Shown here: piece after piece, positions 1-64,000 of the stretch | How positions within the stretch are numbered: position 1 is the stretch's first letter | How the letters are laid out: every line of letters begins with the position of its first letter | Position numbers and translations under genes: made by a program | The notes under the pieces: model-generated | The model's database searches: none | Seen by the model: only the letters and a program-made list of their open reading frames with translations | What the model was told of the DNA's origin: nothing | Assembly (NCBI RefSeq): GCF_020215665.1 | Contig: NZ_CP084061.1 | Location: 2,264,001-2,328,000 of the forward strand | Direction of reading: 5' to 3' | Length of the DNA stretch: 64,000 bases | Source: Blautia parvula | GTDB taxonomy: Bacteria; Bacillota; Clostridia; Lachnospirales; Lachnospiraceae

Positions 1-16
1 AATTCTTTTTCTTTCT

Positions 17-40
17 GTTCTGTATGTAAGAACTTCGTTC
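17..40. promoter_or_regulatory. Predicted IclR operator, distal copy
   Basis: The inverted repeat GTTCT-N7-AGAAC is followed by a further GTTC. It matches the site at 941-964 upstream of the iclR gene at 21 of 24 positions. It lies in the intergenic stretch at the left window edge, so the regulated gene is probably the next one to the left, on the minus strand. That the neighbouring IclR protein binds here is inferred from the duplicated site. Confidence 0.5.
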
Positions 41-143
41 TTTTTTGATGTTATGAGCATATCACACCTTGTTTAATTTTTCAATATCTTATGGGAATCT
101 TTTTCCTTTTTGTGCAAATTATCCAAATTTGACCTTTTATTTT

Positions 144-902
144 CTATAGACGTTTTTGAATATCATTTGCATATCGTTTGAGGATCTGTACGAAAATATC
201 CCGCTTCTCATCATCCATGCGAAGGGAAGGGGTGCTGATGCTCATGGCGCCCTCTACTTTGCCCAGGTGATTCAGCAGAGGAACTCCCACACATTTGACA
301 CCGAAGGTATTCTCCATGTTGTCCATAGCATAGCCGTCTCTCCTGGCATTCCTGACTTCCTCCCACAACTTCTCCTTGTCTGTAATGGTATAGTCTGTGA
401 ATGCCTTCTTCTCGCGGCTCAGAATCTCCTCCACTTCCTCATCCGTCATCTGGGAAAGGATGACCTTACCCACACTGGTGCAGTACATTTTTGAGCGCTC
501 CCCTGTGACCGACCTGCCGGGCAGCATCTGGCCTTCCGGATAGACTGCCTCCAGATAGACCACCTCATCTTCATGGGGAATGGCAAGATATACCAGCTCT
601 CCCGCCTCTTTTGCGATCTGATGCATATAGGGCAGCACTACCTTGGAAATAGTAAGGCTCTCCTTCAGCGCACGGCTGAGGGTAAACACTGCGGTCCCCA
701 GACTGAATTTCCCGGTCTCCGGGTCCTGTTCCAGATAATCCATAGCCTTAAAAGTCATTAAAATATTATGCACGTTGCTCTTGTATAATCCCAGCTTCTC
801 ACTGATCTCCGTCACACCCAGAGGTTGTTTTTCCACGAAACATCCCAAAATTTCCAAAGCCTTCTGCAGGCTTTTTACCTTGATTTCTCTCTCTTCACTC
901 AT
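144..902 (-). CDS. IclR family transcriptional regulator
   Basis: A 252-residue regulator of usual IclR length. Residues 10-65 form the winged helix-turn-helix (SLQKALEILGCF, then the recognition part KLGLYKSNVHNILMTF). From about residue 75 to the end is the IclR effector-binding domain, with the typical run CTSVGKVILS and a C-terminal AMSISTPS segment. A GGAGGG ribosome site sits 11 bases before the ATG. The gene is transcribed alone, after the terminator at 1036-1070. A palindromic site just upstream (941-964) recurs at 17-40, suggesting autoregulation plus control of a gene left of the window. IclR proteins often sense aromatic or sugar-acid metabolites; the ligand here cannot be told. 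Confidence 0.92.
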   Translation of the reverse strand: MSEEREIKVKSLQKALEILGCFVEKQPLGVTEISEKLGLYKSNVHNILMTFKAMDYLEQDPETGKFSLGTAVFTLSRALKESLTISKVVLPYMHQIAKEAGELVYLAIPHEDEVVYLEAVYPEGQMLPGRSVTGERSKMYCTSVGKVILSQMTDEEVEEILSREKKAFTDYTITDKEKLWEEVRNARRDGYAMDNMENTFGVKCVGVPLLNHLGKVEGAMSISTPSLRMDDEKRDIFVQILKRYANDIQKRL

Positions 903-940
903 AGCGGTTCGCCCTCCTGATTTTTATATAGGTGCCGTTT

Positions 941-964
941 GTTCCGTATATAAGAACCCTGTTC
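941..964. promoter_or_regulatory. Predicted IclR operator, autoregulatory copy
   Basis: GTTCC-N7-AGAAC followed by GTTC, centred about 50 bases upstream of the iclR start codon. It is nearly identical to 17-40. The position suits autorepression. The assignment to this IclR protein is inferred. Confidence 0.55.
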
Positions 965-1035
965 ATTATTGTACCTTACTAAAATATTACCATCTCCGAC
1001 CACACATTACAAGCATATGTTTACAAAGGATACGC

Positions 1036-1070
1036 AAAAAGCCGCATCCCGGCATAGGATGCGGCTTTTT
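1036..1070. terminator. Bidirectional intrinsic terminator
   Basis: Symmetric hairpin with arms AAAAAGCCGCATCC and GGATGCGGCTTTTT around a 7-base loop, with a T run on either strand. On the minus strand it ends the short transcript predicted from the promoter at 1196-1224 before iclR is reached. Confidence 0.85.
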
Positions 1071-1189
1071 GAACTTGGAGTGTCTGTGAATTCAAATCAG
1101 GCTTTTCTGTACCGTTTTATAAGCGGAGGGACGGCACGCCAGCCAATACTGTAATTTTTACGGTCATCGATCGGAGGAAGATTAACCGT
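1036..1189 (-). ncRNA. Candidate C-rich small regulatory RNA
   Basis: A promoter (1196-1224) and a strong terminator (1036-1070) on the minus strand delimit a transcript of about 154 nt. It begins with a hairpin closed by ACGGT/ACCGT whose loop carries CTTCCTCCG. A second hairpin follows (GTGCCGT/ACGGTAC) whose loop carries CCCTCCGC, then the terminator. C-rich loops complementary to the AGGAGG ribosome site are typical of Firmicute sRNAs that block translation. The only reading frame is 16 codons without a ribosome site. Transcription is predicted from sequence only. Confidence 0.5.
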
Positions 1190-1195
1190 GATATC

Positions 1196-1224
1196 ATCAT
1201 ACAACACCCGGCCCCTTCCCGCAA
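1196..1224 (-). promoter_or_regulatory. Promoter of the candidate small RNA
   Basis: -35 TTGCGG (1219-1224) and -10 TATGAT (1196-1201), 17 bases apart. The -35 lies in a GGCGGCTTGCGGG motif preceded by AACCCAGGGGG. The same arrangement occurs at the importer promoter at 7649-7677. Predicted start is near 1189. Confidence 0.65.
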
Positions 1225-1340
1225 GCCGCCCCCTGGGTTATAAAAGAGAAAAAGTTTCACTCTTTTTTCCCCGCCAAATAAGGGCTTTCTGCTGTGTCCG
1301 CAGTGTTTTTTCCCTGCCTGATTTCCCCATCCCGGGGTTC
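1225..1340 (-). promoter_or_regulatory. CsoR/CstR-type operator region (copy A)
   Basis: Begins 12 bases after the csoR-like stop. The distal motif is AACCCCGGGATGGGG (1325-1339) and the proximal motif is AACCCAGGGGGCGG next to the -35. Copy B at 7678-7793 has the same two motifs about the same distance apart. ACCCC-spacer-GGGG is the form of known CsoR operators, so the adjacent repressor is the obvious candidate. The sequence between the motifs differs from copy B and holds weak hairpins. Confidence 0.5.
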
Positions 1341-1351
1341 CTTGCAAAATC

Positions 1352-1636
1352 TTATTTCAGGAAAGAATCCAGAGCCTTGTTCAGGCGTTTCAGACTCTCC
1401 GTGTCTCCCTTTTCCAGAGCTTCCTCAATACACTCATCCATGTACTGTTTCAGCACTTCCTTCCCCGCACCGTTGACTGCGGAGCGCACAGCCGCAAGCT
1501 GGATCAGGACTTCACTGCAGTCGCGCCCCTCCTCCACCATACCGCGTATGGACTTCAGATGACCGGTAGCCCTGGCAAGACGGTTTACCATGCTTTTATC
1601 ATACTTCGTACCTGTGTCTTTTTTCTCTTCTCTCAT
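1352..1636 (-). CDS. CsoR/CstR-family repressor (DUF156)
   Basis: 94-residue all-helical tetrameric repressor of the CsoR/RcnR/CstR family, with the landmark run RLARATGHLKSIRGMVEEG. The first ligand Cys is in RDCSEVL. At the CsoR His61 position, 25 residues on, there is Tyr (KQYMDEC), and the second Cys is 4 further on. C-Y-C lacks the copper-binding His and resembles CstR-type persulfide sensors more than Cu(I) CsoR. That inference rests on two positions only. Last gene of the importer operon that starts at 7544. AACCCC-N5-GGGG sites at both operon ends suggest it represses its own operon and the small RNA. Confidence 0.85.
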   Translation of the reverse strand: MREEKKDTGTKYDKSMVNRLARATGHLKSIRGMVEEGRDCSEVLIQLAAVRSAVNGAGKEVLKQYMDECIEEALEKGDTESLKRLNKALDSFLK

Positions 1637-1670
1637 CGCACAGTTCCTTTCTCACTCCCTTTGCGCCCTG

Positions 1671-2258
1671 TCAGCAATAGATCTCCTCCCCGCCGGCAGA
1701 GTCCCAGGGATATCCCATCTGCCGGGCTGCCTCTGCTGCCACGTCAATGTCGATCTGGTCTGCCACCATCCAGAGTGTCATATCCAGCCCTGCAGCTGTA
1801 CTGCTGCAGGAGTAGTATTTTCCGTCTGCCACCACCCTGGCCCCCTCGATTCTCTCAATACCCGCTGTAAACATCCTGTTCCAGTTCTTGTCAAGGGGAC
1901 AGTCCGCCAGCTTCCGCCTGTACAGAAGCCCTGTCTGTGCCAGGATCGCGGAGCCGCTGCCCACCATCATACAGGTATCTGCATTCTCTGCCGCCTGCTT
2001 CACCAGATTCAGAGTGCGCTCATCCTGCCACAGAAGGCGCCGCGCTCCTTTTCCTCCCGGAATCAGAAGAATACCTTCCACCTCCTCCGGGATCAGGAAA
2101 TCCGTCCATATCTTGGCCCCCTGCACGCTGTTTATCACATCCCCTGACACGGAGAGATAACGGATGTGGAAATATTTCTGCAGTTTCCCCAGTATCTCTG
2201 CCGGCCCGAAGATATCCATACACTCAAAATCATCAAACAGTACCATATTCACATCCAT
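1671..2258 (-). CDS. DJ-1/PfpI-family protein lacking the nucleophilic Cys
   Basis: About 195 residues with a DJ-1/PfpI fold: VLFDDFECMDIFGPAEIL at the N terminus, then LLIPGGKG, then the nucleophile-elbow region. Active members carry a Cys at the elbow (typically CTG); here the segment reads VGSGSAIL, so the cysteine is missing. A role in binding or regulation is therefore likelier than hydrolase or glyoxalase activity. The chosen start overlaps the end of the ATPase gene by 26 bases, implying translational coupling. It lies between the ATPase and the CstR-like repressor in one operon. A start 8 codons upstream is possible. Confidence 0.75.
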   Translation of the reverse strand: MDVNMVLFDDFECMDIFGPAEILGKLQKYFHIRYLSVSGDVINSVQGAKIWTDFLIPEEVEGILLIPGGKGARRLLWQDERTLNLVKQAAENADTCMMVGSGSAILAQTGLLYRRKLADCPLDKNWNRMFTAGIERIEGARVVADGKYYSCSSTAAGLDMTLWMVADQIDIDVAAEAARQMGYPWDSAGGEEIYC

Positions 2259-2895
2259 TTTTACACCCGCTTTCCTCCGCACATTTTATGTGATTCACCT
2301 GAGCCAGATTGATGGTCCTGGTACACACACAGTCTGCCAGGGCCATGTTGTGTGTGACTGCCAGCAGACCTATTTTTCTCTTTTCCACCTCACGCAGCAT
2401 GAGATTCCAGATCTGCGCCTGCGTGATCACATCCAGCATGGTGCTCATCTCGTCAGCCAGCAGAAAATGTGTCCCCCCGAACAGGGAGCGCGCCACGCAG
2501 AAGCGCTGCAGTTCTCCCCCGGAAAGCTCCCTCGGATACCGCTCCAGCCATTCCTCCTCAATCCCCAGGGCCTCCAGCACTTCCTCCCGGTACATGCCTG
2601 ACTCCTCCAGGACCTTCTTCATCTTCCAGCGGGGATTGATCGCCTTCTCCGGGTGCTGGCAGATAAGCTGCACCGGACAGACGCCTTTCTTTTCCATGGG
2701 TTTTCCATCCAGCAGGATTTCCCCCTCACAGGGTTCCAGATATCCCGCCAAAAGTTTTACCAATGTGCTTTTTCCGTAGCCGCTTGGCCCCACCAGGCCC
2801 ACCCGTTCCCCTTCCTCCATGGAAAAGTTCACATCTTTCAAAATCCACGGCCCGCCTGCATAACAAAACCCTAAATTTCTCGCTTCAAGTCGCAT
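2233..2895 (-). CDS. ABC importer ATPase, DppF/NikE-type
   Basis: 220-residue ATP-binding subunit. Walker A GPSGYGKST is near residue 36, signature LSGGELQRF near 125, Walker B FLLADEMST near 142, with the H-loop TH near 185. It is shorter than usual DppF/OppF proteins (300 or more residues) because the C-terminal oligopeptide-transporter extension is absent; the second ATPase of the operon has it. The start overlaps the upstream ATPase by 11 bases. Powers uptake by the importer at 2233-7544. Confidence 0.93.
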   Translation of the reverse strand: MRLEARNLGFCYAGGPWILKDVNFSMEEGERVGLVGPSGYGKSTLVKLLAGYLEPCEGEILLDGKPMEKKGVCPVQLICQHPEKAINPRWKMKKVLEESGMYREEVLEALGIEEEWLERYPRELSGGELQRFCVARSLFGGTHFLLADEMSTMLDVITQAQIWNLMLREVEKRKIGLLAVTHNMALADCVCTRTINLAQVNHIKCAEESGCKNGCEYGTV

Positions 2896-3829
2896 GTATA
2901 CACCTCACATATCCTCCCCTGATCTCGCTCATGGGAATATCATTTTCACACTCTTTTGTCTTATGGGGACATCTTGGAGAAAAGAGACATCCCTTTGGCA
3001 GATACCTGGCATATGGCTGAAATCCCGGAATGGGCCTGAAGCCGTTCTGGGGAAGTGCCTGCCACAGTGCTTTGGAGTATGGATGGCGCAGCTTTCCCGC
3101 ACCCTCCAGAAAATCTTCCGCCTTTGCCATCTCTACTGTGGTTCCGGCATAAAATACGGCGATCCGGTCAGCAATATGAAAGGCCAGGTCAATGTCATGG
3201 GTGATGAGCACCACTGCCTTTCCCTCGTCCGCAAGCTCGCGGAATACTTTAAGCGCTTCCAGAGCCATTTCCAGATCCAGGCCCGGTGTGGGTTCGTCCG
3301 CGATGATCAGGGAGGCGTCGCTTATGACAGCCGTTGACACCAGAACCCTGCGGGCCATGCCGCCTGAAAGCTGGAAGGGATAATATTTTTCTATTTTTTC
3401 ATCCAGATGGAATCTCTTAAAAATCTCCTTTTTGGAAATTTCCGCCTCTTTTCCCCGGTCGCCTCCCGTCACCTGTTTTCCCACTTTCATAAGGGGGTCC
3501 AGATAGGCGATGGACTGGGGCACCAGGGCGATCCGGGTACCTCTGAAAGCCTCCTTTTTCTTCTGGTCAAGGATCTCGCCCTTGTATGTGATACTGCCTG
3601 TGAGCCTGGCATTCTCCGGCAGGATTCCCACGACAGCATGGGCCAGAAGGCTTTTCCCGGAGCCGCTGGAGCCTGCGATCGCCACAATCTCCCCCGGTTT
3701 TACATCCAGGCTCAGGTTGGATATTACCTTCAGATCATATTGTTCCAGCCCCTTGTCATACATGTGGAAGGATACGGACAGGTCTTCCACTTTCAGCAGG
3801 GGCGCATTTTCCATTCGTTCTTTTTTCAT
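2885..3829 (-). CDS. ABC importer ATPase, DppD/NikD-type
   Basis: 314 residues. Walker A AGSSGSGKS is near residue 54, LSGGMARRV follows, then Walker B SLIIADEPTPGLD. The C-terminal oligopeptide/dipeptide extension holds the cysteine run CLFSPRCPHKTKEC, as in DppD/OppD, where it can bind an Fe-S cluster. Ribosome site AGGAG 8 bases before the ATG. First of two cytoplasmic ATPases paired with the permeases at 3839 and 4698. Confidence 0.94.
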   Translation of the reverse strand: MKKERMENAPLLKVEDLSVSFHMYDKGLEQYDLKVISNLSLDVKPGEIVAIAGSSGSGKSLLAHAVVGILPENARLTGSITYKGEILDQKKKEAFRGTRIALVPQSIAYLDPLMKVGKQVTGGDRGKEAEISKKEIFKRFHLDEKIEKYYPFQLSGGMARRVLVSTAVISDASLIIADEPTPGLDLEMALEALKVFRELADEGKAVVLITHDIDLAFHIADRIAVFYAGTTVEMAKAEDFLEGAGKLRHPYSKALWQALPQNGFRPIPGFQPYARYLPKGCLFSPRCPHKTKECENDIPMSEIRGGYVRCIHAT

Positions 3830-3838
3830 GTTCTACTC

Positions 3839-4705
3839 CTATTCATGTGCGCTGTACGGGTCTAAGATCTTCTTCATATTTTCACCCAGACGGTCAAAAA
3901 GCAGTACAATGACCACAAGCATAAGGCCCGGGAAAAATGCCAGCCACCACATGCCGGATGACAGGTATTTCATGGATTCCGACAGGATGATACCAATGGC
4001 GGGCTGCTCCGGCGAGAGGCCGAATCCCAAGAAGGTAAGGCCGGACTCATGCATAATGGCATGGGGAAAGAGAAGGATCAGACCGATGATAAACTGCGGC
4101 ACCATATGGGGCAGAATGTGATGTACGGTGATCCACCAGCTGGAATGTCCCAGCTTCTTTGAAACGCCTATATACTGCTGAGAACCAATCTGGAGCACCT
4201 CACTTCTTATAATACGGGCAAGCCCTGTCCAGTGGGTGACCGCCACGCCAATCAGTACCCCTTTTAACCCTTTTCCGCAGGCAAAGGAGATGAGGATCAG
4301 AAGCACAGTGTGGGGGATTCCCATAACCAGGTCTATGACCCAGTTGATAAAATGGTCCAGCCAGGAACGCCCCGTCGCTGCCGCCACACCCACGAACAGA
4401 GCGATCACGGCACTTACGCTTGAGGCGATCATACCCACGGAAATGCTGACCGAAAGCCCTTTTACCGTGCGCACCAGCATATCCCTTCCCAAAAGGTCTG
4501 TGCCGAAAGGATGCTCCAGGGAAGGTTTCAGCGCTTTTTTTGAAAAATCCGCCTGAATCAGGTCATCACTCAATAAGGCCCCCGACAGATATACGCCCAG
4601 GATCACGAAAAAGATCAGGGCGGCAAATAGTATGGTCTTTGTTCTCCGGTTCACGAAAATCCTTCGTCTCTGTGCACCGGATACCGCTGCAGTCATATCA
4701 CTCAT
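3839..4705 (-). CDS. ABC importer permease, DppC/NikC-type
   Basis: 288-residue inner-membrane permease. One N-terminal membrane segment (ILFAALIFFVILGVYLSGAL) is followed by the DppC landmark HPFGTDLLGRDMLVR and a five-segment BPD_transp_1 domain. The EAA loop region (near SEVLQIGSQQYIGVSKKLG) contacts the ATPase. It overlaps the upstream permease gene by 8 bases. Confidence 0.94.
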   Translation of the reverse strand: MSDMTAAVSGAQRRRIFVNRRTKTILFAALIFFVILGVYLSGALLSDDLIQADFSKKALKPSLEHPFGTDLLGRDMLVRTVKGLSVSISVGMIASSVSAVIALFVGVAAATGRSWLDHFINWVIDLVMGIPHTVLLILISFACGKGLKGVLIGVAVTHWTGLARIIRSEVLQIGSQQYIGVSKKLGHSSWWITVHHILPHMVPQFIIGLILLFPHAIMHESGLTFLGFGLSPEQPAIGIILSESMKYLSSGMWWLAFFPGLMLVVIVLLFDRLGENMKKILDPYSAHE

Positions 4706-5690
4706 TTCTGTATCCCTCCCTTATCTGCGGGTCCACGACCCCGTATATGATATTTGCCAGCATATTTCCCACGAAGACAAAGAGCGCTGAGAACAGGGTG
4801 ATCCCCAAGAGCAGCGGCACGTCAGAACCCATACCCGCCGCGGAAGCCGCAGCGCCCAGGCCGGGATAGGAAAACACATTCTCCGCCAGCACGGAGCCGC
4901 CGAAGAGCTCACTGAAAGAGCCGAACTGCATGGTCACGGCCGGCAGCATAATGTTGCGCAGCCCATGCCTTTTCAGGATACTCCACTTGGATTCGCCCCT
5001 GGCCTTTGCGAACATGACATACTCACTTTCCAGCACATCCACCAGTTTCTCTCTGGTGTGGAGCGCCACATTGGCAAAAGACAAAAAACTCAGTGTAAGG
5101 GCGGGCAGGATCAGGTGGTGGATTCTCTGGAGTATGGTCACCTGGTCCGTGGGAACGCCTTTCGGCACGCTCATGCCCATGGGAAACCAGCCCAGCTTCA
5201 CGGAAAATACCATGAGGAATACGATTCCGATCCAGAAGGTTGGAATAGAGCACATGATGAGACAGACCTTCTTTAGGACCTTATCCGGCCCTTTCCCGTG
5301 GAAGGCCCCCATCACACATCCCACCGTGAATCCGATGATCCCCGAGAACAGCCAGGCCGCCGCCATGAGCGCCAGGGAGGTGACGAATTTTTCTTTGATG
5401 ATATCCAGCACAGGTCTTCTGTAGATCAGAGACACACCGAAATCCCCCTGCAGAACAGACCTGCCCCAGGCGAAAAAACGTTCTACCGGCGGATCATTCA
5501 GCCCCCAGTATTCCGCTATCTTAGCTCTCTGTTCCATACTCACATTCGGCACAGCCCCCACATACTGCTGCACCGGGTCCACCGGAGACATGCTGACCAG
5601 AAGAAAGCTTATGATGCTGACCGCTATGAGAAGTGTTACCATGCGGAGCAGATATTTCCCCGTCAATTTCAGATAATACTTGTTTTTCAT
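4698..5690 (-). CDS. ABC importer permease, DppB/NikB-type
   Basis: 330-residue permease starting MKNKYYLKLTGKYLLRM, with ribosome site GGAG 7 bases upstream; in-frame codons as far as 5762 lack one. The N-terminal membrane helix is followed by the GDFGVSLIYRRPV landmark of DppB proteins and by BPD_transp_1 membrane segments. The EAA-type loop reads YVMFAKARGESKW. It follows the binding protein gene by about 150 bases without a clear terminator. Confidence 0.94.
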   Translation of the reverse strand: MKNKYYLKLTGKYLLRMVTLLIAVSIISFLLVSMSPVDPVQQYVGAVPNVSMEQRAKIAEYWGLNDPPVERFFAWGRSVLQGDFGVSLIYRRPVLDIIKEKFVTSLALMAAAWLFSGIIGFTVGCVMGAFHGKGPDKVLKKVCLIMCSIPTFWIGIVFLMVFSVKLGWFPMGMSVPKGVPTDQVTILQRIHHLILPALTLSFLSFANVALHTREKLVDVLESEYVMFAKARGESKWSILKRHGLRNIMLPAVTMQFGSFSELFGGSVLAENVFSYPGLGAAASAAGMGSDVPLLLGITLFSALFVFVGNMLANIIYGVVDPQIREGYRNE

Positions 5691-5843
5691 TCTGTCTCTC
5701 CATTTCATTTTCTCTTGTAAAAAACATACCGGAACGTGCAGATTGTCGGAATGAATTTTCAAACACGCTCCAGGACACGAACAGCCCCGAACGTAAAATC
5801 ATTCCTGCCGATTTACGTCCGGAGCAGCTTCTCCTGCTTTTAT

Positions 5844-7544
5844 TTATTTCCAGGTCCACTCTGCAAGGTTGGCAACCAGAGGCCACGCAGCACCGTGCGC
5901 ATGGATTCTCTGTTTTCCGATGTCCAATCCGTCTTTCACATAGTAGAGATGGGACATGTTCACATAGAATGCCCAGGGCGCTTCCCCTCTCATGGAAGTA
6001 CCGGTCTCACCATCCCACTGTGCTTTCTGCCACCACTGGTAAGACTCCTCTATGCTGAGGGAATTCATGGCCTTGTCAAGATATTCGTCTGTTTTTTCGC
6101 TGGTATAGAATTCCGGATTATAGAAGTCCGTCTTACCTGCATTGCTGCTGTGGTACAGCATATAGGAAGTCATGGGACTGTCTGAACCCCAGCCCATTAT
6201 CATGGGTTCTGAGAACATCCTCTTTACGGTGTCGTCCGCGCTGACGCCCTCCACCGTAATGTCAAATCCCATGTTTTCCTTTGCCTGGTTTGCCACTGAC
6301 ATGGCAACTGCCTGCCGCATGGAATCCCCCGCAAAATACATCAGGTTAAAGGCCAGCTTTGTGCCGTCTTTCTCCCTGATCCCATCGCCGTCCTCGTCTT
6401 TCCAGCCCGCTTCATCCAGAAGCTGTTTTGCGTGGTCCACATCTGTCTCAATGACCGTTTCCTCATTCCACCAGGGCATGCCGTCACACTCTGTATAGGC
6501 AGGTTTCGCAAATCCGTTCAGAGCCTCTTCCATGATCCTCTCCCGGTCAATACCGCAGCACAGGGCTTTTCTCACATTCACATCTGAAGTGATGTTGTTT
6601 CCGATCTTGTAGCCGTCCTCGGTTGTCTTTCCCTCATCCGGCACGGTGGGAAGGGTGATCCCGCGGTTGTCTACAGACTCCACTTCCTCCACGTGCATGC
6701 CTTCTATCTCATTGGTCGCAATCGTGGCGGATGTCAGGGCAATATCCACATCCCCGGCTTTTGCGGAGACAAATCTGGCGTCCTCCTCCTGTACCAGGAA
6801 CACTGCCTTTTTGATGGCAGGCTGTTCTCCGTAGTAATTTTCATTGGCCTCCAGGATGAACTGCTGTCCTTTGTCCCACTGTGTCAGCTTGTACGGACCG
6901 GAGCCAATGGTCTCCTCTGCGGACAGGCCGAACTTGTCGCTGTAGGATTTCTCGGGGACAATTCCAATCTGGGCAACTGTATAGATGAAGGTCACGCAGG
7001 GCTTGTTCAGTTTGAACTCCACTGTGGTGTCATCCGCTGCTGTACAGCTCTCCAGCATGGTGAGATCCATGTAGGTTGCCTTTTCCTTTGTGGTGTTGAA
7101 GGTAAACGCCACATCCGATGCCTTTAATGGCTCTTTGTCTGAAAATACCACGTCGTTTCTGATCTTAAAGGTCCAGGTCAAAGCGTCTTCACTGACACTG
7201 TACTCTGTAGCCAGGTCATTTTCCAGCTTGTCATCCCCGTTTACTCTCACAAGCGAGGAATACAGGGGGGAACCGGTGTAGCCGAACCCGGTGCAGGGGT
7301 CCCAGCTGTCCGCGTCATTGGAAAAGCCAATGGTCACCTCATCTTTTGCAGACGCATCTGCCTGTTCTTCCTTTGGAGCATCTGCCTTCGCTGACGTCTC
7401 CTCACTTTTCTGTTCTGTCTCATCGCTCTTCTGTTCCGTCTCCTTGGCGGAATTCGTACCGGAATCCCCTCCGCTCCCGCATCCTGCCAGCAAGGTCATA
7501 GTCATGGCCAGACAGCAGAGGACTGCCGCAATCTTTCTCTTCAT
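5844..7544 (-). CDS. ABC importer solute-binding lipoprotein (SBP_bac_5)
   Basis: 566-residue extracellular lipoprotein. Lipobox LLAGC is at residues 18-22, then a Glu/Lys/Ser-rich linker to about residue 65, then an SBP family 5 domain (peptide/nickel class), with landmarks ATEYSVSEDALTWTFKIR and NVRKALCCGIDRERI. First gene of the operon: binding protein, two permeases, two ATPases, DJ-1-like, CstR-like. The ligand is unknown. The family also takes nickel or metallophore complexes, and a CsoR-type regulator in the operon makes a metal- or sulfur-linked ligand worth considering. Confidence 0.93.
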   Translation of the reverse strand: MKRKIAAVLCCLAMTMTLLAGCGSGGDSGTNSAKETEQKSDETEQKSEETSAKADAPKEEQADASAKDEVTIGFSNDADSWDPCTGFGYTGSPLYSSLVRVNGDDKLENDLATEYSVSEDALTWTFKIRNDVVFSDKEPLKASDVAFTFNTTKEKATYMDLTMLESCTAADDTTVEFKLNKPCVTFIYTVAQIGIVPEKSYSDKFGLSAEETIGSGPYKLTQWDKGQQFILEANENYYGEQPAIKKAVFLVQEEDARFVSAKAGDVDIALTSATIATNEIEGMHVEEVESVDNRGITLPTVPDEGKTTEDGYKIGNNITSDVNVRKALCCGIDRERIMEEALNGFAKPAYTECDGMPWWNEETVIETDVDHAKQLLDEAGWKDEDGDGIREKDGTKLAFNLMYFAGDSMRQAVAMSVANQAKENMGFDITVEGVSADDTVKRMFSEPMIMGWGSDSPMTSYMLYHSSNAGKTDFYNPEFYTSEKTDEYLDKAMNSLSIEESYQWWQKAQWDGETGTSMRGEAPWAFYVNMSHLYYVKDGLDIGKQRIHAHGAAWPLVANLAEWTWK

Positions 7545-7648
7545 GTGTTCTGCTCCTTTTTCTGTTTCGCACTGCAGCTATTCAGTAGTCTGCACATTTA
7601 CTTTTTCTCATCCCGGAAGATATCCCGCTTCCGGTCTGTCTTGAATGG

Positions 7649-7677
7649 AGTATAACAGAGGGAAAAATGGCCCGCAA
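7649..7677 (-). promoter_or_regulatory. Promoter of the first importer operon
   Basis: -35 TTGCGG (7672-7677) and -10 TATACT (7649-7654), 17 bases apart. The -35 is embedded in the GGCGGCTTGCGGG motif shared with 1218-1229. Predicted start near 7642, leaving a leader of about 98 nt before the binding-protein gene. Confidence 0.65.
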
Positions 7678-7793
7678 GCCGCCCCCGGGGTTTTGAGAGC
7701 AAGGTTTTTTCAACCAAAAAAAGCCCGCAGACGGCAGGTTTTCTGCCGGCTGCAGACTCTCATTCTGAATCTGCGAACCCCATCCCGGGGTTC
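7678..7793 (-). promoter_or_regulatory. CsoR/CstR-type operator region (copy B)
   Basis: The distal site is the perfect inverted repeat GAACCCC-GGGAT-GGGGTTC (7775-7793), which begins at the stop codon of the upstream gene. The proximal site AACCCCGGGGGCGG overlaps the promoter region. Both motifs recur in copy A (1225-1340). The terminator of the preceding operon lies between them. Confidence 0.5.
7716..7753 (-). terminator. Intrinsic terminator of the aminopolycarboxylate-type operon
   Basis: On the minus strand a GC-rich stem (GCAGCCGGCAG pairing with CTGCCGTCTGC, A-rich loop) is followed by a short GC stretch and seven T. It separates the operon ending at 7792 from the importer operon starting at 7544. 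Confidence 0.8.
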
Positions 7794-8628
7794 AGTCTTC
7801 GCCCTGGGCCAGTTCTTTATAATAGCAGCCAACGTGACGCTGGCAGTGTCTGCATCCTCCCACACAGGTAAACAGGCTGTCCTCGCAGGCTGACACCCCT
7901 GCCCCTTTCAGGCCGAGGCACAGCTCCCATGCCTGCTGGATAGATGCCTCCTCCCCGCGCAGGACAAATGTCCTGGTTCCGTCGCCGGTCCCGAAGCCGC
8001 TTCCCGCTATCACCACAGCTTCCACGCCGAAGAGAATCTCAAATGCTTTCAGCTCCGTGATGACAGGGCCGAACAGATTGTATAATCCGATGGCAGCCCC
8101 CATGGACAGATCAATACCTGCTCTGCCGCTGTGAGCCTGGGCTGCCCCCAGATCCGGGATCAGTTTGTTGATGCCCGCCAGGATCAGCATGGGAACACCC
8201 TGCATATATGCACTGTGAAGGGCATATCCCCTGCTGCCTCCCCCCAGTGCCGCAAAAGCCAGCGCTGCCCTTCCCATAGGGTCAATGGCATTGGCCCCCA
8301 CAACTACCAGGTCTTTATCATTCAGGGACTCTGCCACCTTCTGGATACTACTGTCCACATTCTGTCCTTTTCCATGGTCCAGCAACAGATTATGCGGCGC
8401 TTTGGCCTTCTTCAGGGCTGTCCTGGTACCGCTGGCATCAATTCTGCCGGAAATGCGCAGAGGCCCAAAACCCAGCTCCTCTGAGAGAGCCGACACGGTA
8501 GTTCCGCCGCACAGAAGAATCTTATGATTTTTCAGACGATTTTGTATCTCAGGCATTCTGCCTGCCGCTTTTGCGATCAGACGCTTTCCCTCATTTGCTG
8601 TCAGTGTGACCTGTACTTTTTTCGCCAT
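7792..8628 (-). CDS. Uncharacterised protein, possible Rossmann-like fold, Cys-rich tail
   Basis: 278 residues; I do not recognise a named family. The N terminus (ANEGKRLIAKAAGRMPEIQNRL, then ILLCGGTT) resembles the ISOCOT-type phosphosugar-binding or DeoR effector fold, where a GxTT loop holds a phosphate or carboxylate; that comparison is by eye. The middle has Gly-rich segments (AFAALGGGSRGYA, GSGFGTGDGTRT). The last 30 residues hold five cysteines in C-x7-C-x3-C-x2-C-x4-C spacing plus His, which could bind zinc or an Fe-S cluster. Last gene of the nine-gene operon, 20 bases after the permease. Confidence 0.7.
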   Translation of the reverse strand: MAKKVQVTLTANEGKRLIAKAAGRMPEIQNRLKNHKILLCGGTTVSALSEELGFGPLRISGRIDASGTRTALKKAKAPHNLLLDHGKGQNVDSSIQKVAESLNDKDLVVVGANAIDPMGRAALAFAALGGGSRGYALHSAYMQGVPMLILAGINKLIPDLGAAQAHSGRAGIDLSMGAAIGLYNLFGPVITELKAFEILFGVEAVVIAGSGFGTGDGTRTFVLRGEEASIQQAWELCLGLKGAGVSACEDSLFTCVGGCRHCQRHVGCYYKELAQGED

Positions 8629-8648
8629 ATTTATCCTCCCGACAACAT

Positions 8649-9476
8649 CTACATATTTCTGGTTCTGGGGTCCAGGTAATCACGGAGCGCGTCCCCGATC
8701 AAATTCACCGCGACTACGGTTATGGTGATCGCTATACCGGGGATCAATGCCAGATAAGATGCGGTCCACACATAATTTCTGGCAGCGCTTAACATGGCTC
8801 CCCACTCAGGTGTGGGCGGCTGTGCTCCCAGTCCCAGAAAGCTCAGGGTAGCTGCCAGCAGAATAGAAGAACCGATCCTCAGCGTGGCCTGAATGATAAT
8901 GGGACCAATGGAATTCGGCAGCAGATGCCGGAAAATAATACGCAGATCCCCTGCCCCCGCAGAGCGAACGGCTTCCACAAAACAGCTCTCCCGAAGTGAC
9001 ATGAACTGTGCCCTCACAAGGCGTGCGAACACCGGTATGGAGCTGATACCCACTGCCACCATTGGAGTATAGATTCCCGGTTCCATCACCATTACAATGG
9101 CCATTGCCAGCAGAACACTGGGAAACGCCAGCAGAATATCACAGACAGTCATTAGAATCTGATCCAACAGCCCGCCGTAAAATCCGGCAAAAGCCCCCAG
9201 AAGAAGCCCCCCTGTAAGTCCCAGGATCACGGAAATAAAACCTGCCAGAAGGGAATAGTGCGCCCCTGTGACAATCCTGCTGAACACATCACGGCCAAAA
9301 TCATCCGTACCAAACCAGTGCTCCGCGGAAGGCGGCATAAGCTTCACCGCGGTATTCTGTTCATAAGGCGATTCCACCAGAAAAGGTCCTGCTATACTCA
9401 CAACCACCAGGAGCAGAAGAATACACAGCCCCACAACCGCGCTGGGGTTTCTCATGATCTTACGAAATGTACTCAC
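8649..9476 (-). CDS. ABC importer permease, DppC-type
   Basis: 275 residues starting at a GTG with GGGAGG upstream. One N-terminal membrane segment, then EHWFGTDDFGRDVFSRI and a five-segment BPD_transp_1 domain with loop LRESCFVEAVRSAGAGDL. Ends LDPRTRNM, as DppC proteins do. Pairs with the permease at 9492. Confidence 0.95.
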   Translation of the reverse strand: MSTFRKIMRNPSAVVGLCILLLLVVVSIAGPFLVESPYEQNTAVKLMPPSAEHWFGTDDFGRDVFSRIVTGAHYSLLAGFISVILGLTGGLLLGAFAGFYGGLLDQILMTVCDILLAFPSVLLAMAIVMVMEPGIYTPMVAVGISSIPVFARLVRAQFMSLRESCFVEAVRSAGAGDLRIIFRHLLPNSIGPIIIQATLRIGSSILLAATLSFLGLGAQPPTPEWGAMLSAARNYVWTASYLALIPGIAITITVVAVNLIGDALRDYLDPRTRNM

Positions 9477-9491
9477 ATCCTTCCCTCCCTT

Positions 9492-10412
9492 CTATGAATA
9501 CCTGATCCGGGGATCCAGCAGTGCATATACCAAATCCGTGATCAGATTAATAATAGTAAACGTAGCCGCAAGAATCAAAATACCACCTTGCACGATCTGC
9601 AGGTCTCTGGTATTCAGCGCATCCACGATCATTCTGCCGATACCCGGCCAGGAAAATACAGTCTCTGTCACCACCTGACCTCCCAGCAGCACTCCGAACT
9701 GAAGGCCGATGATGGTGACCACCGGAACCGCCGCGTTCCTCAGCGCGTGCACCCATATGATTTTCCCGCTTTTTACACCTTTTCCTTTGGCTGTCCTTAT
9801 GTAGTCCTGTCCCAGAACCTCCAGCATGCTTGTCCTGGTAAGCCTGGCTATATTGGCAGCCACTCCCAGACCGAGAGTCAGGGAAGGCAGAACAAAGCTG
9901 GAGATCCCTTCCCTTCCATAGAAAGGAAACCAGTTATGATTGACTGAAAACTCTATGATCAGCAACAGTGCCAGCCAGAAAGAGGGCATGGACACTCCTA
10001 AAAAGGCAGCTATCATTGCAATGGTATCTCCTGCCTTTCCCCTGTGAATGGCCGCGAAGATACCGATGGGAACCCCCAAAAGCACTGCCACGATCATGCT
10101 GCATACCGCAAGCTGCAGGGTTGCCGGCCATGCGGACTTTAAAATATCCATAACCGGCTTATTGGTCCTGTATGAGTATCCCAGATCACCGTGGAGCAGG
10201 TTTCCCATATAACTGATATATTGCTTTCCCAGCGGCTGGTCCAGCTCCATGGCACGGCGCAGATTATCCACATCCTCCACGGTTGCCTGCGGTCCTGCCA
10301 GCGCCTCCGCCGTATCTCCCGGAATCGCATGGAGGAGCAGAAAGGCGCACGTGGCAGCCCCCACCAATACAATGCATGTAAAAATGATTTTCTTTATTAT
10401 ATATTTCAGCAA
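9492..10412 (-). CDS. ABC importer permease, DppB-type
   Basis: 306 residues. N-terminal helix, then GDLGYSYRTNKPVMDIL and a BPD_transp_1 domain with loop IRTAKGKGVKSGKI, ending LLDPRIRYS. Lies between the binding-protein gene (70 bases upstream) and the DppC-type permease in the same operon. Confidence 0.95.
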   Translation of the reverse strand: MLKYIIKKIIFTCIVLVGAATCAFLLLHAIPGDTAEALAGPQATVEDVDNLRRAMELDQPLGKQYISYMGNLLHGDLGYSYRTNKPVMDILKSAWPATLQLAVCSMIVAVLLGVPIGIFAAIHRGKAGDTIAMIAAFLGVSMPSFWLALLLIIEFSVNHNWFPFYGREGISSFVLPSLTLGLGVAANIARLTRTSMLEVLGQDYIRTAKGKGVKSGKIIWVHALRNAAVPVVTIIGLQFGVLLGGQVVTETVFSWPGIGRMIVDALNTRDLQIVQGGILILAATFTIINLITDLVYALLDPRIRYS

Positions 10413-10482
10413 ACAACCGCCTCCTTGGCCTTATGGCCTGCCAAAACAGCAGGCCGGTGGTCTCATCTATTACTCTGTATAA

Positions 10483-12081
10483 TTACTGCTTTGTAACCTT
10501 TTCAAGCATGATATGTTCTGTCGGCAGCATCTCAATGCCGGAGACATTGCTGCGGTAGGACAGTGCCTGTTTCGGATAATACAGGAAGGTCCATGCTGCA
10601 TCTTCCATGATGGTCTTCTCTGCCTCTGCATACATATCCTTGCGGGCATTTTCGTCTACCTCCGTCTTAGCGGAATCCAGAAGCGCATCCACATCCGGAT
10701 TATTATAGAACGCCCTGTTGGAGTTCGGCGGGAACTGGGAGGAGTGGAATACCGGATATAACCCCTGGTCAGCATCTCCTGTAGATGGACTCCATCCCAG
10801 AAGAACCATGTCAAATCCTCCGTTCTTTACCTCTGACATCAATGCCTGGAATTCCCACTGACGGATATTCACGTGAATTCCGGCTTTCTCCCACTGTGCC
10901 TGCAGGTTCTCACTCACCTGTGTATCCATCAGATAGCGGCCCACCGGTGTCCACAACTCAAGCTCTATACCATCCGGATATCCTGCTTCTGCCAGAAGCT
11001 CTTTTGCTTTTTCCACGTCACACTCGTATTTCATACTGGAATTGTATCCCCAGGTATATGGAGAGATGGGGGAGTCTGAAACCGTGGCCATGCCTCCCAG
11101 GATATCATTTACGATCACATCCTTGTCCACCGCGTAATTCATTGCCTGGCGTACTTTTTCATCCTGGAGTACGCCTTTGCTGTTATTCAGGGCAACGTAC
11201 ATGGTCATGACTGTGTCGCCCTTCTGGATCGTCACATTCGGGTCGCTTTCCAGTCTGTCGGTCTCTGTCACGGGAAGCCTCAGCGCCACATCTGCCTGTC
11301 CTGACTGGAGCAGCAGCGCTCTTGTGGCATCCTCGGGAACTACTCTGAAATATACCTTTTCCACAGCGGGAGCCCCTTTAAAATACTCCGGATTTCTCTC
11401 CAGAACAAGTTCTTCTCCTGTCTTCCATTCCACGAATTTAAAAGCACCGGTTCCAACCGGATGTGTGGAGATCTCCTCCCCGTAATCCTCCAGGGATTTC
11501 GGACTGATGATCGCTGCGACCGGGTGGCATAACTGCTGCAGCAAAGCGCCGCAGGGCACGTCTGTTGAAATATTGACTGTATGCTCATCCACAGCTTCAA
11601 TCTTGGTGATCGCTGCCAGCACAGACCTTCTCGGGGAACCCAGGTTCTCATCCAGCACTCTCTCAAAGGAAGTCTTAACAGCCTCTGCGTTGAAATCCGT
11701 ACCATCGTGGAATTTGACCCCTTCCTCCAGCTTAAAGGTCCAGGTCAGCTGGTCCTCCGATATGGACCATTCCTTCGCCAGATCCGGCTCTATCTCCATA
11801 TCTTCATTGAAGCGTACCAGGTTATTGAAGATATTCTTATTGAATATTTCTGTTGCAGAGTCTGTGCAGAAGTGAGGATCAAAGGTAGACGCGTCACTTC
11901 CTGTCAGTACAATAAGCTCATCCGCCACTTGCGCGGTCTGGCTGTCATCAGACTGTTCTGTTTTTTCCTCCTGCTTCTGTTCCTGATCCGTCTCTTTCTT
12001 ATTTCCGGAATCGCCTCCGCAGGCTGATAATGCAAATACTAAAATACCGGTTAAAATCATGGAGCACATTCTTCTCTTCAT
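10483..12081 (-). CDS. ABC importer solute-binding lipoprotein (SBP_bac_5)
   Basis: 532-residue lipoprotein. Lipobox LSAC is at residues 18-21, then an acidic/Gln linker, then SBP family 5 domain (EWSISEDQLTWTFKLEEGVKFHDG; VRQAMNYAVDKDVI). It sits between the lyase gene and the permeases. The operon enzymes suggest an N-substituted aspartate or other amino-polycarboxylate ligand rather than a peptide; this is inference from context. Confidence 0.93.
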   Translation of the reverse strand: MKRRMCSMILTGILVFALSACGGDSGNKKETDQEQKQEEKTEQSDDSQTAQVADELIVLTGSDASTFDPHFCTDSATEIFNKNIFNNLVRFNEDMEIEPDLAKEWSISEDQLTWTFKLEEGVKFHDGTDFNAEAVKTSFERVLDENLGSPRRSVLAAITKIEAVDEHTVNISTDVPCGALLQQLCHPVAAIISPKSLEDYGEEISTHPVGTGAFKFVEWKTGEELVLERNPEYFKGAPAVEKVYFRVVPEDATRALLLQSGQADVALRLPVTETDRLESDPNVTIQKGDTVMTMYVALNNSKGVLQDEKVRQAMNYAVDKDVIVNDILGGMATVSDSPISPYTWGYNSSMKYECDVEKAKELLAEAGYPDGIELELWTPVGRYLMDTQVSENLQAQWEKAGIHVNIRQWEFQALMSEVKNGGFDMVLLGWSPSTGDADQGLYPVFHSSQFPPNSNRAFYNNPDVDALLDSAKTEVDENARKDMYAEAEKTIMEDAAWTFLYYPKQALSYRSNVSGIEMLPTEHIMLEKVTKQ

Positions 12082-12102
12082 CTGCTAAACCCTCCCCGGC
12101 CT

Positions 12103-13611
12103 TTACGGCCTTTCATCTGAGATAACTGCCTGCACACACTTGTGCATCATTTCTTCTGCATGGTTCCATACACTTCTTTTTCTCTCTGCAGCCCTCTTTA
12201 CAGAACCGCTCTGTTCCTTTTGCAGCCTGAGCATTCTGTATACCTGAGATGGAGCTGCCGCGCCCTGACAGTCCCTTCTCTCCACAGCGATCCTGAAATT
12301 CTTTGCCTTGTCCACCTGTTCTTCTGATAACGGTAGGCCCTTTTTGCATATTTCACGGCACCAGCCATCCAGCAGCTCCCAGGTCAGGTCATCCTGACCC
12401 TTTCCCGCACGGAAAAGCTCGCTGACTGCTCCTCCCACCACTCTGTGTGCCTGTCTGAAGGACAGTTTTCCTTCCAGCACCAGGCTGTCCGCCAGCTCTG
12501 TAGCATTGGAGAATCCCTTATACAGGATTTCTTCCATAACTTCTTTATTGAATTTCAGGGATTTTACATATTCTGCGCTGATCCGGCACATACCTTTTGC
12601 AGTTTCCACACATTCCAGTACATCAGACCATGCTGCCGTCATGTCACGGCTGGCCTGAAATTCCACGGAGCATGCAGAGCATATTCCTGCGTATCTTCCT
12701 GACAGCAGCCTTGCCTGGGAACGCACTGTTGCACAAATGACAGGATTGCGCTTCTGCGGCATAATACTGCTTGAATCGATCAGGTCATCTGACAGGTCCG
12801 CAAACCCCGCTTCATTTGAACACCAGTTGATAATATCCTCCGCCAGTCTTGCCAGAGTGACCAGAACAGATATTCCGATGCCGGCAGCCTCCATCATATA
12901 ATCAGCGCTGGCCACTGCATCCCCGGTGTGTTCCCAAACCCCCTCAAATCCCAGCAGCTCTTCTGTCCGTTCCCTGTCTATGTTGTATTCTGTTCCGGAC
13001 ATGGCAGCCGCTCCCAGAGGGTTTTTGTTAAACCGTTCAATGCACTGCAGGATTCTCTCTGCGTCCCGCAGAAGAGGAGCCGCGATGCCTGAGAGATAGA
13101 AACCCATGTTGACAGGCTGTGCCTGCTGCCCATATGTATAGCCCGGGAAAATATAGTCCACGGTTTCCTCCGCACGCCTGTGCAGCACCTCCACATGTTC
13201 CAGGAGAGCATCCGCCAAATACAGCAGTTTTTCCCGCAGCTCAATCCGCCACATGGCAGCCTCCACGTCATTACGGCTTCTGGCAACCGGCAGATAACTG
13301 CATATATCTTCCCCGGCCTCCACCGTGATCAGATGTTCCAGATTGATATATAAATCCTCCAGGGACGGGTCAAGCGTCGGAATCCGTTCCCCCCATCCCT
13401 CCATGACTGAAAGCAGTCTGCGCGCTGCCTCTTCCGGGATAATGCCCTGTTCTTTCAGCATGATGACATGGGCTTTCATGACACGGACCAGGTAGGGAAA
13501 GGATGTATCGGATTCCTTCATTTTCGGCCCGTAGTAATATTCCAGAACTACCGGATTGATATTCCCCTGTATCTGTTCAAAAAATCCTCCCTTTTTCTCC
13601 TTGTTCTCCAT
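12103..13611 (-). CDS. Argininosuccinate-lyase-like C-N lyase
   Basis: 502-residue member of the aspartase/fumarase superfamily, nearest to argininosuccinate lyase. The substrate-binding ARSRND motif is near residue 115, PGYTYGQQAQPV near 160 and the mobile loop SSSIMPQKRNPV near 290, where the serine is the catalytic base. In argininosuccinate lyase the middle motif is GYTHLQ; here its histidine is Tyr, so true argininosuccinate cleavage is doubtful. EDDS lyase and iminodisuccinate lyase belong to this superfamily. Proposed reaction: elimination of fumarate from an N-substituted aspartate. AGGAGG ribosome site. Cotranscribed with the PrpD-type gene 8 bases upstream. Confidence 0.88.
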   Translation of the reverse strand: MENKEKKGGFFEQIQGNINPVVLEYYYGPKMKESDTSFPYLVRVMKAHVIMLKEQGIIPEEAARRLLSVMEGWGERIPTLDPSLEDLYINLEHLITVEAGEDICSYLPVARSRNDVEAAMWRIELREKLLYLADALLEHVEVLHRRAEETVDYIFPGYTYGQQAQPVNMGFYLSGIAAPLLRDAERILQCIERFNKNPLGAAAMSGTEYNIDRERTEELLGFEGVWEHTGDAVASADYMMEAAGIGISVLVTLARLAEDIINWCSNEAGFADLSDDLIDSSSIMPQKRNPVICATVRSQARLLSGRYAGICSACSVEFQASRDMTAAWSDVLECVETAKGMCRISAEYVKSLKFNKEVMEEILYKGFSNATELADSLVLEGKLSFRQAHRVVGGAVSELFRAGKGQDDLTWELLDGWCREICKKGLPLSEEQVDKAKNFRIAVERRDCQGAAAPSQVYRMLRLQKEQSGSVKRAAERKRSVWNHAEEMMHKCVQAVISDERP

Positions 13612-13619
13612 TTCTCCTC

Positions 13620-15002
13620 CTACTTTTTCCTTTTTAAGATTTCTGTGATTTCCATAACACTATCCGAAGCATTGCTTTTTAAAGCTATGCAGGCGATTTC
13701 CCGTGCTGTCTCTTCTCCCATAATGCCGCCTGCCAGATCCATGAACTTTCCCGTGATATCTTCTTTTGACAAAGGATTAAACATGGAGCCCTTCGGTGCT
13801 GTTACTGTCTCTGTATCTGTGCTGCCATCCTTCCATTGAACCGTAACTTTGGCGGCACTGCGTTTTTCCTCTCTTCTCAGACGATTCATATCCTCGCTTT
13901 CCGCTACCCTGACTTTTTTCGCAACAGCAAGGATCTTTTCATCCCTCAGGCGCTCTTCCGAGTAGTCTGCTGCCTTCCCCTCAAAGCCCATCAGGCCAAG
14001 TGCCACACCGTAGGGGATACTGATCTGGGCGGATACAACCGAATCCCGGCGGTAGGTGCCGCCTGCCATCTCAATGGCGGACTGGTTCACCTCTGCCCGC
14101 ACGTCCCGGATTTTCTCCGCATCTGTGAATCCGTGCCGTTTAAAAATCTCATGGGCCGCCGTATATGGGGAATGTACGGATTTGCAGGATGCAAACCACT
14201 TGTACTCCACCTCCTCTATAGCCGCCCTCTCTTTTACGGCATCCAGCACATCCAGACAATACTGCCTGCTCATCATGCGGTAGATGCCACCGTCTGCAGC
14301 TTCCAGTACCTGATGGGGCCCTGTGATCCCATTTTTTGCAAGACAGGCGCTCACGATACCGTCACGTGCAGCCAGACCGGGATGTATGCGTTTTGTCATG
14401 GCCCCGTCCGCGGCAAAAGCCCAGCTTCCCCCTGTCCTGCTTCCCGCGATCCCCAGAGCGTTTACCATCTGCTGCTCATCCAGACCCAGCAGAACTCCGG
14501 CGGCTGCCGCTGCTCCGAATGCACCGCATGTGGCGGTTCCGTGCCAGCCTCTTTCCCTGTGATCTAAAAAATCCATGCCTTCCGCGATTCTGACAGACAC
14601 CTCCACACCTGCAGTGACGGCCCACAGCAATTGTCCCCATGAGGAGCCACAGCGCTGTGCAACTGCCAAAGCGGAGGGCACGCATACAGCACCTGTGTGC
14701 AGGATGGCGTAATGGACATCATCCATTTCCCTGATATGGCAGAGCGCGCCGTTTACCATGGCCGCCATATCCTCTGTGAGCAGGACACCTGTTCCCCATA
14801 CGGGAATGTCCCCGCCGTTTCCAAGTTCTGCCGCAGTCTTGATAATACCGGCCCCCTCCTGTGTCCGGCTGCCGTAAATCCCGCACCCAATCTCATCTAA
14901 AATGCACATTCTGGCTGCCTGTTCTGCTTTGGCAGACCGCAGTGCCTCCTGATGTGTAAAAAGGTAGTTTACCAATCTTTCAATTCCCGTTCTCTCTTTC
15001 AT
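13620..15002 (-). CDS. MmgE/PrpD-family protein (possible epimerase)
   Basis: 460 residues across the whole MmgE/PrpD fold. The N-terminal helical domain includes HIREMDDVHYAILHTGAVCVPSAL and ERGWHGTATCGAFGAAAAAG; the C-terminal alpha/beta domain starts near residue 270. Family members include 2-methylcitrate dehydratase, cis-aconitate decarboxylase and iminodisuccinate epimerase. Beside a C-N lyase of the EDDS/IDS-lyase superfamily the epimerase role fits best: it would turn the stereoisomer that the lyase cannot cleave into one it can. Its start touches the stop of the ATPase upstream (TAGATG). Confidence 0.88.
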   Translation of the reverse strand: MKERTGIERLVNYLFTHQEALRSAKAEQAARMCILDEIGCGIYGSRTQEGAGIIKTAAELGNGGDIPVWGTGVLLTEDMAAMVNGALCHIREMDDVHYAILHTGAVCVPSALAVAQRCGSSWGQLLWAVTAGVEVSVRIAEGMDFLDHRERGWHGTATCGAFGAAAAAGVLLGLDEQQMVNALGIAGSRTGGSWAFAADGAMTKRIHPGLAARDGIVSACLAKNGITGPHQVLEAADGGIYRMMSRQYCLDVLDAVKERAAIEEVEYKWFASCKSVHSPYTAAHEIFKRHGFTDAEKIRDVRAEVNQSAIEMAGGTYRRDSVVSAQISIPYGVALGLMGFEGKAADYSEERLRDEKILAVAKKVRVAESEDMNRLRREEKRSAAKVTVQWKDGSTDTETVTAPKGSMFNPLSKEDITGKFMDLAGGIMGEETAREIACIALKSNASDSVMEITEILKRKK

Positions 15003-15977
15003 CTATTCCAGCGGAAAGTGACATGCCACGATCCTGTCTCCTATCTGCCGATACGGCGGTTCTTTTTCCCTGCAGATCTGTTTGCAATATCTGCATCTGG
15101 TATGGAAGTAACATCCTGCCGGAGGGTTGGATGCTGAAGGGATGTCCCCCTCAAGTATGATTCTCTGCTTTACAAAATCCGGATCCGGTATGGGGTTCGC
15201 TGACAGAAGAGCCTGTGTATAGGGATGCGCCGGTTTTTCAAATAACTGCTCCGCATTCACCACCTCTGCCATCTTTCCCAGATACATAACGCCTACCCGG
15301 TCCGATATATGTTTTACAACGCTTAATCCGTGGGCAATAAAGATATATGTCAGCCCCAGTTCTTTCTGCAGATCATCCAGAAGGTTGAGAATCTGAGACT
15401 GCACAGACACGTCCAGCGCTGATACCGGTTCATCACATATGACCAGTTTCGGATTTAAGATCAAGGCTCTGGCAATACCGATCCTCTGCCTCTGGCCTCC
15501 GGAAAATTCGTGTGGATAACGATTGTAGTAATCCGGCTGTAATCCTACACGTTCCAGCATTTTCTTCACTTTTTCCCTGCGCTCATTCCCGGAACCTATG
15601 CGGTGTATGACCAGGGGTTCCTCAATGATCTTTCCTATGGTCATTCTGGGGTCCAGGGATGCAAAGGGGTCCTGAAAGATCATCTGAATCTCTCTTCTGG
15701 CCTTTTTCATCTCCGTTTTGGACATCTGGAATAAGTCTTTTCCCTCAAACAATACCTGCCCCCGGGTGGGTTTTGTCAGGCAGTTGATCACTCTTCCCGC
15801 TGTGGTCTTACCGCAGCCGCTCTCTCCCACCAGTCCAAAGGTTTCCCCCTGGTAAACAGTAAAGGAGATGCCGTTCAGGGCATGTACTGTTTTCTTTCCC
15901 CTGCTTCCCTTACTGACAAAATCTTTCCCGAGATCTTTCACTTCCAGCAGCGGTATTTTCTTATCACTGTCTCCCAT
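15003..15977 (-). CDS. ABC importer ATPase, DppF-type
   Basis: 324 residues. Walker [10 protein letters not shown], signature [15 protein letters not shown], Walker [17 protein letters not shown]-loop IAHGLSVV. The oligopeptide-transporter C-terminal extension holds [14 protein letters not shown]. Ribosome site AAGGAGGG. Overlaps the upstream ATPase by 14 bases. Confidence 0.95.
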
Positions 15978-16959
15978 TGCGTTCTCCCTCCTTCTCTGTA
16001 TGCAGCGGAAAATGACATGTTACCCTTGTTGTCCCGATCATCTGCTGGGGAGGCTCTTCACGGGTACATAATTCCTTTGCATAAGGACATCTGGGATGGA
16101 AGCGGCAGCCCTTGGCAAACTGGTCCGGTGAAGGCACCATACCTTTGATCACCTCCAGCTTCTGCCTGCTGTCCATTCTGGGAATACACTTTAACAGGCC
16201 AAGTGTATAGGGATGCCGTGGGTTTTTAAAGATTTCCCTCACCTCTGCCTCCTCCACCACTCTTCCCCCATACATGACGATGACGCGCTGTGCCATCTCA
16301 GCCACGACGCCCAGATCATGGGTGATAAAAAGGATCGTCATATCCAGCTCCTGCTTCAGCTTTTTCATCAGGTCCAGTATCTGGGCCTGTATTGTCACAT
16401 CCAGCGCTGTAGTCGGCTCATCCGCAATGAGCAGCTTCGGCTCACAGCTCAGCCCCATGGCGATCATGACCCTCTGTCGCATACCGCCTGACAGTTGATG
16501 GGGATACTCTCTCATACGCGATTCCGGGTCTGAGATACCCACCAGGCTCAGCATATGGACCGCCTTTTTTTGGGCCTCCTTCTTGGTCAGCTTCTGATGG
16601 ATCCTCAGTGTTTCCATCAATTGATCCCCAATGGAGAAGACAGGGTTCAAAGAAGTCATGGGTTCCTGATAAATCATGGAGATGATATTGCCTCTTATAC
16701 CGCACATTTCGCTCTCTGTCTTTTTCAGAATATCTTCCCCTTCAAACAGAATCTGGCCGCTTACATACTTTCCAGGGGGTGTGGGCACAAGCTGCATGAC
16801 GGACAGAGAGGTCACGCTTTTGCCGCTTCCTGATTCCCCCACAATGCAGAGTGTCTCACCTTTGTTGATATGAAAACTCACCCCGTCTACTGCCGGTATC
16901 GTCTTATCCGGGGTAAAAAAATAGGTCCTCAGATCATTCACTTCCAATAGTTTTTCCAA
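15964..16959 (-). CDS. ABC importer ATPase, DppD-type
   Basis: About 331 residues. Walker A GESGSGKSVT, signature LSGGMRQRVMIAMGL, Walker B LLIADEPTTALDVT, and a C-terminal extension with RFHPRCPYAKELC. There is no nearby ATG. The AGGAGG ribosome site is 7 bases from a TTG (16959) and only 1 base from a GTG (16965), so I choose TTG; two residues are at stake. First gene of the nine-gene operon running to 7792. Confidence 0.93.
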   Translation of the reverse strand: MEKLLEVNDLRTYFFTPDKTIPAVDGVSFHINKGETLCIVGESGSGKSVTSLSVMQLVPTPPGKYVSGQILFEGEDILKKTESEMCGIRGNIISMIYQEPMTSLNPVFSIGDQLMETLRIHQKLTKKEAQKKAVHMLSLVGISDPESRMREYPHQLSGGMRQRVMIAMGLSCEPKLLIADEPTTALDVTIQAQILDLMKKLKQELDMTILFITHDLGVVAEMAQRVIVMYGGRVVEEAEVREIFKNPRHPYTLGLLKCIPRMDSRQKLEVIKGMVPSPDQFAKGCRFHPRCPYAKELCTREEPPQQMIGTTRVTCHFPLHTEKEGERNGRQ

Positions 16960-17035
16960 CTTCACACCTCCTGGTCATGCCAAAAAATCAGTAAATACTT
17001 CCTTCGTTATCTTAAATTTCTATTAACTATCATCA

Positions 17036-17090
17036 ATTATACCGAATCGCCTTGTTTAAATGTTCTTATAACTTGCTTTGTTAGAACATT
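17036..17090 (-). promoter_or_regulatory. Promoter and operator of the lyase/PrpD operon
   Basis: A consensus -10 (TATAAT on the minus strand, 17036-17041) lacks a good -35. The inverted repeat AATGTTCT-N16-AGAACATT (17059-17066 and 17083-17090) overlaps the -35 position. This is what an activator-dependent promoter looks like, and the divergent AraC gene supplies a candidate activator. The rest of 16966-17421 is AT-rich and holds only the AraC promoter and a degenerate repeat. Confidence 0.5.
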
Positions 17091-17278
17091 AAATTTGCTG
17101 TTTTTCTGCCTCTGTCGGTACTATTCCAAAAACCTTGTTTTTCTGCGCCAAAATTCATACAGTCCCTTTCTTTCGATTTTCTGTAATTCCTGAATCTTGC
17201 TTTTTTTTCGGTAAAATATGTGTTATTTTGCGATTTTACATTGGTATTATTTGCCATCTTTCCCTGATTCGACATCTA

Positions 17279-17307
17279 TTGACAAAAGAAACGGCCTGGG
17301 ATATACT
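17279..17307 (+). promoter_or_regulatory. Promoter of the AraC-type regulator gene
   Basis: TTGACA (17279-17284), 17-base spacer, TATACT (17302-17307). Predicted start near 17314, which excludes in-frame start codons upstream of it. Confidence 0.75.
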
Positions 17308-17334
17308 TTTCAAAAAGTAATGATGACAGCACTC

Positions 17335-17377
17335 GTACACGGCCAGTGCAGCAGATATACAGACCTGACGAAACAGC
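17335..17377 (+). repeat. Degenerate copy of dispersed ~45-base repeat (R4)
   Basis: Shares ACGGCCAGTGCAG and CAGACCTGAC with the copies at 18304 and 52261, but its central palindrome has decayed. It lies in the leader of the AraC gene. Confidence 0.45.
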
Positions 17378-17421
17378 TGCAGACAATATACATAACAGGA
17401 AAAAAGGGGGGAAAAACAGAT

Positions 17422-18285
17422 ATGGAAATACGCTTTTTTACAAAAGAGATCTGGCAGGAAAGTCCGTTTCATTTTCATGACCAGATGGAAATACTGCTCA
17501 TAATGTCAGAAGGCGAAAGCTTCTATATCCGTGACAAAATATACCCCATTTCCCGAGGCAGCATCTTTATTTTAAACAGCAGTGACCTGCACAGAAGTGT
17601 GCCGAAACCACGCTCGATCTATCAGTATTATTCTATTCGTTTTTATCAGGAAGAGGTGGAAGGAATCTCCACAGAAGATTTTGACCTGCTGAAATGTTTC
17701 AGGAACCATAACCAGTTCAACCATATGAACAAGCTGAATATTGACCAGATAGACCATCTTCTGAAGCTGATCAACAAGATTGAATACTATCTTGCCTCAG
17801 ACTGCTCTGCCTTCGGCAAAGACATCTTTGCCAGGACACTGCTGGCAGAAGTGCTGGTCTATATTAACTTTCTCTACGATACTCCGCTGCTTACACAGGT
17901 TCCAAGTGAAGAACAGATCTCTGCTTATTATCCTGTGATTGACTATATAAATGAACATATAACCGAAAAAATAAGCCTGGATCTGCTTGCGCAGAATTTC
18001 TATGTGAGTAAATATTATCTGAGCCACCGCTTTAAGGATCTGACAGGGATGACCATTACGGATTATATCATCAGGAGACGTCTCACCCTGGCGAAATCAT
18101 ATCTCAGGCAGGGTCTCTCTGTTATGCTGGCCGGTGAGCGTGCCGGTTTTAACAGCAACAATCATTTTATACATACTTTCACAAAAACCGTCGGCATGTC
18201 ACCAAAACAATATGCCAGACAGTATTTGACTTTGGACAGCTATGTATCTCCAACTCCCCCGAAAAGAGATATTTTTACACGATAA
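17422..18285 (+). CDS. AraC family transcriptional regulator
   Basis: 287 residues. An N-terminal cupin domain (PFHFHDQMEILLIMSEGESFYI, then SRGSIFILNSSDLH) probably senses a small molecule. The C-terminal ~100 residues carry two AraC helix-turn-helix motifs (SLDLLAQNFYVSKYYLSHRFK; SVMLAGERAGFNSNNHFIHTF). I start at the ATG at 17422, downstream of the promoter and preceded by AGGGGGG; codons upstream lie before the predicted transcript start. Divergent from the lyase/PrpD/importer operon, and its likely activator. Confidence 0.93.
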   Translation: MEIRFFTKEIWQESPFHFHDQMEILLIMSEGESFYIRDKIYPISRGSIFILNSSDLHRSVPKPRSIYQYYSIRFYQEEVEGISTEDFDLLKCFRNHNQFNHMNKLNIDQIDHLLKLINKIEYYLASDCSAFGKDIFARTLLAEVLVYINFLYDTPLLTQVPSEEQISAYYPVIDYINEHITEKISLDLLAQNFYVSKYYLSHRFKDLTGMTITDYIIRRRLTLAKSYLRQGLSVMLAGERAGFNSNNHFIHTFTKTVGMSPKQYARQYLTLDSYVSPTPPKRDIFTR

Positions 18286-18303
18286 AGGTGCCACTAATCT
18301 TAT

Positions 18304-18348
18304 GCACGGTCGGCGCAGTAAATGCGCAGACCTGACGGCACTGTTACA
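18304..18348 (+). repeat. Dispersed ~45-base palindromic repeat (R1)
   Basis: GCACGGTC, then the palindrome GCGCAGTAAATGCGC, then AGACCTGAC and a CTGTTACA end. It can fold as GGTC-GCGCA/TGCGC-GACC. It matches 52261-52305 at nearly every position and lies 18 bases after the AraC stop. Related cores are at 35241 and 17335. Confidence 0.7.
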
Positions 18349-18360
18349 ATAAAATACCTG

Positions 18361-18389
18361 TTGACAAAATTACAAATATAGATTATGAT
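18361..18389 (+). promoter_or_regulatory. Promoter of the TetR gene (P1)
   Basis: TTGACA (18361-18366), 17-base spacer, TATGAT (18384-18389). A second possible promoter TTGACC-17-TATAGA lies at 18427-18455. ACAAATATAGATTA occurs in both, at 18372 and 18445. Confidence 0.7.
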
Positions 18390-18399
18390 TCAGCTATAT

Positions 18400-18415
18400 G
18401 GTAAACATGTTCACC
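18400..18415. promoter_or_regulatory. Predicted TetR operator, tetR copy
   Basis: GGTAAACATGTTCACC, a 16-base palindrome with one mismatched pair, placed just downstream of the P1 start point. The same site recurs at 19235-19250 before the methyltransferase gene. Confidence 0.65.
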
Positions 18416-18472
18416 ACATAATCGGTTTGACCATTCTGCCATTTACAAATATAGATTACAGCAGGTAAAAAA

Positions 18473-19120
18473 ATGAACTCGGAAAATAACACCAAACAAA
18501 TGCTGATTGAAGCAGCTTATAATATGATTCTGGAAAAAGGCGCTGAAAATATCCGCGTACGTGATCTGGCAAAAAGAGTCGGATGTTCGGCAGCCGCCTT
18601 GTACAAGCACTTTGAAAGCCTGGACTATTTACTGGCCCTGGCATCTGTAAGGTTTCTGAAGCCTTACATAGAGGAATTAGAGGAAAATCTGAAAAACGAG
18701 GATGATATTATCGAAGCACAGATAAACGCCTGGAGACTTTTTGACAAGTATGCGTTTATGCATCCCTATATATTTTTGAATTTGTTCTGGGGCAACATAC
18801 GCAATGATCTGGAATCCATACTGCAGGAATACCTTAAAATGTATCCTGTTTTTGTGGAGGGTTCAAACACTGCCATGTTTTACTGCTCCATTTTCAGCGG
18901 ATGTATTGAGGATAGAGATTACATCTGGTTTCGCCGTGCTGCTGCAGAAGGACGGCTCAGCTATGATGATGCGGAATATGTAAGTCAGATCAACTGCCTG
19001 ATTGCCAGGGGACTCTTAAGTGAGTATATCAACAGTCCAAAAGACCCTGATGCCTATCAGAAGGCAGTTGCCCATTGTGATGCTCTGATTGAAAAAAACA
19101 TCCGCATGTATCTCATCTGA
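18473..19120 (+). CDS. TetR/AcrR family transcriptional regulator
   Basis: 215 residues. The N-terminal DNA-binding domain (residues 8-55) includes IRVRDLAKRVGCSAAALYKHFESLDYLL; the rest is a variable helical ligand domain. Palindromes of near-identical sequence lie between its promoter and start (18400) and upstream of the methyltransferase gene (19235). It therefore probably represses itself and the quaternary-amine genes. Confidence 0.92.
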   Translation: MNSENNTKQMLIEAAYNMILEKGAENIRVRDLAKRVGCSAAALYKHFESLDYLLALASVRFLKPYIEELEENLKNEDDIIEAQINAWRLFDKYAFMHPYIFLNLFWGNIRNDLESILQEYLKMYPVFVEGSNTAMFYCSIFSGCIEDRDYIWFRRAAAEGRLSYDDAEYVSQINCLIARGLLSEYINSPKDPDAYQKAVAHCDALIEKNIRMYLI

Positions 19121-19234
19121 ATGGTCTGTGTCTGTACCTGACAGGACATAAGGCGGATTTCATCTATATCTATCCGCCCCGAACAGGATAAGAAAATTCT
19201 TGTCCTGTTCCATAAATATTTTTTTTACCCTACT

Positions 19235-19250
19235 GGTTAACATGTTCACC
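19235..19250. promoter_or_regulatory. Predicted TetR operator, mttB-like copy
   Basis: GGTTAACATGTTCACC, 25 bases before the methyltransferase start. It differs from the site at 18400 by one base. I could not place a convincing -10/-35 pair next to it. Confidence 0.65.
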
Positions 19251-19274
19251 ACAAAAAAGGAGGTTATTTTCCAA

Positions 19275-20693
19275 ATGAACGACAATGTAAAAAAGATTCA
19301 CGAAGCCAGCATGCAGATCCTGAATAAAACAGGAATGAAATTCTACCATCCGGACGCCCTGGAGATACTGAAAAACCACGGCATAAAGGTAGATGGAAAT
19401 GTGGCGTATTTCACAGAGGATCAAATTATGGAGTGGGTCAGAAAAGCACCTTCCACTGCCCCCCTTTACGCTTCTGATTCCAGATTTGATATGCAGATCG
19501 GCGGAAACAGGCGCTATAACGGACCGTGCGGCGGCGCCACTTTTATTATGGACAAGGATGGACAGACCAGGCCTGCCCTGTTTTCGGATTTCATCAAATT
19601 GATCAAGCTGTTTGAGGGAAATCCCTCCTACTGCCTGAACGGGGGACTTGCCTGCCAGCCCAATGACATCCCCACGGAATCCTACATAACGCTCTTGGCC
19701 CTGGCCAGTATGCTGCACACACAAAAATGTATCTTTGCTGCTGCAGGGGATTACGAATCCATGGAAACACTGATCCAAATGGCCTGTATCCGCTTTGGCG
19801 TCACGGTTGAGGAGCTGAAGGAAAAACCCCGCCTGTGTACCATCGCCAATACAAATACTCCTCTGTATCTCGACAAAATCATGACGGAAACCGTCCTTAC
19901 TATGGCAAAATACCGCCAGCCTGTGATCATCGCATCTGCCGCTATGGCCGGTACCACCGCCCCTGTCACACTGGCGGGCATGATCGCGGTTGTCAACGCA
20001 GAGGTACTTGCAACCATTGTGCTGGCACAGATGTGTGAACCCGGTGCCCCTGTCATCTACGGCTCCCAGTCCACGAATGCCGACATGGCAACCGGAGCCA
20101 TCGCCATCGGCTCACCGGAAGGGGCCCTCAGTTATAAATATTGCGCGGAAATGGCAAAATTTTATGGTATCCCAAGCCGGGCAGGAGGCTCGCTAAGCGA
20201 TGCAAAATCATTTAATGTACAGGCCGGATATGAATCCATGATGACCTGCATGGCCTGTAAGGAGAGCGGAATCAACATCATGACTCAAAGTGCCGGGATC
20301 ATAGACAGCTATCTGGCTGTATCTTATGAAAAACTGATAACCGATTTTGAAATTCTGGATTTTACCGAGCGGTATCTGAAAGATATTGATGTAAATGCTG
20401 ACACGGTTCCCCTTGACCTTATCCATGAAGTGGGTCACGCCGGACAATACCTTATAGAAGAGCACACCCTGGATTACTGCCGCAGTGAATTGCTGGCACC
20501 TCATGTAAGTGTGAGGGGTGCCATTGCAGACCCTGTGGGACAATTTGGAAAAAACATCGAAAAACGCATGGAACAGCTTCTGAAAGTGTACCAGAAACCG
20601 GATATATCCACAGAAATATGCAGAGATTTAAAGGCATTGCTTCTAAAAGAAGGCATTGACGAAGCCTATATTGATATGGCAGTCGACTCGTAA
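19275..20693 (+). CDS. MttB-superfamily quaternary amine methyltransferase (non-pyrrolysine)
   Basis: 472 residues along the length of the trimethylamine methyltransferase (MttB) family (IHEASMQILNKTGMKFYHPDAL; SQSTNADMATGAIAIGSPEG). There is no in-frame TAG, so it is the non-pyrrolysine kind. Characterised ones (MtgB, MtpB, MtcB, MtyB) move a methyl group from glycine betaine, proline betaine, carnitine or gamma-butyrobetaine to a corrinoid protein. GGAGG 11 bases before the ATG fixes the start. No corrinoid protein or MtqA-type partner gene lies in the window. The MFS and BCCT genes follow in the same direction, supporting a betaine-like substrate; which one cannot be told. Confidence 0.88.
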   Translation: MNDNVKKIHEASMQILNKTGMKFYHPDALEILKNHGIKVDGNVAYFTEDQIMEWVRKAPSTAPLYASDSRFDMQIGGNRRYNGPCGGATFIMDKDGQTRPALFSDFIKLIKLFEGNPSYCLNGGLACQPNDIPTESYITLLALASMLHTQKCIFAAAGDYESMETLIQMACIRFGVTVEELKEKPRLCTIANTNTPLYLDKIMTETVLTMAKYRQPVIIASAAMAGTTAPVTLAGMIAVVNAEVLATIVLAQMCEPGAPVIYGSQSTNADMATGAIAIGSPEGALSYKYCAEMAKFYGIPSRAGGSLSDAKSFNVQAGYESMMTCMACKESGINIMTQSAGIIDSYLAVSYEKLITDFEILDFTERYLKDIDVNADTVPLDLIHEVGHAGQYLIEEHTLDYCRSELLAPHVSVRGAIADPVGQFGKNIEKRMEQLLKVYQKPDISTEICRDLKALLLKEGIDEAYIDMAVDS

Positions 20694-20721
20694 GTATATA
20701 CAAAACAGGGAGGGAATTAGG

Positions 20722-21960
20722 ATGAATCTGACGAAATCAAAACGTAACCTTTTAGTGACTCTTTTAAGCTTTATGGTTGGAATGATTTATTTCATTCCAT
20801 TTATCCGTATCTCATTTTATGATCAGACCATTGCCGCACTCAACCTTACGAATACGCAGCTTGGATTTTTGGGGTCCATTTACGGAACTCTGGCAATCTT
20901 CTGTTATGCTGTGGGCGGTATTCTGGCGCAGAAATTCAGTCCCAGAATCTTGATCGGAATATCTCTTGCCGGTACCGGCGCCACAACGCTGTGGCAGGCA
21001 ACTTTTCCGTCTTATACCAGTCTTATCATCATATTTGCACTTTATGCCGTATTCACTACGGCTACACTCTGGTCTCCTTATATTACTCTTATGAGGAGTT
21101 TTGGTTCTGATGCAGAACAGGGCAGACTGTTCGGAATCAGTGAATCCCTGAGAAGCCTTGTCTCCGCGGCTGTCGGCTTTCTGTTTATCTGGATCTTCAG
21201 TCTGTTCTCTGATGAGATGGGCGGTTACCGGATGATATTGATCATAGCCGCTGTCATTTACTTCGTTTTTGCTGTCCTTGCACTGATCGTATTTCCCTCT
21301 TCTGTCCAGACGGAAAAGAAAGAAACGGCAAAAAAGGGCAGTATACTGGCAGCCTTAAAGCTTCCCGGCGTCTGGCTGGTAGGTCTGTTCATTTTCTTCT
21401 GTTACGCGCTTAACTGCGGCGGAGCCTATTATTTTGGCACCTATACCACACAGGTTCTTCACACAAGTACAGCGGTATCCAGCGGGCTGCAGATTCTGAG
21501 GACGTATATACTGGCGATCGGGCTTGGGGTGATCGGCGGTATTATAGCCGACAGGTTTAAATATCGTTCCCGTTTCCTGATCTGTGTGCTTGCCGCCGCC
21601 ACAGCAGCCAGTGCGTTCATGCCTTTCCTGGGTAATTTTTTATGGATAGCCATTGTTGTATCGGTCCTCATTTCCGGAATCAACTATATGATCAAGTCCA
21701 TCTACTATTCTATCATGGACGAGGCGGTCATTCCCAGGGAACTGACAGGTGCCGCCAGCGGTATCATTGCGTTTATCGCGTATATACCGGATGCTTTTAT
21801 CACATCCATGGTGGGGGTCTGGCTGGATAAGGATATCACCGGAGGTTTTAACAAACTCTTTGCCTTTATGGCTGCATGTGGTTTGGCTGCCATAATCATA
21901 GCTGTCATCATAAATAAACGCTATATAAAAGCCAATCCCGAAACCGGGCAGGGAAAGTGA
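20722..21960 (+). CDS. MFS transporter
   Basis: 412-residue, 12-segment major facilitator protein. It has the usual halves with a loop near residue 190 (VQTEKKETAKKGS). The start is set by AGGGAGG 9 bases before the ATG, 28 bases after the methyltransferase stop, so the genes are cotranscribed. Substrate unknown; a methylated amine or its demethylated product is plausible from context. Confidence 0.9.
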   Translation: MNLTKSKRNLLVTLLSFMVGMIYFIPFIRISFYDQTIAALNLTNTQLGFLGSIYGTLAIFCYAVGGILAQKFSPRILIGISLAGTGATTLWQATFPSYTSLIIIFALYAVFTTATLWSPYITLMRSFGSDAEQGRLFGISESLRSLVSAAVGFLFIWIFSLFSDEMGGYRMILIIAAVIYFVFAVLALIVFPSSVQTEKKETAKKGSILAALKLPGVWLVGLFIFFCYALNCGGAYYFGTYTTQVLHTSTAVSSGLQILRTYILAIGLGVIGGIIADRFKYRSRFLICVLAAATAASAFMPFLGNFLWIAIVVSVLISGINYMIKSIYYSIMDEAVIPRELTGAASGIIAFIAYIPDAFITSMVGVWLDKDITGGFNKLFAFMAACGLAAIIIAVIINKRYIKANPETGQGK

Positions 21961-21990
21961 CAGGGCCTGTGTGAAATGGAGGGGTATGGC

Positions 21991-23523
21991 ATGAAAAAAA
22001 TAAAACCAGAAGTATTTTTACCGCCGTTTTTTCTGTTTTTTGTGTGTATTATCATAAATATTGCAGACAGTGATCTGTTCACAGAGATCGTCAACACAGT
22101 AAATGGCTTCGTTGTCCATGAATTCGGCTGGCTGCTCATCTTACTTCCGGTCCTCATATTTTTTGTATGTATTGCCATCTATTTTTCCGGATTCGGCAAA
22201 GTAAGGATCGGAGGACCTGATGCACAGCCAAAAATGAGTCTCCTTTCATGGTTCAGCATCAATATCTGTACCACCATTGCCTGCGGTATTATATTCTGGT
22301 CCGCTGCAGAGCCGGTACAGCACCTGCTGCATCCTCCAGACAGTCTCCATATAGAGGCCATGTCACCGGATGCCGCCAAATTTGCCATGTCGGCAATTTA
22401 TACTCACTGGACTGTACTTCCCTATGCAATCTATACACTTCCTGCAGTGATGTTCGCCTTTGGGTATTATAATAAAAAGAAATCCTTTTCGCTGGCCGCC
22501 ATGGTCACGGTTCTGCTTGGCGGACGGGAACATAAGTATCTGAATGCAGTGATTGACAGTATCTGCCTGTTCACGCTGGTCGCCGGACTTACAGGCTCTC
22601 TGGGGGTAGGAGTTCTCAACCTCAGCGGAGGTCTCCATAAACTCTTTGGCATGGAATCCACTCCATTTTTGTGGTCCGCAATCATGCTTGTAGTCATTAT
22701 CACCTTTCTGGTCTCTGCGCTCTCCGGTATCATGCGCGGTGTACGGCGGCTGTCAAATATCAATGTCTACATTTACTTCTTTATTATTGGCTTTGTACTG
22801 ATATTTGGCGGAACACAGTTTATCTGTAATTTTGGTGTGGAATGCCTGGGGGATTACCTAAATAACTTTTTTTCCAAATCCCTTTATACGGGCACCTTTG
22901 CGACTGATTCCTGGACAGCCCAGTGGCCTATCTTCTACTTTGCAAGCTGGATGTCCTGGGCACCTATCACGGCAGTCTTTCTTGGTAAAATCGCATATGG
23001 GCGGAGGATTAAGGATTTAGTAGCCATGAATCTGTTCTCCACGTCTGTATTCAGTATCCTGTGGTTTTCCATTATGTCCGGTTCCACCATCCATTTTACC
23101 CTGAACCGGTCAAATGGCGGAATGGTTGAAGCGTTTGAATCCGGAATTGAAAACACGATCTATCAGCTTTTTGAAAACATGCCCTTTACCGGCCTGCTGG
23201 TTTTTATTTTCCTCATCGCTGTATTTCTTTCCTTTGTAACTGCAGCCGACTCCACTGTCATTGCGATCTCCGACCTGTCCACCCATGGCCTGGATCATGA
23301 AGGTGATGAATCTCCCAGCTGGATCAAAATACTCTGGGCGGGGGAAATCGCACTGATTACACTTATTATGATGAATGTGGGCAGCGGTGTCGACGGACTG
23401 AAAATGATATCCAATATCGGGGGGCTTCCCGCAGCAGTTTTCCTGCTGTTTGTCATGATAAGTGCAATAAAACTTATGTTTACACCCCATATGTATCAGG
23501 ATAAAAAGGAACCTCCGGCATAA
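21991..23523 (+). CDS. BCCT family betaine/carnitine/choline transporter
   Basis: About 510 residues with 12 membrane segments. Family landmarks include NICTTIACGIIFWSAAEPVQ and the conserved segment YFASWMSWAPITAVFLGKIAYG. BCCT proteins carry quaternary ammonium compounds by symport or antiport. I start at the ATG at 21991, seven bases after GGAGGGG. Third gene of the operon with the MttB homologue, ended by the terminator at 23532. Confidence 0.94.
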   Translation: MKKIKPEVFLPPFFLFFVCIIINIADSDLFTEIVNTVNGFVVHEFGWLLILLPVLIFFVCIAIYFSGFGKVRIGGPDAQPKMSLLSWFSINICTTIACGIIFWSAAEPVQHLLHPPDSLHIEAMSPDAAKFAMSAIYTHWTVLPYAIYTLPAVMFAFGYYNKKKSFSLAAMVTVLLGGREHKYLNAVIDSICLFTLVAGLTGSLGVGVLNLSGGLHKLFGMESTPFLWSAIMLVVIITFLVSALSGIMRGVRRLSNINVYIYFFIIGFVLIFGGTQFICNFGVECLGDYLNNFFSKSLYTGTFATDSWTAQWPIFYFASWMSWAPITAVFLGKIAYGRRIKDLVAMNLFSTSVFSILWFSIMSGSTIHFTLNRSNGGMVEAFESGIENTIYQLFENMPFTGLLVFIFLIAVFLSFVTAADSTVIAISDLSTHGLDHEGDESPSWIKILWAGEIALITLIMMNVGSGVDGLKMISNIGGLPAAVFLLFVMISAIKLMFTPHMYQDKKEPPA

Positions 23524-23531
23524 AAACACGA

Positions 23532-23567
23532 AAAGCCCTTGCGGAATTTCTTCCGCAAGGGCTTTCT
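23532..23567. terminator. Bidirectional terminator between BCCT gene and tRNAs
   Basis: Perfect 15-base arms AAAGCCCTTGCGGAA and TTCCGCAAGGGCTTT around a 4-base loop. It ends the plus-strand BCCT operon and the minus-strand tRNA transcript. Confidence 0.85.
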
Positions 23568-23572
23568 TATAG

Positions 23573-23646
23573 TAGCGAGAGGGGGACTTGAACCCTCGAC
23601 ACTACGGGTATGAACCGTATGCTCTAGCCAGCTGAGCTATCTCGCC
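23573..23646 (-). tRNA. tRNA-Met (CAT anticodon), copy 2 of the transcript
   Basis: 74-nt cloverleaf: acceptor GGCGAGA/TCTCGCT, anticodon stem TACGG/CCGTA around TTCATAC, discriminator A, CCA not encoded. Paired position 1-72 and the stem sequence point to an elongator and not the initiator. A tRNA-Ile with modified CAT is not excluded. The T-stem (GAGGG/CCCCC) has one A-C mismatch, also present in the other copy. Confidence 0.9.
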
Positions 23647-23678
23647 ATCTGTTATCCTTCTGCTTTTTGGCAAAAGAA

Positions 23679-23751
23679 TGGGACCTATAGGGCTCGAACC
23701 TATGACCCTCTGCTTGTAAGGCAGATGCTCTCCCAGCTGAGCTAAGATCCC
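23679..23751 (-). tRNA. tRNA-Val (TAC anticodon), copy 2
   Basis: 73-nt cloverleaf: acceptor GGGATCT/AGGTCCC, anticodon stem TCTGC/GCAGA around CTTACAA, T arm ATAGG-TTCGAGC-CCTAT. CCA not encoded. Identical to 23895-23967. Confidence 0.93.
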
Positions 23752-23789
23752 AAGACTTTTATTTGATTGTATGCTGCTTGTACAGCAAG

Positions 23790-23863
23790 TAGCGAGAGGG
23801 GGACTTGAACCCTCGACACTACGGGTATGAACCGTATGCTCTAGCCAGCTGAGCTATCTCGCC
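23790..23863 (-). tRNA. tRNA-Met (CAT anticodon), copy 1
   Basis: Identical to the tRNA at 23573-23646, including the A-C mismatch in the T stem. Part of a tandemly duplicated Met-Val unit. Confidence 0.9.
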
Positions 23864-23894
23864 ATCTGTTATCCTTCTGCTTTTGGCAAAAGAA

Positions 23895-23967
23895 TGGGAC
23901 CTATAGGGCTCGAACCTATGACCCTCTGCTTGTAAGGCAGATGCTCTCCCAGCTGAGCTAAGATCCC
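23895..23967 (-). tRNA. tRNA-Val (TAC anticodon), copy 1
   Basis: Identical to 23679-23751. First tRNA after the promoter at 24008-24037. Confidence 0.93.
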
Positions 23968-24007
23968 ATTTATTTAGCAGTGTTTGCCATCGCTTGACTG
24001 CTTTGCT

Positions 24008-24037
24008 ATTATAACCTTAAATTGTGTCAATTGTCAA
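24008..24037 (-). promoter_or_regulatory. Promoter of the tRNA operon
   Basis: TTGACA (24032-24037) and TATAAT (24008-24013) on the minus strand, 18 bases apart, just upstream of the first tRNA-Val. Confidence 0.8.
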
Positions 24038-24117
24038 TACCTTTTTTCAAAATTTTACAAAAATCCTTATCATTCCGCCTTGCACTAAAAACGAACACAA
24101 GACAGCCTTGATTTTAG

Positions 24118-24161
24118 GGCCGGAATAAATATAAAGCTTACATAATTTATTTATTCCGGCC
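24118..24161. repeat. Perfect inverted repeat downstream of the M20 gene
   Basis: Arms GGCCGGAATAAATA and TATTTATTCCGGCC (14 bp perfect) around 16 bases. It lies 74 bases past the amidohydrolase stop and could end that transcript, though no T run follows. Confidence 0.55.
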
Positions 24162-24234
24162 TCTATGAAATCATTACATGTTGTAAGTGTTTCTCTTATT
24201 TTCTGAAGGTTTCTGGCAATTAATAGGTAGCCTT

Positions 24235-25413
24235 TTACAGATTTCTGTATTTTCTGTGGTCCTCTTTTATCCTCTCCATCACTTCCGGCTCCGATGCCAG
24301 CTTATATCCCAGTCCGGCTATGATATACGCGCCGTCTCTCAGGACTTCTGCGGCTGCTTCTGTGTGGAGAAGTCTCTCAAATTCCCTGTCGTGGATCACG
24401 ATGTCCTTCCGGCTGCCGGTAATGTCGATCATGGGATGGAACACGGGAATCTTAAGATTTACATTTCCCAGATCCGTGGAACCTCCGGGACCTTTTGATC
24501 TCACGGTCGCCCTTCCGGTATCCGAAAACAGTTCCTGCATGATTTCGTCCATATAAGCATTCCAGTAGATTTCCCCGTAGTCCGGATACCGCTGGCTCCA
24601 CTCCACAGTCGTTCCTGCAGCCATGGCTGCGCCTTTTGCGCAGGTCTCTGAGATTCTGTTGAGCTTCCACAGATTTTCAATAGTGGCTGCCCTGTAATAA
24701 TAATCCAGACACACCTCATCCGGGACAATATTAGGAGCTGCCCCTCCCTTTGCCACAATGCCGTGGAACTGGCAGTCCTTTGTGATATGCTGCCGCCACA
24801 TATCCATGGCCTCCATAAAGAGACGGGCCGCGTTCAGGGCATTCAGCCCCTCCTCCGGACACGCGGAGGCATGGGCTGCTTTTCCGCGGAAGGTAAAGTA
24901 TCTGTCATTGGAGGCCAGTACCTGAAAATAGGTGACATTCTCATTGTTGAGATGCACCATGGCCGCATACTGATAGCCGTCAAAGCCCCCGTTCTCTGTC
25001 ATATAACATTTTCCGCCTACAAATTCTTCACCGGGCGTGCCGATCAGATCAATCCTCACCGGCAGGTCAGGATATGCCTCCCGCAGGGCAAGCGCTCCCA
25101 GTATACTGACGGCACAGCTATAGGAATGTCCGCAGGCGTGCCCCACCTCAGGCAGGGCATCATATTCGCACAGAAATGCCGCCTTTGGCCCCTGAAACTC
25201 CTTCTTCTCTTTGTCCACAGCCAGGAACGAATGAGGCATCCCTGCATACGGCGTTGTTATCTCATACCCCACTTCTTTGAGAAACTTCGTTATGTACGCG
25301 CAGGATTCCTTTTCCTCCCCGCTGATCTCCGGGTGTTCTGTCAGATAATCCGCCAGTGCCTTTACCTTTTCAAAATATTTCCCTGCCTGATTCCGAATCG
25401 CTTCCTGTGTCAT
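24235..25413 (-). CDS. M20-family amidohydrolase (AbgB-like)
   Basis: 392-residue metal-dependent amidohydrolase of the M20D kind. The metal-site run GHACGHS is near residue 100, the activating/ligand Glu in GTPGEEFVGGK near 150, and the dimerisation domain spans about residues 180-300. A late ligand His is in VFHPMIDITGS. AbgB-type members split p-aminobenzoyl-glutamate or N-acyl amino acids; the substrate here is not determinable. No signal peptide, so cytoplasmic. Monocistronic or with dcd 100 bases upstream. Confidence 0.88.
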   Translation of the reverse strand: MTQEAIRNQAGKYFEKVKALADYLTEHPEISGEEKESCAYITKFLKEVGYEITTPYAGMPHSFLAVDKEKKEFQGPKAAFLCEYDALPEVGHACGHSYSCAVSILGALALREAYPDLPVRIDLIGTPGEEFVGGKCYMTENGGFDGYQYAAMVHLNNENVTYFQVLASNDRYFTFRGKAAHASACPEEGLNALNAARLFMEAMDMWRQHITKDCQFHGIVAKGGAAPNIVPDEVCLDYYYRAATIENLWKLNRISETCAKGAAMAAGTTVEWSQRYPDYGEIYWNAYMDEIMQELFSDTGRATVRSKGPGGSTDLGNVNLKIPVFHPMIDITGSRKDIVIHDREFERLLHTEAAAEVLRDGAYIIAGLGYKLASEPEVMERIKEDHRKYRNL

Positions 25414-25514
25414 AGCCTTCTCCTTTTCCCCATGCAGGCCGGCGCACGGAAAATGAAACGATCTGCCCGCCGGTCCATGACAGTCCAGATGACTGAACTG
25501 CTGCCGAAATCCCT

Positions 25515-26036
25515 TTATTTTTCAAAATCCTGGTACATTTTACTGGCCTCTACCCCTGTGTTATTCTGATATTTACCGCTCTTGTAAAGGTCATATTCCC
25601 CGTCAATATCGTGGTAATAGATCTGACACACCTCCACATTGGGATATATTTTCACCGGATGGATGCAGAATATCTCCAGCGTCCAATGGCCGGCAAAGCC
25701 AATATCCCCAAATCCCGCACTCACATGGATAAACAGGCCCAGCCTGCCCGTGGAGGAACGTCCTTCCAGCATGGGCACATAATAGTCCGTTCTGGTATAT
25801 TCTTTCGTTCTGCCAAGGTACAGCTTGTTTGGTTCCAAAATAAGCCCCTCCTCCGGGATGATGAGCTCTTTGACCGGGTTTGGTTTCTTCATATCCAGAA
25901 CCGGTGTGTCGTAGACTAAAAGCTCATTTGCAAGAGAGAGGTTGTAGCTGTTTGGGTTAATCCGCTTTTCGTCAAACGGCTCGATAATGATCTCCCGGCC
26001 CATGTGCTTTTTGATTTCTTTTCCTGATAATATCAT
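25515..26036 (-). CDS. dcd: dCTP deaminase
   Basis: 173-residue nucleotide deaminase of the dCTP deaminase/dUTPase fold. Start MILSGKEIKKHMG, with GGGGG 7 bases before the ATG. Motifs: NPNSYNLSL, EGRSSTGRLGL (nucleotide phosphate binding) and HVSAGFGDIGFAGHWTLE, where the second Glu is the catalytic base in this family. Supplies dUTP for dTMP synthesis. The AGFGD variant is like that of the bifunctional dCTP deaminase/dUTPase enzymes, so dUMP as direct product is possible. Confidence 0.9.
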   Translation of the reverse strand: MILSGKEIKKHMGREIIIEPFDEKRINPNSYNLSLANELLVYDTPVLDMKKPNPVKELIIPEEGLILEPNKLYLGRTKEYTRTDYYVPMLEGRSSTGRLGLFIHVSAGFGDIGFAGHWTLEIFCIHPVKIYPNVEVCQIYYHDIDGEYDLYKSGKYQNNTGVEASKMYQDFEK

Positions 26037-26146
26037 TGTTTTATCCCCCAAATGTATTTTTTATTTTTTGTAGTAAAATGCTATTTTGAGTATATCATTT
26101 CTCTGCATAATTGCATACCCGGGTCAGTTACAGATTTGACTCTTAC

Positions 26147-26434
26147 CTATAGATTTTTTCTTGGCAAAAATTCAATTTTAAGGTTCATATCCATGCCATC
26201 TGCCAAACGTTTCAATAATTTAAGAGATGGATTCCTGGTCCCATTCTCCAGTTTACTGATATCTGCCTGATTTATTCCTGTTTTCTCCGCAAGTTCTTTC
26301 TGTGTCAGATTGCAGGACATTCTCGCCTCAACCATTGCCCTGATAATATCAAATTCCGGCGTTAATTCTTCATACTCTTTTTTTATTTCCGGATCCTGCA
26401 TTTTTTCATCAAAAAAGTCATCAAATTTTCTCAT
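26147..26434 (-). CDS. HigA/XRE-type antitoxin
   Basis: 95 residues with a Cro/C1 helix-turn-helix at about 42-75 (LTQKELAEKTGINQADISKLENG). It overlaps the toxin gene by 4 bases and follows it, the order of HigBA systems. It should neutralise the toxin and bind the palindrome at 26854-26873. The region is more AT-rich than its surroundings, as is common for mobile toxin-antitoxin pairs. Confidence 0.88.
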   Translation of the reverse strand: MRKFDDFFDEKMQDPEIKKEYEELTPEFDIIRAMVEARMSCNLTQKELAEKTGINQADISKLENGTRNPSLKLLKRLADGMDMNLKIEFLPRKNL

Positions 26435-26790
26435 ATCTTCTCACCTATCCGTTTCATATAATCATATTGGTATCTTTTTGCCTTCAATATTTCCTTTTTT
26501 GGTGTTTTATTTGTCTTTTTTACAAAACCGTTTGTCATTATGATTCTTCCATCCAAATAAAAGAAATATAGAACTCTGGTTATATTATTTCCTATCTTTC
26601 CCCGAAGTTCATAAATGCCTTCTTCCAGATGCTTACTATACGGTTCTCTTAGATAATTTCCCTTTTCTTCAAGTATTTTTATGATGCCCAGCAATTTTGC
26701 AAGCATCTTTTTATCAAGAGAATTTAAAAATTCCTCTACCGGGCATTCTCCATTAACTTTCTCATAAAATTCTACTGTATACTTCTGCAA
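26431..26790 (-). CDS. HigB/RelE-type toxin
   Basis: 119 residues of the phage-derived Gp49-like/HigB family: YTVEFYEKVNGECPVEEFLNSL, then EEGIYELRGKIGNNITRVLYFFY, then HGF-type run TNGFVKKTNKTPKKEILKAK. This family comprises ribosome-associated or free mRNA endonucleases. I place the start at a TTG (26790), 6 bases after AAAGGA. The in-frame ATG at 26871 lies inside the promoter and the one at 26823 has no ribosome site. Confidence 0.85.
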   Translation of the reverse strand: MQKYTVEFYEKVNGECPVEEFLNSLDKKMLAKLLGIIKILEEKGNYLREPYSKHLEEGIYELRGKIGNNITRVLYFFYLDGRIIMTNGFVKKTNKTPKKEILKAKRYQYDYMKRIGEKI

Positions 26791-26850
26791 ATATATCCTT
26801 TCTCTGACCAACAGAACAGACATATACTGACGTTCTATTGCCACACTTAA

Positions 26851-26879
26851 ATTATATGGCATATATACCATATTGTCAA
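26851..26879 (-). promoter_or_regulatory. Promoter with operator of the toxin-antitoxin operon
   Basis: TTGACA (26874-26879), 17-base spacer, TATAAT (26851-26856). The spacer is nearly all palindrome: ATATGG and CCATAT arms at 26854-26873, 18 of 20 positions symmetric. Antitoxin binding here would shut the promoter. Confidence 0.75.
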
Positions 26880-27045
26880 TTTAGTTGCATTATACGCTCT
26901 TATATATCGAATTAGTTTATCCTGGATTATTAATAAGCCGATTGACTAATAGAAATCATTACCATGATTTGTCTGTAAACATCCCATAGATATGAGAATG
27001 TTTCGTAATTAAAGAATTGTTTTTGTTTAGGAAAAATCAGCAAGG

Positions 27046-27078
27046 GGCTGAGGGGTATACTTTTTATTTCCCTCAGCC
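27046..27078 (-). terminator. Terminator of purL
   Basis: Arms GGCTGAGGG and CCCTCAGCC around an A/T-rich loop, 33 bases past the purL stop. The T run is short and a little distant. Nothing else is evident in 26880-27110. Confidence 0.55.
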
Positions 27079-27110
27079 TTCCCTGTTGTATAAGTTATAC
27101 TGCTAAATGA

Positions 27111-30100
27111 TTATTTGAAGTATTCCACCCCAGATTCAAAGATCCGGATGTCCTGCTCGCCATAGATATTCATGGCTACCCCGCACCCGCGGCGCTCACT
27201 GTGGGCCATCTTGCCCAGGATACGTCCGTCAGGGCTTGTGATACCCTCGATGGATGCATAGGAGCCGTTTACATTCCACTCTTCATCCATGGTCACATTG
27301 CCGTCCAGATCACAGTACTGGGTAGCTACCTGGCCGTTGGCGAAAAGTTTCTGCAGCCACTCATCACTTGCCACGAAACGTCCTTCTCCATGAGATGCCG
27401 GGTTCGTATATACATTGCCCAGCACAGCTTTCTGAAGCCATGGAGATTTGTTGGAAACCACTTTTGTATAAACCATCTTGGAAATGTGGCGTCCGATGGT
27501 GTTAAATGTCAGTGTCGGTGAATCTGCAGTCTGTCCGGTGATCTCACCGTTCGGAACCAGTCCCAGCTTAATAAGGGCCTGGAAACCGTTGCAGATACCA
27601 AGGGCAAGACCGTCTCTCTCATTTACCAGTCTCATAACCGCATCTCTGATCTTCGCATTCTGAAATGCAGTGGCGAAGAATTTTGCGGAACCGTCCGGCT
27701 CATCACCTGCGGAAAATCCGCCCGGGAACATGATGATCTGTGCCTGGTCAATGGATTTTTCAAAAGCGTCCACAGAGTCACGGATATCTGCTGCATCCAG
27801 GTTCTTAAACACTTTTGTGATAACTTTTGCACCGGCCCTCTCAAATGCCTTTGTACTGTCATATTCACAGTTGGTTCCCGGGAATACCGGTATAAATACA
27901 GTGGGCTGTGCAATCTTATGAGAGCAGATATGAATACTTTCGGCATTGTACAGGCCTCTGTCCTCATTTTTTGTAATATCGTCGGTCTCGGAACCGGAGC
28001 GTGTTTTGAAAACTTTCTCCAGTGGTGTTTTCCATGTTTCCAAAGCCTCTGCCATGGAAATCGTCACATCTTTATATTCAATGGCAGCCTTGTCTGTCAC
28101 TTCACCGATCAGAGTGTAGGTGATAGCCAGCTCGCCCACTTTCTCTGCTTTTACTTCGCAGATAATATCGCCGAAGCCTGCGCTGAACAGGTCTCTCTCG
28201 TCCACATTGTGCTCAATCTTCACACCCATCTGGTTACCAAATGCCATTTTGCTCACAGCAGGAGCGATACCCTGACGGTCAATGGCATAAGCTGCCACAA
28301 CACGTCCGGCCTGAATATCTTCATGAAGTTTTGCGTACTGTTCTTTCAGTGCCTCAAAATCAGGAAGGTCATACTCTGCTTTCGGCGCACGCAGCCACAC
28401 CAGCTTATGTCCCGGGGATTTCAGTTCCGGTGTGATGACGTCTCGTTGTTTTGCCACATCCACCGCAAAGGATACCAGTGTAGGAGGAACATCAATATCA
28501 TTAAATGTTCCTGACATGGAATCCTTACCGCCAATAGAAGGAAGTCCGAATCCCAGCTGTGCAGCGTAAGCACCCAGCAGTGCGGCAAAAGGCTGGCTCC
28601 AACGGTGCGGGTCTTCTGTCATTCTGCGGAAATATTCCTGGAATGTGAAACGGATCTTGCTGTAATCACCGCCTGCAGCCACAATTCTGGCAACAGATTC
28701 CGTCACTGCATACACAGCTCCGTGGTATGGGCTCCAGCTTGACAGATACGGATCAAATCCATAGCTCATCATGGTGACAGTTTCTGTGCTGCCATTTAAT
28801 ACCGGAACTTTTGCAACCATTGTCTGTGTTTCGGTGAGCTGGTATTTTCCGCCGTAAGGCATGAATACACTGCCGGCTCCAATGGAACCGTCAAACATCT
28901 CCACCAGCCCTTTCTGAGAACAGGTGTTTAAGTCAGCCAGAGTATCCAGCCAGCGTTTTTTCACATCTGCGGACTCCTCTGCGCGATCCAGAATGTTTCC
29001 TTCTTTGCTTGGAACATCAACGAATACATCTGTTTCCTGATGGGCACCATTGGTATCCAGGAATGCTCTGGAGAGATCAACGATCGTTTTTCCTCTCCAG
29101 TTCATCACCAGACGCGGGCTTTCTGTGACAACAGCCACAGGAACAGCCTCCAGGTTCTCTTCTTTTGCATAAGCCAGGAACTGCTCTGCATCTTTCGGAT
29201 CAACCACTACTGCCATACGCTCCTGAGACTCAGAGATACCAATCTCTGTTCCGTCAAGGCCGGCATATTTCTTCGGTACTTTATCCAGGTCGATCTGCAG
29301 TCCCGCTGCCAGCTCACCGATGGCAACAGATACACCGCCTGCACCAAAGTCGTTGCACTTCTTGATGATCTTACTTACTTCTTCTCTTCTGAACAGCCTC
29401 TGGATCTTTCTCTCCGTCGGCGCGTTTCCTTTCTGCACCTCAGCTCCGCAGGTCTCAATGGATTCTTCTGTGTGCACTTTGGATGAGCCTGTAGCACCGC
29501 CGCAGCCGTCACGTCCGGTACGTCCGCCCAGCAGGATGATGATATCATTGGGGTCAGAATTCTCACGGATAACTGCACGTCTCGGAGCAGCGCCAAGTAC
29601 GGCACCAATCTCCATACGTTTTGCAACATAATTCGGATGATATACCTCTTTTACATATCCGGTTGCAAGACCGATCTGGTTTCCGTAAGATGAATAGCCA
29701 TGTGCTGCACTTCTGACCAGTTTTTTCTGAGGCAGTTTTCCTTTCATGGTATCTTTAACAGATACTGTCGGGTCTGCCGCACCGGTCACACGCATAGCCT
29801 GGTATACATAGGTACGTCCTGACAGCGGATCACGGATAGCACCGCCGAGGCACGTAGCCGCACCACCGAAGGGTTCGATCTCTGTCGGATGGTTGTGAGT
29901 CTCATTTTTGAAGTTGATCAGCCATTCCTCTTCTTTGCCGTCCACATCAACAGGAACAACAATACTGCAGGCGTTGATCTCATCGGACTCTTCCTGATCC
30001 TCCAGCTTGCCTTCTGCTTTTAATTTTTTCATAGCCATCAAAGCCAGGTCCATAAGGCATACGAACTTATCGTCTCTGTCTTTGTAGATCACCTGACGGT

Positions 30101-30878
30101 CAGCCAGGTATTTCTCGTAAGTTTTTACGAGAGGCTCTTTGTAATCGCCCTCACCGAATTCCACGTTCTTCAGCTCTGTGGAGAAGGTAGTGTGGCGGCA
30201 GTGATCTGACCAGTAGGTATCCAGTACACGGATTTCTGTCATGGACGGATCACGTTCCTCTTCATTTATAAAATAGTTCTGGATGTGCTGGAAATCCTTG
30301 AATGTCATGGCAAGATTCAGGGATGCATACAGCTCTTTCAGCTCTGCCTCAGGCATCTGGCGGAATCCCTCAAAAATCTTTACATCTGCAGGGTCTTCAA
30401 AGTTTGTGACCAGTGTTTCCGGTTTTGCTGCCTCTGCTTCCCTGGAATCCACCGGGTTGATACAGTGTTCTTTAACAGCCTCAAACTCCCCGTCAGTAAT
30501 ATTTCCTTCAATAACATAGGTGGTGGCGGAGCGGATAATAGGCTCCTCGTCTGCCTTTAAGAACTGTATACACTGTACAGCGGAATCTGCTCTCTGGTCA
30601 AACTGTCCCGGAAGGAACTCTACGGAAAATATTCTGTCCCCTTCCTTCATCTCAAAGGTTTCCTGATATAATACATCCACCGGAGGTTCGGAAAATACAC
30701 AGTTACATGCTTTCTCAAATGCCTCATCGGAAATATTTTCTACGTCGTAGCGAATCAGAACGCGGACTCCCGCCACATCCTTAATACCCAGATACGTACT
30801 TATCTCATGGGCAAGCTCCTTTGCCTGTACGGCAAATGCCGGCTTCTTCTCTACATAGACACGTCTTACACTGCTCAT
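27111..30878 (-). CDS. purL: Phosphoribosylformylglycinamidine synthase, single chain
   Basis: 1255-residue fused enzyme of purine synthesis (FGAR + ATP + Gln to FGAM). It has an N-terminal PurS-like region, then synthetase lobes with NETHNHPTEIEPFGGAATCLGGAIRD near residue 330 and a second lobe containing FGLPSIGGKDSMSGT. A C-terminal glutaminase domain starts near residue 985, with PGGFSAGD and nucleophile Cys in ALGICNGFQ. Start MSSVRRVYVEKK, preceded by AAAGGAG; an ATG 15 codons upstream lacks a ribosome site. Leader of about 110 nt with no purine riboswitch consensus that I could find. Confidence 0.95.
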   Translation of the reverse strand: MSSVRRVYVEKKPAFAVQAKELAHEISTYLGIKDVAGVRVLIRYDVENISDEAFEKACNCVFSEPPVDVLYQETFEMKEGDRIFSVEFLPGQFDQRADSAVQCIQFLKADEEPIIRSATTYVIEGNITDGEFEAVKEHCINPVDSREAEAAKPETLVTNFEDPADVKIFEGFRQMPEAELKELYASLNLAMTFKDFQHIQNYFINEEERDPSMTEIRVLDTYWSDHCRHTTFSTELKNVEFGEGDYKEPLVKTYEKYLADRQVIYKDRDDKFVCLMDLALMAMKKLKAEGKLEDQEESDEINACSIVVPVDVDGKEEEWLINFKNETHNHPTEIEPFGGAATCLGGAIRDPLSGRTYVYQAMRVTGAADPTVSVKDTMKGKLPQKKLVRSAAHGYSSYGNQIGLATGYVKEVYHPNYVAKRMEIGAVLGAAPRRAVIRENSDPNDIIILLGGRTGRDGCGGATGSSKVHTEESIETCGAEVQKGNAPTERKIQRLFRREEVSKIIKKCNDFGAGGVSVAIGELAAGLQIDLDKVPKKYAGLDGTEIGISESQERMAVVVDPKDAEQFLAYAKEENLEAVPVAVVTESPRLVMNWRGKTIVDLSRAFLDTNGAHQETDVFVDVPSKEGNILDRAEESADVKKRWLDTLADLNTCSQKGLVEMFDGSIGAGSVFMPYGGKYQLTETQTMVAKVPVLNGSTETVTMMSYGFDPYLSSWSPYHGAVYAVTESVARIVAAGGDYSKIRFTFQEYFRRMTEDPHRWSQPFAALLGAYAAQLGFGLPSIGGKDSMSGTFNDIDVPPTLVSFAVDVAKQRDVITPELKSPGHKLVWLRAPKAEYDLPDFEALKEQYAKLHEDIQAGRVVAAYAIDRQGIAPAVSKMAFGNQMGVKIEHNVDERDLFSAGFGDIICEVKAEKVGELAITYTLIGEVTDKAAIEYKDVTISMAEALETWKTPLEKVFKTRSGSETDDITKNEDRGLYNAESIHICSHKIAQPTVFIPVFPGTNCEYDSTKAFERAGAKVITKVFKNLDAADIRDSVDAFEKSIDQAQIIMFPGGFSAGDEPDGSAKFFATAFQNAKIRDAVMRLVNERDGLALGICNGFQALIKLGLVPNGEITGQTADSPTLTFNTIGRHISKMVYTKVVSNKSPWLQKAVLGNVYTNPASHGEGRFVASDEWLQKLFANGQVATQYCDLDGNVTMDEEWNVNGSYASIEGITSPDGRILGKMAHSERRGCGVAMNIYGEQDIRIFESGVEYFK

Positions 30879-31132
30879 GTTGGCTCCTTTCTGCCTTTTT
30901 CTTCGGCACACCAAAACCTGCATTGCGGTTTCTTATGAATTGTGTTATTCAGCACCAGCTAGGAATTATACTCCTCTCCGGCCGCTTTCTTACTTATCAT
31001 AACATGGATCACTTCATTAATAAAATTAATATATCTTATATTTTTTATAATTACTACTAATATGTAAACTCGTTTTTTAATTTATTTTTTTCATTTTATA
31101 ATTCCAGAAAATTGTTCCCGCAGCCAAGAACA

Positions 31133-31334
31133 GGAAGAGTACGGGAGGGGGTCTGGGGAGCCATATGCCTGCGGGCGATGTCTAGTGGAGCGCCGCGGAG
31201 ATCCACCTGCCCCAGTTACTTAATGAAGAGGCCACTGCCGATGAATTTAGTAACTGGGAGCAGGTTAGCTCCGTGGCAGCGAAACGCTTCGCCCGCAGGC
31301 ATATGGCTCCCCAGACCCCCTCCCGTACTCTTCC
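31133..31334 (+). repeat. Long-hairpin element, copy 1 (structured RNA candidate)
   Basis: Arms at 31133-31178 and 31289-31334 are perfectly complementary over 46 bp. Inside, a GATCCA/TTAGC internal loop precedes stem CCTGC/GCAGG, then CAGTTACT/AGTAACTG, then GAAGAG/CGATGA around a GGC-CACT-GCC tip. The core matches copies 2 (53587) and 3 (57833); the outer arms do not. It lies between divergent purL and an MFS gene. The plus strand is given because most unpaired-versus-wobble differences favour G-U there. Confidence 0.8.
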
Positions 31335-31375
31335 GTCCGCATGCCCCCCATCTTCCGGTTTTCTCACAAAACCAG

Positions 31376-31404
31376 TTGACTTGCCCCTCCCCCTTTGCTA
31401 AACT
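31376..31404 (+). promoter_or_regulatory. Promoter of the MFS gene
   Basis: TTGACT (31376-31381), 17-base spacer, TAAACT (31399-31404). A leader of about 30 nt follows, with AAGGAG before the ATG. Confidence 0.65.
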
Positions 31405-31441
31405 CAAGTAAGTTACCAACATTTACTAAGGAGATTCAAAC

Positions 31442-32665
31442 ATGAAACTGACCGCAAAACACACGATCTACGGCTGCTACCTGGGCTATATCACCCAGGC
31501 GATCGTCAACAACCTGCCGCCGCTTTTATTCCTCACCTTTCACAACCAGTTCGGCATCTCTCTTGAGAAGATCAGCCTGCTGATCACCGTAAACTTCTGT
31601 ATCCAGATACTCATAGATTTTCTGGCACCGGGAATCATAAAAAAGGTGGGATACCGTTCTGTGGGGATCACGTCCTTTCTGGTCACCACCCTGGGACTTA
31701 CAGGATTTACCTGGCTTCCCTTTGTTCTGCCCAATGCCTATGTGGGTATCCTCATCTGTATGGCATTCAATGCCATCGGCGGCGGAATCCTGGAAGTTAT
31801 CGTAAGTCCTATTGTGGAGGCCTGCCCAAGTGAGAATAAAGAATCCGCCATGAGCCTTTTACACTCCTTCTACTGCTGGGGGCATATGGGTGTGGTGATT
31901 CTCTCCACCCTGTTCTTTGTTGTGATCGGCATTGATTCCTGGCGGTACCTTCCGGCTCTGTGGGCACTGGTTCCGCTGTTCACCTGCCTGATGTTTTTCA
32001 AAATCCCTATCTACAGCATCGAGGGAGATGACGAGGAGACGAAGATTCCCGGAGGCATCTTCAAAAGCGGTATCTTCTGGGTTCTTTTTCTGCTGATGAT
32101 CTGCGCCGGTGCATCGGAACAGGCAGTGAGCCAGTGGTCTTCCCTGTTTGCAGAGGACGGCCTTGGTGTGAGCAAAACCGTGGGTGACCTTCTCGGCCCC
32201 TGCGCCTTTGCATTTTTCATGGGACTTTCCAGGCTTCTGTATGGTATCAAGGGCGATAAGCTGAATATCCGTCACGGCCTGCTTGGAACCAGTGCTCTAT
32301 GTATTGTGGGGTATCTCATTACCAGTTTGTCCCCCCTTCCGCTTCTGTCTCTGGCAGGATGCGCGCTGTGCGGTTTCTCTGTGGGTCTGATGTGGCCCGG
32401 AATTTTCTCTCTGGGAGCCGTGCTGTGCCGGGGCGGCGGTACCATGATGTACGCCATGTTTGCCCTTGCCGGTGATGTAGGATGCTCTGCGGGCCCTTCA
32501 GTTGTGGGATTTGTCACAGATGCAGTGGGTTCCATGAAGACAGGAATTCTGGCTGCTCTCATATTCCCGGCTGTTTTGTTCCTTGTCATGCTTGGACTGC
32601 AGAAGAACTCTGCAAAGGAAAAGGCAGCGGATACTTCCGCTCCAAACTTAAGAAGCCAGGAATAG
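31442..32665 (+). CDS. MFS transporter (FucP-like)
   Basis: 407 residues with 12 predicted membrane segments, resembling the sugar-permease (FucP-like) branch: IYGCYLGYITQAIVNNLPPLLFL, ICMAFNAIGGGILEVIVSPIVE, and CGFSVGLMWPGIFSLGA late in the protein. Ligand unknown. The LysR gene follows after three 37-base tandem repeats that begin at the MFS stop. Confidence 0.9.
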   Translation: MKLTAKHTIYGCYLGYITQAIVNNLPPLLFLTFHNQFGISLEKISLLITVNFCIQILIDFLAPGIIKKVGYRSVGITSFLVTTLGLTGFTWLPFVLPNAYVGILICMAFNAIGGGILEVIVSPIVEACPSENKESAMSLLHSFYCWGHMGVVILSTLFFVVIGIDSWRYLPALWALVPLFTCLMFFKIPIYSIEGDDEETKIPGGIFKSGIFWVLFLLMICAGASEQAVSQWSSLFAEDGLGVSKTVGDLLGPCAFAFFMGLSRLLYGIKGDKLNIRHGLLGTSALCIVGYLITSLSPLPLLSLAGCALCGFSVGLMWPGIFSLGAVLCRGGGTMMYAMFALAGDVGCSAGPSVVGFVTDAVGSMKTGILAALIFPAVLFLVMLGLQKNSAKEKAADTSAPNLRSQE

Positions 32666-32764
32666 CCCCGGCAACGGGATATCTTCAAAAAGCCAGGAAT
32701 AGGCCCGGTAATGAAGGATTTTCAGGAAGCTGGGTATACACCCGGTAACGGAGGATTTTTATGG
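32654..32764 (+). repeat. Three 37-base tandem repeats at a gene junction
   Basis: Units begin at 32654, 32691 and 32728 with consensus AGCCAGGAATAG, CCCGGTAACG, GAGGATTTTC. Unit 1 contains the MFS stop codon. Unit 3 supplies the GGAGG ribosome site of the LysR gene, whose ATG (32761) falls at the unit end. Copy number would change the intergenic length without altering either protein. Confidence 0.8.
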
Positions 32765-33642
32765 ATATCAGCTTTGAACTCTATAAAGTATTTTATCACG
32801 TGGCTTCCACACTGAGCTTTTCGGAGGCCTCAAGGCAGCTTTTTATCTCACAATCGGCTGTGAGCCAGTCTGTAAAATCCCTGGAACAGAAGCTGGGCCA
32901 CCCCCTCTTTGTCCGAAACACAAAAAAAGTGGAGCTGACACCAGAGGGGGAAACTCTTTTTCGCCATGTACAGCCGGCAGTCTCCCTGCTTCTTCAGGGT
33001 GAGAACCAGCTCATGCACACAGCTTCCGCAGAGGCGCCTCTGCGGATCGGTGCCAGCGACACCATCTGCAGATATTTTCTGGTGCCGTATCTGCGGCGTT
33101 TCCACCAGGAATTCCCGGATATCCATATCAAGGTCACCAATGCCACTTCCATCGGATGCGTGGAACTGCTGGAAAACAGACAGGTGGACTTCATTGTCTG
33201 CAACTATCCCAATTCAAGACTCAGGATAAAAGAACACTACAAGACAATTCTGACTTTCCGGGATGTCTTTGCCGCAAATAAGCATTACTTTGATTTTACG
33301 GATCAAAAGCTCTCCCTGACAGAGCTGCACCGGTATCCCCTTCTCATGCTCAGCAAAAAAAGCACCACCAGTGAATTCCTGCACAGCCTGTTCCTGCAGA
33401 AAGGCCTGAACCTGACGCCTGAGGTGGAGCTGTCCAGTAATGACCTGCTTCTGGACCTGGCATACATTGGCCTTGGGATTGCCTTTGTCCCGGATTTCGT
33501 CCTGGAACAGAGGAAAAAGGGCCTGTACCGGCTTGAAATAAAAGAAGAGCTGCCCGAAAGACACCTGGTTCTGGCTTACACCGAACAGCAGAGTACCTCC
33601 GCGGCAGCAAATGAATTTCTGAAATATTTTGACGGCACCTGA
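32761..33642 (+). CDS. LysR family transcriptional regulator
   Basis: 293 residues. N-terminal winged helix (SFSEASRQLFISQSAVSQSVKSLEQKLGHPLFVR), then a LysR substrate-binding domain from residue 88 (LRIGASDTICRYFLVPYLRRF). Transcribed with the MFS gene and converging on the third importer operon, whose stop is 11 bases away. Targets unknown. Confidence 0.94.
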   Translation: MDISFELYKVFYHVASTLSFSEASRQLFISQSAVSQSVKSLEQKLGHPLFVRNTKKVELTPEGETLFRHVQPAVSLLLQGENQLMHTASAEAPLRIGASDTICRYFLVPYLRRFHQEFPDIHIKVTNATSIGCVELLENRQVDFIVCNYPNSRLRIKEHYKTILTFRDVFAANKHYFDFTDQKLSLTELHRYPLLMLSKKSTTSEFLHSLFLQKGLNLTPEVELSSNDLLLDLAYIGLGIAFVPDFVLEQRKKGLYRLEIKEELPERHLVLAYTEQQSTSAAANEFLKYFDGT

Positions 33643-33652
33643 CTTTTCCGTC

Positions 33653-34408
33653 TCACAAGACAGAATCTATCAATAACTTTGTATATTCCTCTTTCGGATG
33701 CATGATCACCTCATCCGGAGTCCCTTCCTCCACGATCATGCCCTGATACATCACCAGCACATAATCACAGAAATTCTGTACCAGCGCCAGGTCATGGCAG
33801 ATCAGCAGGATGGAAAGCCCCATCTCCTTTTTCAGCTTTTGGAGCAGCCCTATGATCTGGGACTGCACCGTCACATCAAGGGCACTGGTTGCCTCATCGC
33901 AGATGAGCAGACCCGGTTCTACTGCCAGTGCCCTTGCAATGGCTGCCCTCTGGCATTGGCCGCCGCTGACCTCATGGGGAAAGCGGGCTGCATATGTCTC
34001 CTCCAGCTCCACCATGGAAAGCAGCTCTTTCATCTTCTCTTTGGCATCTTTTCTCTTCATCCCGTAATTGATCATGCCTTCCATGATACCGTCACCCAGA
34101 CTGCACCTGGGGTCAAAAGAATCCTGGGGGGTCTGGAATACCATCTGCACATTTTTATACAATTCCCTCCGTTGTTTTCTTCCGGCTCCCACCATCTCCT
34201 GTCCATACAGAAGAACACTTCCCGCGTCCGGTTTTGTAAGATGCGTGATCATTCTGGCTGTTGTGCTTTTTCCGCAGCCGCTCTCACCCACGATTCCCAC
34301 ACAGGAACCTTCGCTTACCGAAAAACTCACGCCATTCACAGCCGGATATGCCTTTTTTGCCTTATAAAATGTCTTTTTCAGGTCTTTTACTTCCAGTATT
34401 TTTCCCAT
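33653..34408 (-). CDS. ABC importer ATPase, DppF-type
   Basis: 251 residues. Walker A GESGCGKSTT, signature VSGGQCQRAAIARAL, Walker B LLICDEATSALDVT, H-loop CHDLALV. No C-terminal oligopeptide extension. Starts 3 bases after the upstream ATPase stop. Last gene of the operon that begins at 41124. Confidence 0.94.
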   Translation of the reverse strand: MGKILEVKDLKKTFYKAKKAYPAVNGVSFSVSEGSCVGIVGESGCGKSTTARMITHLTKPDAGSVLLYGQEMVGAGRKQRRELYKNVQMVFQTPQDSFDPRCSLGDGIMEGMINYGMKRKDAKEKMKELLSMVELEETYAARFPHEVSGGQCQRAAIARALAVEPGLLICDEATSALDVTVQSQIIGLLQKLKKEMGLSILLICHDLALVQNFCDYVLVMYQGMIVEEGTPDEVIMHPKEEYTKLLIDSVL

Positions 34409-34411
34409 GCC

Positions 34412-35197
34412 TTAACCTCTGTGAATCCGCAGTACCGCATTGATCAATCTGCGGGTATACTCTTTTTGGGGATGGTGCATCACTGCATCTGTATCCCCAT
34501 ACTCCACCAGTCTGCCCTGATACATGACAGCCACTTTATCTGCCATGTATTCCACAACGCCAATGTTATGGGTGACGATAGCAATCGTTGTACCGAATAG
34601 TTCCCTCATCTTCATCATTTCCCGCACCACCTGTGCCTGGACGGTCACATCCAGGGCACTGGTGGGCTCATCTGCAAAGAGAAGGTCCGGATGCAGGATC
34701 ATGGCCATCATGATGCCCACCCTCTGGTTCATACCTCCCGACAGTTCAAAAGGATAGCTGTTTAAGATCCTCTCCCCGTCAGCAAGCTTCATCTTATCAA
34801 ACAAGTCCATGGCCCGTTCTTTGATCTCCTGCCTGGATACTTTCTCATGCTGAAGAACTGCCTCGTAAAGCTGGTCTCCTATGGTGCGTATGGGACAAAG
34901 GGACGCACCTGTGTTCTGGAAGACCATTCCCATCTGAGGTCCCCGCAGTTTACGCAGTTCTTCCCCTTTAAGCTCCGTAACATTTTTATCCTTATACCGG
35001 ATGCTGCCGCCTGTCACTGCCCCGTCGCTGCCCAGAAGCCCCATAGCAGCTCTGATCAGCGTGCTTTTCCCGCTGCCGCTCTCCCCTACGATCCCCAGGA
35101 TCTGCCCCGGCAACAGGGTCAGGCTGACATCCTCCAGAACAGGTTTCCCCGTATAACACACCTGCAGATGTTCCACAGATAAAATCGGCTGTCCCAT
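34412..35197 (-). CDS. ABC importer ATPase, DppD-type
   Basis: 261 residues from MGQPILSVEHLQVCY, preceded by AAAGGA. Walker A GESGSGKST, signature LSGGMNQRVGIMMAM, Walker B LLFADEPTSALDVT. The extended C terminus of DppD is absent. Partner of the ATPase at 33653; the binding-protein gene ends 83 bases upstream, with a palindromic repeat core in the gap. Confidence 0.94.
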   Translation of the reverse strand: MGQPILSVEHLQVCYTGKPVLEDVSLTLLPGQILGIVGESGSGKSTLIRAAMGLLGSDGAVTGGSIRYKDKNVTELKGEELRKLRGPQMGMVFQNTGASLCPIRTIGDQLYEAVLQHEKVSRQEIKERAMDLFDKMKLADGERILNSYPFELSGGMNQRVGIMMAMILHPDLLFADEPTSALDVTVQAQVVREMMKMRELFGTTIAIVTHNIGVVEYMADKVAVMYQGRLVEYGDTDAVMHHPQKEYTRRLINAVLRIHRG

Positions 35198-35240
35198 ATT
35201 TCCAGTCCTTTCTTTTGTACTATTCACGGCAGCCATTCCG

Positions 35241-35266
35241 CAGGTCAGCGCATTTACTGCGCTGCC
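35241..35266 (-). repeat. Dispersed palindromic repeat core (R3)
   Basis: On the minus strand AGCGCAGTAAATGCGC followed by TGACCTG, the same core as 18304 and 52261. It lies between binding-protein and ATPase genes inside an operon, where the hairpin could tune relative expression. Confidence 0.6.
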
Positions 35267-35280
35267 CCAACAGCCGCCGT

Positions 35281-36864
35281 TTAATTTTTATCCAAATCTA
35301 CTGTGATCTCATAATAATCACAGGGATGCGCTTCCAGGCCTGTGACACCTTCGCCGGATACGATTGACATTTTCAGATGGGAAGCAAAAATAAACGCATT
35401 GTCATCCAGGATGGTCTGCGTCATCTGTGTTGCCAGCTCTGCGCGTTTCTCTGTGTCAAACGCAGACTTCATTTCCTCTTCCAATGCCTGCAGCTTGTCG
35501 CTGTGGTAACCGCCGCGGTTTTTGGAGGATTCATCCAGGCAGTGTGTGGTAAAGAAATATTCCGGGTCTCCTGTGGGCGCGCAGACGAACGCTCCCGCAT
35601 AAATATCCCACTCCCCTTTGTCCAGAAAGCTCTGGAAATCCGCGGAACAGTTTACGTCCACTTTGATCCCCACCTCTTTCATGGTGGCCTGCACAGATTC
35701 TGCCAGCAGCGGAAGTTCCTGACGGCTTGGGTATGTCACCCAGCGGATGGTGAGATTCTCCCCGTTTTTGTCCACATATCCGTCTCCGTCGCTGTCCTTC
35801 CAGCCGGCCTCTTCCAGCAATTTTCTTGCTTCCTCCGGATTGTATTTCGGCGCTGTCACGGTGTCATCGCCAAAGGCAAAGTTTGCCGGGAAGGGGCCTT
35901 CTGCAGCAGTTCCGTTTCCGTCAAGAAGCGTTTTCGTGAAATTTTCCTTGTCAATGGACATGGCAATGGCTTTTCTTACCTTTTCATCCTGAAGTGCCGG
36001 CGTGTCATAATTCATCTGTCCGAAAAAGGAACGGGACGTCTCCACAGAGGAAATGGTGTAGGGCTTCTCTGCAAACAGCGGCAGACTGGCATAGGGAAGG
36101 CCGTAGGCAGCGTCAAGTTCGCCTGACTGCATGGCCATGGTCATGGTATCCCCGTCAGAAATGGTCTTCACATGGATGGTATCCAGCTTCGGCTCCCCAT
36201 CCCAGTAGTTCTCATTTTTCACTAAGGTAAGCCCTGTATCTGTTTTGACCTCTGTAGCAATATAAGGACCGGTACCAGCAACATTTCCATCCTCTGATAC
36301 ACCGGCCTCCATATCCACAATACAGCCGTACGGGTCTGACAGATAATTGATCAGTGCCGGGACAGGTTCCTCTGTGGTGATGGTCAGGATCTGTCCGTCT
36401 GCGGAAATCTCCTTGATCTTCAGATCTCCCTTTGCTCTTTCATGGACACTCACCAGGTCATCCAGGCATTCTTTCGCCGCCTGCGCATCCAGCCTGCGTC
36501 CGCTGGAAAATGTCACATTGTCCCGCAGGGTGATCTTCCAGGTATTTTCATCTGTCATTTCATATTCCGCGGCAAGCCATGGTTCCAGTTCCATTTTATC
36601 GGAATATTTGAATAAAGTCTCTCCGATGCCATAGCGGATACACGCCCATCCGGAATAGCCGTTGTGGGGATTGACATCCGATTCATCATTCTCCGCATTG
36701 AATGTGGTATCCCCGTAATAAAAGACCTTCTCCCCCGCTGAGGCATTGTCTTCTGTCTTCGTATCTGTGCTGCCGCCTCCGCAGCCGGATAAAAGCCCTG
36801 CCGCCAGACAGAGCGGCAGAAGTACAGCACCGGCTTTCTTATGAAACAGTCTCTTTTTACGCAT
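35281..36864 (-). CDS. ABC importer solute-binding lipoprotein (SBP_bac_5)
   Basis: 527-residue lipoprotein with lipobox LLSGC at residues 24-28 and an SBP family 5 domain (EYEMTDENTWKITLRDNVTF; VRKAIAMSIDKENF). Placed after the two permeases and before the ATPases, unlike the other two importers in the window where it comes first or mid-operon. The substrate may relate to the methyltransferases and deacylase encoded upstream. Confidence 0.93.
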   Translation of the reverse strand: MRKKRLFHKKAGAVLLPLCLAAGLLSGCGGGSTDTKTEDNASAGEKVFYYGDTTFNAENDESDVNPHNGYSGWACIRYGIGETLFKYSDKMELEPWLAAEYEMTDENTWKITLRDNVTFSSGRRLDAQAAKECLDDLVSVHERAKGDLKIKEISADGQILTITTEEPVPALINYLSDPYGCIVDMEAGVSEDGNVAGTGPYIATEVKTDTGLTLVKNENYWDGEPKLDTIHVKTISDGDTMTMAMQSGELDAAYGLPYASLPLFAEKPYTISSVETSRSFFGQMNYDTPALQDEKVRKAIAMSIDKENFTKTLLDGNGTAAEGPFPANFAFGDDTVTAPKYNPEEARKLLEEAGWKDSDGDGYVDKNGENLTIRWVTYPSRQELPLLAESVQATMKEVGIKVDVNCSADFQSFLDKGEWDIYAGAFVCAPTGDPEYFFTTHCLDESSKNRGGYHSDKLQALEEEMKSAFDTEKRAELATQMTQTILDDNAFIFASHLKMSIVSGEGVTGLEAHPCDYYEITVDLDKN

Positions 36865-36866
36865 TT

Positions 36867-37706
36867 TCAGTCTCCTTTTCTCTTCTGTCTCTTATTTCTG
36901 CGCGGGTCCATTACATCCCGCACCGTATCGCCTAACAAATTAAATAACATGACCGTGAAAAATATTGCAAAGCCCGGTGCAAGGATCACCCACGGGGATG
37001 TCTGGAGCATGCTTCTTCCGCTGCTCATCATGGATCCCCACTCTGCGATGGGAGGAACTGCCCCCAGTCCCAAAAAGGACAGGCCGGCGATCTCCATCAT
37101 CATAGTGCCTATATCCAGGACACCGGTGACCAGAACAGGCCCCGCAATATTGGGCAGCATATGTTTTCTGATGATCTTCCATGTCCCGGAGCCGGACAGC
37201 CGGGCTGCCGCAATGAACGGCGCCTCCTTCATGGCCATCACCTGGCTCCTGGCGATCCTTGCATACTTCGGCCAGGATATACAGGCCAGAGCTACAACTG
37301 CATTGATGATGCCTCCTCCTGTGACACCGGCGACGGCAATGGCAAAGACCATGCCCGGAAATGCCAGGAAGACATCTGATATCCTCATGAGCACCGTATC
37401 TGTTTTTCCGCCGTTATAACCGCAGAACACCCCGATCATGGTTCCCACTGTCATAATGATCAGCACCAGCAGCAGGGAGGAAAATATGGTGGTCTGCCCT
37501 CCCATGATCACTCGGGAAAGCATGTCTCTTCCATACCGGTCTGTTCCCAGCAGGTGCGCACCGCCGGGCGGCAGAAGTGCATGCTCCAGGTCCTGGGCAT
37601 AGGGGTCATAGGGAACGATATGATCAGCAAAAACCGCGGCCAGAAGCAGCAGTCCCACCAGGATGGACAAAATAATACATTTCAGCTTTGTATAGTCTCT
37701 CTTCAT
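36867..37706 (-). CDS. ABC importer permease, DppC-type
   Basis: 279 residues. N-terminal membrane helix, then HLLGTDRYGRDMLSRVI and a BPD_transp_1 domain with MKEAPFIAAARLSGSGTWKI as ATPase-contact loop, ending MDPRRNKRQKRKGD. Overlaps the DppB-type gene by 4 bases. Confidence 0.95.
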   Translation of the reverse strand: MKRDYTKLKCIILSILVGLLLLAAVFADHIVPYDPYAQDLEHALLPPGGAHLLGTDRYGRDMLSRVIMGGQTTIFSSLLLVLIIMTVGTMIGVFCGYNGGKTDTVLMRISDVFLAFPGMVFAIAVAGVTGGGIINAVVALACISWPKYARIARSQVMAMKEAPFIAAARLSGSGTWKIIRKHMLPNIAGPVLVTGVLDIGTMMMEIAGLSFLGLGAVPPIAEWGSMMSSGRSMLQTSPWVILAPGFAIFFTVMLFNLLGDTVRDVMDPRRNKRQKRKGD

Positions 37707-38653
37707 CCTCCTGCCTCCTCCTGTCCCATACGGATTCTCGGGTCCAGACAGCAGTAAATGATATCTGTGACAAGATTCACAAGTACATAGATGACAGCCA
37801 TCCAGATAACATACGCCTGAATGACCGGATAATCACGCATGGTTATGGCGTCAACAGCCATTTTTCCCACGCCGTCCCACATAAATATGGACTCCACAAT
37901 GGCTGTCCCCCCAAGCAGGGAACCAATGGACAAGGCCAGAAGCGTCACTATGGTCAGCATGGATGCCTTCAGGACACTGAAATAGAGGATTCTGTTTTCC
38001 CGCACCCCCCGTGCCCGTGCGCCCTGCACATACTCTTTATTCAATTCCTCCAGCACTGTGGCCCGGACCTGCCTGGTGTATTTTGCTGCCATTGCAAGCG
38101 CCAGGGTAAACGTGGGCAGAATGATGCTCTTCCACCCCCGGGCATTCCCCATAACAGGAAACCAGCCGAGTTTCAGGGAAAAGAAGTATATGAGCAGCAG
38201 AGACACAAAAAAATTCGGCAGGGAATTCCCGATAAAACTCAGAAACCGGATGAGATAATCCCAAAAACGGTTTTGTTTTACAGCCGACAGGATTCCGCAG
38301 GGAATAGAGATCAGCACAGTCAGTAAAAGAGAAGTAACTGCCAGTGCAATGGTAGCCGGAAGCTTGGATACAAAGGTAGTAAACACCGGCTGTCCCGACA
38401 CAAAGGATTTCCCCATGTCACCGGTGAGCACGCCTTTCAGCCATACAACATACTGTTCCGGCAGCGGCTTGTCCAGTCCCAGCTCTTCCCTGGCTGCCGC
38501 TTTCTCCGCCTCAGACATGGCTCCTCCCGTGTTCTGCTCCATCACATCCACTGCGTCCATGGCAGAGGCCTGCATCAGAATAAAGGACAGCAGTGTGATT
38601 CCTATCAGAATGGGAATCAGCTGCAGAAGCCTTTTTACGATATACTTTTTCAT
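37703..38653 (-). CDS. ABC importer permease, DppB-type
   Basis: 316 residues. N-terminal helix, then GDMGKSFVSGQPVFTTF and a BPD_transp_1 domain with EYVQGARARGVRENRI, ending LDPRIRMGQEEAGG. It starts 4 bases after the stop of the deacylase-methyltransferase fusion, so it is cotranscribed with it. Confidence 0.95.
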   Translation of the reverse strand: MKKYIVKRLLQLIPILIGITLLSFILMQASAMDAVDVMEQNTGGAMSEAEKAAAREELGLDKPLPEQYVVWLKGVLTGDMGKSFVSGQPVFTTFVSKLPATIALAVTSLLLTVLISIPCGILSAVKQNRFWDYLIRFLSFIGNSLPNFFVSLLLIYFFSLKLGWFPVMGNARGWKSIILPTFTLALAMAAKYTRQVRATVLEELNKEYVQGARARGVRENRILYFSVLKASMLTIVTLLALSIGSLLGGTAIVESIFMWDGVGKMAVDAITMRDYPVIQAYVIWMAVIYVLVNLVTDIIYCCLDPRIRMGQEEAGG

Positions 38654-38657
38654 CTCC

Positions 38658-40352
38658 TCATTCCTTTTTGCCGCAGATCATGAAAATCGGTGTAGGGTTA
38701 TAAAACTCATCTTTTTCCAGATAGATCCGCCTGCTGATCCCCAGATCAATGAAAAACTCCTCAAATCCCATCTGTCCCAGAGTCTCCACATCCCAGGCCG
38801 GACGGACCAGGGAGCTGATGGGAAGCTGGCGCTTGATCTCCTCACACTCCTGCATCATTTCATCTCCCAGGGTGTGATGGGCATGGTTACCCGGCAGTTC
38901 CGAGGTGTCCGCAAAATTGCTGGCACCGTAATTGGCATCAAAATTCAGAAGGATTCCCCCTTCCTTCAACACCCTTCCCCACTCCTCATAGGCTTCCTTC
39001 ACATGGGGCAGCGTCCAGGTCAGGTTCCTGGAAATGACAACATCAAAGCTGTTGTCCTCAAATTCCAGTTTCTCCGCATCCATGACCAGGAAACGGCAGG
39101 ACACATTTTCCTCTCTGGCCAGTTGTTTGGAATTGACGATCATCTCAGGGGTCAGATCCGTCCCTGTCACCTCATGGCCCAGCCTGGCCAGCAGGATAGA
39201 AAAGAAGCCGGATCCGCATCCCACGTCCAGGATTTTCAGGTTCTTCCTGTCCGGAAGTTTTCGTCCTATCTCCCTGAGCCAGCGGTCCGCAAGGGGGCTT
39301 TTCAGCTCTCTGCGCCTCTGCTCCATGAAGCTCTCACTGCGCTTTGCCCAGTATTCCGTGATCCGCTCTTTTCTGTCGTCAAAATTCCTGACGATCCTTC
39401 CGTATGCGATCATGGGACCGTTTTCCAGTACCTGCAGGCTGCCTGTCTGGTAGAGGATAACGCCGTCGCATTCCGCGCGGCAGACTTCCGTCACATTTCC
39501 CTCATAGTCCTTTACCGTACCCAGGACCTCGCCTCCCTGGATCATATCTCCCGGCATCTTATAGGGATACCAGAAGCCTGTGGCGGATGCAGCCTGGTAT
39601 CGGATATCAACCACATCGAGAGGATAATAGATGCGGTAATCCCTCTGTCCCTCGTAGATACCCAGAGAGCAGAGGACATTCCGCACATCCCTTCTGGTTG
39701 AGCGGACTTCCTCCATGGTCCAGCCGCCCATGCCGCCTCTCTCTATGAGAATGCCGGGAATTCCCATATGCGCTGCATAATTGTAGGCACCGCCTGTGGC
39801 AACCGTGGAGCGCACCATGTAGGGCACGTCCACCTGCTCTGCCATTTTTCTTGACATTGCCACAACACGTTCTTCGGCCTTACCCGCATAATACACATAA
39901 GGGGTAAGCTGCTCATAATCGTCACCACTGTGTAAGTCAATACAAAAATCAACCGCCGGAAACAATTCCCGGGTGATTGCCCAGGCAAGCTGCTGTGTGG
40001 CACTTCCTTCGGGATCTCCGGGAAATTCCCGGTTCAGGTTCTTTCCATCCTCCACACCCAGGCTTCCGCCCCTGCATTCAAATGCCTCCCTGCATATGAC
40101 CTTGACGATCACCACCGTCCCGTTGATCTTCTTTATTTTCAGTTTTTCCGCCAGCTCCATGGCTGCCTGTATGCCCACATATTCCCCAGCATGGACACCA
40201 GCCATGATGAGAACGGTCTTCCCCGGCTTTTCTCCGTTTAAAACAGCTGCCGGCAGTTTAAATTTTCCCTCCGCCAGTTCCAGTAATCCACTGCAGGATT
40301 CCCCCGGTCCCGCTTTCATATTGCCAATCGTAAATGTTTTCGTATTAAGCAT
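38658..40352 (-). CDS. AstE/aspartoacylase-like deacylase fused to a SAM methyltransferase
   Basis: 564 residues, two enzymes in one chain. Residues ~20-330 are a zinc deacylase of the succinylglutamate desuccinylase/aspartoacylase (M14-like) family: GVHAGEYVG gives the His and Glu ligands, CIDLHSGDDYE the second His, and ILIERGG a possible catalytic Glu. From ~360 comes a class I methyltransferase (ILDVGCGSGFFSILLARLGHEVTGTD; SRNLTWTLPHVKEAYEEWGRVLKEGG) homologous to the separate one encoded just upstream. I start at MLNTKTF, 11 bases after GGGGA; it overlaps the upstream gene by 8 bases. Cotranscribed with a complete Dpp-type importer, so it probably modifies the imported compound. Substrates unknown. 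Confidence 0.85.
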   Translation of the reverse strand: MLNTKTFTIGNMKAGPGESCSGLLELAEGKFKLPAAVLNGEKPGKTVLIMAGVHAGEYVGIQAAMELAEKLKIKKINGTVVIVKVICREAFECRGGSLGVEDGKNLNREFPGDPEGSATQQLAWAITRELFPAVDFCIDLHSGDDYEQLTPYVYYAGKAEERVVAMSRKMAEQVDVPYMVRSTVATGGAYNYAAHMGIPGILIERGGMGGWTMEEVRSTRRDVRNVLCSLGIYEGQRDYRIYYPLDVVDIRYQAASATGFWYPYKMPGDMIQGGEVLGTVKDYEGNVTEVCRAECDGVILYQTGSLQVLENGPMIAYGRIVRNFDDRKERITEYWAKRSESFMEQRRRELKSPLADRWLREIGRKLPDRKNLKILDVGCGSGFFSILLARLGHEVTGTDLTPEMIVNSKQLAREENVSCRFLVMDAEKLEFEDNSFDVVISRNLTWTLPHVKEAYEEWGRVLKEGGILLNFDANYGASNFADTSELPGNHAHHTLGDEMMQECEEIKRQLPISSLVRPAWDVETLGQMGFEEFFIDLGISRRIYLEKDEFYNPTPIFMICGKKE

Positions 40353-41124
40353 AAACTTTGCTGTCCCCTTTCCGTCCATGGATCATAAACATGGGTGTGG
40401 AGCCGTAGTTCAGCTTCTCCTCTTCACTCCAGACCCGTTCCCAGACCTTCGTATCTGTATGTATCTCGGCAAATCCTGTTTCTTTTAATATCTCTGCATC
40501 CCAGCCCGGACGCGTTTTGGCGGACAGGGGCATCTCAAGGGCGATCTGCTCCATGGCGTCAATATCTGTACACAGGTAATGATCATCCAGGCTATGCTGC
40601 TCCACATTTTTCCTGTCCTGCTCATAGGCCTTCCGCTTTTCCTCATCGTAGAGATAGCCGTACCAGTTGGCATCAAAATTCAAAAGCCTGCCGCCGGGTT
40701 TCAGCACCCGGTACCATTCCCTGTAAGCCTGCCACGGTTTTTCCAGATTCCAGGTCAGGTTTCTGGAGATCACCACATCGAAAGTATTGTCCTCAAACCC
40801 GAGGTTCTGGGCATCCATCCGGTAAAAGTCAATCCTTTCACACAGACTGCCCGCGTTTTCCATAGCCTTATGAAGCATCTCCCTTGTATAATCCACTGCA
40901 GTGACACGGTATCCCGCCTCTGCCAGGATCATGGGGAAAAAGCCCGGGCCTGTGCCAATATCCAGTATTTTGATTTCCTCCTTGGGCATCTTGGGAAATT
41001 CTGCCTCCAGCACATCCAGCCAGGCTTCTTTCTGCATTCCCTCCAGCTCCTTGTGATTCACTTCGGAATACCCCTCCGTGCGGGTACTCCAGTATTTTTC
41101 TATTTTTTCCAACAGCATTTTCAT
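40345..41124 (-). CDS. Class I SAM-dependent methyltransferase
   Basis: 259 residues. SAM-binding motif I ILDIGTGPGFFPMILAEAGY near residue 54, motif II EDNTFDVVISRNLTWNL near 118, and GWYRVLKPGG-like motif III (REWYRVLKPGGRLLNFD). The SRNLTWNL and NFDANW segments recur in the C-terminal half of the fused protein downstream, so the two arose by duplication. First gene of the third importer operon, with AAAGGA 8 bases from the start. Substrate unknown. Confidence 0.9.
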   Translation of the reverse strand: MKMLLEKIEKYWSTRTEGYSEVNHKELEGMQKEAWLDVLEAEFPKMPKEEIKILDIGTGPGFFPMILAEAGYRVTAVDYTREMLHKAMENAGSLCERIDFYRMDAQNLGFEDNTFDVVISRNLTWNLEKPWQAYREWYRVLKPGGRLLNFDANWYGYLYDEEKRKAYEQDRKNVEQHSLDDHYLCTDIDAMEQIALEMPLSAKTRPGWDAEILKETGFAEIHTDTKVWERVWSEEEKLNYGSTPMFMIHGRKGDSKVYA

Positions 41125-41148
41125 TCTTCCGTCCTTTATATACTCTCA

Positions 41149-41213
41149 AGGATATCAAAAGGTTTCGGGGCAGAACAAGACAGTCCCCCTGCCCCGGAGC
41201 CTTTTGATATCCT
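41149..41213 (-). promoter_or_regulatory. Leader hairpin of the methyltransferase/importer operon
   Basis: Perfect outer arms AGGATATCAAAAGG and CCTTTTGATATCCT (14 bp), plus inner CGGGGCAG/CTGCCCCG. It lies 25 bases before the first start codon of the operon and after the ridA terminator. No T run follows on either strand, so a stability or regulatory role is likelier than termination. Confidence 0.6.
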
Positions 41214-41240
41214 GACCACTTTACTTTATCAGAACAAAAA

Positions 41241-41276
41241 AAATGCCACAAGCCCCATGGGGGGATTATGGCATTT
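41241..41276 (-). terminator. Terminator of ridA
   Basis: Arms AAATGCC and GGCATTT with an inner CCCC/GGGG, followed on the minus strand by a run of eight T. Confidence 0.8.
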
Positions 41277-41293
41277 CAATATCCGCATTTTTG

Positions 41294-41665
41294 TTAAATT
41301 TCAGCGATGGCTTCCACTTCGCACAGCACATTCTTAGGCAGAGTCTTTACTGCCACGCAGGAGCGTGCCGGTTTGCCTGTGAAATATTTTCCATATATTT
41401 CATTGAATGCTGCGAAATCGCCCATATCTGACAGAAAACAGGTTGTCTTAACTGTCTTCTCATAGCTGCTTCCCGCCTCTTTCAGCACTTCGCCCAGGTT
41501 CTTCATCACCTGTTCTGCCTGCTCCTCGATGGTCTTGGCTGTGATCTCACCTGTAGCCGGGTCAATGGGAATCTGGCCGGATGTGAAAACCACACCGTTT
41601 AAAATCATTGCCTGTGAATATGGTCCGATCGCTGCCGGAGCCTTATCTGTGCTTACTACCTTCAT
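41294..41665 (-). CDS. ridA: RidA family reactive enamine/imine deaminase
   Basis: 123-residue cytoplasmic protein that hydrolyses reactive 2-aminoacrylate-type enamines and imines released by PLP enzymes. Start MKVVSTDKAPAAIGPYSQA, with GAAGGGAG upstream; an ATG 24 codons earlier lacks a ribosome site. Motifs: GPYSQ, FTSGQIPIDPATGE, and the terminal RSCVAVKTLPKNVLCEVEAIA holding the conserved Arg and Glu. Single gene with its own terminator. Confidence 0.93.
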   Translation of the reverse strand: MKVVSTDKAPAAIGPYSQAMILNGVVFTSGQIPIDPATGEITAKTIEEQAEQVMKNLGEVLKEAGSSYEKTVKTTCFLSDMGDFAAFNEIYGKYFTGKPARSCVAVKTLPKNVLCEVEAIAEI

Positions 41666-41789
41666 AAAAATATCTCCCTTCTGAATTACAAATCTTCCCC
41701 TTTTATCCCGGGGAATGTATATATTATACGTTTCCAAAAGGGAACGGTCAAGTCAAAGTAACGCTGTTTCCTCTGTATGCCCCCAGAAT

Positions 41790-42557
41790 TTACTGCCGAT
41801 ATAGCCCTCCCGCCAACTTCTTTGCGTAGGCAAGTCCTGTCCCCGGCACGTCCTCCGGGAAATATTCCAGTCCCATGTAACCCTCATATGCCCCGTCCTC
41901 GATTGCCTGAAATACATAGGGGTAATTGATCTCCGACTGATAAAGCTCATGCCGTCCCGGATTACCTGCCGCGTGGAAATGCCCTATATATGGAAGATAC
42001 TCCCGGATCCTCCGGACCAAATCTCCCTCTGTGATCTGCTGATGATAGATGTCAAACAGCATTTTTACATTTGGACTTCCCACCTCTTTTATGATCTCTG
42101 CCGCCTCATCCGAACCGGAGAGAAAATATCCCCTATGGTCCACTCTCAGATTCAGCGGCTCCACCACCAGGGTGACCCCTTTCTTTTCCAACAGAGGCGC
42201 ACAGGCTTTCAGTCCTTCCACCAGTGACTTTCTCTGCAGTTCCCTGCCTGCCCCTGTATCCGCCCCGGTCTGTGTTATCAGGCATCTGCAGTTTAAACGC
42301 TCTGCAATGTCCAGCGTCTCCTCCAGTCCTTTCACATAGTCACTGCGAAGCATAGGGTCCGTAAGGCTGATGAATTTTGTACAGAATGCCGCAACACAGA
42401 ACCCTTTTTCTTCCTGGTATTCCCTGAGCTTCTGTATATCCTTATCCTCCCAGCCCCAAAATTCAATGGTATCCAGCCCGTTTGCCAGCACATCATCAAT
42501 GGCATCCCTCATGTCTTTTCCTGCATAGACTGCGTCCACGCACACAGAAATCTTCAA
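41790..42557 (-). CDS. Hydroxypyruvate isomerase-like TIM-barrel protein
   Basis: 255 residues of the AP-endonuclease-2/xylose-isomerase-like TIM barrel, closest to the Hyi branch. TIEFWGWEDKD near residue 30, VVEPLNLRVDHRGYFL near 135 (metal-ligand Glu), MLFDIYHQQITEGD near 170 and GHFHAAGNPGRHEL near 200. Hyi interconverts hydroxypyruvate and tartronate semialdehyde, but many relatives are epimerases for other sugars. No glyoxylate genes lie nearby, so the substrate is open. Confidence 0.82.
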   Translation of the reverse strand: MKISVCVDAVYAGKDMRDAIDDVLANGLDTIEFWGWEDKDIQKLREYQEEKGFCVAAFCTKFISLTDPMLRSDYVKGLEETLDIAERLNCRCLITQTGADTGAGRELQRKSLVEGLKACAPLLEKKGVTLVVEPLNLRVDHRGYFLSGSDEAAEIIKEVGSPNVKMLFDIYHQQITEGDLVRRIREYLPYIGHFHAAGNPGRHELYQSEINYPYVFQAIEDGAYEGYMGLEYFPEDVPGTGLAYAKKLAGGLYRQ

Positions 42558-42598
42558 ATCGTTTCCCTCCTTTTGTCAGTAAGTCAGCATAACCTGTA

Positions 42599-44962
42599 TC
42601 ACCTGTCCCGGGTCTCGGCCTCCCAAAATTTTTCCACCCTCTCCCTCTCATCCCCCAACGAACAAACCTCATACCCTTCCCATTCCCCCGGAAACAACTC
42701 CCTATAGGCCCTCTGCAGAAATCTCTCATCCAAAAGCAGCACAACCCCTCTGTCCTCTTTCGTCCGTATCACCCTCCCGGCAGACTGCAGTACCTTATTC
42801 ATCCCGGGATATCTGTAGGCATACTCAAACCCCGCTTTATTCTTCTCATCATAATAATTTTTCAAGATCTCCCTCTCATATCCCACCTGCGGCAGCCCTG
42901 TCCCCACCAGAATTGCCCCGATCAGCTTCTCCCCGGTCAGATCTATCCCTTCCGAAAAAATACCGCCCATCACACAAAATCCTACCAGCGTCCCATCCGA
43001 TTCTCCCTCAAACCGTTCCAGAAACGCTTCCTTCTCCCCCTCGGTCATATTTCCTGACTGCAGCACACACTCCAGCCCCATCCCCAGACTCTTCTCCTCA
43101 AAGATCTCATACACATCCTGCAGCATCCGATAAGAAGGAAAAAACACCATATAATTCCCCCTCTTCACGGTTACGGTCTGCAGAATATACTGCGCCAGCT
43201 TACCATACTCCTCCTCCCCCCGCCTGGTATACTTACTGCTCACATCCCTGGCAATGAGGAGCTTCAGATTCTCCCGCGGAAACGGGGACGCTGCGCAGAT
43301 GGCATAATCATCCTCCCTGGTGCTGAACAGCGACCTGTAATATCCCATAGGCAGCAGCGTAGCGGAAAAGAACACGCTTCCTCTCCCCTTATTCAAACAC
43401 TCCTGCAGATTCACCTTGGGATTCACACAGAACAATGTCAGATAAAATCTCCCCTCTGCCCCGTGATGCGTATAGATCACATAGTTCTCATCCACCAGAT
43501 CATACATATTTAAAAAATGCCGCACTGCAAAGGAAAACTCCAGCACAGTACTGCGCACCTTTTCCTCCTGCTCTCTCTCCAGAAAATTTTCCATCTCTCC
43601 CAGAAGATTCATAAGCTGCAGCGCCAGCGCTCCTATATTTTCCATTACCCTGTACTCATCCTGGCACTCCCTCTTATATTCCAGCAGTACCTTATTACAC
43701 TTTTCCAGAATCCTCTCCAGCTTTCTGCTGTGCTCCTTCACTGCTTTCTTCACTTCCAGAAAATCCTCTTTACAGAGCACCGCGCTGTACATATTCCTTC
43801 CCCGGTCTACCAGGTTATGGGCCTCGTCGATCAAAAACAGATAATCCCCCTTCACGCCATCCCCAAAAAACCGCTTCAGATACACATTCGGATCAAACAC
43901 ATAATTATAATCACAGATCACCGCGTCCACCCAGGTGGAAGTATCCAGACACATCTCAAAAGGACACACCTGCCACTTCCGTGCCTGCATAAGCAGTTCC
44001 TCCCGCTGATACGTGTCCTGCTCTGTCAGAAGCTCATACACCGCGTCATTCACTCTGTCAAAATGCCCATTGGCATAAGGACACTTCTCGGGATTACACT
44101 CCACCTCATCCATCAGGCACATTTTTTCCTTGGAGGTGATCGTGAGTGTCTTATACGACAGTCCTTTCCCTTTGAGAATAGAAAACGCCTCCTCCGCCAC
44201 CGTCCTGGTGATCGTCTTGGCTGTCAGATAGAAAATCTTATCACCATAACCTTCTCCCACAGCCCGCACAGCCGGAAAAAGGGCTGCCATAGTCTTCCCA
44301 ATCCCGGTAGGCGCCTGAATAAACAGTTGTTTCCCGCTCCTGAATGTGTGATAGACCCCGGCTGTCAGATTCTTCTGTCCCTCCCGATACACATAAGGAA
44401 ACTCCAGCCCCTGCATGGACTCCCTGCGTTCCATCCTTCTTTTATACTGAAAATAAGCCCATTTATAATACTGCCCCATTAGATCCGAGAACCACTTTTT
44501 CAGCGCAGACACAGACATCTCTTCCCGGAACCGCTTCACCTGCTCTGTCTCCAGCTGACAATACGTCATCTGCACCCCGATCTTTTCTAATTCCTTCTGC
44601 GTCCCGTAAATATAGGCATAACACATAGCCTGTGCCCTATGAACCGGCACCGGCTCCTCCAGGAATTCCAGATCCCTGTAAACACCCTTGATCTCATCAA
44701 TGGTAACTCCATCCTTCTCCTCTATGATCCCATCTGCCCTGCCTTCCAGCCGGACAACAAATTCATCAAATTCTTCCTCCCACACCAGGGGAACCTCTGC
44801 CCGATAAGACAGCCCCATCTGCTTCTGTATTTTCCGGTGTACCTTACTCCCTTTCCTCATAGCCTCCCGGTCCGCAGACACTGTCCTCCGGTTATCCAAA
44901 TTCCCACTGCGCAGTATAAACTCCACCAGATTCCTAACCGATATCCTGATAACTTCCTTCAT
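42599..44962 (-). CDS. Nuclease-helicase: PD-(D/E)XK domain plus XPD/DinG-type helicase
   Basis: About 787 residues. Residues ~40-170 form a RecB/Cas4-like nuclease with H45, D80 and E93-x-K95 in VH, RAD and DEIKG. From ~205 comes a superfamily 2 helicase of the XPD/DinG/Rad3 group: Walker A APTGIGKT, cysteines in VECNPEKC and VCPFEMC that would hold a 4Fe-4S cluster, DEAH box LIDEAH near 410, and C-terminal motif VI near QSAGRVIRT. A 5'-3' DNA helicase with nuclease suits repair. The LexA box at 44989 supports SOS induction. Start choice: ATG at 44962 is 10 bases from GGGGG; one at 44971 is too close. Confidence 0.88.
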   Translation of the reverse strand: MKEVIRISVRNLVEFILRSGNLDNRRTVSADREAMRKGSKVHRKIQKQMGLSYRAEVPLVWEEEFDEFVVRLEGRADGIIEEKDGVTIDEIKGVYRDLEFLEEPVPVHRAQAMCYAYIYGTQKELEKIGVQMTYCQLETEQVKRFREEMSVSALKKWFSDLMGQYYKWAYFQYKRRMERRESMQGLEFPYVYREGQKNLTAGVYHTFRSGKQLFIQAPTGIGKTMAALFPAVRAVGEGYGDKIFYLTAKTITRTVAEEAFSILKGKGLSYKTLTITSKEKMCLMDEVECNPEKCPYANGHFDRVNDAVYELLTEQDTYQREELLMQARKWQVCPFEMCLDTSTWVDAVICDYNYVFDPNVYLKRFFGDGVKGDYLFLIDEAHNLVDRGRNMYSAVLCKEDFLEVKKAVKEHSRKLERILEKCNKVLLEYKRECQDEYRVMENIGALALQLMNLLGEMENFLEREQEEKVRSTVLEFSFAVRHFLNMYDLVDENYVIYTHHGAEGRFYLTLFCVNPKVNLQECLNKGRGSVFFSATLLPMGYYRSLFSTREDDYAICAASPFPRENLKLLIARDVSSKYTRRGEEEYGKLAQYILQTVTVKRGNYMVFFPSYRMLQDVYEIFEEKSLGMGLECVLQSGNMTEGEKEAFLERFEGESDGTLVGFCVMGGIFSEGIDLTGEKLIGAILVGTGLPQVGYEREILKNYYDEKNKAGFEYAYRYPGMNKVLQSAGRVIRTKEDRGVVLLLDERFLQRAYRELFPGEWEGYEVCSLGDERERVEKFWEAETRDR

Positions 44963-44988
44963 CTCATCCATACCCCCATTCTAACACA

Positions 44989-45000
44989 GAACCTATGTTC
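44989..45000. promoter_or_regulatory. LexA (SOS) box of the nuclease-helicase gene
   Basis: GAACCTATGTTC, the GAAC-N4-GTTC form of the Bacillota LexA site, 27 bases before the start. It lies between a possible -35 (TGTACA) and a -10-like TTAGAA on the minus strand. Confidence 0.7.
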
Positions 45001-45071
45001 CTGTACATCCCCTCTCCCGTTTCCGCCGCGCTTACCCGTCCGCCAACCTGTTGTCTCCACAAACAAAAAAA

Positions 45072-45105
45072 GAGCGGAAGCCCCACCAACGGTGTTCTTC
45101 CGCTC
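45072..45105 (-). terminator. Terminator of the HPr-like gene
   Basis: Arms GAGCGGAAG and CTTCCGCTC, followed by seven T on the minus strand. It isolates the gene from the helicase downstream. Confidence 0.85.
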
Positions 45106-45140
45106 AAAAATTAACATATCAGTTCCTGAGAAATCCCCCT

Positions 45141-45368
45141 CTAAGCAATCGCATATCTGTCCAGAAACCTATCGAATCTCTCATCATGCCCATTGCATCT
45201 TACTGTGAGCACACGCGTCAAATCCATGCTCAAAACCCCAAGGATTGACTTCGCATCAATGATTACTCTGTTGTAAAAAACATCGATATCAAATTCACAT
45301 TTGCTCGCTTCGCTGACAAACTCTTTCACGTCGCCTGTCTCGTTCAGCTTAATCTGGCGTTGTACCAT
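45141..45368 (-). CDS. HPr-family protein lacking the phosphorylatable His (Crh-like)
   Basis: 75 residues with the HPr fold pattern. The Ser46 region is intact (VIIDAKSILGVLSMDL), but the segment that should hold His15 (LHARPA in HPr) is KCEFDIDVF, with no histidine. It cannot relay phosphate in the PTS as HPr does. A Crh-like role, as corepressor for CcpA when phosphorylated on Ser46, is possible, but that function is inferred. Start MVQRQIK, with AAAGGA 8 bases upstream. Single gene with its own promoter and terminator. Confidence 0.8.
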   Translation of the reverse strand: MVQRQIKLNETGDVKEFVSEASKCEFDIDVFYNRVIIDAKSILGVLSMDLTRVLTVRCNGHDERFDRFLDRYAIA

Positions 45369-45445
45369 ATTTACCATCCTTTCTTTAAGAAACAACACGC
45401 CAACTGATATTTTAGTTATGTCTTGATTCTTTGTTGTTAGGACGT

Positions 45446-45474
45446 ATTATGACAGTTCTTCCTGATTTTGTCAA
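45446..45474 (-). promoter_or_regulatory. Promoter of the HPr-like gene
   Basis: TTGACA (45469-45474), 17 bases, CATAAT (45446-45451). The rest of 45475-45731 is AT-rich with no gene or strong hairpin that I can see; it ends at the mrp stop. Confidence 0.75.
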
Positions 45475-45731
45475 TATTTCGCCATAATTTTCCTTTCTTC
45501 ACCAAAAACCGCTGTTTTCCCACATTTTTTAGTAAAAAGAACAGGAATATTTTTGTCGAAACTTGTCTAAACTGTGCAGATTGACGTTTCCCTTTATCCA
45601 TGATATACCAGTTTTCATTTTACACAGAGAAATATTCCTAAATCAGGCACCCAAATTTTGTCACTGTATCCGTTTCCTGCCCTCTGTAAGTGCTTACTAC
45701 CGCACATTTTCAGGCTGCGCACCTGCATTTC

Positions 45732-46574
45732 TCAGGCTTTCGGCAGATACTGTAGGGAGCCTTTCAGATATTCATTGATGACGTCCGCATAACCGCCGGC
45801 GTCCACAATGGCAGCCAGTTCAGGCTCCAGAGGCATCTTGGCAATAACCGGAACACCCAGTTCCGCGCCGATAGCGTCCACTTTGCTCTCACCGAACACG
45901 TAAATCTCTTTACCGCAGTCAGGACATTTTACAAAGCTGTAGTTTTCCACCAGACCGATCACCGGCACATTCATCATCTTGGCCATGTTGTAAGCTTTTC
46001 TCACAATCATATGCACCAGATCCTGGGGAGATGACACAATGACAATACCGTCCACCGGCAGAGACTGGAACACAGTCAGCGGAACATCTCCGGTTCCCGG
46101 AGGCATATCCACGAACAGATAATCCAGCTCGCCCCATATAACATCTGTCCAGAACTGCTTTACCATGTTGGCAAGGATCGGACCTCTCCAGATGACCGGA
46201 GCCTCTTCCTGCGGCAGAAGCAGATTGATGGACATAATTTTAATATCATTCTTTGTCAGAATCGGATAAATGCCGTTGTCATCTGCTGTCGCAGAACCTT
46301 TGATGCCGTACATCCTGGGAATGGAAGGCCCTGTGATATCCGCATCCAGAATACCCACACGGTAACCTTTGGATGCCATCTCATTGGCCAGTGACGCAGT
46401 CACAAAGGATTTGCCCACGCCGCCTTTTCCACTGACAACCCCGATAACCTTTTTAATATCGGAATATGCATTCAGCTCTTCTTTTGGGATTCCGCCGCCG
46501 TTTGCATGGCTGCATCCCTCACAACTTTTTTTATCACAGCTCTTGCTGTCGCATTGTTTCTTTTCTTCACTCAT
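45732..46574 (-). CDS. mrp: Mrp/NBP35-family Fe-S carrier ATPase
   Basis: 280 residues. The N terminus is Cys-rich (CDSKSCDKKSCEGCSH). The deviant Walker A GKGGVGKSF is near residue 42, VDMPPGTGDVPLTVFQS near 130 and the CPDC pair near 210, which bridges a 4Fe-4S cluster in Mrp dimers. It assembles or carries Fe-S clusters in the cytoplasm. Start MSEEKK, with GGAAAGGAA before it. It follows the His-rich CsoR gene by 31 bases in one transcript. Confidence 0.92.
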   Translation of the reverse strand: MSEEKKQCDSKSCDKKSCEGCSHANGGGIPKEELNAYSDIKKVIGVVSGKGGVGKSFVTASLANEMASKGYRVGILDADITGPSIPRMYGIKGSATADDNGIYPILTKNDIKIMSINLLLPQEEAPVIWRGPILANMVKQFWTDVIWGELDYLFVDMPPGTGDVPLTVFQSLPVDGIVIVSSPQDLVHMIVRKAYNMAKMMNVPVIGLVENYSFVKCPDCGKEIYVFGESKVDAIGAELGVPVIAKMPLEPELAAIVDAGGYADVINEYLKGSLQYLPKA

Positions 46575-46605
46575 GATTCTTTCCTTTCCCACTGCGGTTT
46601 ATACT

Positions 46606-46980
46606 TTATTTCATAAACCTGTCAATGGCTTTATTTAATTCTTCCAGGGCCTCTTTATCCCCGCTCTCCACTGCATCCACGATACAGTGCTCAATATGAT
46701 CCTGCAGGATCACCTTTCCCGTATTGTTGATGGCCGCCTTCACTGCCGAAAGCTGTATCAGCACTTCACTGCAGTCTCTGCCGTCCTCCACCATGCGGCG
46801 GATGGATTCCAGATGGCCGATGGCTCTGGACAAACGGTTCAGCACCGCCTTGGTATGGGTGTGGGTGTGTGTATGGGAATGGGAGTGCCCATGCCCCTGT
46901 GCGCCGGCATTTTCATGCACATGCTCAATCACTGTACCGTCCGGAAGACTGTGTGTATGGACATGTTTTATCTCTTCCAT
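46606..46980 (-). CDS. CsoR-family metal sensor with His-rich N terminus
   Basis: 124 residues. The first ~43 carry a His-rich arm (GHGHSHSHTHTHTHT and HVHTH) in front of a standard CsoR/RcnR domain. The ligand pattern is RDCSEVL, then His at the CsoR His61 position and Cys four further (DHIEHC): the C-H-C set of Cu(I) sensors, with extra His for nickel or zinc. The arm may gather metal or tune affinity. Promoter TTGCTT-16-TATAAT at 47007-47034. Cotranscribed with mrp, so it may tie Fe-S assembly to metal stress; this is inference. Confidence 0.87.
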   Translation of the reverse strand: MEEIKHVHTHSLPDGTVIEHVHENAGAQGHGHSHSHTHTHTHTKAVLNRLSRAIGHLESIRRMVEDGRDCSEVLIQLSAVKAAINNTGKVILQDHIEHCIVDAVESGDKEALEELNKAIDRFMK

Positions 46981-47006
46981 TGTGGTTTCCTCCTCGCGCT
47001 TTCTCT

Positions 47007-47034
47007 ATTATATCAAACCCAGAAAAAAAAGCAA
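47007..47034 (-). promoter_or_regulatory. Promoter of the csoR-like/mrp pair
   Basis: TTGCTT (47029-47034), 16 bases, TATAAT (47007-47012), with GAGGAGG before the start codon. No G/C-tract operator like that of the first CsoR-type gene is visible. Confidence 0.65.
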
Positions 47035-47065
47035 CGCCTTCCCTGTTTATAATAAATATAAGAAA

Positions 47066-47296
47066 CTAAATTTCCGAAAATGTAAATCTCTGATGTACAT
47101 CCGCTGTCATCACATCATAGACCACACTCCCGTCTTCCTTCTCCGTTTTCTCCATGCGGAGTTCTTTCTCAGACCTGAATTTTGCCTCCAGCCATACCTC
47201 GGGACTCTCCATATCCACTTCCCGGATGAAATTATCCCTGGAATGGTTTCCGGGACACTGGTTAAATATCTCATGTATCACTTCATATGTTCTCAT
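47066..47296 (-). CDS. Small hypothetical protein
   Basis: 76 residues, acidic, no membrane segment or recognised domain. Sequence begins MRTYEVIHEIFNQCPGN and is rich in Glu; the ribosome site GGAAAGGAAGAAG precedes the ATG. Stands between xpt (divergent) and the csoR/mrp transcript. Coding status rests on the ribosome site and composition. Confidence 0.65.
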   Translation of the reverse strand: MRTYEVIHEIFNQCPGNHSRDNFIREVDMESPEVWLEAKFRSEKELRMEKTEKEDGSVVYDVMTADVHQRFTFSEI

Positions 47297-47437
47297 ATTT
47301 CTTCTTCCTTTCCCTGGTGCTGCACAGAACCTGCCGTTCCATGCAGACAGTCTTAATCCAATTTCTTATATCTTATCACAATCGTGCAGATTTTGTGTCA
47401 TTTTTCCCTCATATTTTACAAAAAATTTAAAAACAAA

Positions 47438-47466
47438 TTGCCAAGCCAGGATAAATATCGTATTAT
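47438..47466 (+). promoter_or_regulatory. Promoter of xpt
   Basis: TTGCCA (47438-47443), 17 bases, TATTAT (47461-47466). Predicted start near 47473, giving a leader of about 88 nt. Confidence 0.7.
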
Positions 47467-47484
47467 GATAGTTACCAGAAAAAA

Positions 47485-47534
47485 CGGAAGGCCTCTGACA
47501 TCTGCCGTAAACGGCAGCGTAGAGCCAGCTTCCG
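47485..47534 (+). promoter_or_regulatory. Structured leader of xpt
   Basis: Nested stem CGGAAG/CTTCCG, CTCT/AGAG and CTGCCG-TAAA-CGGCAG, with asymmetric internal loops. The ribosome site (GGGAGG) follows 13 bases later. It does not show the purine riboswitch consensus (no GTTTCTACC or CCGTAAA-type junction). It may be a different regulatory hairpin or a stability element. Confidence 0.45.
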
Positions 47535-47560
47535 ACACGTAAAACCAGGGAGGAATTCAA

Positions 47561-48133
47561 ATGCAGCTTTTAAAAGAGCGTATTCTAAAAGACGGCACGG
47601 TAAAGCCGGGTAGTATACTGAAGGTGGACAGCTTCCTGAACCACCAGATGGATATACCATTCATCAATGAGATTGGCAAAGAGTTCAAGAACAGATTTGC
47701 CGACTCCCCTATCACTAAAATTCTGACCATCGAGGCCTCCGGCATAGGTATTGCCTGTATCGTGGCACAGTATTTCGGCGTCCCGGTCGTATTTGCCAAG
47801 AAAGCCCAGAGCCTGAATCTGGACGGTGAGATGTACACCACCAAAGTCCAGTCCTTTACTCATAAAAAAGTATATGATGTAATATTATCAAAAAAATTTC
47901 TGCAGCCTGAAGACCATGTGCTCATTATTGATGATTTCCTGGCTAACGGATGCGCGCTCCAGGGCCTCATTGAGATTGTGGAGACAGCGGGCGCAACCCT
48001 GGAAGGGGCCGGCATCGTCATTGAGAAAGGCTTCCAGCACGGAGGAGACGCGCTGAGAGAAAAAGGCATCCGTGTGGAATCCCTGGCGATCGTGGATTCC
48101 ATGAGCGATGATTCCCTCACCTTCCGCGACTAG
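47561..48133 (+). CDS. xpt: Xanthine phosphoribosyltransferase
   Basis: 190 residues. Begins [31 protein letters not shown], typical of Xpt. The PRPP loop is [16 protein letters not shown] near residue 125. Converts xanthine plus PRPP to XMP in purine salvage. It has its own promoter and a structured leader, and ends at the terminator at 48144. Confidence 0.94.
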
Positions 48134-48143
48134 GTTTTACGGG

Positions 48144-48172
48144 GCAGTCCAAAACTGGACTGCTCTTTTTTT
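48144..48172 (+). terminator. Terminator of xpt
   Basis: GCAGTCC/GGACTGC around a 6-base loop, followed by TCTTTTTTT. Confidence 0.85.
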
Positions 48173-48248
48173 ATGAAACTGGCTCTTTATAGAATGCCAA
48201 TTTTCCGCTATATTTGGTAAAAGAAAGTCTATATAAAGGAGTGGTTTT

Positions 48249-48770
48249 ATGGAAAACAAAACGAAAAAGATAGTAATGACCGCACTTTTCGCGGCACTGG
48301 CCTGTGTTGCCACCATGTCCATCCGCATTCCCACACCGGGTACCAGCGGTTACATTCATCCCGGAGATGCCATTGTCATTCTGGCCGGAATCATTCTGGG
48401 GCCTGCCTACGGATTCCTGGCAGCGGGAATCGGTTCCTGTCTGGCCGACCTGCTGGGCGGATACTTTGTCTATGTTCCCATCACCTTTGCCATCAAGGGT
48501 CTGGTTGCACTGTTCGCTGCCCTTGCCTATAAAAAAATAGCAAAAGACAGTAAAACAGCCTGGGCAGGCGTCTTTGCAGGCGGAATCATTGATATGGTTC
48601 TCGTGGCAGGCGGCTACTGTCTCTGTGAATTCTTCCTGTACGGCACAGCCGCTTTCCTGAGCGTGCCCTCCAATCTGATCCAGGGTGCCAGCGGACTGAT
48701 CATCTCCCTGATCCTCTACCCGCTTCTCACAGCGGTACCTGACATTAAACGTATGATTGCCTCAGCGTGA
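48249..48770 (+). CDS. ECF transporter S component
   Basis: 173 residues with about five to six membrane segments. The N-terminal KKIVMTALFAALACV is the typical helix that docks to the ECF module, and IHPGDAIVILAGIILGPAYG is the substrate-side segment of vitamin S components. The matching EcfA/EcfT genes are not in the window, so a shared energising module is implied. The vitamin cannot be told. AAAGGAG 8 bases from the start. Confidence 0.88.
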   Translation: MENKTKKIVMTALFAALACVATMSIRIPTPGTSGYIHPGDAIVILAGIILGPAYGFLAAGIGSCLADLLGGYFVYVPITFAIKGLVALFAALAYKKIAKDSKTAWAGVFAGGIIDMVLVAGGYCLCEFFLYGTAAFLSVPSNLIQGASGLIISLILYPLLTAVPDIKRMIASA

Positions 48771-48800
48771 TATCTGAATAACAAAATTTTACATCACATA

Positions 48801-48872
48801 AAAGATGCGGCCGGGATGCCGCGGCTCTTTGTTCCCAGACGACAGCCGCAGTGCGATCCAAACCGCATCTTT
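48801..48872. terminator. Bidirectional terminator between ECF and GNAT genes
   Basis: Arms AAAGATGCGG and CCGCATCTTT with an inner GCGGCT/AGCCGC stem. T runs are available in both directions between convergent genes. Confidence 0.7.
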
Positions 48873-48878
48873 TTTATC

Positions 48879-49322
48879 TTATAAATCTTTTATCATCTGA
48901 AAATAATGCAGCTCTTCATATCCCAGCCTCTCATACAGCGCGATCGCTCTTTTATTGCTGTATGTGGCTTCCAGGCGGAATCTCTTTGCATGGGCATATT
49001 CCTGCTCCAGCCAGGCAAAGACCTCACTGCCGTATCCTTTTCCTCTGGCGTTCTCCATAAAATACAGCTCTTCCAGCCATACCGTAAGGCCGCCGGCCTC
49101 GTTGCTGAAGGTAAAGGCAAGGAGCAGATATCCAACCACACCGCTTTCATCCTCCAGCATCAGCACTCTGGCATGCTCCCTGCTTCTCAGGCACTCCTGA
49201 AGCGTTGCTTCAAAGTGCTCCTGGGGCACTGTGCGGATGCAGGCCTCCCCGCCGTAAAATTCTTTCTCCATCTTAAAGAATATCTCTCTGTCTTCTTCTC
49301 TGATATCTCTGATCGTCAGCAT
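48879..49322 (-). CDS. GNAT family N-acetyltransferase
   Basis: 147 residues from MLTIRDIREED. Acetyl-CoA loop RGKGYGSEVFAWLEQEYA is near residue 90, and the C-terminal NKRAIALYERLGYEE is typical. AAAGGA upstream. Acceptor unknown. Follows a 64-residue protein gene and dinB on the same strand. Confidence 0.9.
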   Translation of the reverse strand: MLTIRDIREEDREIFFKMEKEFYGGEACIRTVPQEHFEATLQECLRSREHARVLMLEDESGVVGYLLLAFTFSNEAGGLTVWLEELYFMENARGKGYGSEVFAWLEQEYAHAKRFRLEATYSNKRAIALYERLGYEELHYFQMIKDL

Positions 49323-49344
49323 AAATACGATTGTCCTTTCTCTG

Positions 49345-49539
49345 CTATTTTTCTGTTTCCATTTCAAAAACTTTTTTCATCATCTCACAGTTTCCGCTGT
49401 GGGGACACTTACCGTAATCACAGTCAATCCTGTCAAAATGCAGTCCATATTCATCCTGTACAAATTCGCATATGGCGCTCCTGGCCATATCATAGTTCTT
49501 ACAGTATCCGTTTACGAATTCTTCCACTATCCCGCTCAT
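49345..49539 (-). CDS. Small Cys-containing hypothetical protein
   Basis: 64 residues: SGIVEEFVNGYCKNYDMARS, then CDYGKCPHSGNC. C-x4-C-x5-C could bind a metal. It begins 1 base after the dinB stop, so it is cotranscribed with the SOS polymerase. Function unknown. Confidence 0.7.
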   Translation of the reverse strand: MSGIVEEFVNGYCKNYDMARSAICEFVQDEYGLHFDRIDCDYGKCPHSGNCEMMKKVFEMETEK

Positions 49540-49540
49540 T

Positions 49541-50836
49541 TTACTCTTCCTTCTCTTTCTTCTCCCAGTTTTGGGTTATGCCCTCGGCGGCACTTATCTC
49601 AGGAGCCGGAAGTTTACCCTCCGGATGGCCTCCGGCCATATTTTCGATGGGCTGTTTCAGGAAAGATGCCCGCATAATAGACCCTGTCCCGAATTTCCTG
49701 CGGATCTCATCCACCGCCTGGTCCATCTTTTCCAGTTTATCATAATCCGTATGGTCAAACAAGGACAACTGCCGCCCGCTTTCTTCTCTGGAAACACGGC
49801 TTGTCCGCACGCCCAGAAGACGGATCGGCGCTCCGTCCCACAGCTCGTCAAACAGTCTGCATGCCTGCAGGTAAAGCTCCGAGGTAATATTGGTAGGCGC
49901 TCTCAGCACGGTCTGGTGAGAGACCGACTGCAGTTCATAGTCCTTGATCGTGACCGAAACCACCTCAGCCTTCATGCCGTCGCTGCGCAGCCTGGATGCC
50001 ACGGTCTCGCACAGGGAAAGCAGCACCTGCTTGGCGGTATCCTCATCCACCACGTTAAACGCTATGGTTGTGCTGTTGCCGTATCCCTTGTTATCCTCCT
50101 GCACTGCCTCCACCACTGCACTGTCCCTGCCGTTGGCTGAATTCCAGATAGCTTCCCCGTGTTTTTTCAAATGATGCTTCAGAATTTCCACATCCGCGGC
50201 AGCCAAATCTCCGATGGTATAGATTCCCAGCTTCTTCAGCGTATTTTCCGTGGACCTTCCCACAAACAGCAGCTCAGATACGGGAAGAGGCCACATCTTC
50301 TCCTGAATTTCCTCCGGAAACAGGGTGTGTACCTTGTCCGGCTTCTGAAAATCAGATGCCATTTTTGCCAGAAGCTTATTGCTGGAGATTCCTATATTTA
50401 CAGTAAATCCCAGGTCTGTTTTAATACGGTCCTTGAGTTTATAGGCAAAGGCCACGGGGTCTCCCAGCAGCCGCTCCATACCTGTCATATTCATAAATGC
50501 CTCGTCAATGCTGAATTTTTCCACCTCCGGCGTATATTCTCTCAGGATATCCATAAACTGTTTGGAAAATTCCCTGTACATCCCGTGATGTGAAGGAATA
50601 ATCGTCAGGGACGGGCATTTCCGCATGGCGTCCACAATAGGCTCCCCTGTCCTGACGCCGAATGCCTTGGCCGGAATGGATTTTGCAAGAATGATACCCC
50701 GCCTTTTCGATTTGTCCCCGCCCACTGCGCTTGGTATTTCACGAAGGTCCACACTCCCTCCGTTTTTCAGCCTGTAAACTGCCTCCCAGGAGAGAAATGC
50801 ACTGTTTACATCAATATGAAAAATGACGTTCTTCAA
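49541..50836 (-). CDS. dinB: DNA polymerase IV (Y family)
   Basis: 431 residues. N-terminal FHIDVNSAFLSWEAVYRL gives the first catalytic Asp. The active-site motif is SIDEAFMNMTG near residue 105, followed by thumb, helix-hairpin-helix and little-finger domains with GVRTSRV. Error-prone translesion synthesis. The promoter (TTTACA-17-TATAAT) contains a LexA box, so it is SOS-inducible. Confidence 0.95.
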   Translation of the reverse strand: MKNVIFHIDVNSAFLSWEAVYRLKNGGSVDLREIPSAVGGDKSKRRGIILAKSIPAKAFGVRTGEPIVDAMRKCPSLTIIPSHHGMYREFSKQFMDILREYTPEVEKFSIDEAFMNMTGMERLLGDPVAFAYKLKDRIKTDLGFTVNIGISSNKLLAKMASDFQKPDKVHTLFPEEIQEKMWPLPVSELLFVGRSTENTLKKLGIYTIGDLAAADVEILKHHLKKHGEAIWNSANGRDSAVVEAVQEDNKGYGNSTTIAFNVVDEDTAKQVLLSLCETVASRLRSDGMKAEVVSVTIKDYELQSVSHQTVLRAPTNITSELYLQACRLFDELWDGAPIRLLGVRTSRVSREESGRQLSLFDHTDYDKLEKMDQAVDEIRRKFGTGSIMRASFLKQPIENMAGGHPEGKLPAPEISAAEGITQNWEKKEKEE

Positions 50837-50880
50837 TTCTATCCCACTTCCTTGCTCTTCCTTAATCTTTCTTAATCTCC

Positions 50881-50909
50881 ATTATATCAGAACATATGTT
50901 CTATGTAAA
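50881..50909 (-). promoter_or_regulatory. SOS promoter of dinB with LexA box
   Basis: TTTACA (50904-50909), 17-base spacer, TATAAT (50881-50886). The LexA palindrome GAACATATGTTC (50890-50901) lies entirely in the spacer. Confidence 0.85.
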
Positions 50910-50912
50910 TAC

Positions 50913-50941
50913 TTGACAAAACTTCCAACCTATTCTATTCT
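50913..50941 (+). promoter_or_regulatory. Promoter of the phosphoesterase gene
   Basis: TTGACA (50913-50918), 17 bases, TATTCT (50936-50941). Its -35 lies 12 bases from the LexA box of the divergent dinB promoter. Confidence 0.7.
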
Positions 50942-50977
50942 GGAAGAAATAAACTGAACCCACAAAAGGAGTCTGCT

Positions 50978-52171
50978 ATGCTGGCTATCATACTCGCACC
51001 ATTTTATCTCTTGATCAATTATTATGTTGTCCGCTGGATCATCCGCTGGACAGGCACCTGCCACAGACATTTGAAGTCCCGGCCATTCCGGGTGGTTTTT
51101 CTCAGCATTTATATTTTCATGTGCCTGACGCCCCTGACCTCCTATCTGGTCTCTGCCAATCCCTGGCACAGCTGGCTGAAACGTCTTTTTAACTACTGGC
51201 TGGGCACATTTTTGTATATTGTACTTATCATTCTTATCTTTGACCTGGTAAGGATCATACTGAGACATACAAACCGGATCAAACAGGAAACCCTTTCCAA
51301 AAGGCGCACCTTTATCCTGAGCGGCGGTGCGGCTGCCTGCCTCATCATCTGCCTGAGTGCCTACGGAATCATCCACGAACACAAGGTCTATGTAAACCAC
51401 TATGAGGCCCAAGTGGAAAAATCCGGCGGAAAGCTGGATCATCTGAGAATTGCCCTGACTGCGGACCTTCACCTGGGCTACAGCATCGGCACCTACCATG
51501 TAAAATCCATGGTAGACAAAATAAACACTGAACATGTGGACCTGGTCTGCATTGCCGGTGACTTCTTCGACAACGAATACGACGCTGTGCAGTACCCGGA
51601 AAAAACCATTTCCATCTTAAAGGAGATAAAGAGCACCTACGGCGTATATGCCTGCTGGGGCAATCACGACTTCAAGGAAAAACTCCTGGCCGGATTCACA
51701 GTCCCCATCAAAAACGGCCAGCACACAGACACCCGGATGGACGATTTCCTGAAACAGTCCGGCATCCGGATTCTGGATGACAAGGCAGTCCTCATTGACG
51801 ATTCTTTCTATCTGGCAGGCCGCAAGGACCCCCAGCGCTCCAAAAAGATGAAGGAAGACCGCCTGTCCCCGGAAGACCTGCTGCAGGATCTGGACCGGGA
51901 CAAACCCATACTGGTCATTGACCATCAGCCCAAACAGCTTCAGGAGCTGGCAGATGCCGGCTGCGACATAGACCTCTCCGGCCACACCCATGACGGACAG
52001 ATGTTCCCGGGTAACCTGACCACAAAACTCATGTGGGAAAACTCCTGCGGCGAGTTAAAAAAGGACAACATGTACTCCTATGTAACCTCCGGTGTAGGTG
52101 TCTGGGGACCGGCCATGCGTGTGGGAACAGATGCTGAGGTCATGATCATTGATGTCTATTTCACAAAATAG
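50978..52171 (+). CDS. Membrane-anchored metallophosphoesterase (YkuE/YaeI-like)
   Basis: 397 residues. Three or four N-terminal membrane segments (to about residue 130) precede a calcineurin-like phosphoesterase: TADLHLGYSIG, IAGDFFDNE, WGNHDF, IDHQP and SGHTHDGQ supply the two-metal ligands. The domain order suggests the active site faces outward. Homologues act on phospholipid headgroups or are uncharacterised. AAAGGAG 8 bases from the ATG. Confidence 0.9.
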   Translation: MLAIILAPFYLLINYYVVRWIIRWTGTCHRHLKSRPFRVVFLSIYIFMCLTPLTSYLVSANPWHSWLKRLFNYWLGTFLYIVLIILIFDLVRIILRHTNRIKQETLSKRRTFILSGGAAACLIICLSAYGIIHEHKVYVNHYEAQVEKSGGKLDHLRIALTADLHLGYSIGTYHVKSMVDKINTEHVDLVCIAGDFFDNEYDAVQYPEKTISILKEIKSTYGVYACWGNHDFKEKLLAGFTVPIKNGQHTDTRMDDFLKQSGIRILDDKAVLIDDSFYLAGRKDPQRSKKMKEDRLSPEDLLQDLDRDKPILVIDHQPKQLQELADAGCDIDLSGHTHDGQMFPGNLTTKLMWENSCGELKKDNMYSYVTSGVGVWGPAMRVGTDAEVMIIDVYFTK

Positions 52172-52242
52172 TAACGATTCAGCCAGCTGAATCGTTACGG
52201 GTATTCGCCCATTAAAAATCGCTTCGCGATGGGGCGAATACC
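52171..52242 (+). repeat. Tandem perfect hairpins after the phosphoesterase gene
   Basis: GTAACGATTCAGC/GCTGAATCGTTAC (13 bp, 2-base centre) is followed at once by GGTATTCGCCC/GGGCGAATACC, with inner ATCGC-TTC-GCGAT. No T run follows, so they resemble mobile palindromes more than a terminator. Repeat R2 lies 18 bases further on. Confidence 0.6.
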
Positions 52243-52260
52243 TGCCGCCACTACTCTTTT

Positions 52261-52305
52261 GCACGGTCAGCGCAGTAAATGCGCAGACCTGACTGAACAG
52301 TTACA
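52261..52305 (+). repeat. Dispersed ~45-base palindromic repeat (R2)
   Basis: GCACGGTCAGCGCAG, TAAATGCGCAGACCTGACTG, AACAGTTACA in order. Nearly the same as 18304-18348. Sits downstream of a plus-strand gene as R1 does. Confidence 0.7.
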
Positions 52306-52325
52306 CAAAATAACACACTGCGTTT

Positions 52326-52366
52326 TTAAAGGGAACCGGCAGCTCCTGCACTTGCTGCCGGTTCCC
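52326..52366 (-). terminator. Terminator of selD
   Basis: 13-bp perfect arms GGGAACCGGCAGC/GCTGCCGGTTCCC, followed on the minus strand by TTTAAAAA. Confidence 0.75.
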
Positions 52367-52417
52367 TCAATGCTTTAACCGTCTGCCCTGCTTCTCCCAC
52401 AGTGCCGTCCGCTCTTC

Positions 52418-53461
52418 CTATCGTACAATCAGATACTTATCCTGCAGATCCGTGACAGCTCCCACAATACCAGCCTTCAAAGGGTACCCTGCCTCTGCAA
52501 GCCTTACAAGCACGTTTTCCGCATCCTCCCTTTTCAGACTCACCAGAAGCCCTCCTGAAGTCTGGGGATCAAAGACCAGATCCTCCATCGTCTCATCCAC
52601 CTGTTCCTCCAGCCTTACATCCTTCTTATTAAACGCCTTATTTCTGTAAGTTCCCTCCGGAACCAGCCCCATAGAGGCATAAAAAAGAGCATCCGGCAGC
52701 ACTTCCAGCTTATCTGTCTGGATCACAAGCGATTTCCCGCTTGCTCTTGCAGTCTCCAGAGCATGACCGGTCAGTCCGAACCCTGTCACATCCGTACAGC
52801 TATGCACCTCGACATCCCTGAGCGCTTCCATAGCCATCTTATTCAGGCAGCTCATACTCTCAACAGCCTTCCTCTCCGCCTCCTCGGAAGCCATTCCCGC
52901 CTTCACAGCCGTATTGATCAGTCCCACACCCAGAGGTTTTGTCAAAAGCAGCACATCCCCCGTCCTTGCTCCCCCGTTCTTCCAAATCCTGTCCGGCTTC
53001 ACAAACCCGGAGACACAAAGCCCATACTTCGGCTCCTCATCATTGATCGAGTGCCCGCCTGCCAGCACAGCCCCTGCCTCCTTCACCTTAGAAGCCCCGC
53101 CTGCCAGAATCTCCCCCAGCACCTCAGCTCCCAGACAATTAGGAAACGCAACCACATTCAAAGCAAGCCGCGGCTCCCCGCCCATTGCATACACATCACT
53201 GAGCGCATTTGCCGCTGCGATCTGCCCAAACGTAAACGGATCATCCACCATAGGCGGAAAAAAATCCACGGTCTGTATCAAAGCCACTTCATCCGACACC
53301 CGATACACCGCCGCATCATCCGCCGTCTCAACCCCAACCATCAATCTATCATCCTTGGCCGCAGGCAGCCTCCCCACCACCTCCGCCAAAATCCCCGGCC
53401 CAATCTTAGCCGCACACCCCGCACTCTTAGAAAACTCCGTCAACTTCACCCCAACACTCAT
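52418..53461 (-). CDS. selD: Selenide, water dikinase
   Basis: 347 residues. Makes selenophosphate from selenide and ATP. Active-site segment SAGCAAKIGP has Cys16 and the conserved Lys, so this is a cysteine form with no selenocysteine. Further motifs: ALIQTVDFFPPMVDDPFTFG, DVYAMGGEP and LAGGHSINDEEP (ATP and metal binding), then TDVTGFGLTGHAL. No selA, selB or selC gene lies in the window; use in tRNA modification or a cofactor cannot be judged here. Confidence 0.95.
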   Translation of the reverse strand: MSVGVKLTEFSKSAGCAAKIGPGILAEVVGRLPAAKDDRLMVGVETADDAAVYRVSDEVALIQTVDFFPPMVDDPFTFGQIAAANALSDVYAMGGEPRLALNVVAFPNCLGAEVLGEILAGGASKVKEAGAVLAGGHSINDEEPKYGLCVSGFVKPDRIWKNGGARTGDVLLLTKPLGVGLINTAVKAGMASEEAERKAVESMSCLNKMAMEALRDVEVHSCTDVTGFGLTGHALETARASGKSLVIQTDKLEVLPDALFYASMGLVPEGTYRNKAFNKKDVRLEEQVDETMEDLVFDPQTSGGLLVSLKREDAENVLVRLAEAGYPLKAGIVGAVTDLQDKYLIVR

Positions 53462-53586
53462 AATAATCTCCTATCCAAACACATCTCTCTCAACCTACCC
53501 TATCTCTTTCTAACTCAAAATTCAAAATATCCATAACAAAGGCTACCGTTTACTTTACCCACAAAACCGTGGGATACCAGCCACCA

Positions 53587-53804
53587 GGGAAGCAGGCGGT
53601 GAGCGGAGGGCAGCCGGGGCAGAGGGTATCAGGCAGGCGGTGTTTCGCGGAGCGGGCGGAAGATCCACCTGCCCCAGACACTTAGCGAAGAGCCCTAAGG
53701 CGATGAGCTTAGTGACTGGGAGCAGGTTAGCTTCCACCCAGCGGAGTGCTCCGCCTGCCTGATACCCTCTGCCCCGGCTGCCCTCCGCTCACCGCCTGTT
53801 TCCC
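53587..53804 (+). repeat. Long-hairpin element, copy 2 (structured RNA candidate)
   Basis: Arms at 53587-53640 and 53751-53804 pair over 54 bp with one G-T wobble. Core: AGATCCACCTGCCCCAG, CACTTAGCGAAGAG, CCCTAAGG, CGATGAGCTTAGTG, CTGGGAGCAGGTTAGC. It begins 24 bases past the xth stop and fills most of the 53462-53827 gap. The arms share no sequence with copies 1 or 3. Confidence 0.82.
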
Positions 53805-53827
53805 GTCCGCCCTATCCCCCCCTTATT

Positions 53828-54583
53828 TTACATATCTATAACCACCTCCACCGGACAATGATCCGACCCCAAAACCTCCGTATGAATCCCCCCAGAAACC
53901 AACTTCTCCTCCAACCTCCGCGAAACGCAGAAATAATCAATCCTCCACCCCGCATTTTTCTCCCTGGCCTTAAACCGATAAGACCACCAGGAATAAATCC
54001 CTGTCTCCTCCGGATAAAAATACCGAAAACTATCCGTAAACCCAGCCTCCAGAAGCTCCGTAAACTTACCCCTCTCCTCATCCGTAAATCCGGCATTATG
54101 CCTGTTCGTCTTAGGATTCTTCAGATCGATCTCCTTATGCGCCACATTCAGATCCCCGCACATAACAACCGGCTTCTTCTCATCCAGCTTCAAGAGATAC
54201 TCCCTAAACGCATCCTCCCACTCCATTCTATAAGAAAGCCTTGCCAGTTCATTCTGTGAATTCGGCGTATAACAGGTCACAAGATAAAAATCCTCATACT
54301 CCAGAGTGATCACCCTGCCCTCCTGGTCATGCTCCAAGATCCCGATTCCGTAAGCCACGGAAACCGGCTTCTTCCTGGCAAAAATCGCCGTCCCGGAATA
54401 CCCTTTCTTCACCGCATAATTCCAATATGCATAATACCCCTCCGGCGCAAAATCAATCTGCCCCTCCTGAAGCTTCGTCTCCTGCAGACAGAAAAAGTCC
54501 GCGTCCACAGCCTCAAAATACTCTATAAATCCCTTCTGAACACAAGCCCGCAGGCCATTCACATTCCATGATATAAATTTCAT
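53828..54583 (-). CDS. xth: Exodeoxyribonuclease III / AP endonuclease
   Basis: 251 residues of the EEP fold. Begins [19 protein letters not shown], with the metal Glu in [11 protein letters not shown]. Also [25 protein letters not shown], a [10 protein letters not shown] segment and the terminal [11 protein letters not shown]. Repairs abasic sites and 3' blocks. It follows the DNA glycosylase gene by 20 bases: a glycosylase and AP-endonuclease repair pair. Confidence 0.95.
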
Positions 54584-54603
54584 ATATTTCTCCTCTCTGT
54601 CCC

Positions 54604-55104
54604 TTACAGATATTTTAAAATCTCCCGGTAAGCTTCCAGGATCGCTTCATATTTCATACCGCAGTTTGCCGGGCTGGTAGACGGAAGCTGTATAACCGGC
54701 ACCCCTGTATACGGCTCACAATACTTCCGGTAAAGTGCCGCCGCCTTCTGGCCAGTGGCAAAGACAGCCTGTACAGGTGCCGCATCCAGCACAAGAGACA
54801 TATCATTGGCCCTGGGATTTTTAATACTCCCATCCTCCGCCCCGCGTATTTCACAGCTTTCCAGCACGTCCCACACGGCAACCTTATGAGCCAGAAGCAT
54901 ATTCTTCTTCTCCTCTGTCGTCACTGGAGTCTCCTCACCCAGCACCTCTCCCATCACTTTCCAGAACCGGTTTCTGGGATGCCCGTAGTAAAATCCTTCC
55001 TCTCTGGATTTCGGAGAAGGCATGGTCCCCAGCAGCAAAACCCTGGAACTGCTGTCATAAACCGGCGCAAATGTATGCTTCACATATTCTGTCTGATTTT
55101 TCAT
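54604..55104 (-). CDS. DNA-deoxyinosine/uracil-type glycosylase (UDG superfamily)
   Basis: 166 residues. [23 protein letters not shown] near residue 30 is the family motif I region of the MUG/HDG branch; [14 protein letters not shown] and [11 protein letters not shown] follow (motif II). These enzymes remove deaminated bases such as hypoxanthine or uracil. Start at MKNQTEY, 9 bases after GAGGAG. In one transcript with xth. Confidence 0.85.
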
Positions 55105-55200
55105 GGACCCACTCCTCAAATTGTAGAATTTTACTTCTTTCGTCCCCATTATACACTATTTTTTCTCTCCTGCGAAGTAAAAAAAGTTGGCAAAACGACT

Positions 55201-55229
55201 TTACGAACGCTGTCCTATGAGTATATAAT
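55201..55229 (+). promoter_or_regulatory. Promoter of the purF-like gene
   Basis: TTACGA (55201-55206), 17 bases, TATAAT (55224-55229). Predicted start near 55236. Confidence 0.6.
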
Positions 55230-55232
55230 AAA

Positions 55233-55319
55233 GACTGCATCGGAAAAACCGCAGAAAGCTACACACAGCGTAACTGTGAAGGTACTGAACAGTTACCACA
55301 CAGCATGCTTTCTGTAGTC
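55233..55319 (+). promoter_or_regulatory. Structured leader of the purF-like gene
   Basis: Nested complementary pairs: GACT/AGTC, CAGAAAGC (55252-55259)/GCTTTCTG (55307-55314) and GTAACTGT (55270-55277)/ACAGTTAC (55289-55296). It occupies most of the ~120-nt leader and ends 37 bases before the ATG. No known riboswitch consensus recognised; the CTGAACAGTTAC part resembles the end of repeat R2. Confidence 0.45.
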
Positions 55320-55356
55320 ACATTAACAGAATTCTTATGAAAAAGGAGAAAAATCA

Positions 55357-56772
55357 ATGGGTGGAATATTTGGAGTAGCTTCTAAATCCAGCTGCACTCT
55401 GGATTTGTTTTTCGGAACAGACTATCATTCTCATCTAGGCACAAGAAGAGGCGGTTTGGCAGTCTATGGACCAAATGGATTCAACCGTTCGATTCACAAT
55501 ATCGAAAATACCCCTTTCCGTACCAAATTCGACGGAGACTTAAACGAACTGGAGGGAAACCTGGGTATTGGCTGTATCTCTGACAATGAGCCGCAGCCGC
55601 TTTTAGTACAGTCACATCTGGGCAGCTTCGCCATCACTACCGTGGGAAAAATCAACAATATGGATGAACTTGTGGATATTTCCTATAAAAACGGATGCAC
55701 ACATTTCCTGGAAATGAGCGGCGGAAGCATCAACCCAACCGAGATGGTGGCGTCCCTGATCAACCAGAAATCCACCATTGTGGAAGGTATACAGTATGTG
55801 CAGGAGCTTGTGGACGGTTCCATGACTCTGCTTCTGCTCACCCCGAAAGGAATCTATGCCGCGCGTGACCGTGTAGGCCGTACCCCTGTCATCCTGGGCA
55901 GAAAAGAGGATGCGTTCTGCGCGTCTTTTGAAAGCTTTGCTTTCTTCAACCTGGGATACGAAACCTATCGTGAACTCGGACCTGGCGAGGTTGTATTCCT
56001 CACCCCGGAAAGCGCTGAAACTTTAGTAAAACCCCGGGAAGAAATGAAAATCTGTTCCTTCCTGTGGGTATACTACGGCTATCCCACCTCTACCTATGAA
56101 GGCATAAATGTAGAGGAAATGCGCTACGAGTGCGGCAAAAAGCTGGCACAGCGCGATGCCCAGAGAGAAAATGTGAAGCCAGACCTGGTTGCCGGCGTTC
56201 CTGACTCCGGTATCGCCCATGCGATCGGCTACGCCAATGAATCCGGCATTCCTTTCTCCCGCCCGTTTATCAAATATACACCGACCTGGCCCCGCTCCTT
56301 CATGCCGACTCAGCAGAGCCAGAGAAACCTCATCGCGCGCATGAAGCTGATTCCGGTGGAAGCGCTGATAAAAAACAAGAGCCTGCTGCTGATCGACGAC
56401 TCCATCGTCCGCGGAACACAGCTTCGCGAGACAACTGAATTTTTATACAGCAGCGGAGCCAAAGAAGTTCACATCCGTCCGGCCTGCCCACCGCTTCTGT
56501 TCGGCTGCCCGTACCTGAACTTCTCACGTTCCAAATCCGAAATGGATCTGATCACCCGCCGCATTATTGCGGACCGGGAGGGAGACAATGTCTCCGAGGA
56601 AGTGCTTGCTGATTACGCCAACCCCGATTCCACCAACTATAAAGAAATGCTGGAGGAGATCGGCAGACAGCTTAACTTCACAACACTCCACTATCACCGT
56701 CTGGATGATCTGACAACTTCCATCGGACTGAGCCCGTGCAAAATGTGTACCCACTGCTTTGACGGCAAATAA
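55357..56772 (+). CDS. PurF paralogue with inactive glutaminase domain
   Basis: 471 residues with the amidophosphoribosyltransferase layout. The N-terminal glutaminase domain is degenerate: PurF starts (after processing) with Cys in CGxFGI, here GGIFGV; HRGQ is TRRGG and the HNGN oxyanion motif is TVGKINN. The phosphoribosyltransferase half is intact (PDSGIAHAIGYA; LLIDDSIVRGTQL), and the Fe-S cysteines are kept (KICSF, FGCPYL, CKMC). It could use ammonia, act on another substrate or be regulatory. Placed alone, far from other pur genes except purL. Confidence 0.85.
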   Translation: MGGIFGVASKSSCTLDLFFGTDYHSHLGTRRGGLAVYGPNGFNRSIHNIENTPFRTKFDGDLNELEGNLGIGCISDNEPQPLLVQSHLGSFAITTVGKINNMDELVDISYKNGCTHFLEMSGGSINPTEMVASLINQKSTIVEGIQYVQELVDGSMTLLLLTPKGIYAARDRVGRTPVILGRKEDAFCASFESFAFFNLGYETYRELGPGEVVFLTPESAETLVKPREEMKICSFLWVYYGYPTSTYEGINVEEMRYECGKKLAQRDAQRENVKPDLVAGVPDSGIAHAIGYANESGIPFSRPFIKYTPTWPRSFMPTQQSQRNLIARMKLIPVEALIKNKSLLLIDDSIVRGTQLRETTEFLYSSGAKEVHIRPACPPLLFGCPYLNFSRSKSEMDLITRRIIADREGDNVSEEVLADYANPDSTNYKEMLEEIGRQLNFTTLHYHRLDDLTTSIGLSPCKMCTHCFDGK

Positions 56773-56787
56773 TTACACAAGAAAATA

Positions 56788-56862
56788 AAAGGCAGCCAGG
56801 TTTGAAGCGCCCCCAAAAAAGTCAGACTTTTTTGGGGCCATTCAAACCGAGCTGCCCTTTTT
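56788..56862. terminator. Large bidirectional terminator
   Basis: Three stacked stems: AAGGCAGC/GCTGCCCTT, GGTTTGAA/TTCAAACC and CCCCAAAAAAGTC/GACTTTTTTGGGG. Lies between the convergent purF-like and sugar isomerase genes. Confidence 0.85.
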
Positions 56863-56872
56863 ATCATAAATT

Positions 56873-57619
56873 TCACAAAACCTGAAGCGCCGAAACAGAC
56901 TGCAGCACATCTTTTTTCCCGCTGCATTCCACTGTAAAAGACACCTCCGGATTATTCCTCTTCACAATTCCGATAACCTCTCTATAATCCAGATTTCCTC
57001 TTCCCAGTCCCATGTGTGTATCCCTGTCTCCCAGATTATCATGCACATGCATATGCCTGATATAACTGCCAAACAATTCCGCCCACGCAGCGGCCGGCAT
57101 CTCCGAATAACAATGAGCATGCCCTATATCCAGACAAATCCCAAAATCAGGATGATCCACCTTACGGGCCACTTCCAGAATCGGTTCTGCCTCCCTGTCA
57201 AACACATTTTCCATCACGATCTGAATTCCATCCCGGCCATCCAGAAACCGTTTATAAAACTCAGCCACCCTGTCAGCCCATCCTATGAGCAGATACACAT
57301 CCGGCACATAACAGGTATGGAACACCAGCTTCTCAGCCCCCAGCCTTTCTGCCGCCTGATACGCCTGCTCATACCGTTTCCTGGTAGCATCCAGGACCAG
57401 CGAATCAAACGCCATGGGATTCAGATCCAGAAAAGGCCCATGAAGCACCAGCTTCCCGCACCCCATTTCCTCCAGCCTCTTTTCATAACTGTCAATCTTC
57501 TCCTCCAGACGGTCCAGATTCTCGGAGATTGAAAACTCAATACTCTCAACTCCGGCCCCTGTCCTCTCTATCACATCTCTCATATCCACATCGTCCAGCA
57601 AATGACTCACATAAATCAT
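56873..57619 (-). CDS. Sugar phosphate isomerase/epimerase-like TIM barrel
   Basis: 248 residues of the AP-endonuclease-2 superfamily. LVLHGPFLDLNP near residue 58, VFHTCYVPD near 100, IVMENVFDREAEP near 133 and CLDIGHAHCYSE near 165 supply the metal ligands, with IRHMHVHDN near 190. Could be an isomerase, epimerase or endonuclease IV relative; substrate unknown. Single gene. Confidence 0.85.
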   Translation of the reverse strand: MIYVSHLLDDVDMRDVIERTGAGVESIEFSISENLDRLEEKIDSYEKRLEEMGCGKLVLHGPFLDLNPMAFDSLVLDATRKRYEQAYQAAERLGAEKLVFHTCYVPDVYLLIGWADRVAEFYKRFLDGRDGIQIVMENVFDREAEPILEVARKVDHPDFGICLDIGHAHCYSEMPAAAWAELFGSYIRHMHVHDNLGDRDTHMGLGRGNLDYREVIGIVKRNNPEVSFTVECSGKKDVLQSVSALQVL

Positions 57620-57832
57620 ATTTCACCCACCCAGTTTCATAATCCATTTTTCACAATCTATCCTTCATAATACCACAAATCCCATCATAAATCTCCCCTT
57701 TCCAAACATTTTTCCCACCTTATCCTCCCTATTCTTTCCGGGCTTTCTTTTCCAGACTTTCCTCCCAAAACCGTTCCTTTACCCTCAAACGCCATCCGCA
57801 GCTACCTCTTTCCGTCCCCTTTAAAAAAACAG

Positions 57833-58012
57833 CCGGACCTGGCCGCAGGCTTCCCTGTACGGACGTTTAAGAGCGGTAGAGAATCTTACAAGATCCATGC
57901 GTTAGCAAGCACTTAGTGAAGAGCCCTAAGGCGATGAACTTAGTGCGGCTTACGCATTAGCTTGGAAGTTCTCTGCTCTCGCCCGTACAGGGAAGCCTGT
58001 GGTCAGGTCCGG
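57833..58012 (+). repeat. Long-hairpin element, copy 3 (structured RNA candidate)
   Basis: Outer arms 57833-57862 and 57983-58012 pair over 30 bp with two G-T wobbles; more pairing follows (AGAGAA/TTCTCT, CAAG/CTTG). Core: AGATCCATGCGTTAGCAAG, CACTTAGTGAAGAG, CCCTAAGG, CGATGAACTTAGTG, TACGCATTAGC. The inner stem TGCGT/ACGCA replaces CCTGC/GCAGG of copies 1 and 2, a compensated change. Lies in the 57620-58102 gap; the rest of that gap is pyrimidine-rich with nothing recognised. Confidence 0.8.
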
Positions 58013-58072
58013 CGTCCGGAATAAGCCTTATAGACTACAGTCCTACACTGATTTTTCAAAAAATCTCACAAA

Positions 58073-58098
58073 AAAAGGACCGCCTAAGCAGTCCTTTT
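58073..58098 (-). terminator. Terminator of the yitT-like gene
   Basis: AAAAGGAC/GTCCTTTT around 10 bases, followed on the minus strand by seven T. Confidence 0.8.
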
Positions 58099-58102
58099 CC
58101 TA

Positions 58103-58969
58103 TCAATAATCCGTCTTCTGATAAAAATGCCCTTCCAGAAAATCTGTCTTGATCACATTAATAAACGCCTTCGGATCCGCCTTCCGCACCCTGGTCACCA
58201 GCACCTTCGCCTCCGCGCTGGAAACCACGGAATACAGCATCTTCCGGCCTTCATTAGAATAACACCCGGTAGCCGCAAACTCCGTCGCGCTGTGATTTGT
58301 CACCTCATAAATCTCCTGGTACACTGCATCCGGACAATCCGTAACAATAAACAGCGTCTCCTTCTTATACGCCGTATGCAGCATATGAATGATCTGTGTG
58401 GATGTAAACTGGAAAATAATAGAATAAAGTGCCTTATCCCATCCAAACAGAATACCCGCGATCACCAGCACACATCCATTACCGAGTAAAATGAAATTCC
58501 AGACATCCTTATTTTTCTTTTCCGCAAAATAAATAGCAATAAAATCAGTACCACCGCCGCTGGTTCCGCCCATTAAACAAAGGCTCACAGCAAAACCATT
58601 TATAAGCCCGCCGAATACAGCGATCAAAAGAATGTCCTGTGTGATCGGCTGGGAGGGGATGATATCGGTAAGAATACTGGTCAATACTATGATCATCGCA
58701 GAACTTACAGTGAATTTCTTACCGATCGCTTTGAAACATACAATTGTCGGTACAGCGTTCAATAACAGATTGACCAGAGTAAACGGCAGTGCAATTCCCA
58801 GAAACCGTTGAAAAACAGTCTGGATCAACAAAGTCACCCCGTTGAAACCACCCGGATACAATCCTCCCGCTCTGACAAATGTCTTGATATTAACAGCCAT
58901 AATGATAGCTCCGGCAAGGCCAAACACTACTCGTTTAGCTTCTTTTTTTATATCAATATTCGCTTTCAT
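58103..58969 (-). CDS. YitT family membrane protein
   Basis: 288 residues. Five or six membrane segments (DUF161; GLYPGGFNGVTLLIQTVF; GGLINGFAVSLCLMGGTSGGGTDFIAIYF), then a cytoplasmic DUF2179 domain from ~210 (ETLFIVTDCPDAVYQEIYE). Function of the family is unsettled. It starts 20 bases after the ddh stop in the same transcript. Confidence 0.92.
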   Translation of the reverse strand: MKANIDIKKEAKRVVFGLAGAIIMAVNIKTFVRAGGLYPGGFNGVTLLIQTVFQRFLGIALPFTLVNLLLNAVPTIVCFKAIGKKFTVSSAMIIVLTSILTDIIPSQPITQDILLIAVFGGLINGFAVSLCLMGGTSGGGTDFIAIYFAEKKNKDVWNFILLGNGCVLVIAGILFGWDKALYSIIFQFTSTQIIHMLHTAYKKETLFIVTDCPDAVYQEIYEVTNHSATEFAATGCYSNEGRKMLYSVVSSAEAKVLVTRVRKADPKAFINVIKTDFLEGHFYQKTDY

Positions 58970-58988
58970 TTTTCCTCATCTGCTGACC

Positions 58989-59975
58989 TTACAGCATGTG
59001 TTTCCGAAGTTCCTCCGGAGATTTTACAGTTAAATAAGCCGGTGCAATATCGAAGACGGTCCTGCATCCGCTCTGTCCTTCCCTGTTCAGACGGTATGCC
59101 GCCCTTGCGTAAGCCACAATAACAGAGGATGTGAACTCCGGGTTGGAATCCAGCTTCAGGCTGTATTCGATCACATGACTGTGCTCCTTCTCCCATCCCG
59201 TCTTTCCTGTACGAATCACAAATCCACCGTGGGGAAGACCTGCATGCTCTGCCTTCATCTGCTCTTCGCTGATAAAATGCACGGTTGTCTCATACTCGTC
59301 AAAGTAATTCGGCATGGTCTTGATCTTTTTTTCAATCTTCTCTCTATCTGCGCCCTCTTCTGCAACAACGAACACCTCACGGGTATGCTTTTCACCTGTT
59401 GTGAGTGTGGGGTTCTCTCCGTTTCTGACTGCTGTAAGCGCTTTTTCCACAGGAATGGTATACTGTCTTGCATCCACAACGCCCTCAATCCTTCTGACTG
59501 CATCGGAATGTCCCTGGCTGACGCCTTTTCCCCAGAACGTGTAATCCGTTCCCTCCGGCAGAATGGCATTGGCATACAGACGGTTCAAAGAGAACATTCC
59601 CGGGTCCCAGCCAACAGAGATCAGGCCGATTTTCCCGCTCTTCTTTGCCGCTGCGTCCACATCCGCAAAATGCTCCGGTATTTTTGCATGAGTATCAAAG
59701 CTGTCCACCACGTTGAAATACTGTGCAAACTCAGGTGTCTGCTTCGGTAAATCCGTCGCGCTTCCGCCGCACAGAATCAGAACGTCGATCTCGTCCTTCA
59801 TCTTCACAGCTTCATCCACATGATAAACCTTTGCAGTCTCTGTCATGATATGGACATCTGCAGGATTACGGCGTGTAAAAACAGCAGCCAGTTCCATATC
59901 CGGGTTCTGCTTCACTGCGCATTCCACTCCGCGTCCCAGATTACCATAGCCTAAAATTCCGATTCTTATACTCAT
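58989..59975 (-). CDS. ddh: meso-Diaminopimelate dehydrogenase
   Basis: 328 residues. NADP-binding GILGYGNLGRGVE at the N terminus, CGGSATDLPKQTP near residue 90, and the substrate region VGWDPGMFSLNRLYANAILPEG near 142 with GVSQGHSDAVRRIEGV following. Reductive amination makes meso-DAP in one step for lysine and peptidoglycan. GGAGAGG before the ATG. Confidence 0.96.
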   Translation of the reverse strand: MSIRIGILGYGNLGRGVECAVKQNPDMELAAVFTRRNPADVHIMTETAKVYHVDEAVKMKDEIDVLILCGGSATDLPKQTPEFAQYFNVVDSFDTHAKIPEHFADVDAAAKKSGKIGLISVGWDPGMFSLNRLYANAILPEGTDYTFWGKGVSQGHSDAVRRIEGVVDARQYTIPVEKALTAVRNGENPTLTTGEKHTREVFVVAEEGADREKIEKKIKTMPNYFDEYETTVHFISEEQMKAEHAGLPHGGFVIRTGKTGWEKEHSHVIEYSLKLDSNPEFTSSVIVAYARAAYRLNREGQSGCRTVFDIAPAYLTVKSPEELRKHML

Positions 59976-60075
59976 CCTTTACCTCTCCTGTCAATTTTTC
60001 TTATAGTGTTTCCCTTTTTCGTCCCACTAAGTATAACAAATTCCCTTTTTCACTTCAACCTGCAAAATTCATAAA

Positions 60076-61413
60076 TCAACCGATCCCACCGTAAAAAATT
60101 CCTAAAATATATACAACAAAAGTCAGTCCCACAAAGAGATATTTCGTGGCAGGCTCAAACCATTTTCCCAGCTTTCCGGCCCGTCCCATCTGCACCTGCT
60201 CCCTGGCAAATCCCCTGGGTGCGACCCAGAAAAACATCACCGCCGCCAAAAGCGCTCCCAAAGGAATGATATAGATGGACACCACATCCATCCAGACACT
60301 GACCATATCAGCGCTTTCAATAAAAACACCCACGGCTGCCGCTGCAAACGCAGTAATGACAACCGCCATCTTCCTGGAAAGCCCAAACTGTGCCTGAAGC
60401 GCTTCGATAGGCGTTTCAAACAGATTCATCAGGGAAGTCACAGCCGCAAACAACACAGCCACAAAAAATACCACTGCGAATACCTTTCCAAACGGCATCT
60501 GCCGGAACACCTCCGGCAATGTAATAAACATGAGCGGCGGTCCTGCGGATACATCAAGCCCAAAGGCAAAGACCGCGGGAATCACCACCAGTCCTGCAAG
60601 GATTGCCGCGCAGGTGTCAAAAAACGCCACATTTCTGGCGCTCCCCACCACATCCACATCCTTTGACAGGTAGCTGCCGTATACCAGAGTGCCGGAACCT
60701 GCCAAAGATAAGGAAAAGAATGCCTGCCCAAGGGCAAACACCCATGTTTTCGGCTGCGTCAGGTATTCCCATTTCGGCACAAAGAGATACCTGTACCCTT
60801 CCCCCGCATTTCCCAGTGTCAGCACACGCACCATGAGAAACAAAAAGAATACAAAGAACAGCGGCATCATGATCTTGTTCATTTTCTCGATTCCCTTGGA
60901 GACGCCAAGAGCCATAATAAGGAATGTCACAGCCAGACCGGCCATATGCCATCCCACGCTTCCAAAGTCACCTGCTATCTCCCCAAAATAAGCGGAGACA
61001 TCCGCGGCATGGAACATACTCCCGGAAAGTGATCCCCACAGAAAACGCAGAAACCAGCCAACCACCACAGAGTAACCGATGCCGATGGCCAGTGAGCCAA
61101 GGACCGGGATCATGCCGATCAGCCTCCCGCCCTTCCATCCGCGCATCTCCATCACTTTCCCAAAAGCCCCCAAAGGCCCGGTCCCCATGGCGCGCCCAAA
61201 GGCCATCTCCCCCACCACACCGGAGAAACCGAGAATCGCCACGAAAATGAAATAGGGAATCAGGAAAGCCGCACCGCCGTACTGCCCGGTCCGGTAGGGA
61301 AACATCCATATATTTCCCATCCCCACCGCGGAACCTACACATGCCACAATAAAACCAAATTTTGAACGGAAAGCATCCCTGGTCTGGACAGTTCCCGCTG
61401 AATCCTTTTTCAT
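60076..61413 (-). CDS. Sodium-dependent NSS/SNF family symporter
   Basis: 445 residues, about 11-12 membrane segments. The unwound first helix with sodium and substrate contacts is VACVGSAVGMGNIWMFPY near residue 27. Also GYSVVVGWFLRFLWG and FALGQAFFSLSLAGSGTLVYGSYL (helix 6). Bacterial members (LeuT, TnaT, MhsT) import amino acids. Monocistronic; ligand unknown. Confidence 0.94.
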   Translation of the reverse strand: MKKDSAGTVQTRDAFRSKFGFIVACVGSAVGMGNIWMFPYRTGQYGGAAFLIPYFIFVAILGFSGVVGEMAFGRAMGTGPLGAFGKVMEMRGWKGGRLIGMIPVLGSLAIGIGYSVVVGWFLRFLWGSLSGSMFHAADVSAYFGEIAGDFGSVGWHMAGLAVTFLIMALGVSKGIEKMNKIMMPLFFVFFLFLMVRVLTLGNAGEGYRYLFVPKWEYLTQPKTWVFALGQAFFSLSLAGSGTLVYGSYLSKDVDVVGSARNVAFFDTCAAILAGLVVIPAVFAFGLDVSAGPPLMFITLPEVFRQMPFGKVFAVVFFVAVLFAAVTSLMNLFETPIEALQAQFGLSRKMAVVITAFAAAAVGVFIESADMVSVWMDVVSIYIIPLGALLAAVMFFWVAPRGFAREQVQMGRAGKLGKWFEPATKYLFVGLTFVVYILGIFYGGIG

Positions 61414-61518
61414 ATTTTATCCCATCCTTTTATGTAAAATTAAGTCCTTTCAAAGGATAGCACACAACGCATGTACTGTCCACATATTCCAGCCCTCCAC
61501 GCCCTGTTTGCAAAAAAT

Positions 61519-61553
61519 GCCGGCTCTGTACCATAAATGATACAGAACCGGCC
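61519..61553 (-). terminator. Terminator of the GH4/PfkB operon
   Basis: Long arms GCCGG-CTGTA-CAT and ATG-TACAG-CCGGC, followed on the minus strand by ATTTTTT. Lies 22 bases past the kinase stop. Confidence 0.8.
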
Positions 61554-61574
61554 AAATACCTGTCCGCAGTTTTC

Positions 61575-62495
61575 TCAGCTGATCTTCTTTTCTCTGCCGT
61601 ATATCTCATAAAAATATTTCAGCAGCTTCTCCTCGTCCATCTCCGCGGACAGACACCCCATCTCTGTCACGGCATTTCCTCCCGTGATATTTCCAAAACG
61701 GATACAATCCCCCAGGTCATATCCGTAATACAGCCCATACATGAAGCCGGCTGCAAAAGCATCCCCTGCCCCGGTGGAATCCACATGTCTCACCGGGAGC
61801 GGCTCTATGATATGGAGTTCTTTGTTTTCCTTATACAGGCAGCCCGCGTTTCCGTTTTTTACAATAGGATTTTTCAAATGCTCGGACAGCCTTTCCAATG
61901 CCTGTACCGGTGTATCCGCCCCGGTTATTTTCATGGCTTCCATGGAGTTCGGTATAAAATAATCCACATACGGAAAAGCATCATAATACCACTCCAGGCT
62001 CAGCATGTCACTCCACGCGGAATCCAGGACAATAGTACATCCGGCCTCTTTCAGAGGCCTGCACAGATCCTTCTGCTCAAGAGAAAGGAATGCGATCCGG
62101 CATCCTTCGTAAAACTCATATATTTTCTTTTTCTCCACTGCAAACGCCGCTTCCTCCGGCTTATAGGAGACAATCCCCCGATCCTGCATACAGGATACCA
62201 CACAGCTCAGGGTAACCGGGTCCTCCTCATCCGTGGAGAGCATATTGGTGTATTCGATCTTATCTTTCTCCAGTTCTTTTACCAGATATCTGCTCAGCGG
62301 CCCTTCTCCAATATAGGTTGCCAGCTTTACAGGTACGCCAAGCCTGGACAACTGGATAAGAGTTGCCACCGCTCCGCCTCCGAGCTGTTTGGAACAGCTC
62401 TCGCTGTATACCTCCTCACCAAGCTTTGGCATTCTGCGGGCGTTTCCGAAAATAATATCCACATTGGCGATTCCAAATCCCCCTACACTGTTCAT
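61575..62495 (-). CDS. PfkB family carbohydrate kinase
   Basis: 306 residues. GGGAVATLIQLSRLG near residue 40 is the first PfkB signature region, and DSTGAGDAFAAGFMYG near 240 the second, with the catalytic Asp. The start is the ATG of an ATGA overlap with the glycosidase stop, 9 bases after AGGAGG; an ATG 9 bases earlier directly follows the ribosome site. Phosphorylates a sugar or nucleoside; with a GH4 enzyme a disaccharide-derived hexose is likely. Confidence 0.9.
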   Translation of the reverse strand: MNSVGGFGIANVDIIFGNARRMPKLGEEVYSESCSKQLGGGAVATLIQLSRLGVPVKLATYIGEGPLSRYLVKELEKDKIEYTNMLSTDEEDPVTLSCVVSCMQDRGIVSYKPEEAAFAVEKKKIYEFYEGCRIAFLSLEQKDLCRPLKEAGCTIVLDSAWSDMLSLEWYYDAFPYVDYFIPNSMEAMKITGADTPVQALERLSEHLKNPIVKNGNAGCLYKENKELHIIEPLPVRHVDSTGAGDAFAAGFMYGLYYGYDLGDCIRFGNITGGNAVTEMGCLSAEMDEEKLLKYFYEIYGREKKIS

Positions 62496-63868
62496 ACCTT
62501 CCATCCTCCTGTATACTCCTCATAAATCTCCAGATACTCCCTGAGCAGTTCCTCTGCCAGGGAATAGGAATTCACCAGAGGGTTCACCATAAGGGCATCT
62601 ATGGCCTTCTTTGCATTGCGTTCCACTATGGCCTGGGCAGCTGTTCTCTCATAATACTTGACTGCACAGATGAGCTGCTTTGCGCTTTGGGGTAGAGTAT
62701 ACGGCCCGGGTTTCGGCACTGCCCCTGCTTTTGAAATATGACAGGATACTTCAATCACATCCGTATCCTTTAACCAGTCCACAGTTCCCTGGTTGGGCAT
62801 ACAGAGAATCATCTCTCCCTCTTTCCCTGTGATTTTAGCCCGCATAAGTGCCAAGGCTACCCCTGCATATCCGCCTTCATCTTTTGTACTCAGATCAAAT
62901 TTCGGAATACAGGCATCATCCCTCGCCACAGATGTCTCGCCCTGCATATAATTGCTCTCTCTCATATATGTATGATCACGGTATATTTCCAGCATTTTGT
63001 CAAAATCTTTTCCGGCATCATACCGGCCCAGCTCCTGCAGCATACAGTCATTGATCCTCTTGATCCTTTCGCCCCTGGTCTCGCCGGTCTTCTGTATATT
63101 CTGCAGTGCCTTTTCCCTGTAATAGAAATAATAGAGATATTCATTGAGCATGCATCCCATGTGCTGTGCCAGCTTCGGTTCAAAATACCGCATGTCCGTC
63201 TGCTCATAGAGCCTGGGATCCTTTAATATCTCCGGGAGCATCTCCCTGTTCTCTTTTTTTACACTGGTAAAATAAGATAAATGGTTCAGACCTATGAGAT
63301 GCACCTGAAAATCCGAAGCCTCGGCCTTGTAAAGCCCGGCCACCTGCCGCATAAACCCGGAGGGAGCATCGCAGATTCCATACACAAAGGAATATCCCTG
63401 GTCTCTTAAAGCCTGTGTCACAAGCCCTGCAGGATTGGTAAAGTTAAATACCATCACATTAGGGGCAGCATATCTGCGGATCAGTTCACAATAGTGCAGC
63501 AGGGTGGGAATGGAGCGAAGGGCCATGGCAAACCCGCCTACCCCGGTTGTCTCCTGTCCTATCACTCCATGCTTCAGCGCTACCCGCTCATCTATGATAC
63601 GGCTTTCCTCTTTTCCCGCGCGGATGGTGGTGATGATAAAATCCGCCTCCCACACAGCCTCCTTTTCATCTGTTGTGCACACATAATGTACGGAAGGCGC
63701 TGTCCTGGCAAAGACCTCCTTTACCATTGAGCCGAAAACCCTGACCCGCTCTTGATCCGTATCCATAAAAACAACCTCTGTTATGCCAAGGCTTTCCGCC
63801 TGTTGTGCCAGACATTTTGCCAGCATCAGACTGCGTGAACCGCATCCGCCAATGACTGTTAACTTCAT
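62492..63868 (-). CDS. Glycoside hydrolase family 4 (6-phospho-glycosidase type)
   Basis: 458 residues. NAD-binding VIGGCGSRSLMLAKCL at the N terminus. The Mn ligands of GH4 are seen as Cys in ICDAPSGFM (the common motif is CNxP/CDxP) and His in GLNHLSYF. Cuts phosphorylated glycosides by an NAD-dependent oxidation-elimination route and needs Mn2+. Translationally coupled to the PfkB kinase. AGGAGGAAGG precedes the start. Confidence 0.93.
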   Translation of the reverse strand: MKLTVIGGCGSRSLMLAKCLAQQAESLGITEVVFMDTDQERVRVFGSMVKEVFARTAPSVHYVCTTDEKEAVWEADFIITTIRAGKEESRIIDERVALKHGVIGQETTGVGGFAMALRSIPTLLHYCELIRRYAAPNVMVFNFTNPAGLVTQALRDQGYSFVYGICDAPSGFMRQVAGLYKAEASDFQVHLIGLNHLSYFTSVKKENREMLPEILKDPRLYEQTDMRYFEPKLAQHMGCMLNEYLYYFYYREKALQNIQKTGETRGERIKRINDCMLQELGRYDAGKDFDKMLEIYRDHTYMRESNYMQGETSVARDDACIPKFDLSTKDEGGYAGVALALMRAKITGKEGEMILCMPNQGTVDWLKDTDVIEVSCHISKAGAVPKPGPYTLPQSAKQLICAVKYYERTAAQAIVERNAKKAIDALMVNPLVNSYSLAEELLREYLEIYEEYTGGWKV

Positions 63869-63881
63869 AAGCCTTCCTCCT

Positions 63882-64000
63882 TCAGTTTCCCATCATAATT
63901 TCCAAAATCTTGCTGTCCGTCTCTCTCATGCCGTCTTTTCCGATTCTGCCCACTGCCTCAATGGTCTCGTCTGCATTTTTACCCACAATACCCTCTCCCT
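63882..64000 (-). CDS. C terminus of an unidentified protein (cut by window edge)
   Basis: The last 39 codons of a minus-strand gene, ending ...RIGKDGMRETDSKILEIMMGN, stopping 13 bases before the GH4 start. Hydrophilic; too short to identify. It is probably the upstream gene of the same sugar operon. Confidence 0.6.
   Translation of the reverse strand, partial: GEGIVGKNADETIEAVGRIGKDGMRETDSKILEIMMGN

Follow-up and report, generated by a model that had tools for sequence, protein, structure and literature searches.

A REP-like family of giant intergenic hairpins in Lachnospiraceae whose arms are probably kept complementary by templated copying

The closest described relatives of the hairpins reported here are short interspersed repeats of the REP type. 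CGTC-tagged REPs, found mainly in alpha-Proteobacteria, have stems of 8 to 9 bp and loops of 4 to 5 nt, are mostly intergenic, often lie past gene ends, and have no dedicated transposase (Di Nocera et al. 2013; PMC3733652); that paper nowhere mentions Clostridi-, Firmicutes, or Blautia. The hairpins of the window (the whole 64-kb stretch of DNA that was analyzed) resemble these REPs in having an unpaired CGTC at one end and, at the opposite end, a short CCA-like tail, in being intergenic and situated past gene ends, in lacking a dedicated transposase, and in forming dimers, which mostly have the tags outside. Here, all 16 of the hairpin pairs less than 1.5 kb apart are divergent with CGTCC outside, several of these pairs being mutually orthologous. 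Unlike the short stem and loop given for CGTC-tagged REPs, the present elements have outer stems of about 25 to 45 bp or more and a structured core. On one strand, the stem has CAG on its 5' side and CGTC on its 3' side. In dRS3-type repeats, the order of the CGTC and CAG sides relative to the stem is reversed. The hairpins are not filed as CGTC-tagged REPs because their stem and loop sizes fail the definition and the tag polarity appears to be reversed. They are also comparable to GTAG REPs, BIMEs, and REPINs, which are interspersed hairpins in inverted pairs with conserved feet (PMC3733652). In contrast to the GTAG REPs and REPINs with RAYT outlined there, the present hairpins have no GTAG foot, the feet being CAG and CGTCC, and two of the three same-genus carriers have no Y1 match; the hairpin is also about five times longer than the 20 to 40 bp given for that group.

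How perfect stems persist despite single mutations that break them is a long-standing question. Template switching has been proposed to keep RNA hairpin stems perfect (Monttinen and Loytynoja 2022; PMC8794818), a proposal whose strongest evidence for maintenance is labeled circumstantial in the authors' own discussion of it. The present hairpins share with that proposal arm-to-arm copying during replication as the means of maintenance, and they differ from the rRNA and microRNA cases presented there in offering long orthologous stems at many loci, in which the mirrored point changes are mostly isolated, include transversions, and occur at about the flank rate. Escherichia coli quasipalindromes (PMC7202029) are likewise imperfect inverted repeats that mutate by template switching; the quasipalindrome is a laboratory mutational hotspot, whereas the hairpins form a natural repeat family. 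Each of three genomes carries between 13 and 32 long stems, many of them at orthologous loci, so that arm-to-arm copying can be measured naturally, in a system that is apparently non-coding. In integron attC sites, the outer core sites are conserved and the middle is variable. Here, in contrast, the apex is conserved and the arms are variable. The family joins the REP-like repeats and extends REP-like anatomy to Lachnospiraceae.

The window corresponds to G000:C1:2264001-2328000 in a genome (G000) of 6.25 Mb on a single contig. A first-pass annotation made from the sequence alone had reported three hairpins, and these are found where it placed them (Table 1), with folds far beyond those of dinucleotide shuffles (z values of -17.1, -18.2, and -13.8 for copies 1, 2, and 3, with 0 of 200 shuffles folding as well as the native sequence for each). 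The common core that it described is real, as the covariance model scores in Table 1 attest. This model has 90 positions and was built from 19 copies; besides the three copies, a search of the window with it returned only an opposite-strand echo of copy 1 (26.2 bits). The 46-bp mismatch-free run noted for copy 1 holds if the G of CAG is taken to pair with the first C of CGTCC; inside the arms, the perfect run is 45 bp, counted by eye. What had been read as a GAAGAG/CGATGA loop is more like a helix, with conserved tandem G-A steps around a freely varying pair. That the arms have no sequence in common is correct for the three window arms compared with each other but not across subfamilies and orthologues, whose arms are homologous and diverge by paired changes. 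The CAG and CGTCC feet, the many further copies, and the divergent pairs had been missed. Elsewhere in the window (23573 to 23967), there are four minus-strand tRNA genes with Rfam scores of 68.5 and 59.8 bits, each score being shared by two genes, in alternation.

Table 1. Hairpin copies, their conserved cores, and a deletion scar, in window coordinates.
Feature	Start	End	Strand	Parts	Basis
Copy 1, whole element	31131	31338	+	CAG foot 31131-31133; hairpin 31134-31333; CGTCC foot 31334-31338	Sequence, fold, feet
Copy 1, conserved core (model R1)	31189	31278	+	GATCCA/TTAGC internal loop; T-T mismatch; two tandem G-A steps	cmsearch, 105.7 bits
Copy 2, whole element	53585	53808	+	CAG foot 53585-53587; hairpin 53588-53803; CGTCC foot 53804-53808	Sequence, fold, feet
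Copy 2, conserved core	53651	53740	+		cmsearch, 104.6 bits
Copy 3, whole element (second subfamily)	57830	58017	+	CAG foot 57830-57832; hairpin 57833-58012; CGTCC foot 58013-58017	Sequence, fold, feet
Copy 3, conserved core	57881	57970	+		cmsearch, 88.7 bits
Scar of a deleted copy	45013	45044	+	Right-arm end and CGTCC foot only	Read by eye

The window hairpins belong to a real multicopy, REP-like family of giant hairpins. A covariance-model search of Lachnospiraceae genomes, which had been asked for earlier, recovered many further copies, with 28 matches in G000 and 32 and 13 in the congeners G008 and G009, respectively. Model matches were obtained in 3 of 20 genomes of the genus, in 4 of 397 genomes of the family (the window's own included), and in 1 of 391 genomes of the class (the window's own), the strict filters of the family and class surveys losing weak matches. 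Among public species genomes, the exact core pattern occurred in 28 stretches, with titles naming Lachnospiraceae, Clostridia, or Candidatus Pelethocola; it gave no matches among viral contigs. The earlier claim that pairing is kept while sequence is not is supported by both-sided changes in 17 of the 27 core pairs among the first 19 copies and by the copies in relatives. The family also remains without a known counterpart in Rfam, while further copies and covariation do exist: a search of the window and 20 loci gave no hairpin match above the gathering threshold, and the sub-threshold matches at copy 1 up to E = 10 were two MIR models and IRES_c-myc only. No earlier description of the hairpin family was found in the open-access literature searched, and a literature search on "skipping-rope" RNA gave no description usable for comparison.

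Each element opens with CAG and its outer arm, after which the middle loop region leads through GATCCA, a stem, ACTTA, and the two tandem G-A steps around the variable pair to a short tip; the 3' half mirrors the 5' half with TTAGT and TTAGC, followed by the second arm and CGTCC. The variable pair is A-T in 66, G-C in 31, and C-G in 12 of 115 distinct core rows, a set that omits 5 of 127 model matches as opposite-strand echoes. Among the 73 copies in G000, G008, and G009, both exact feet are present in 66. CGTC follows the stem within the searched range in 69 (CGTCC in 68), and CAG occupies the opposite foot in 67 of the 69 for which CGTC was required by the script; arm and flank counts omit the 4 copies that lack a CGTC foot and 1 that lacks a left arm. 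The element spans 173 to 218 nt in 68 copies, and the 69th, which has lost its left arm, spans 254 nt. Outer stems are 25 to 45 bp long, a range in which counting stopped at 45, so longer stems are possible. G makes up 48% of the left arm's first 35 nt. The + strand flanks are G-poor, with 12 to 19% G and 23 to 44% C in all four ORF contexts, and other intergenic stretches of the same regions have 18 to 23% G. As a sign of a possible basal extension stem, 8 of 68 left flanks contain CTGYGG and 29 contain CCGC, more in both cases than in shuffles. Tandem repeats occur in the left flank of 28 and the right flank of 11 of 68 copies, and orthologue flanks are identical at 918 of 2,400 bases on the left and 1,736 of 2,400 on the right, an asymmetry that may partly reflect the nearer gene on the right. 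The right foot, sometimes with the right-arm end, is tandemly repeated downstream at G008:C1:1855326, L176, L183, and G008:C1:1878482.

The evolution of the arms was followed in orthologous copies among G000, G008, and G009, which were identified from their flanks. In 25 orthologous comparisons, 833 arm pairs are unchanged and 129 have undergone a double change from one Watson-Crick pair to another (72 transitions and 57 transversions); a further 5 double changes are not Watson-Crick, and 29 changes are one-sided (17 G-T, 3 A-C, and 9 other). The flanks in these comparisons differ at 1,142 of 9,128 sites (614 transitions and 528 transversions). Five orthologue comparisons stand outside the 25, of which two were counted later, with 12 double and 2 single arm changes, and three had broken arms or no foot. 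A strict set was limited to one comparison per locus (16 loci), of which the 12 with arm divergence up to 25% were kept; the 4 loci above 25% are present in the 25-comparison count. The 465 arm pairs of the strict set contain 39 double Watson-Crick changes, against about 1.3 expected if the arms were independent, and 8 single changes (6 G-T, 1 A-C, and 1 other). Of these double changes, 35 are isolated pairs, and the ratio of transitions to transversions among all 39 (21:18) is the same as in the flanks (Fisher p = 1). Changed arm pairs number 47 of 465 (10.1%), compared with 530 of 4,655 flank sites of the same 12 loci (11.4%), the flank rate serving as a proxy for the neutral rate in flanks that contain coding ends and were counted in their alignable parts only.

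Arm-to-arm copying is favored because the mirrored point changes include transversions, occur at about the flank rate, and are accompanied by just 2 non-wobble one-sided changes. Selection for pairing alone should, by reasoning, make double steps rare and should not give such changes. The orthologue counts therefore lend good support to what appears to be templated maintenance of one arm by the other. In the relative G175, 6 similar copies could be set against each other in 15 comparisons, which are not independent; these show 31 double Watson-Crick changes, 1 other double change, and 33 one-sided changes. The arms there change less (65 of 905) than adjacent sequence (304 of 2,391), and in one copy both arms have lost a matching 5 bp. 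One-sided mutations therefore arise, correction is not instant, and mirroring in this genome is incomplete.

The core at orthologous loci is conserved well beyond the flanks. Unpaired core columns were chosen for their conservation in 36 rows from other genera; across 16 orthologous pairs of the window's genus, just 1 of the 288 sites in these columns had changed (p = 2e-15 versus flanks), and all core columns, unselected, changed at 60 of 1,216 (4.9%, p = 2e-17 versus flanks). An earlier count of motif columns, 2 of 224, is circular because the columns were picked from the same rows; the apical loop in that count changed at 10 of 64 sites. Copies may exchange sequence with one another, and part of the core conservation could be due to homogenization.

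The hairpins are probably gene-less, REP/BIME-like interspersed intergenic elements of about 175 to 220 nt whose arms are kept complementary mainly by templated copying. A strand would fold back during replication or repair and one arm would template the other, by quasipalindrome correction or template switching. Since arm would be copied from arm, arm sequence could drift without constraint and the hairpin would still remain nearly perfect. A factor may recognize the folded + strand through the core motifs and feet, with the arms acting as a sequence-neutral clamp. The hairpins provide a natural test case for the survival of perfect hairpins under mutation, and they carry a warning that covariation by itself is no proof of a functional RNA stem.

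A possible alternative, though one to which we give less credence, is that the hairpins are miniature-transposon remnants once moved by a Y1 (RAYT/IS200-type) or other single-stranded-DNA-hairpin transposase, their conservation reflecting recent spread. Such spread would suit the patchy occurrence in the genus and family surveys, the fixed feet and divergent pairs, which resemble REP dimers (PMC3733652), and the similar copies with shared flanks at several places in G175, which point to probable amplification. It would also suit window copy 3 and a G000 hairpin at 3024028, neither of which has a trace in G008; the site of the latter has no visible trace in G009 either, as read by eye, and insertion and complete loss fit all of these traceless sites equally. 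Most hairpin-less sites speak against it. The site orthologous to the scar at 45013 to 45044 has a full hairpin in G008 and a remnant consisting of the left foot and right half in G009. At the copy 1 site in G009, the left arm and core have been lost between two CAGG repeats, and at the copy 3 site in the same genome the outer left arm and right-arm end are apparently kept. Four of the five hairpin-less sites at three loci thus retain hairpin debris and read as deletion scars, and no clean insertion into a virgin site was seen among the sites read. The fold-back copying of arms proposed in the first-pass annotation consequently survives as the mirroring of point mutations and not as the making of new arms at insertion. 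A site keeping only the right arm had at first raised the idea that insertion creates the arms out of target sequence; this idea was rejected where G009 keeps the left foot and right arm or the left arm and right end, since these are internal deletions.

The search for a mobilizing partner gave little support to the transposon reading. Y1 transposase (PF01797) was not found in G008 or G009, which carry 32 and 13 hairpin copies, and G000 has a single fragment with a stop; matches occur in G069, G175, and G318. A hairpin is present at one (L151) of 11 PF01797 loci, about 1.3 kb away, so one of the four Y1 matches in G069 can be cited in favor of a RAYT/Y1 partner, which is otherwise unsupported and was set aside. 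The ORFs near the copies formed 20 clusters with at least 4 members, and no recurrent partner protein was seen among them beyond common ones; we take these clusters, judged from their sequences, to be common protein families or hairpin-derived pseudo-ORFs. Conservation of the core among orthologous, vertically held copies also argues against transposon remnants.

A structured non-coding RNA family, with arms paired by ordinary compensatory selection and no templated copying, is a rather unlikely explanation. The both-sided changes in 17 of 27 core pairs are what such a family would show; the tandem G-A steps, T-T mismatch, and asymmetric internal loop are RNA-like motifs, and the G-poor, C-rich flanks would remain unstructured. 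G-U-compatible mismatches also outnumber A-C on the + strand: G-T to A-C counts are 24:5 in the arms and 63:17 in the core (115 distinct rows), with copies and orthologues being related and the counts therefore not independent. Where both neighboring ORFs read the other strand, the counts are 17:3 in the arms and 15:4 in the core; arm counts in the remaining contexts, written as the orientations of the two ORFs, are 5:2 for '++', 6:0 for '-+', and 2:0 for '+-', from few cases. Because the G-T excess persists opposite genes, the folded + strand seems to be the functional form, independently of neighboring transcription. This excess fits RNA and single-stranded DNA alike. Against an RNA family stand the paired changes at about the flank rate, the flank-like transversions, and the scarcity of non-wobble intermediates, as compensatory evolution through unfit intermediates should, on population-genetic reasoning, be much slower and transition-biased. 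Strong promoter matches directed toward the hairpin were found in 27 of 68 left flanks versus 21.6 in shuffles, which is no enrichment before the 5' foot (32 versus 24.0 in the opposite direction). The left flank is poorly conserved, and orientation relative to neighboring ORFs is mixed in 69 copies ('--' 32, '-+' 16, '++' 15, and '+-' 6). These three features, the missing promoter enrichment, unstable left flank, and mixed orientation, give a slight tilt to DNA, making folded single-stranded DNA (or a cruciform) somewhat likelier than a transcript. No replication-strand bias of the copies was seen by eye with the origin assumed at coordinate 1.

That the hairpins are terminators or 3' stabilizing hairpins of adjacent genes is improbable as an account of the family. 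With neighboring ORFs called mechanically at a length of at least 130 aa, the right foot lies close to an ORF and the left flank is longer. In 38 copies the right ORF ends toward the hairpin, and in 18 of these the distance from the ORF end to the right foot is 13 to 39 bp; REPs too are known from positions past gene ends (PMC3733652). Read in the opposite direction, CTGG or CTGT and then a short T run come after the hairpin (left flank consensus, AAAACCAG), so a terminator-like role is possible for copies next to gene ends. In 31 of 69 copies, however, an ORF starts rather than ends at the right side. The T run is short and 3 to 4 nt off the stem, the mismatch asymmetry favors the strand opposite to those genes, and the conserved internal motifs would be unnecessary for termination. 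In two different genera, a hairpin is located in what seems to be the same ribosomal-operon gap (L137 in G069 and L080 in G000), between what are presumably a methionine-aminopeptidase-like ORF and an S13-like ORF.

Templated copying, the reading preferred here, could also be cast in a stronger and decidedly speculative form, in which the hairpins would be self-repairing palindromes: an active, strand-specific process would renew arm from arm, and the foot-side tandem repeats would be by-products of synthesis. For example, an enzyme might bind the core and nick at the CAG or CGTCC foot, and the 3' end would then copy the opposite arm; with one arm renewed from the other, the identity of the arm sequence would be irrelevant by design. 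Gene conversion between loci, as a source of the double changes in place of copying from arm to arm, is very improbable, for although the cores look swapped in two orthologous pairs, which differ at 13 of 71 core sites each while their arms are nearly identical, 35 of the 39 double changes in the low-divergence arms each affect one pair by itself and do not form blocks, and arms at other loci look by eye too different to donate single matching pairs.

Several hairpin loci contain additional elements. Another palindromic element, distinct from the hairpins, about 387 nt long, and predicted to have a branched tip, occupies 803 to 1189 of L138 in G175, near the hairpin; it is multicopy, being present also at L136, L142, L143, L146, and L147, and blastn among the extracted loci found it at G175 loci only. 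As read by eye, one hairpin is split by a palindromic insert of about 160 bp with GAGTGT/ACACTC-like ends, and a similar sequence is present at a different G009 hairpin locus (L113, about 4040 to 4200, in G008 and L128, about 3530 to 3660, in G009). At L103 in G008, a 276-aa ORF lies between divergent hairpins at 3954(-) and 5263(+); by eye, part of its sequence is left in G009 and none is seen in G000. At L097 (4042 to 5208) in G008, a 282-aa ORF stands between the hairpin and the apparent collapsed remnant of a second hairpin farther on, and G000 has a single hairpin there, as read by eye.
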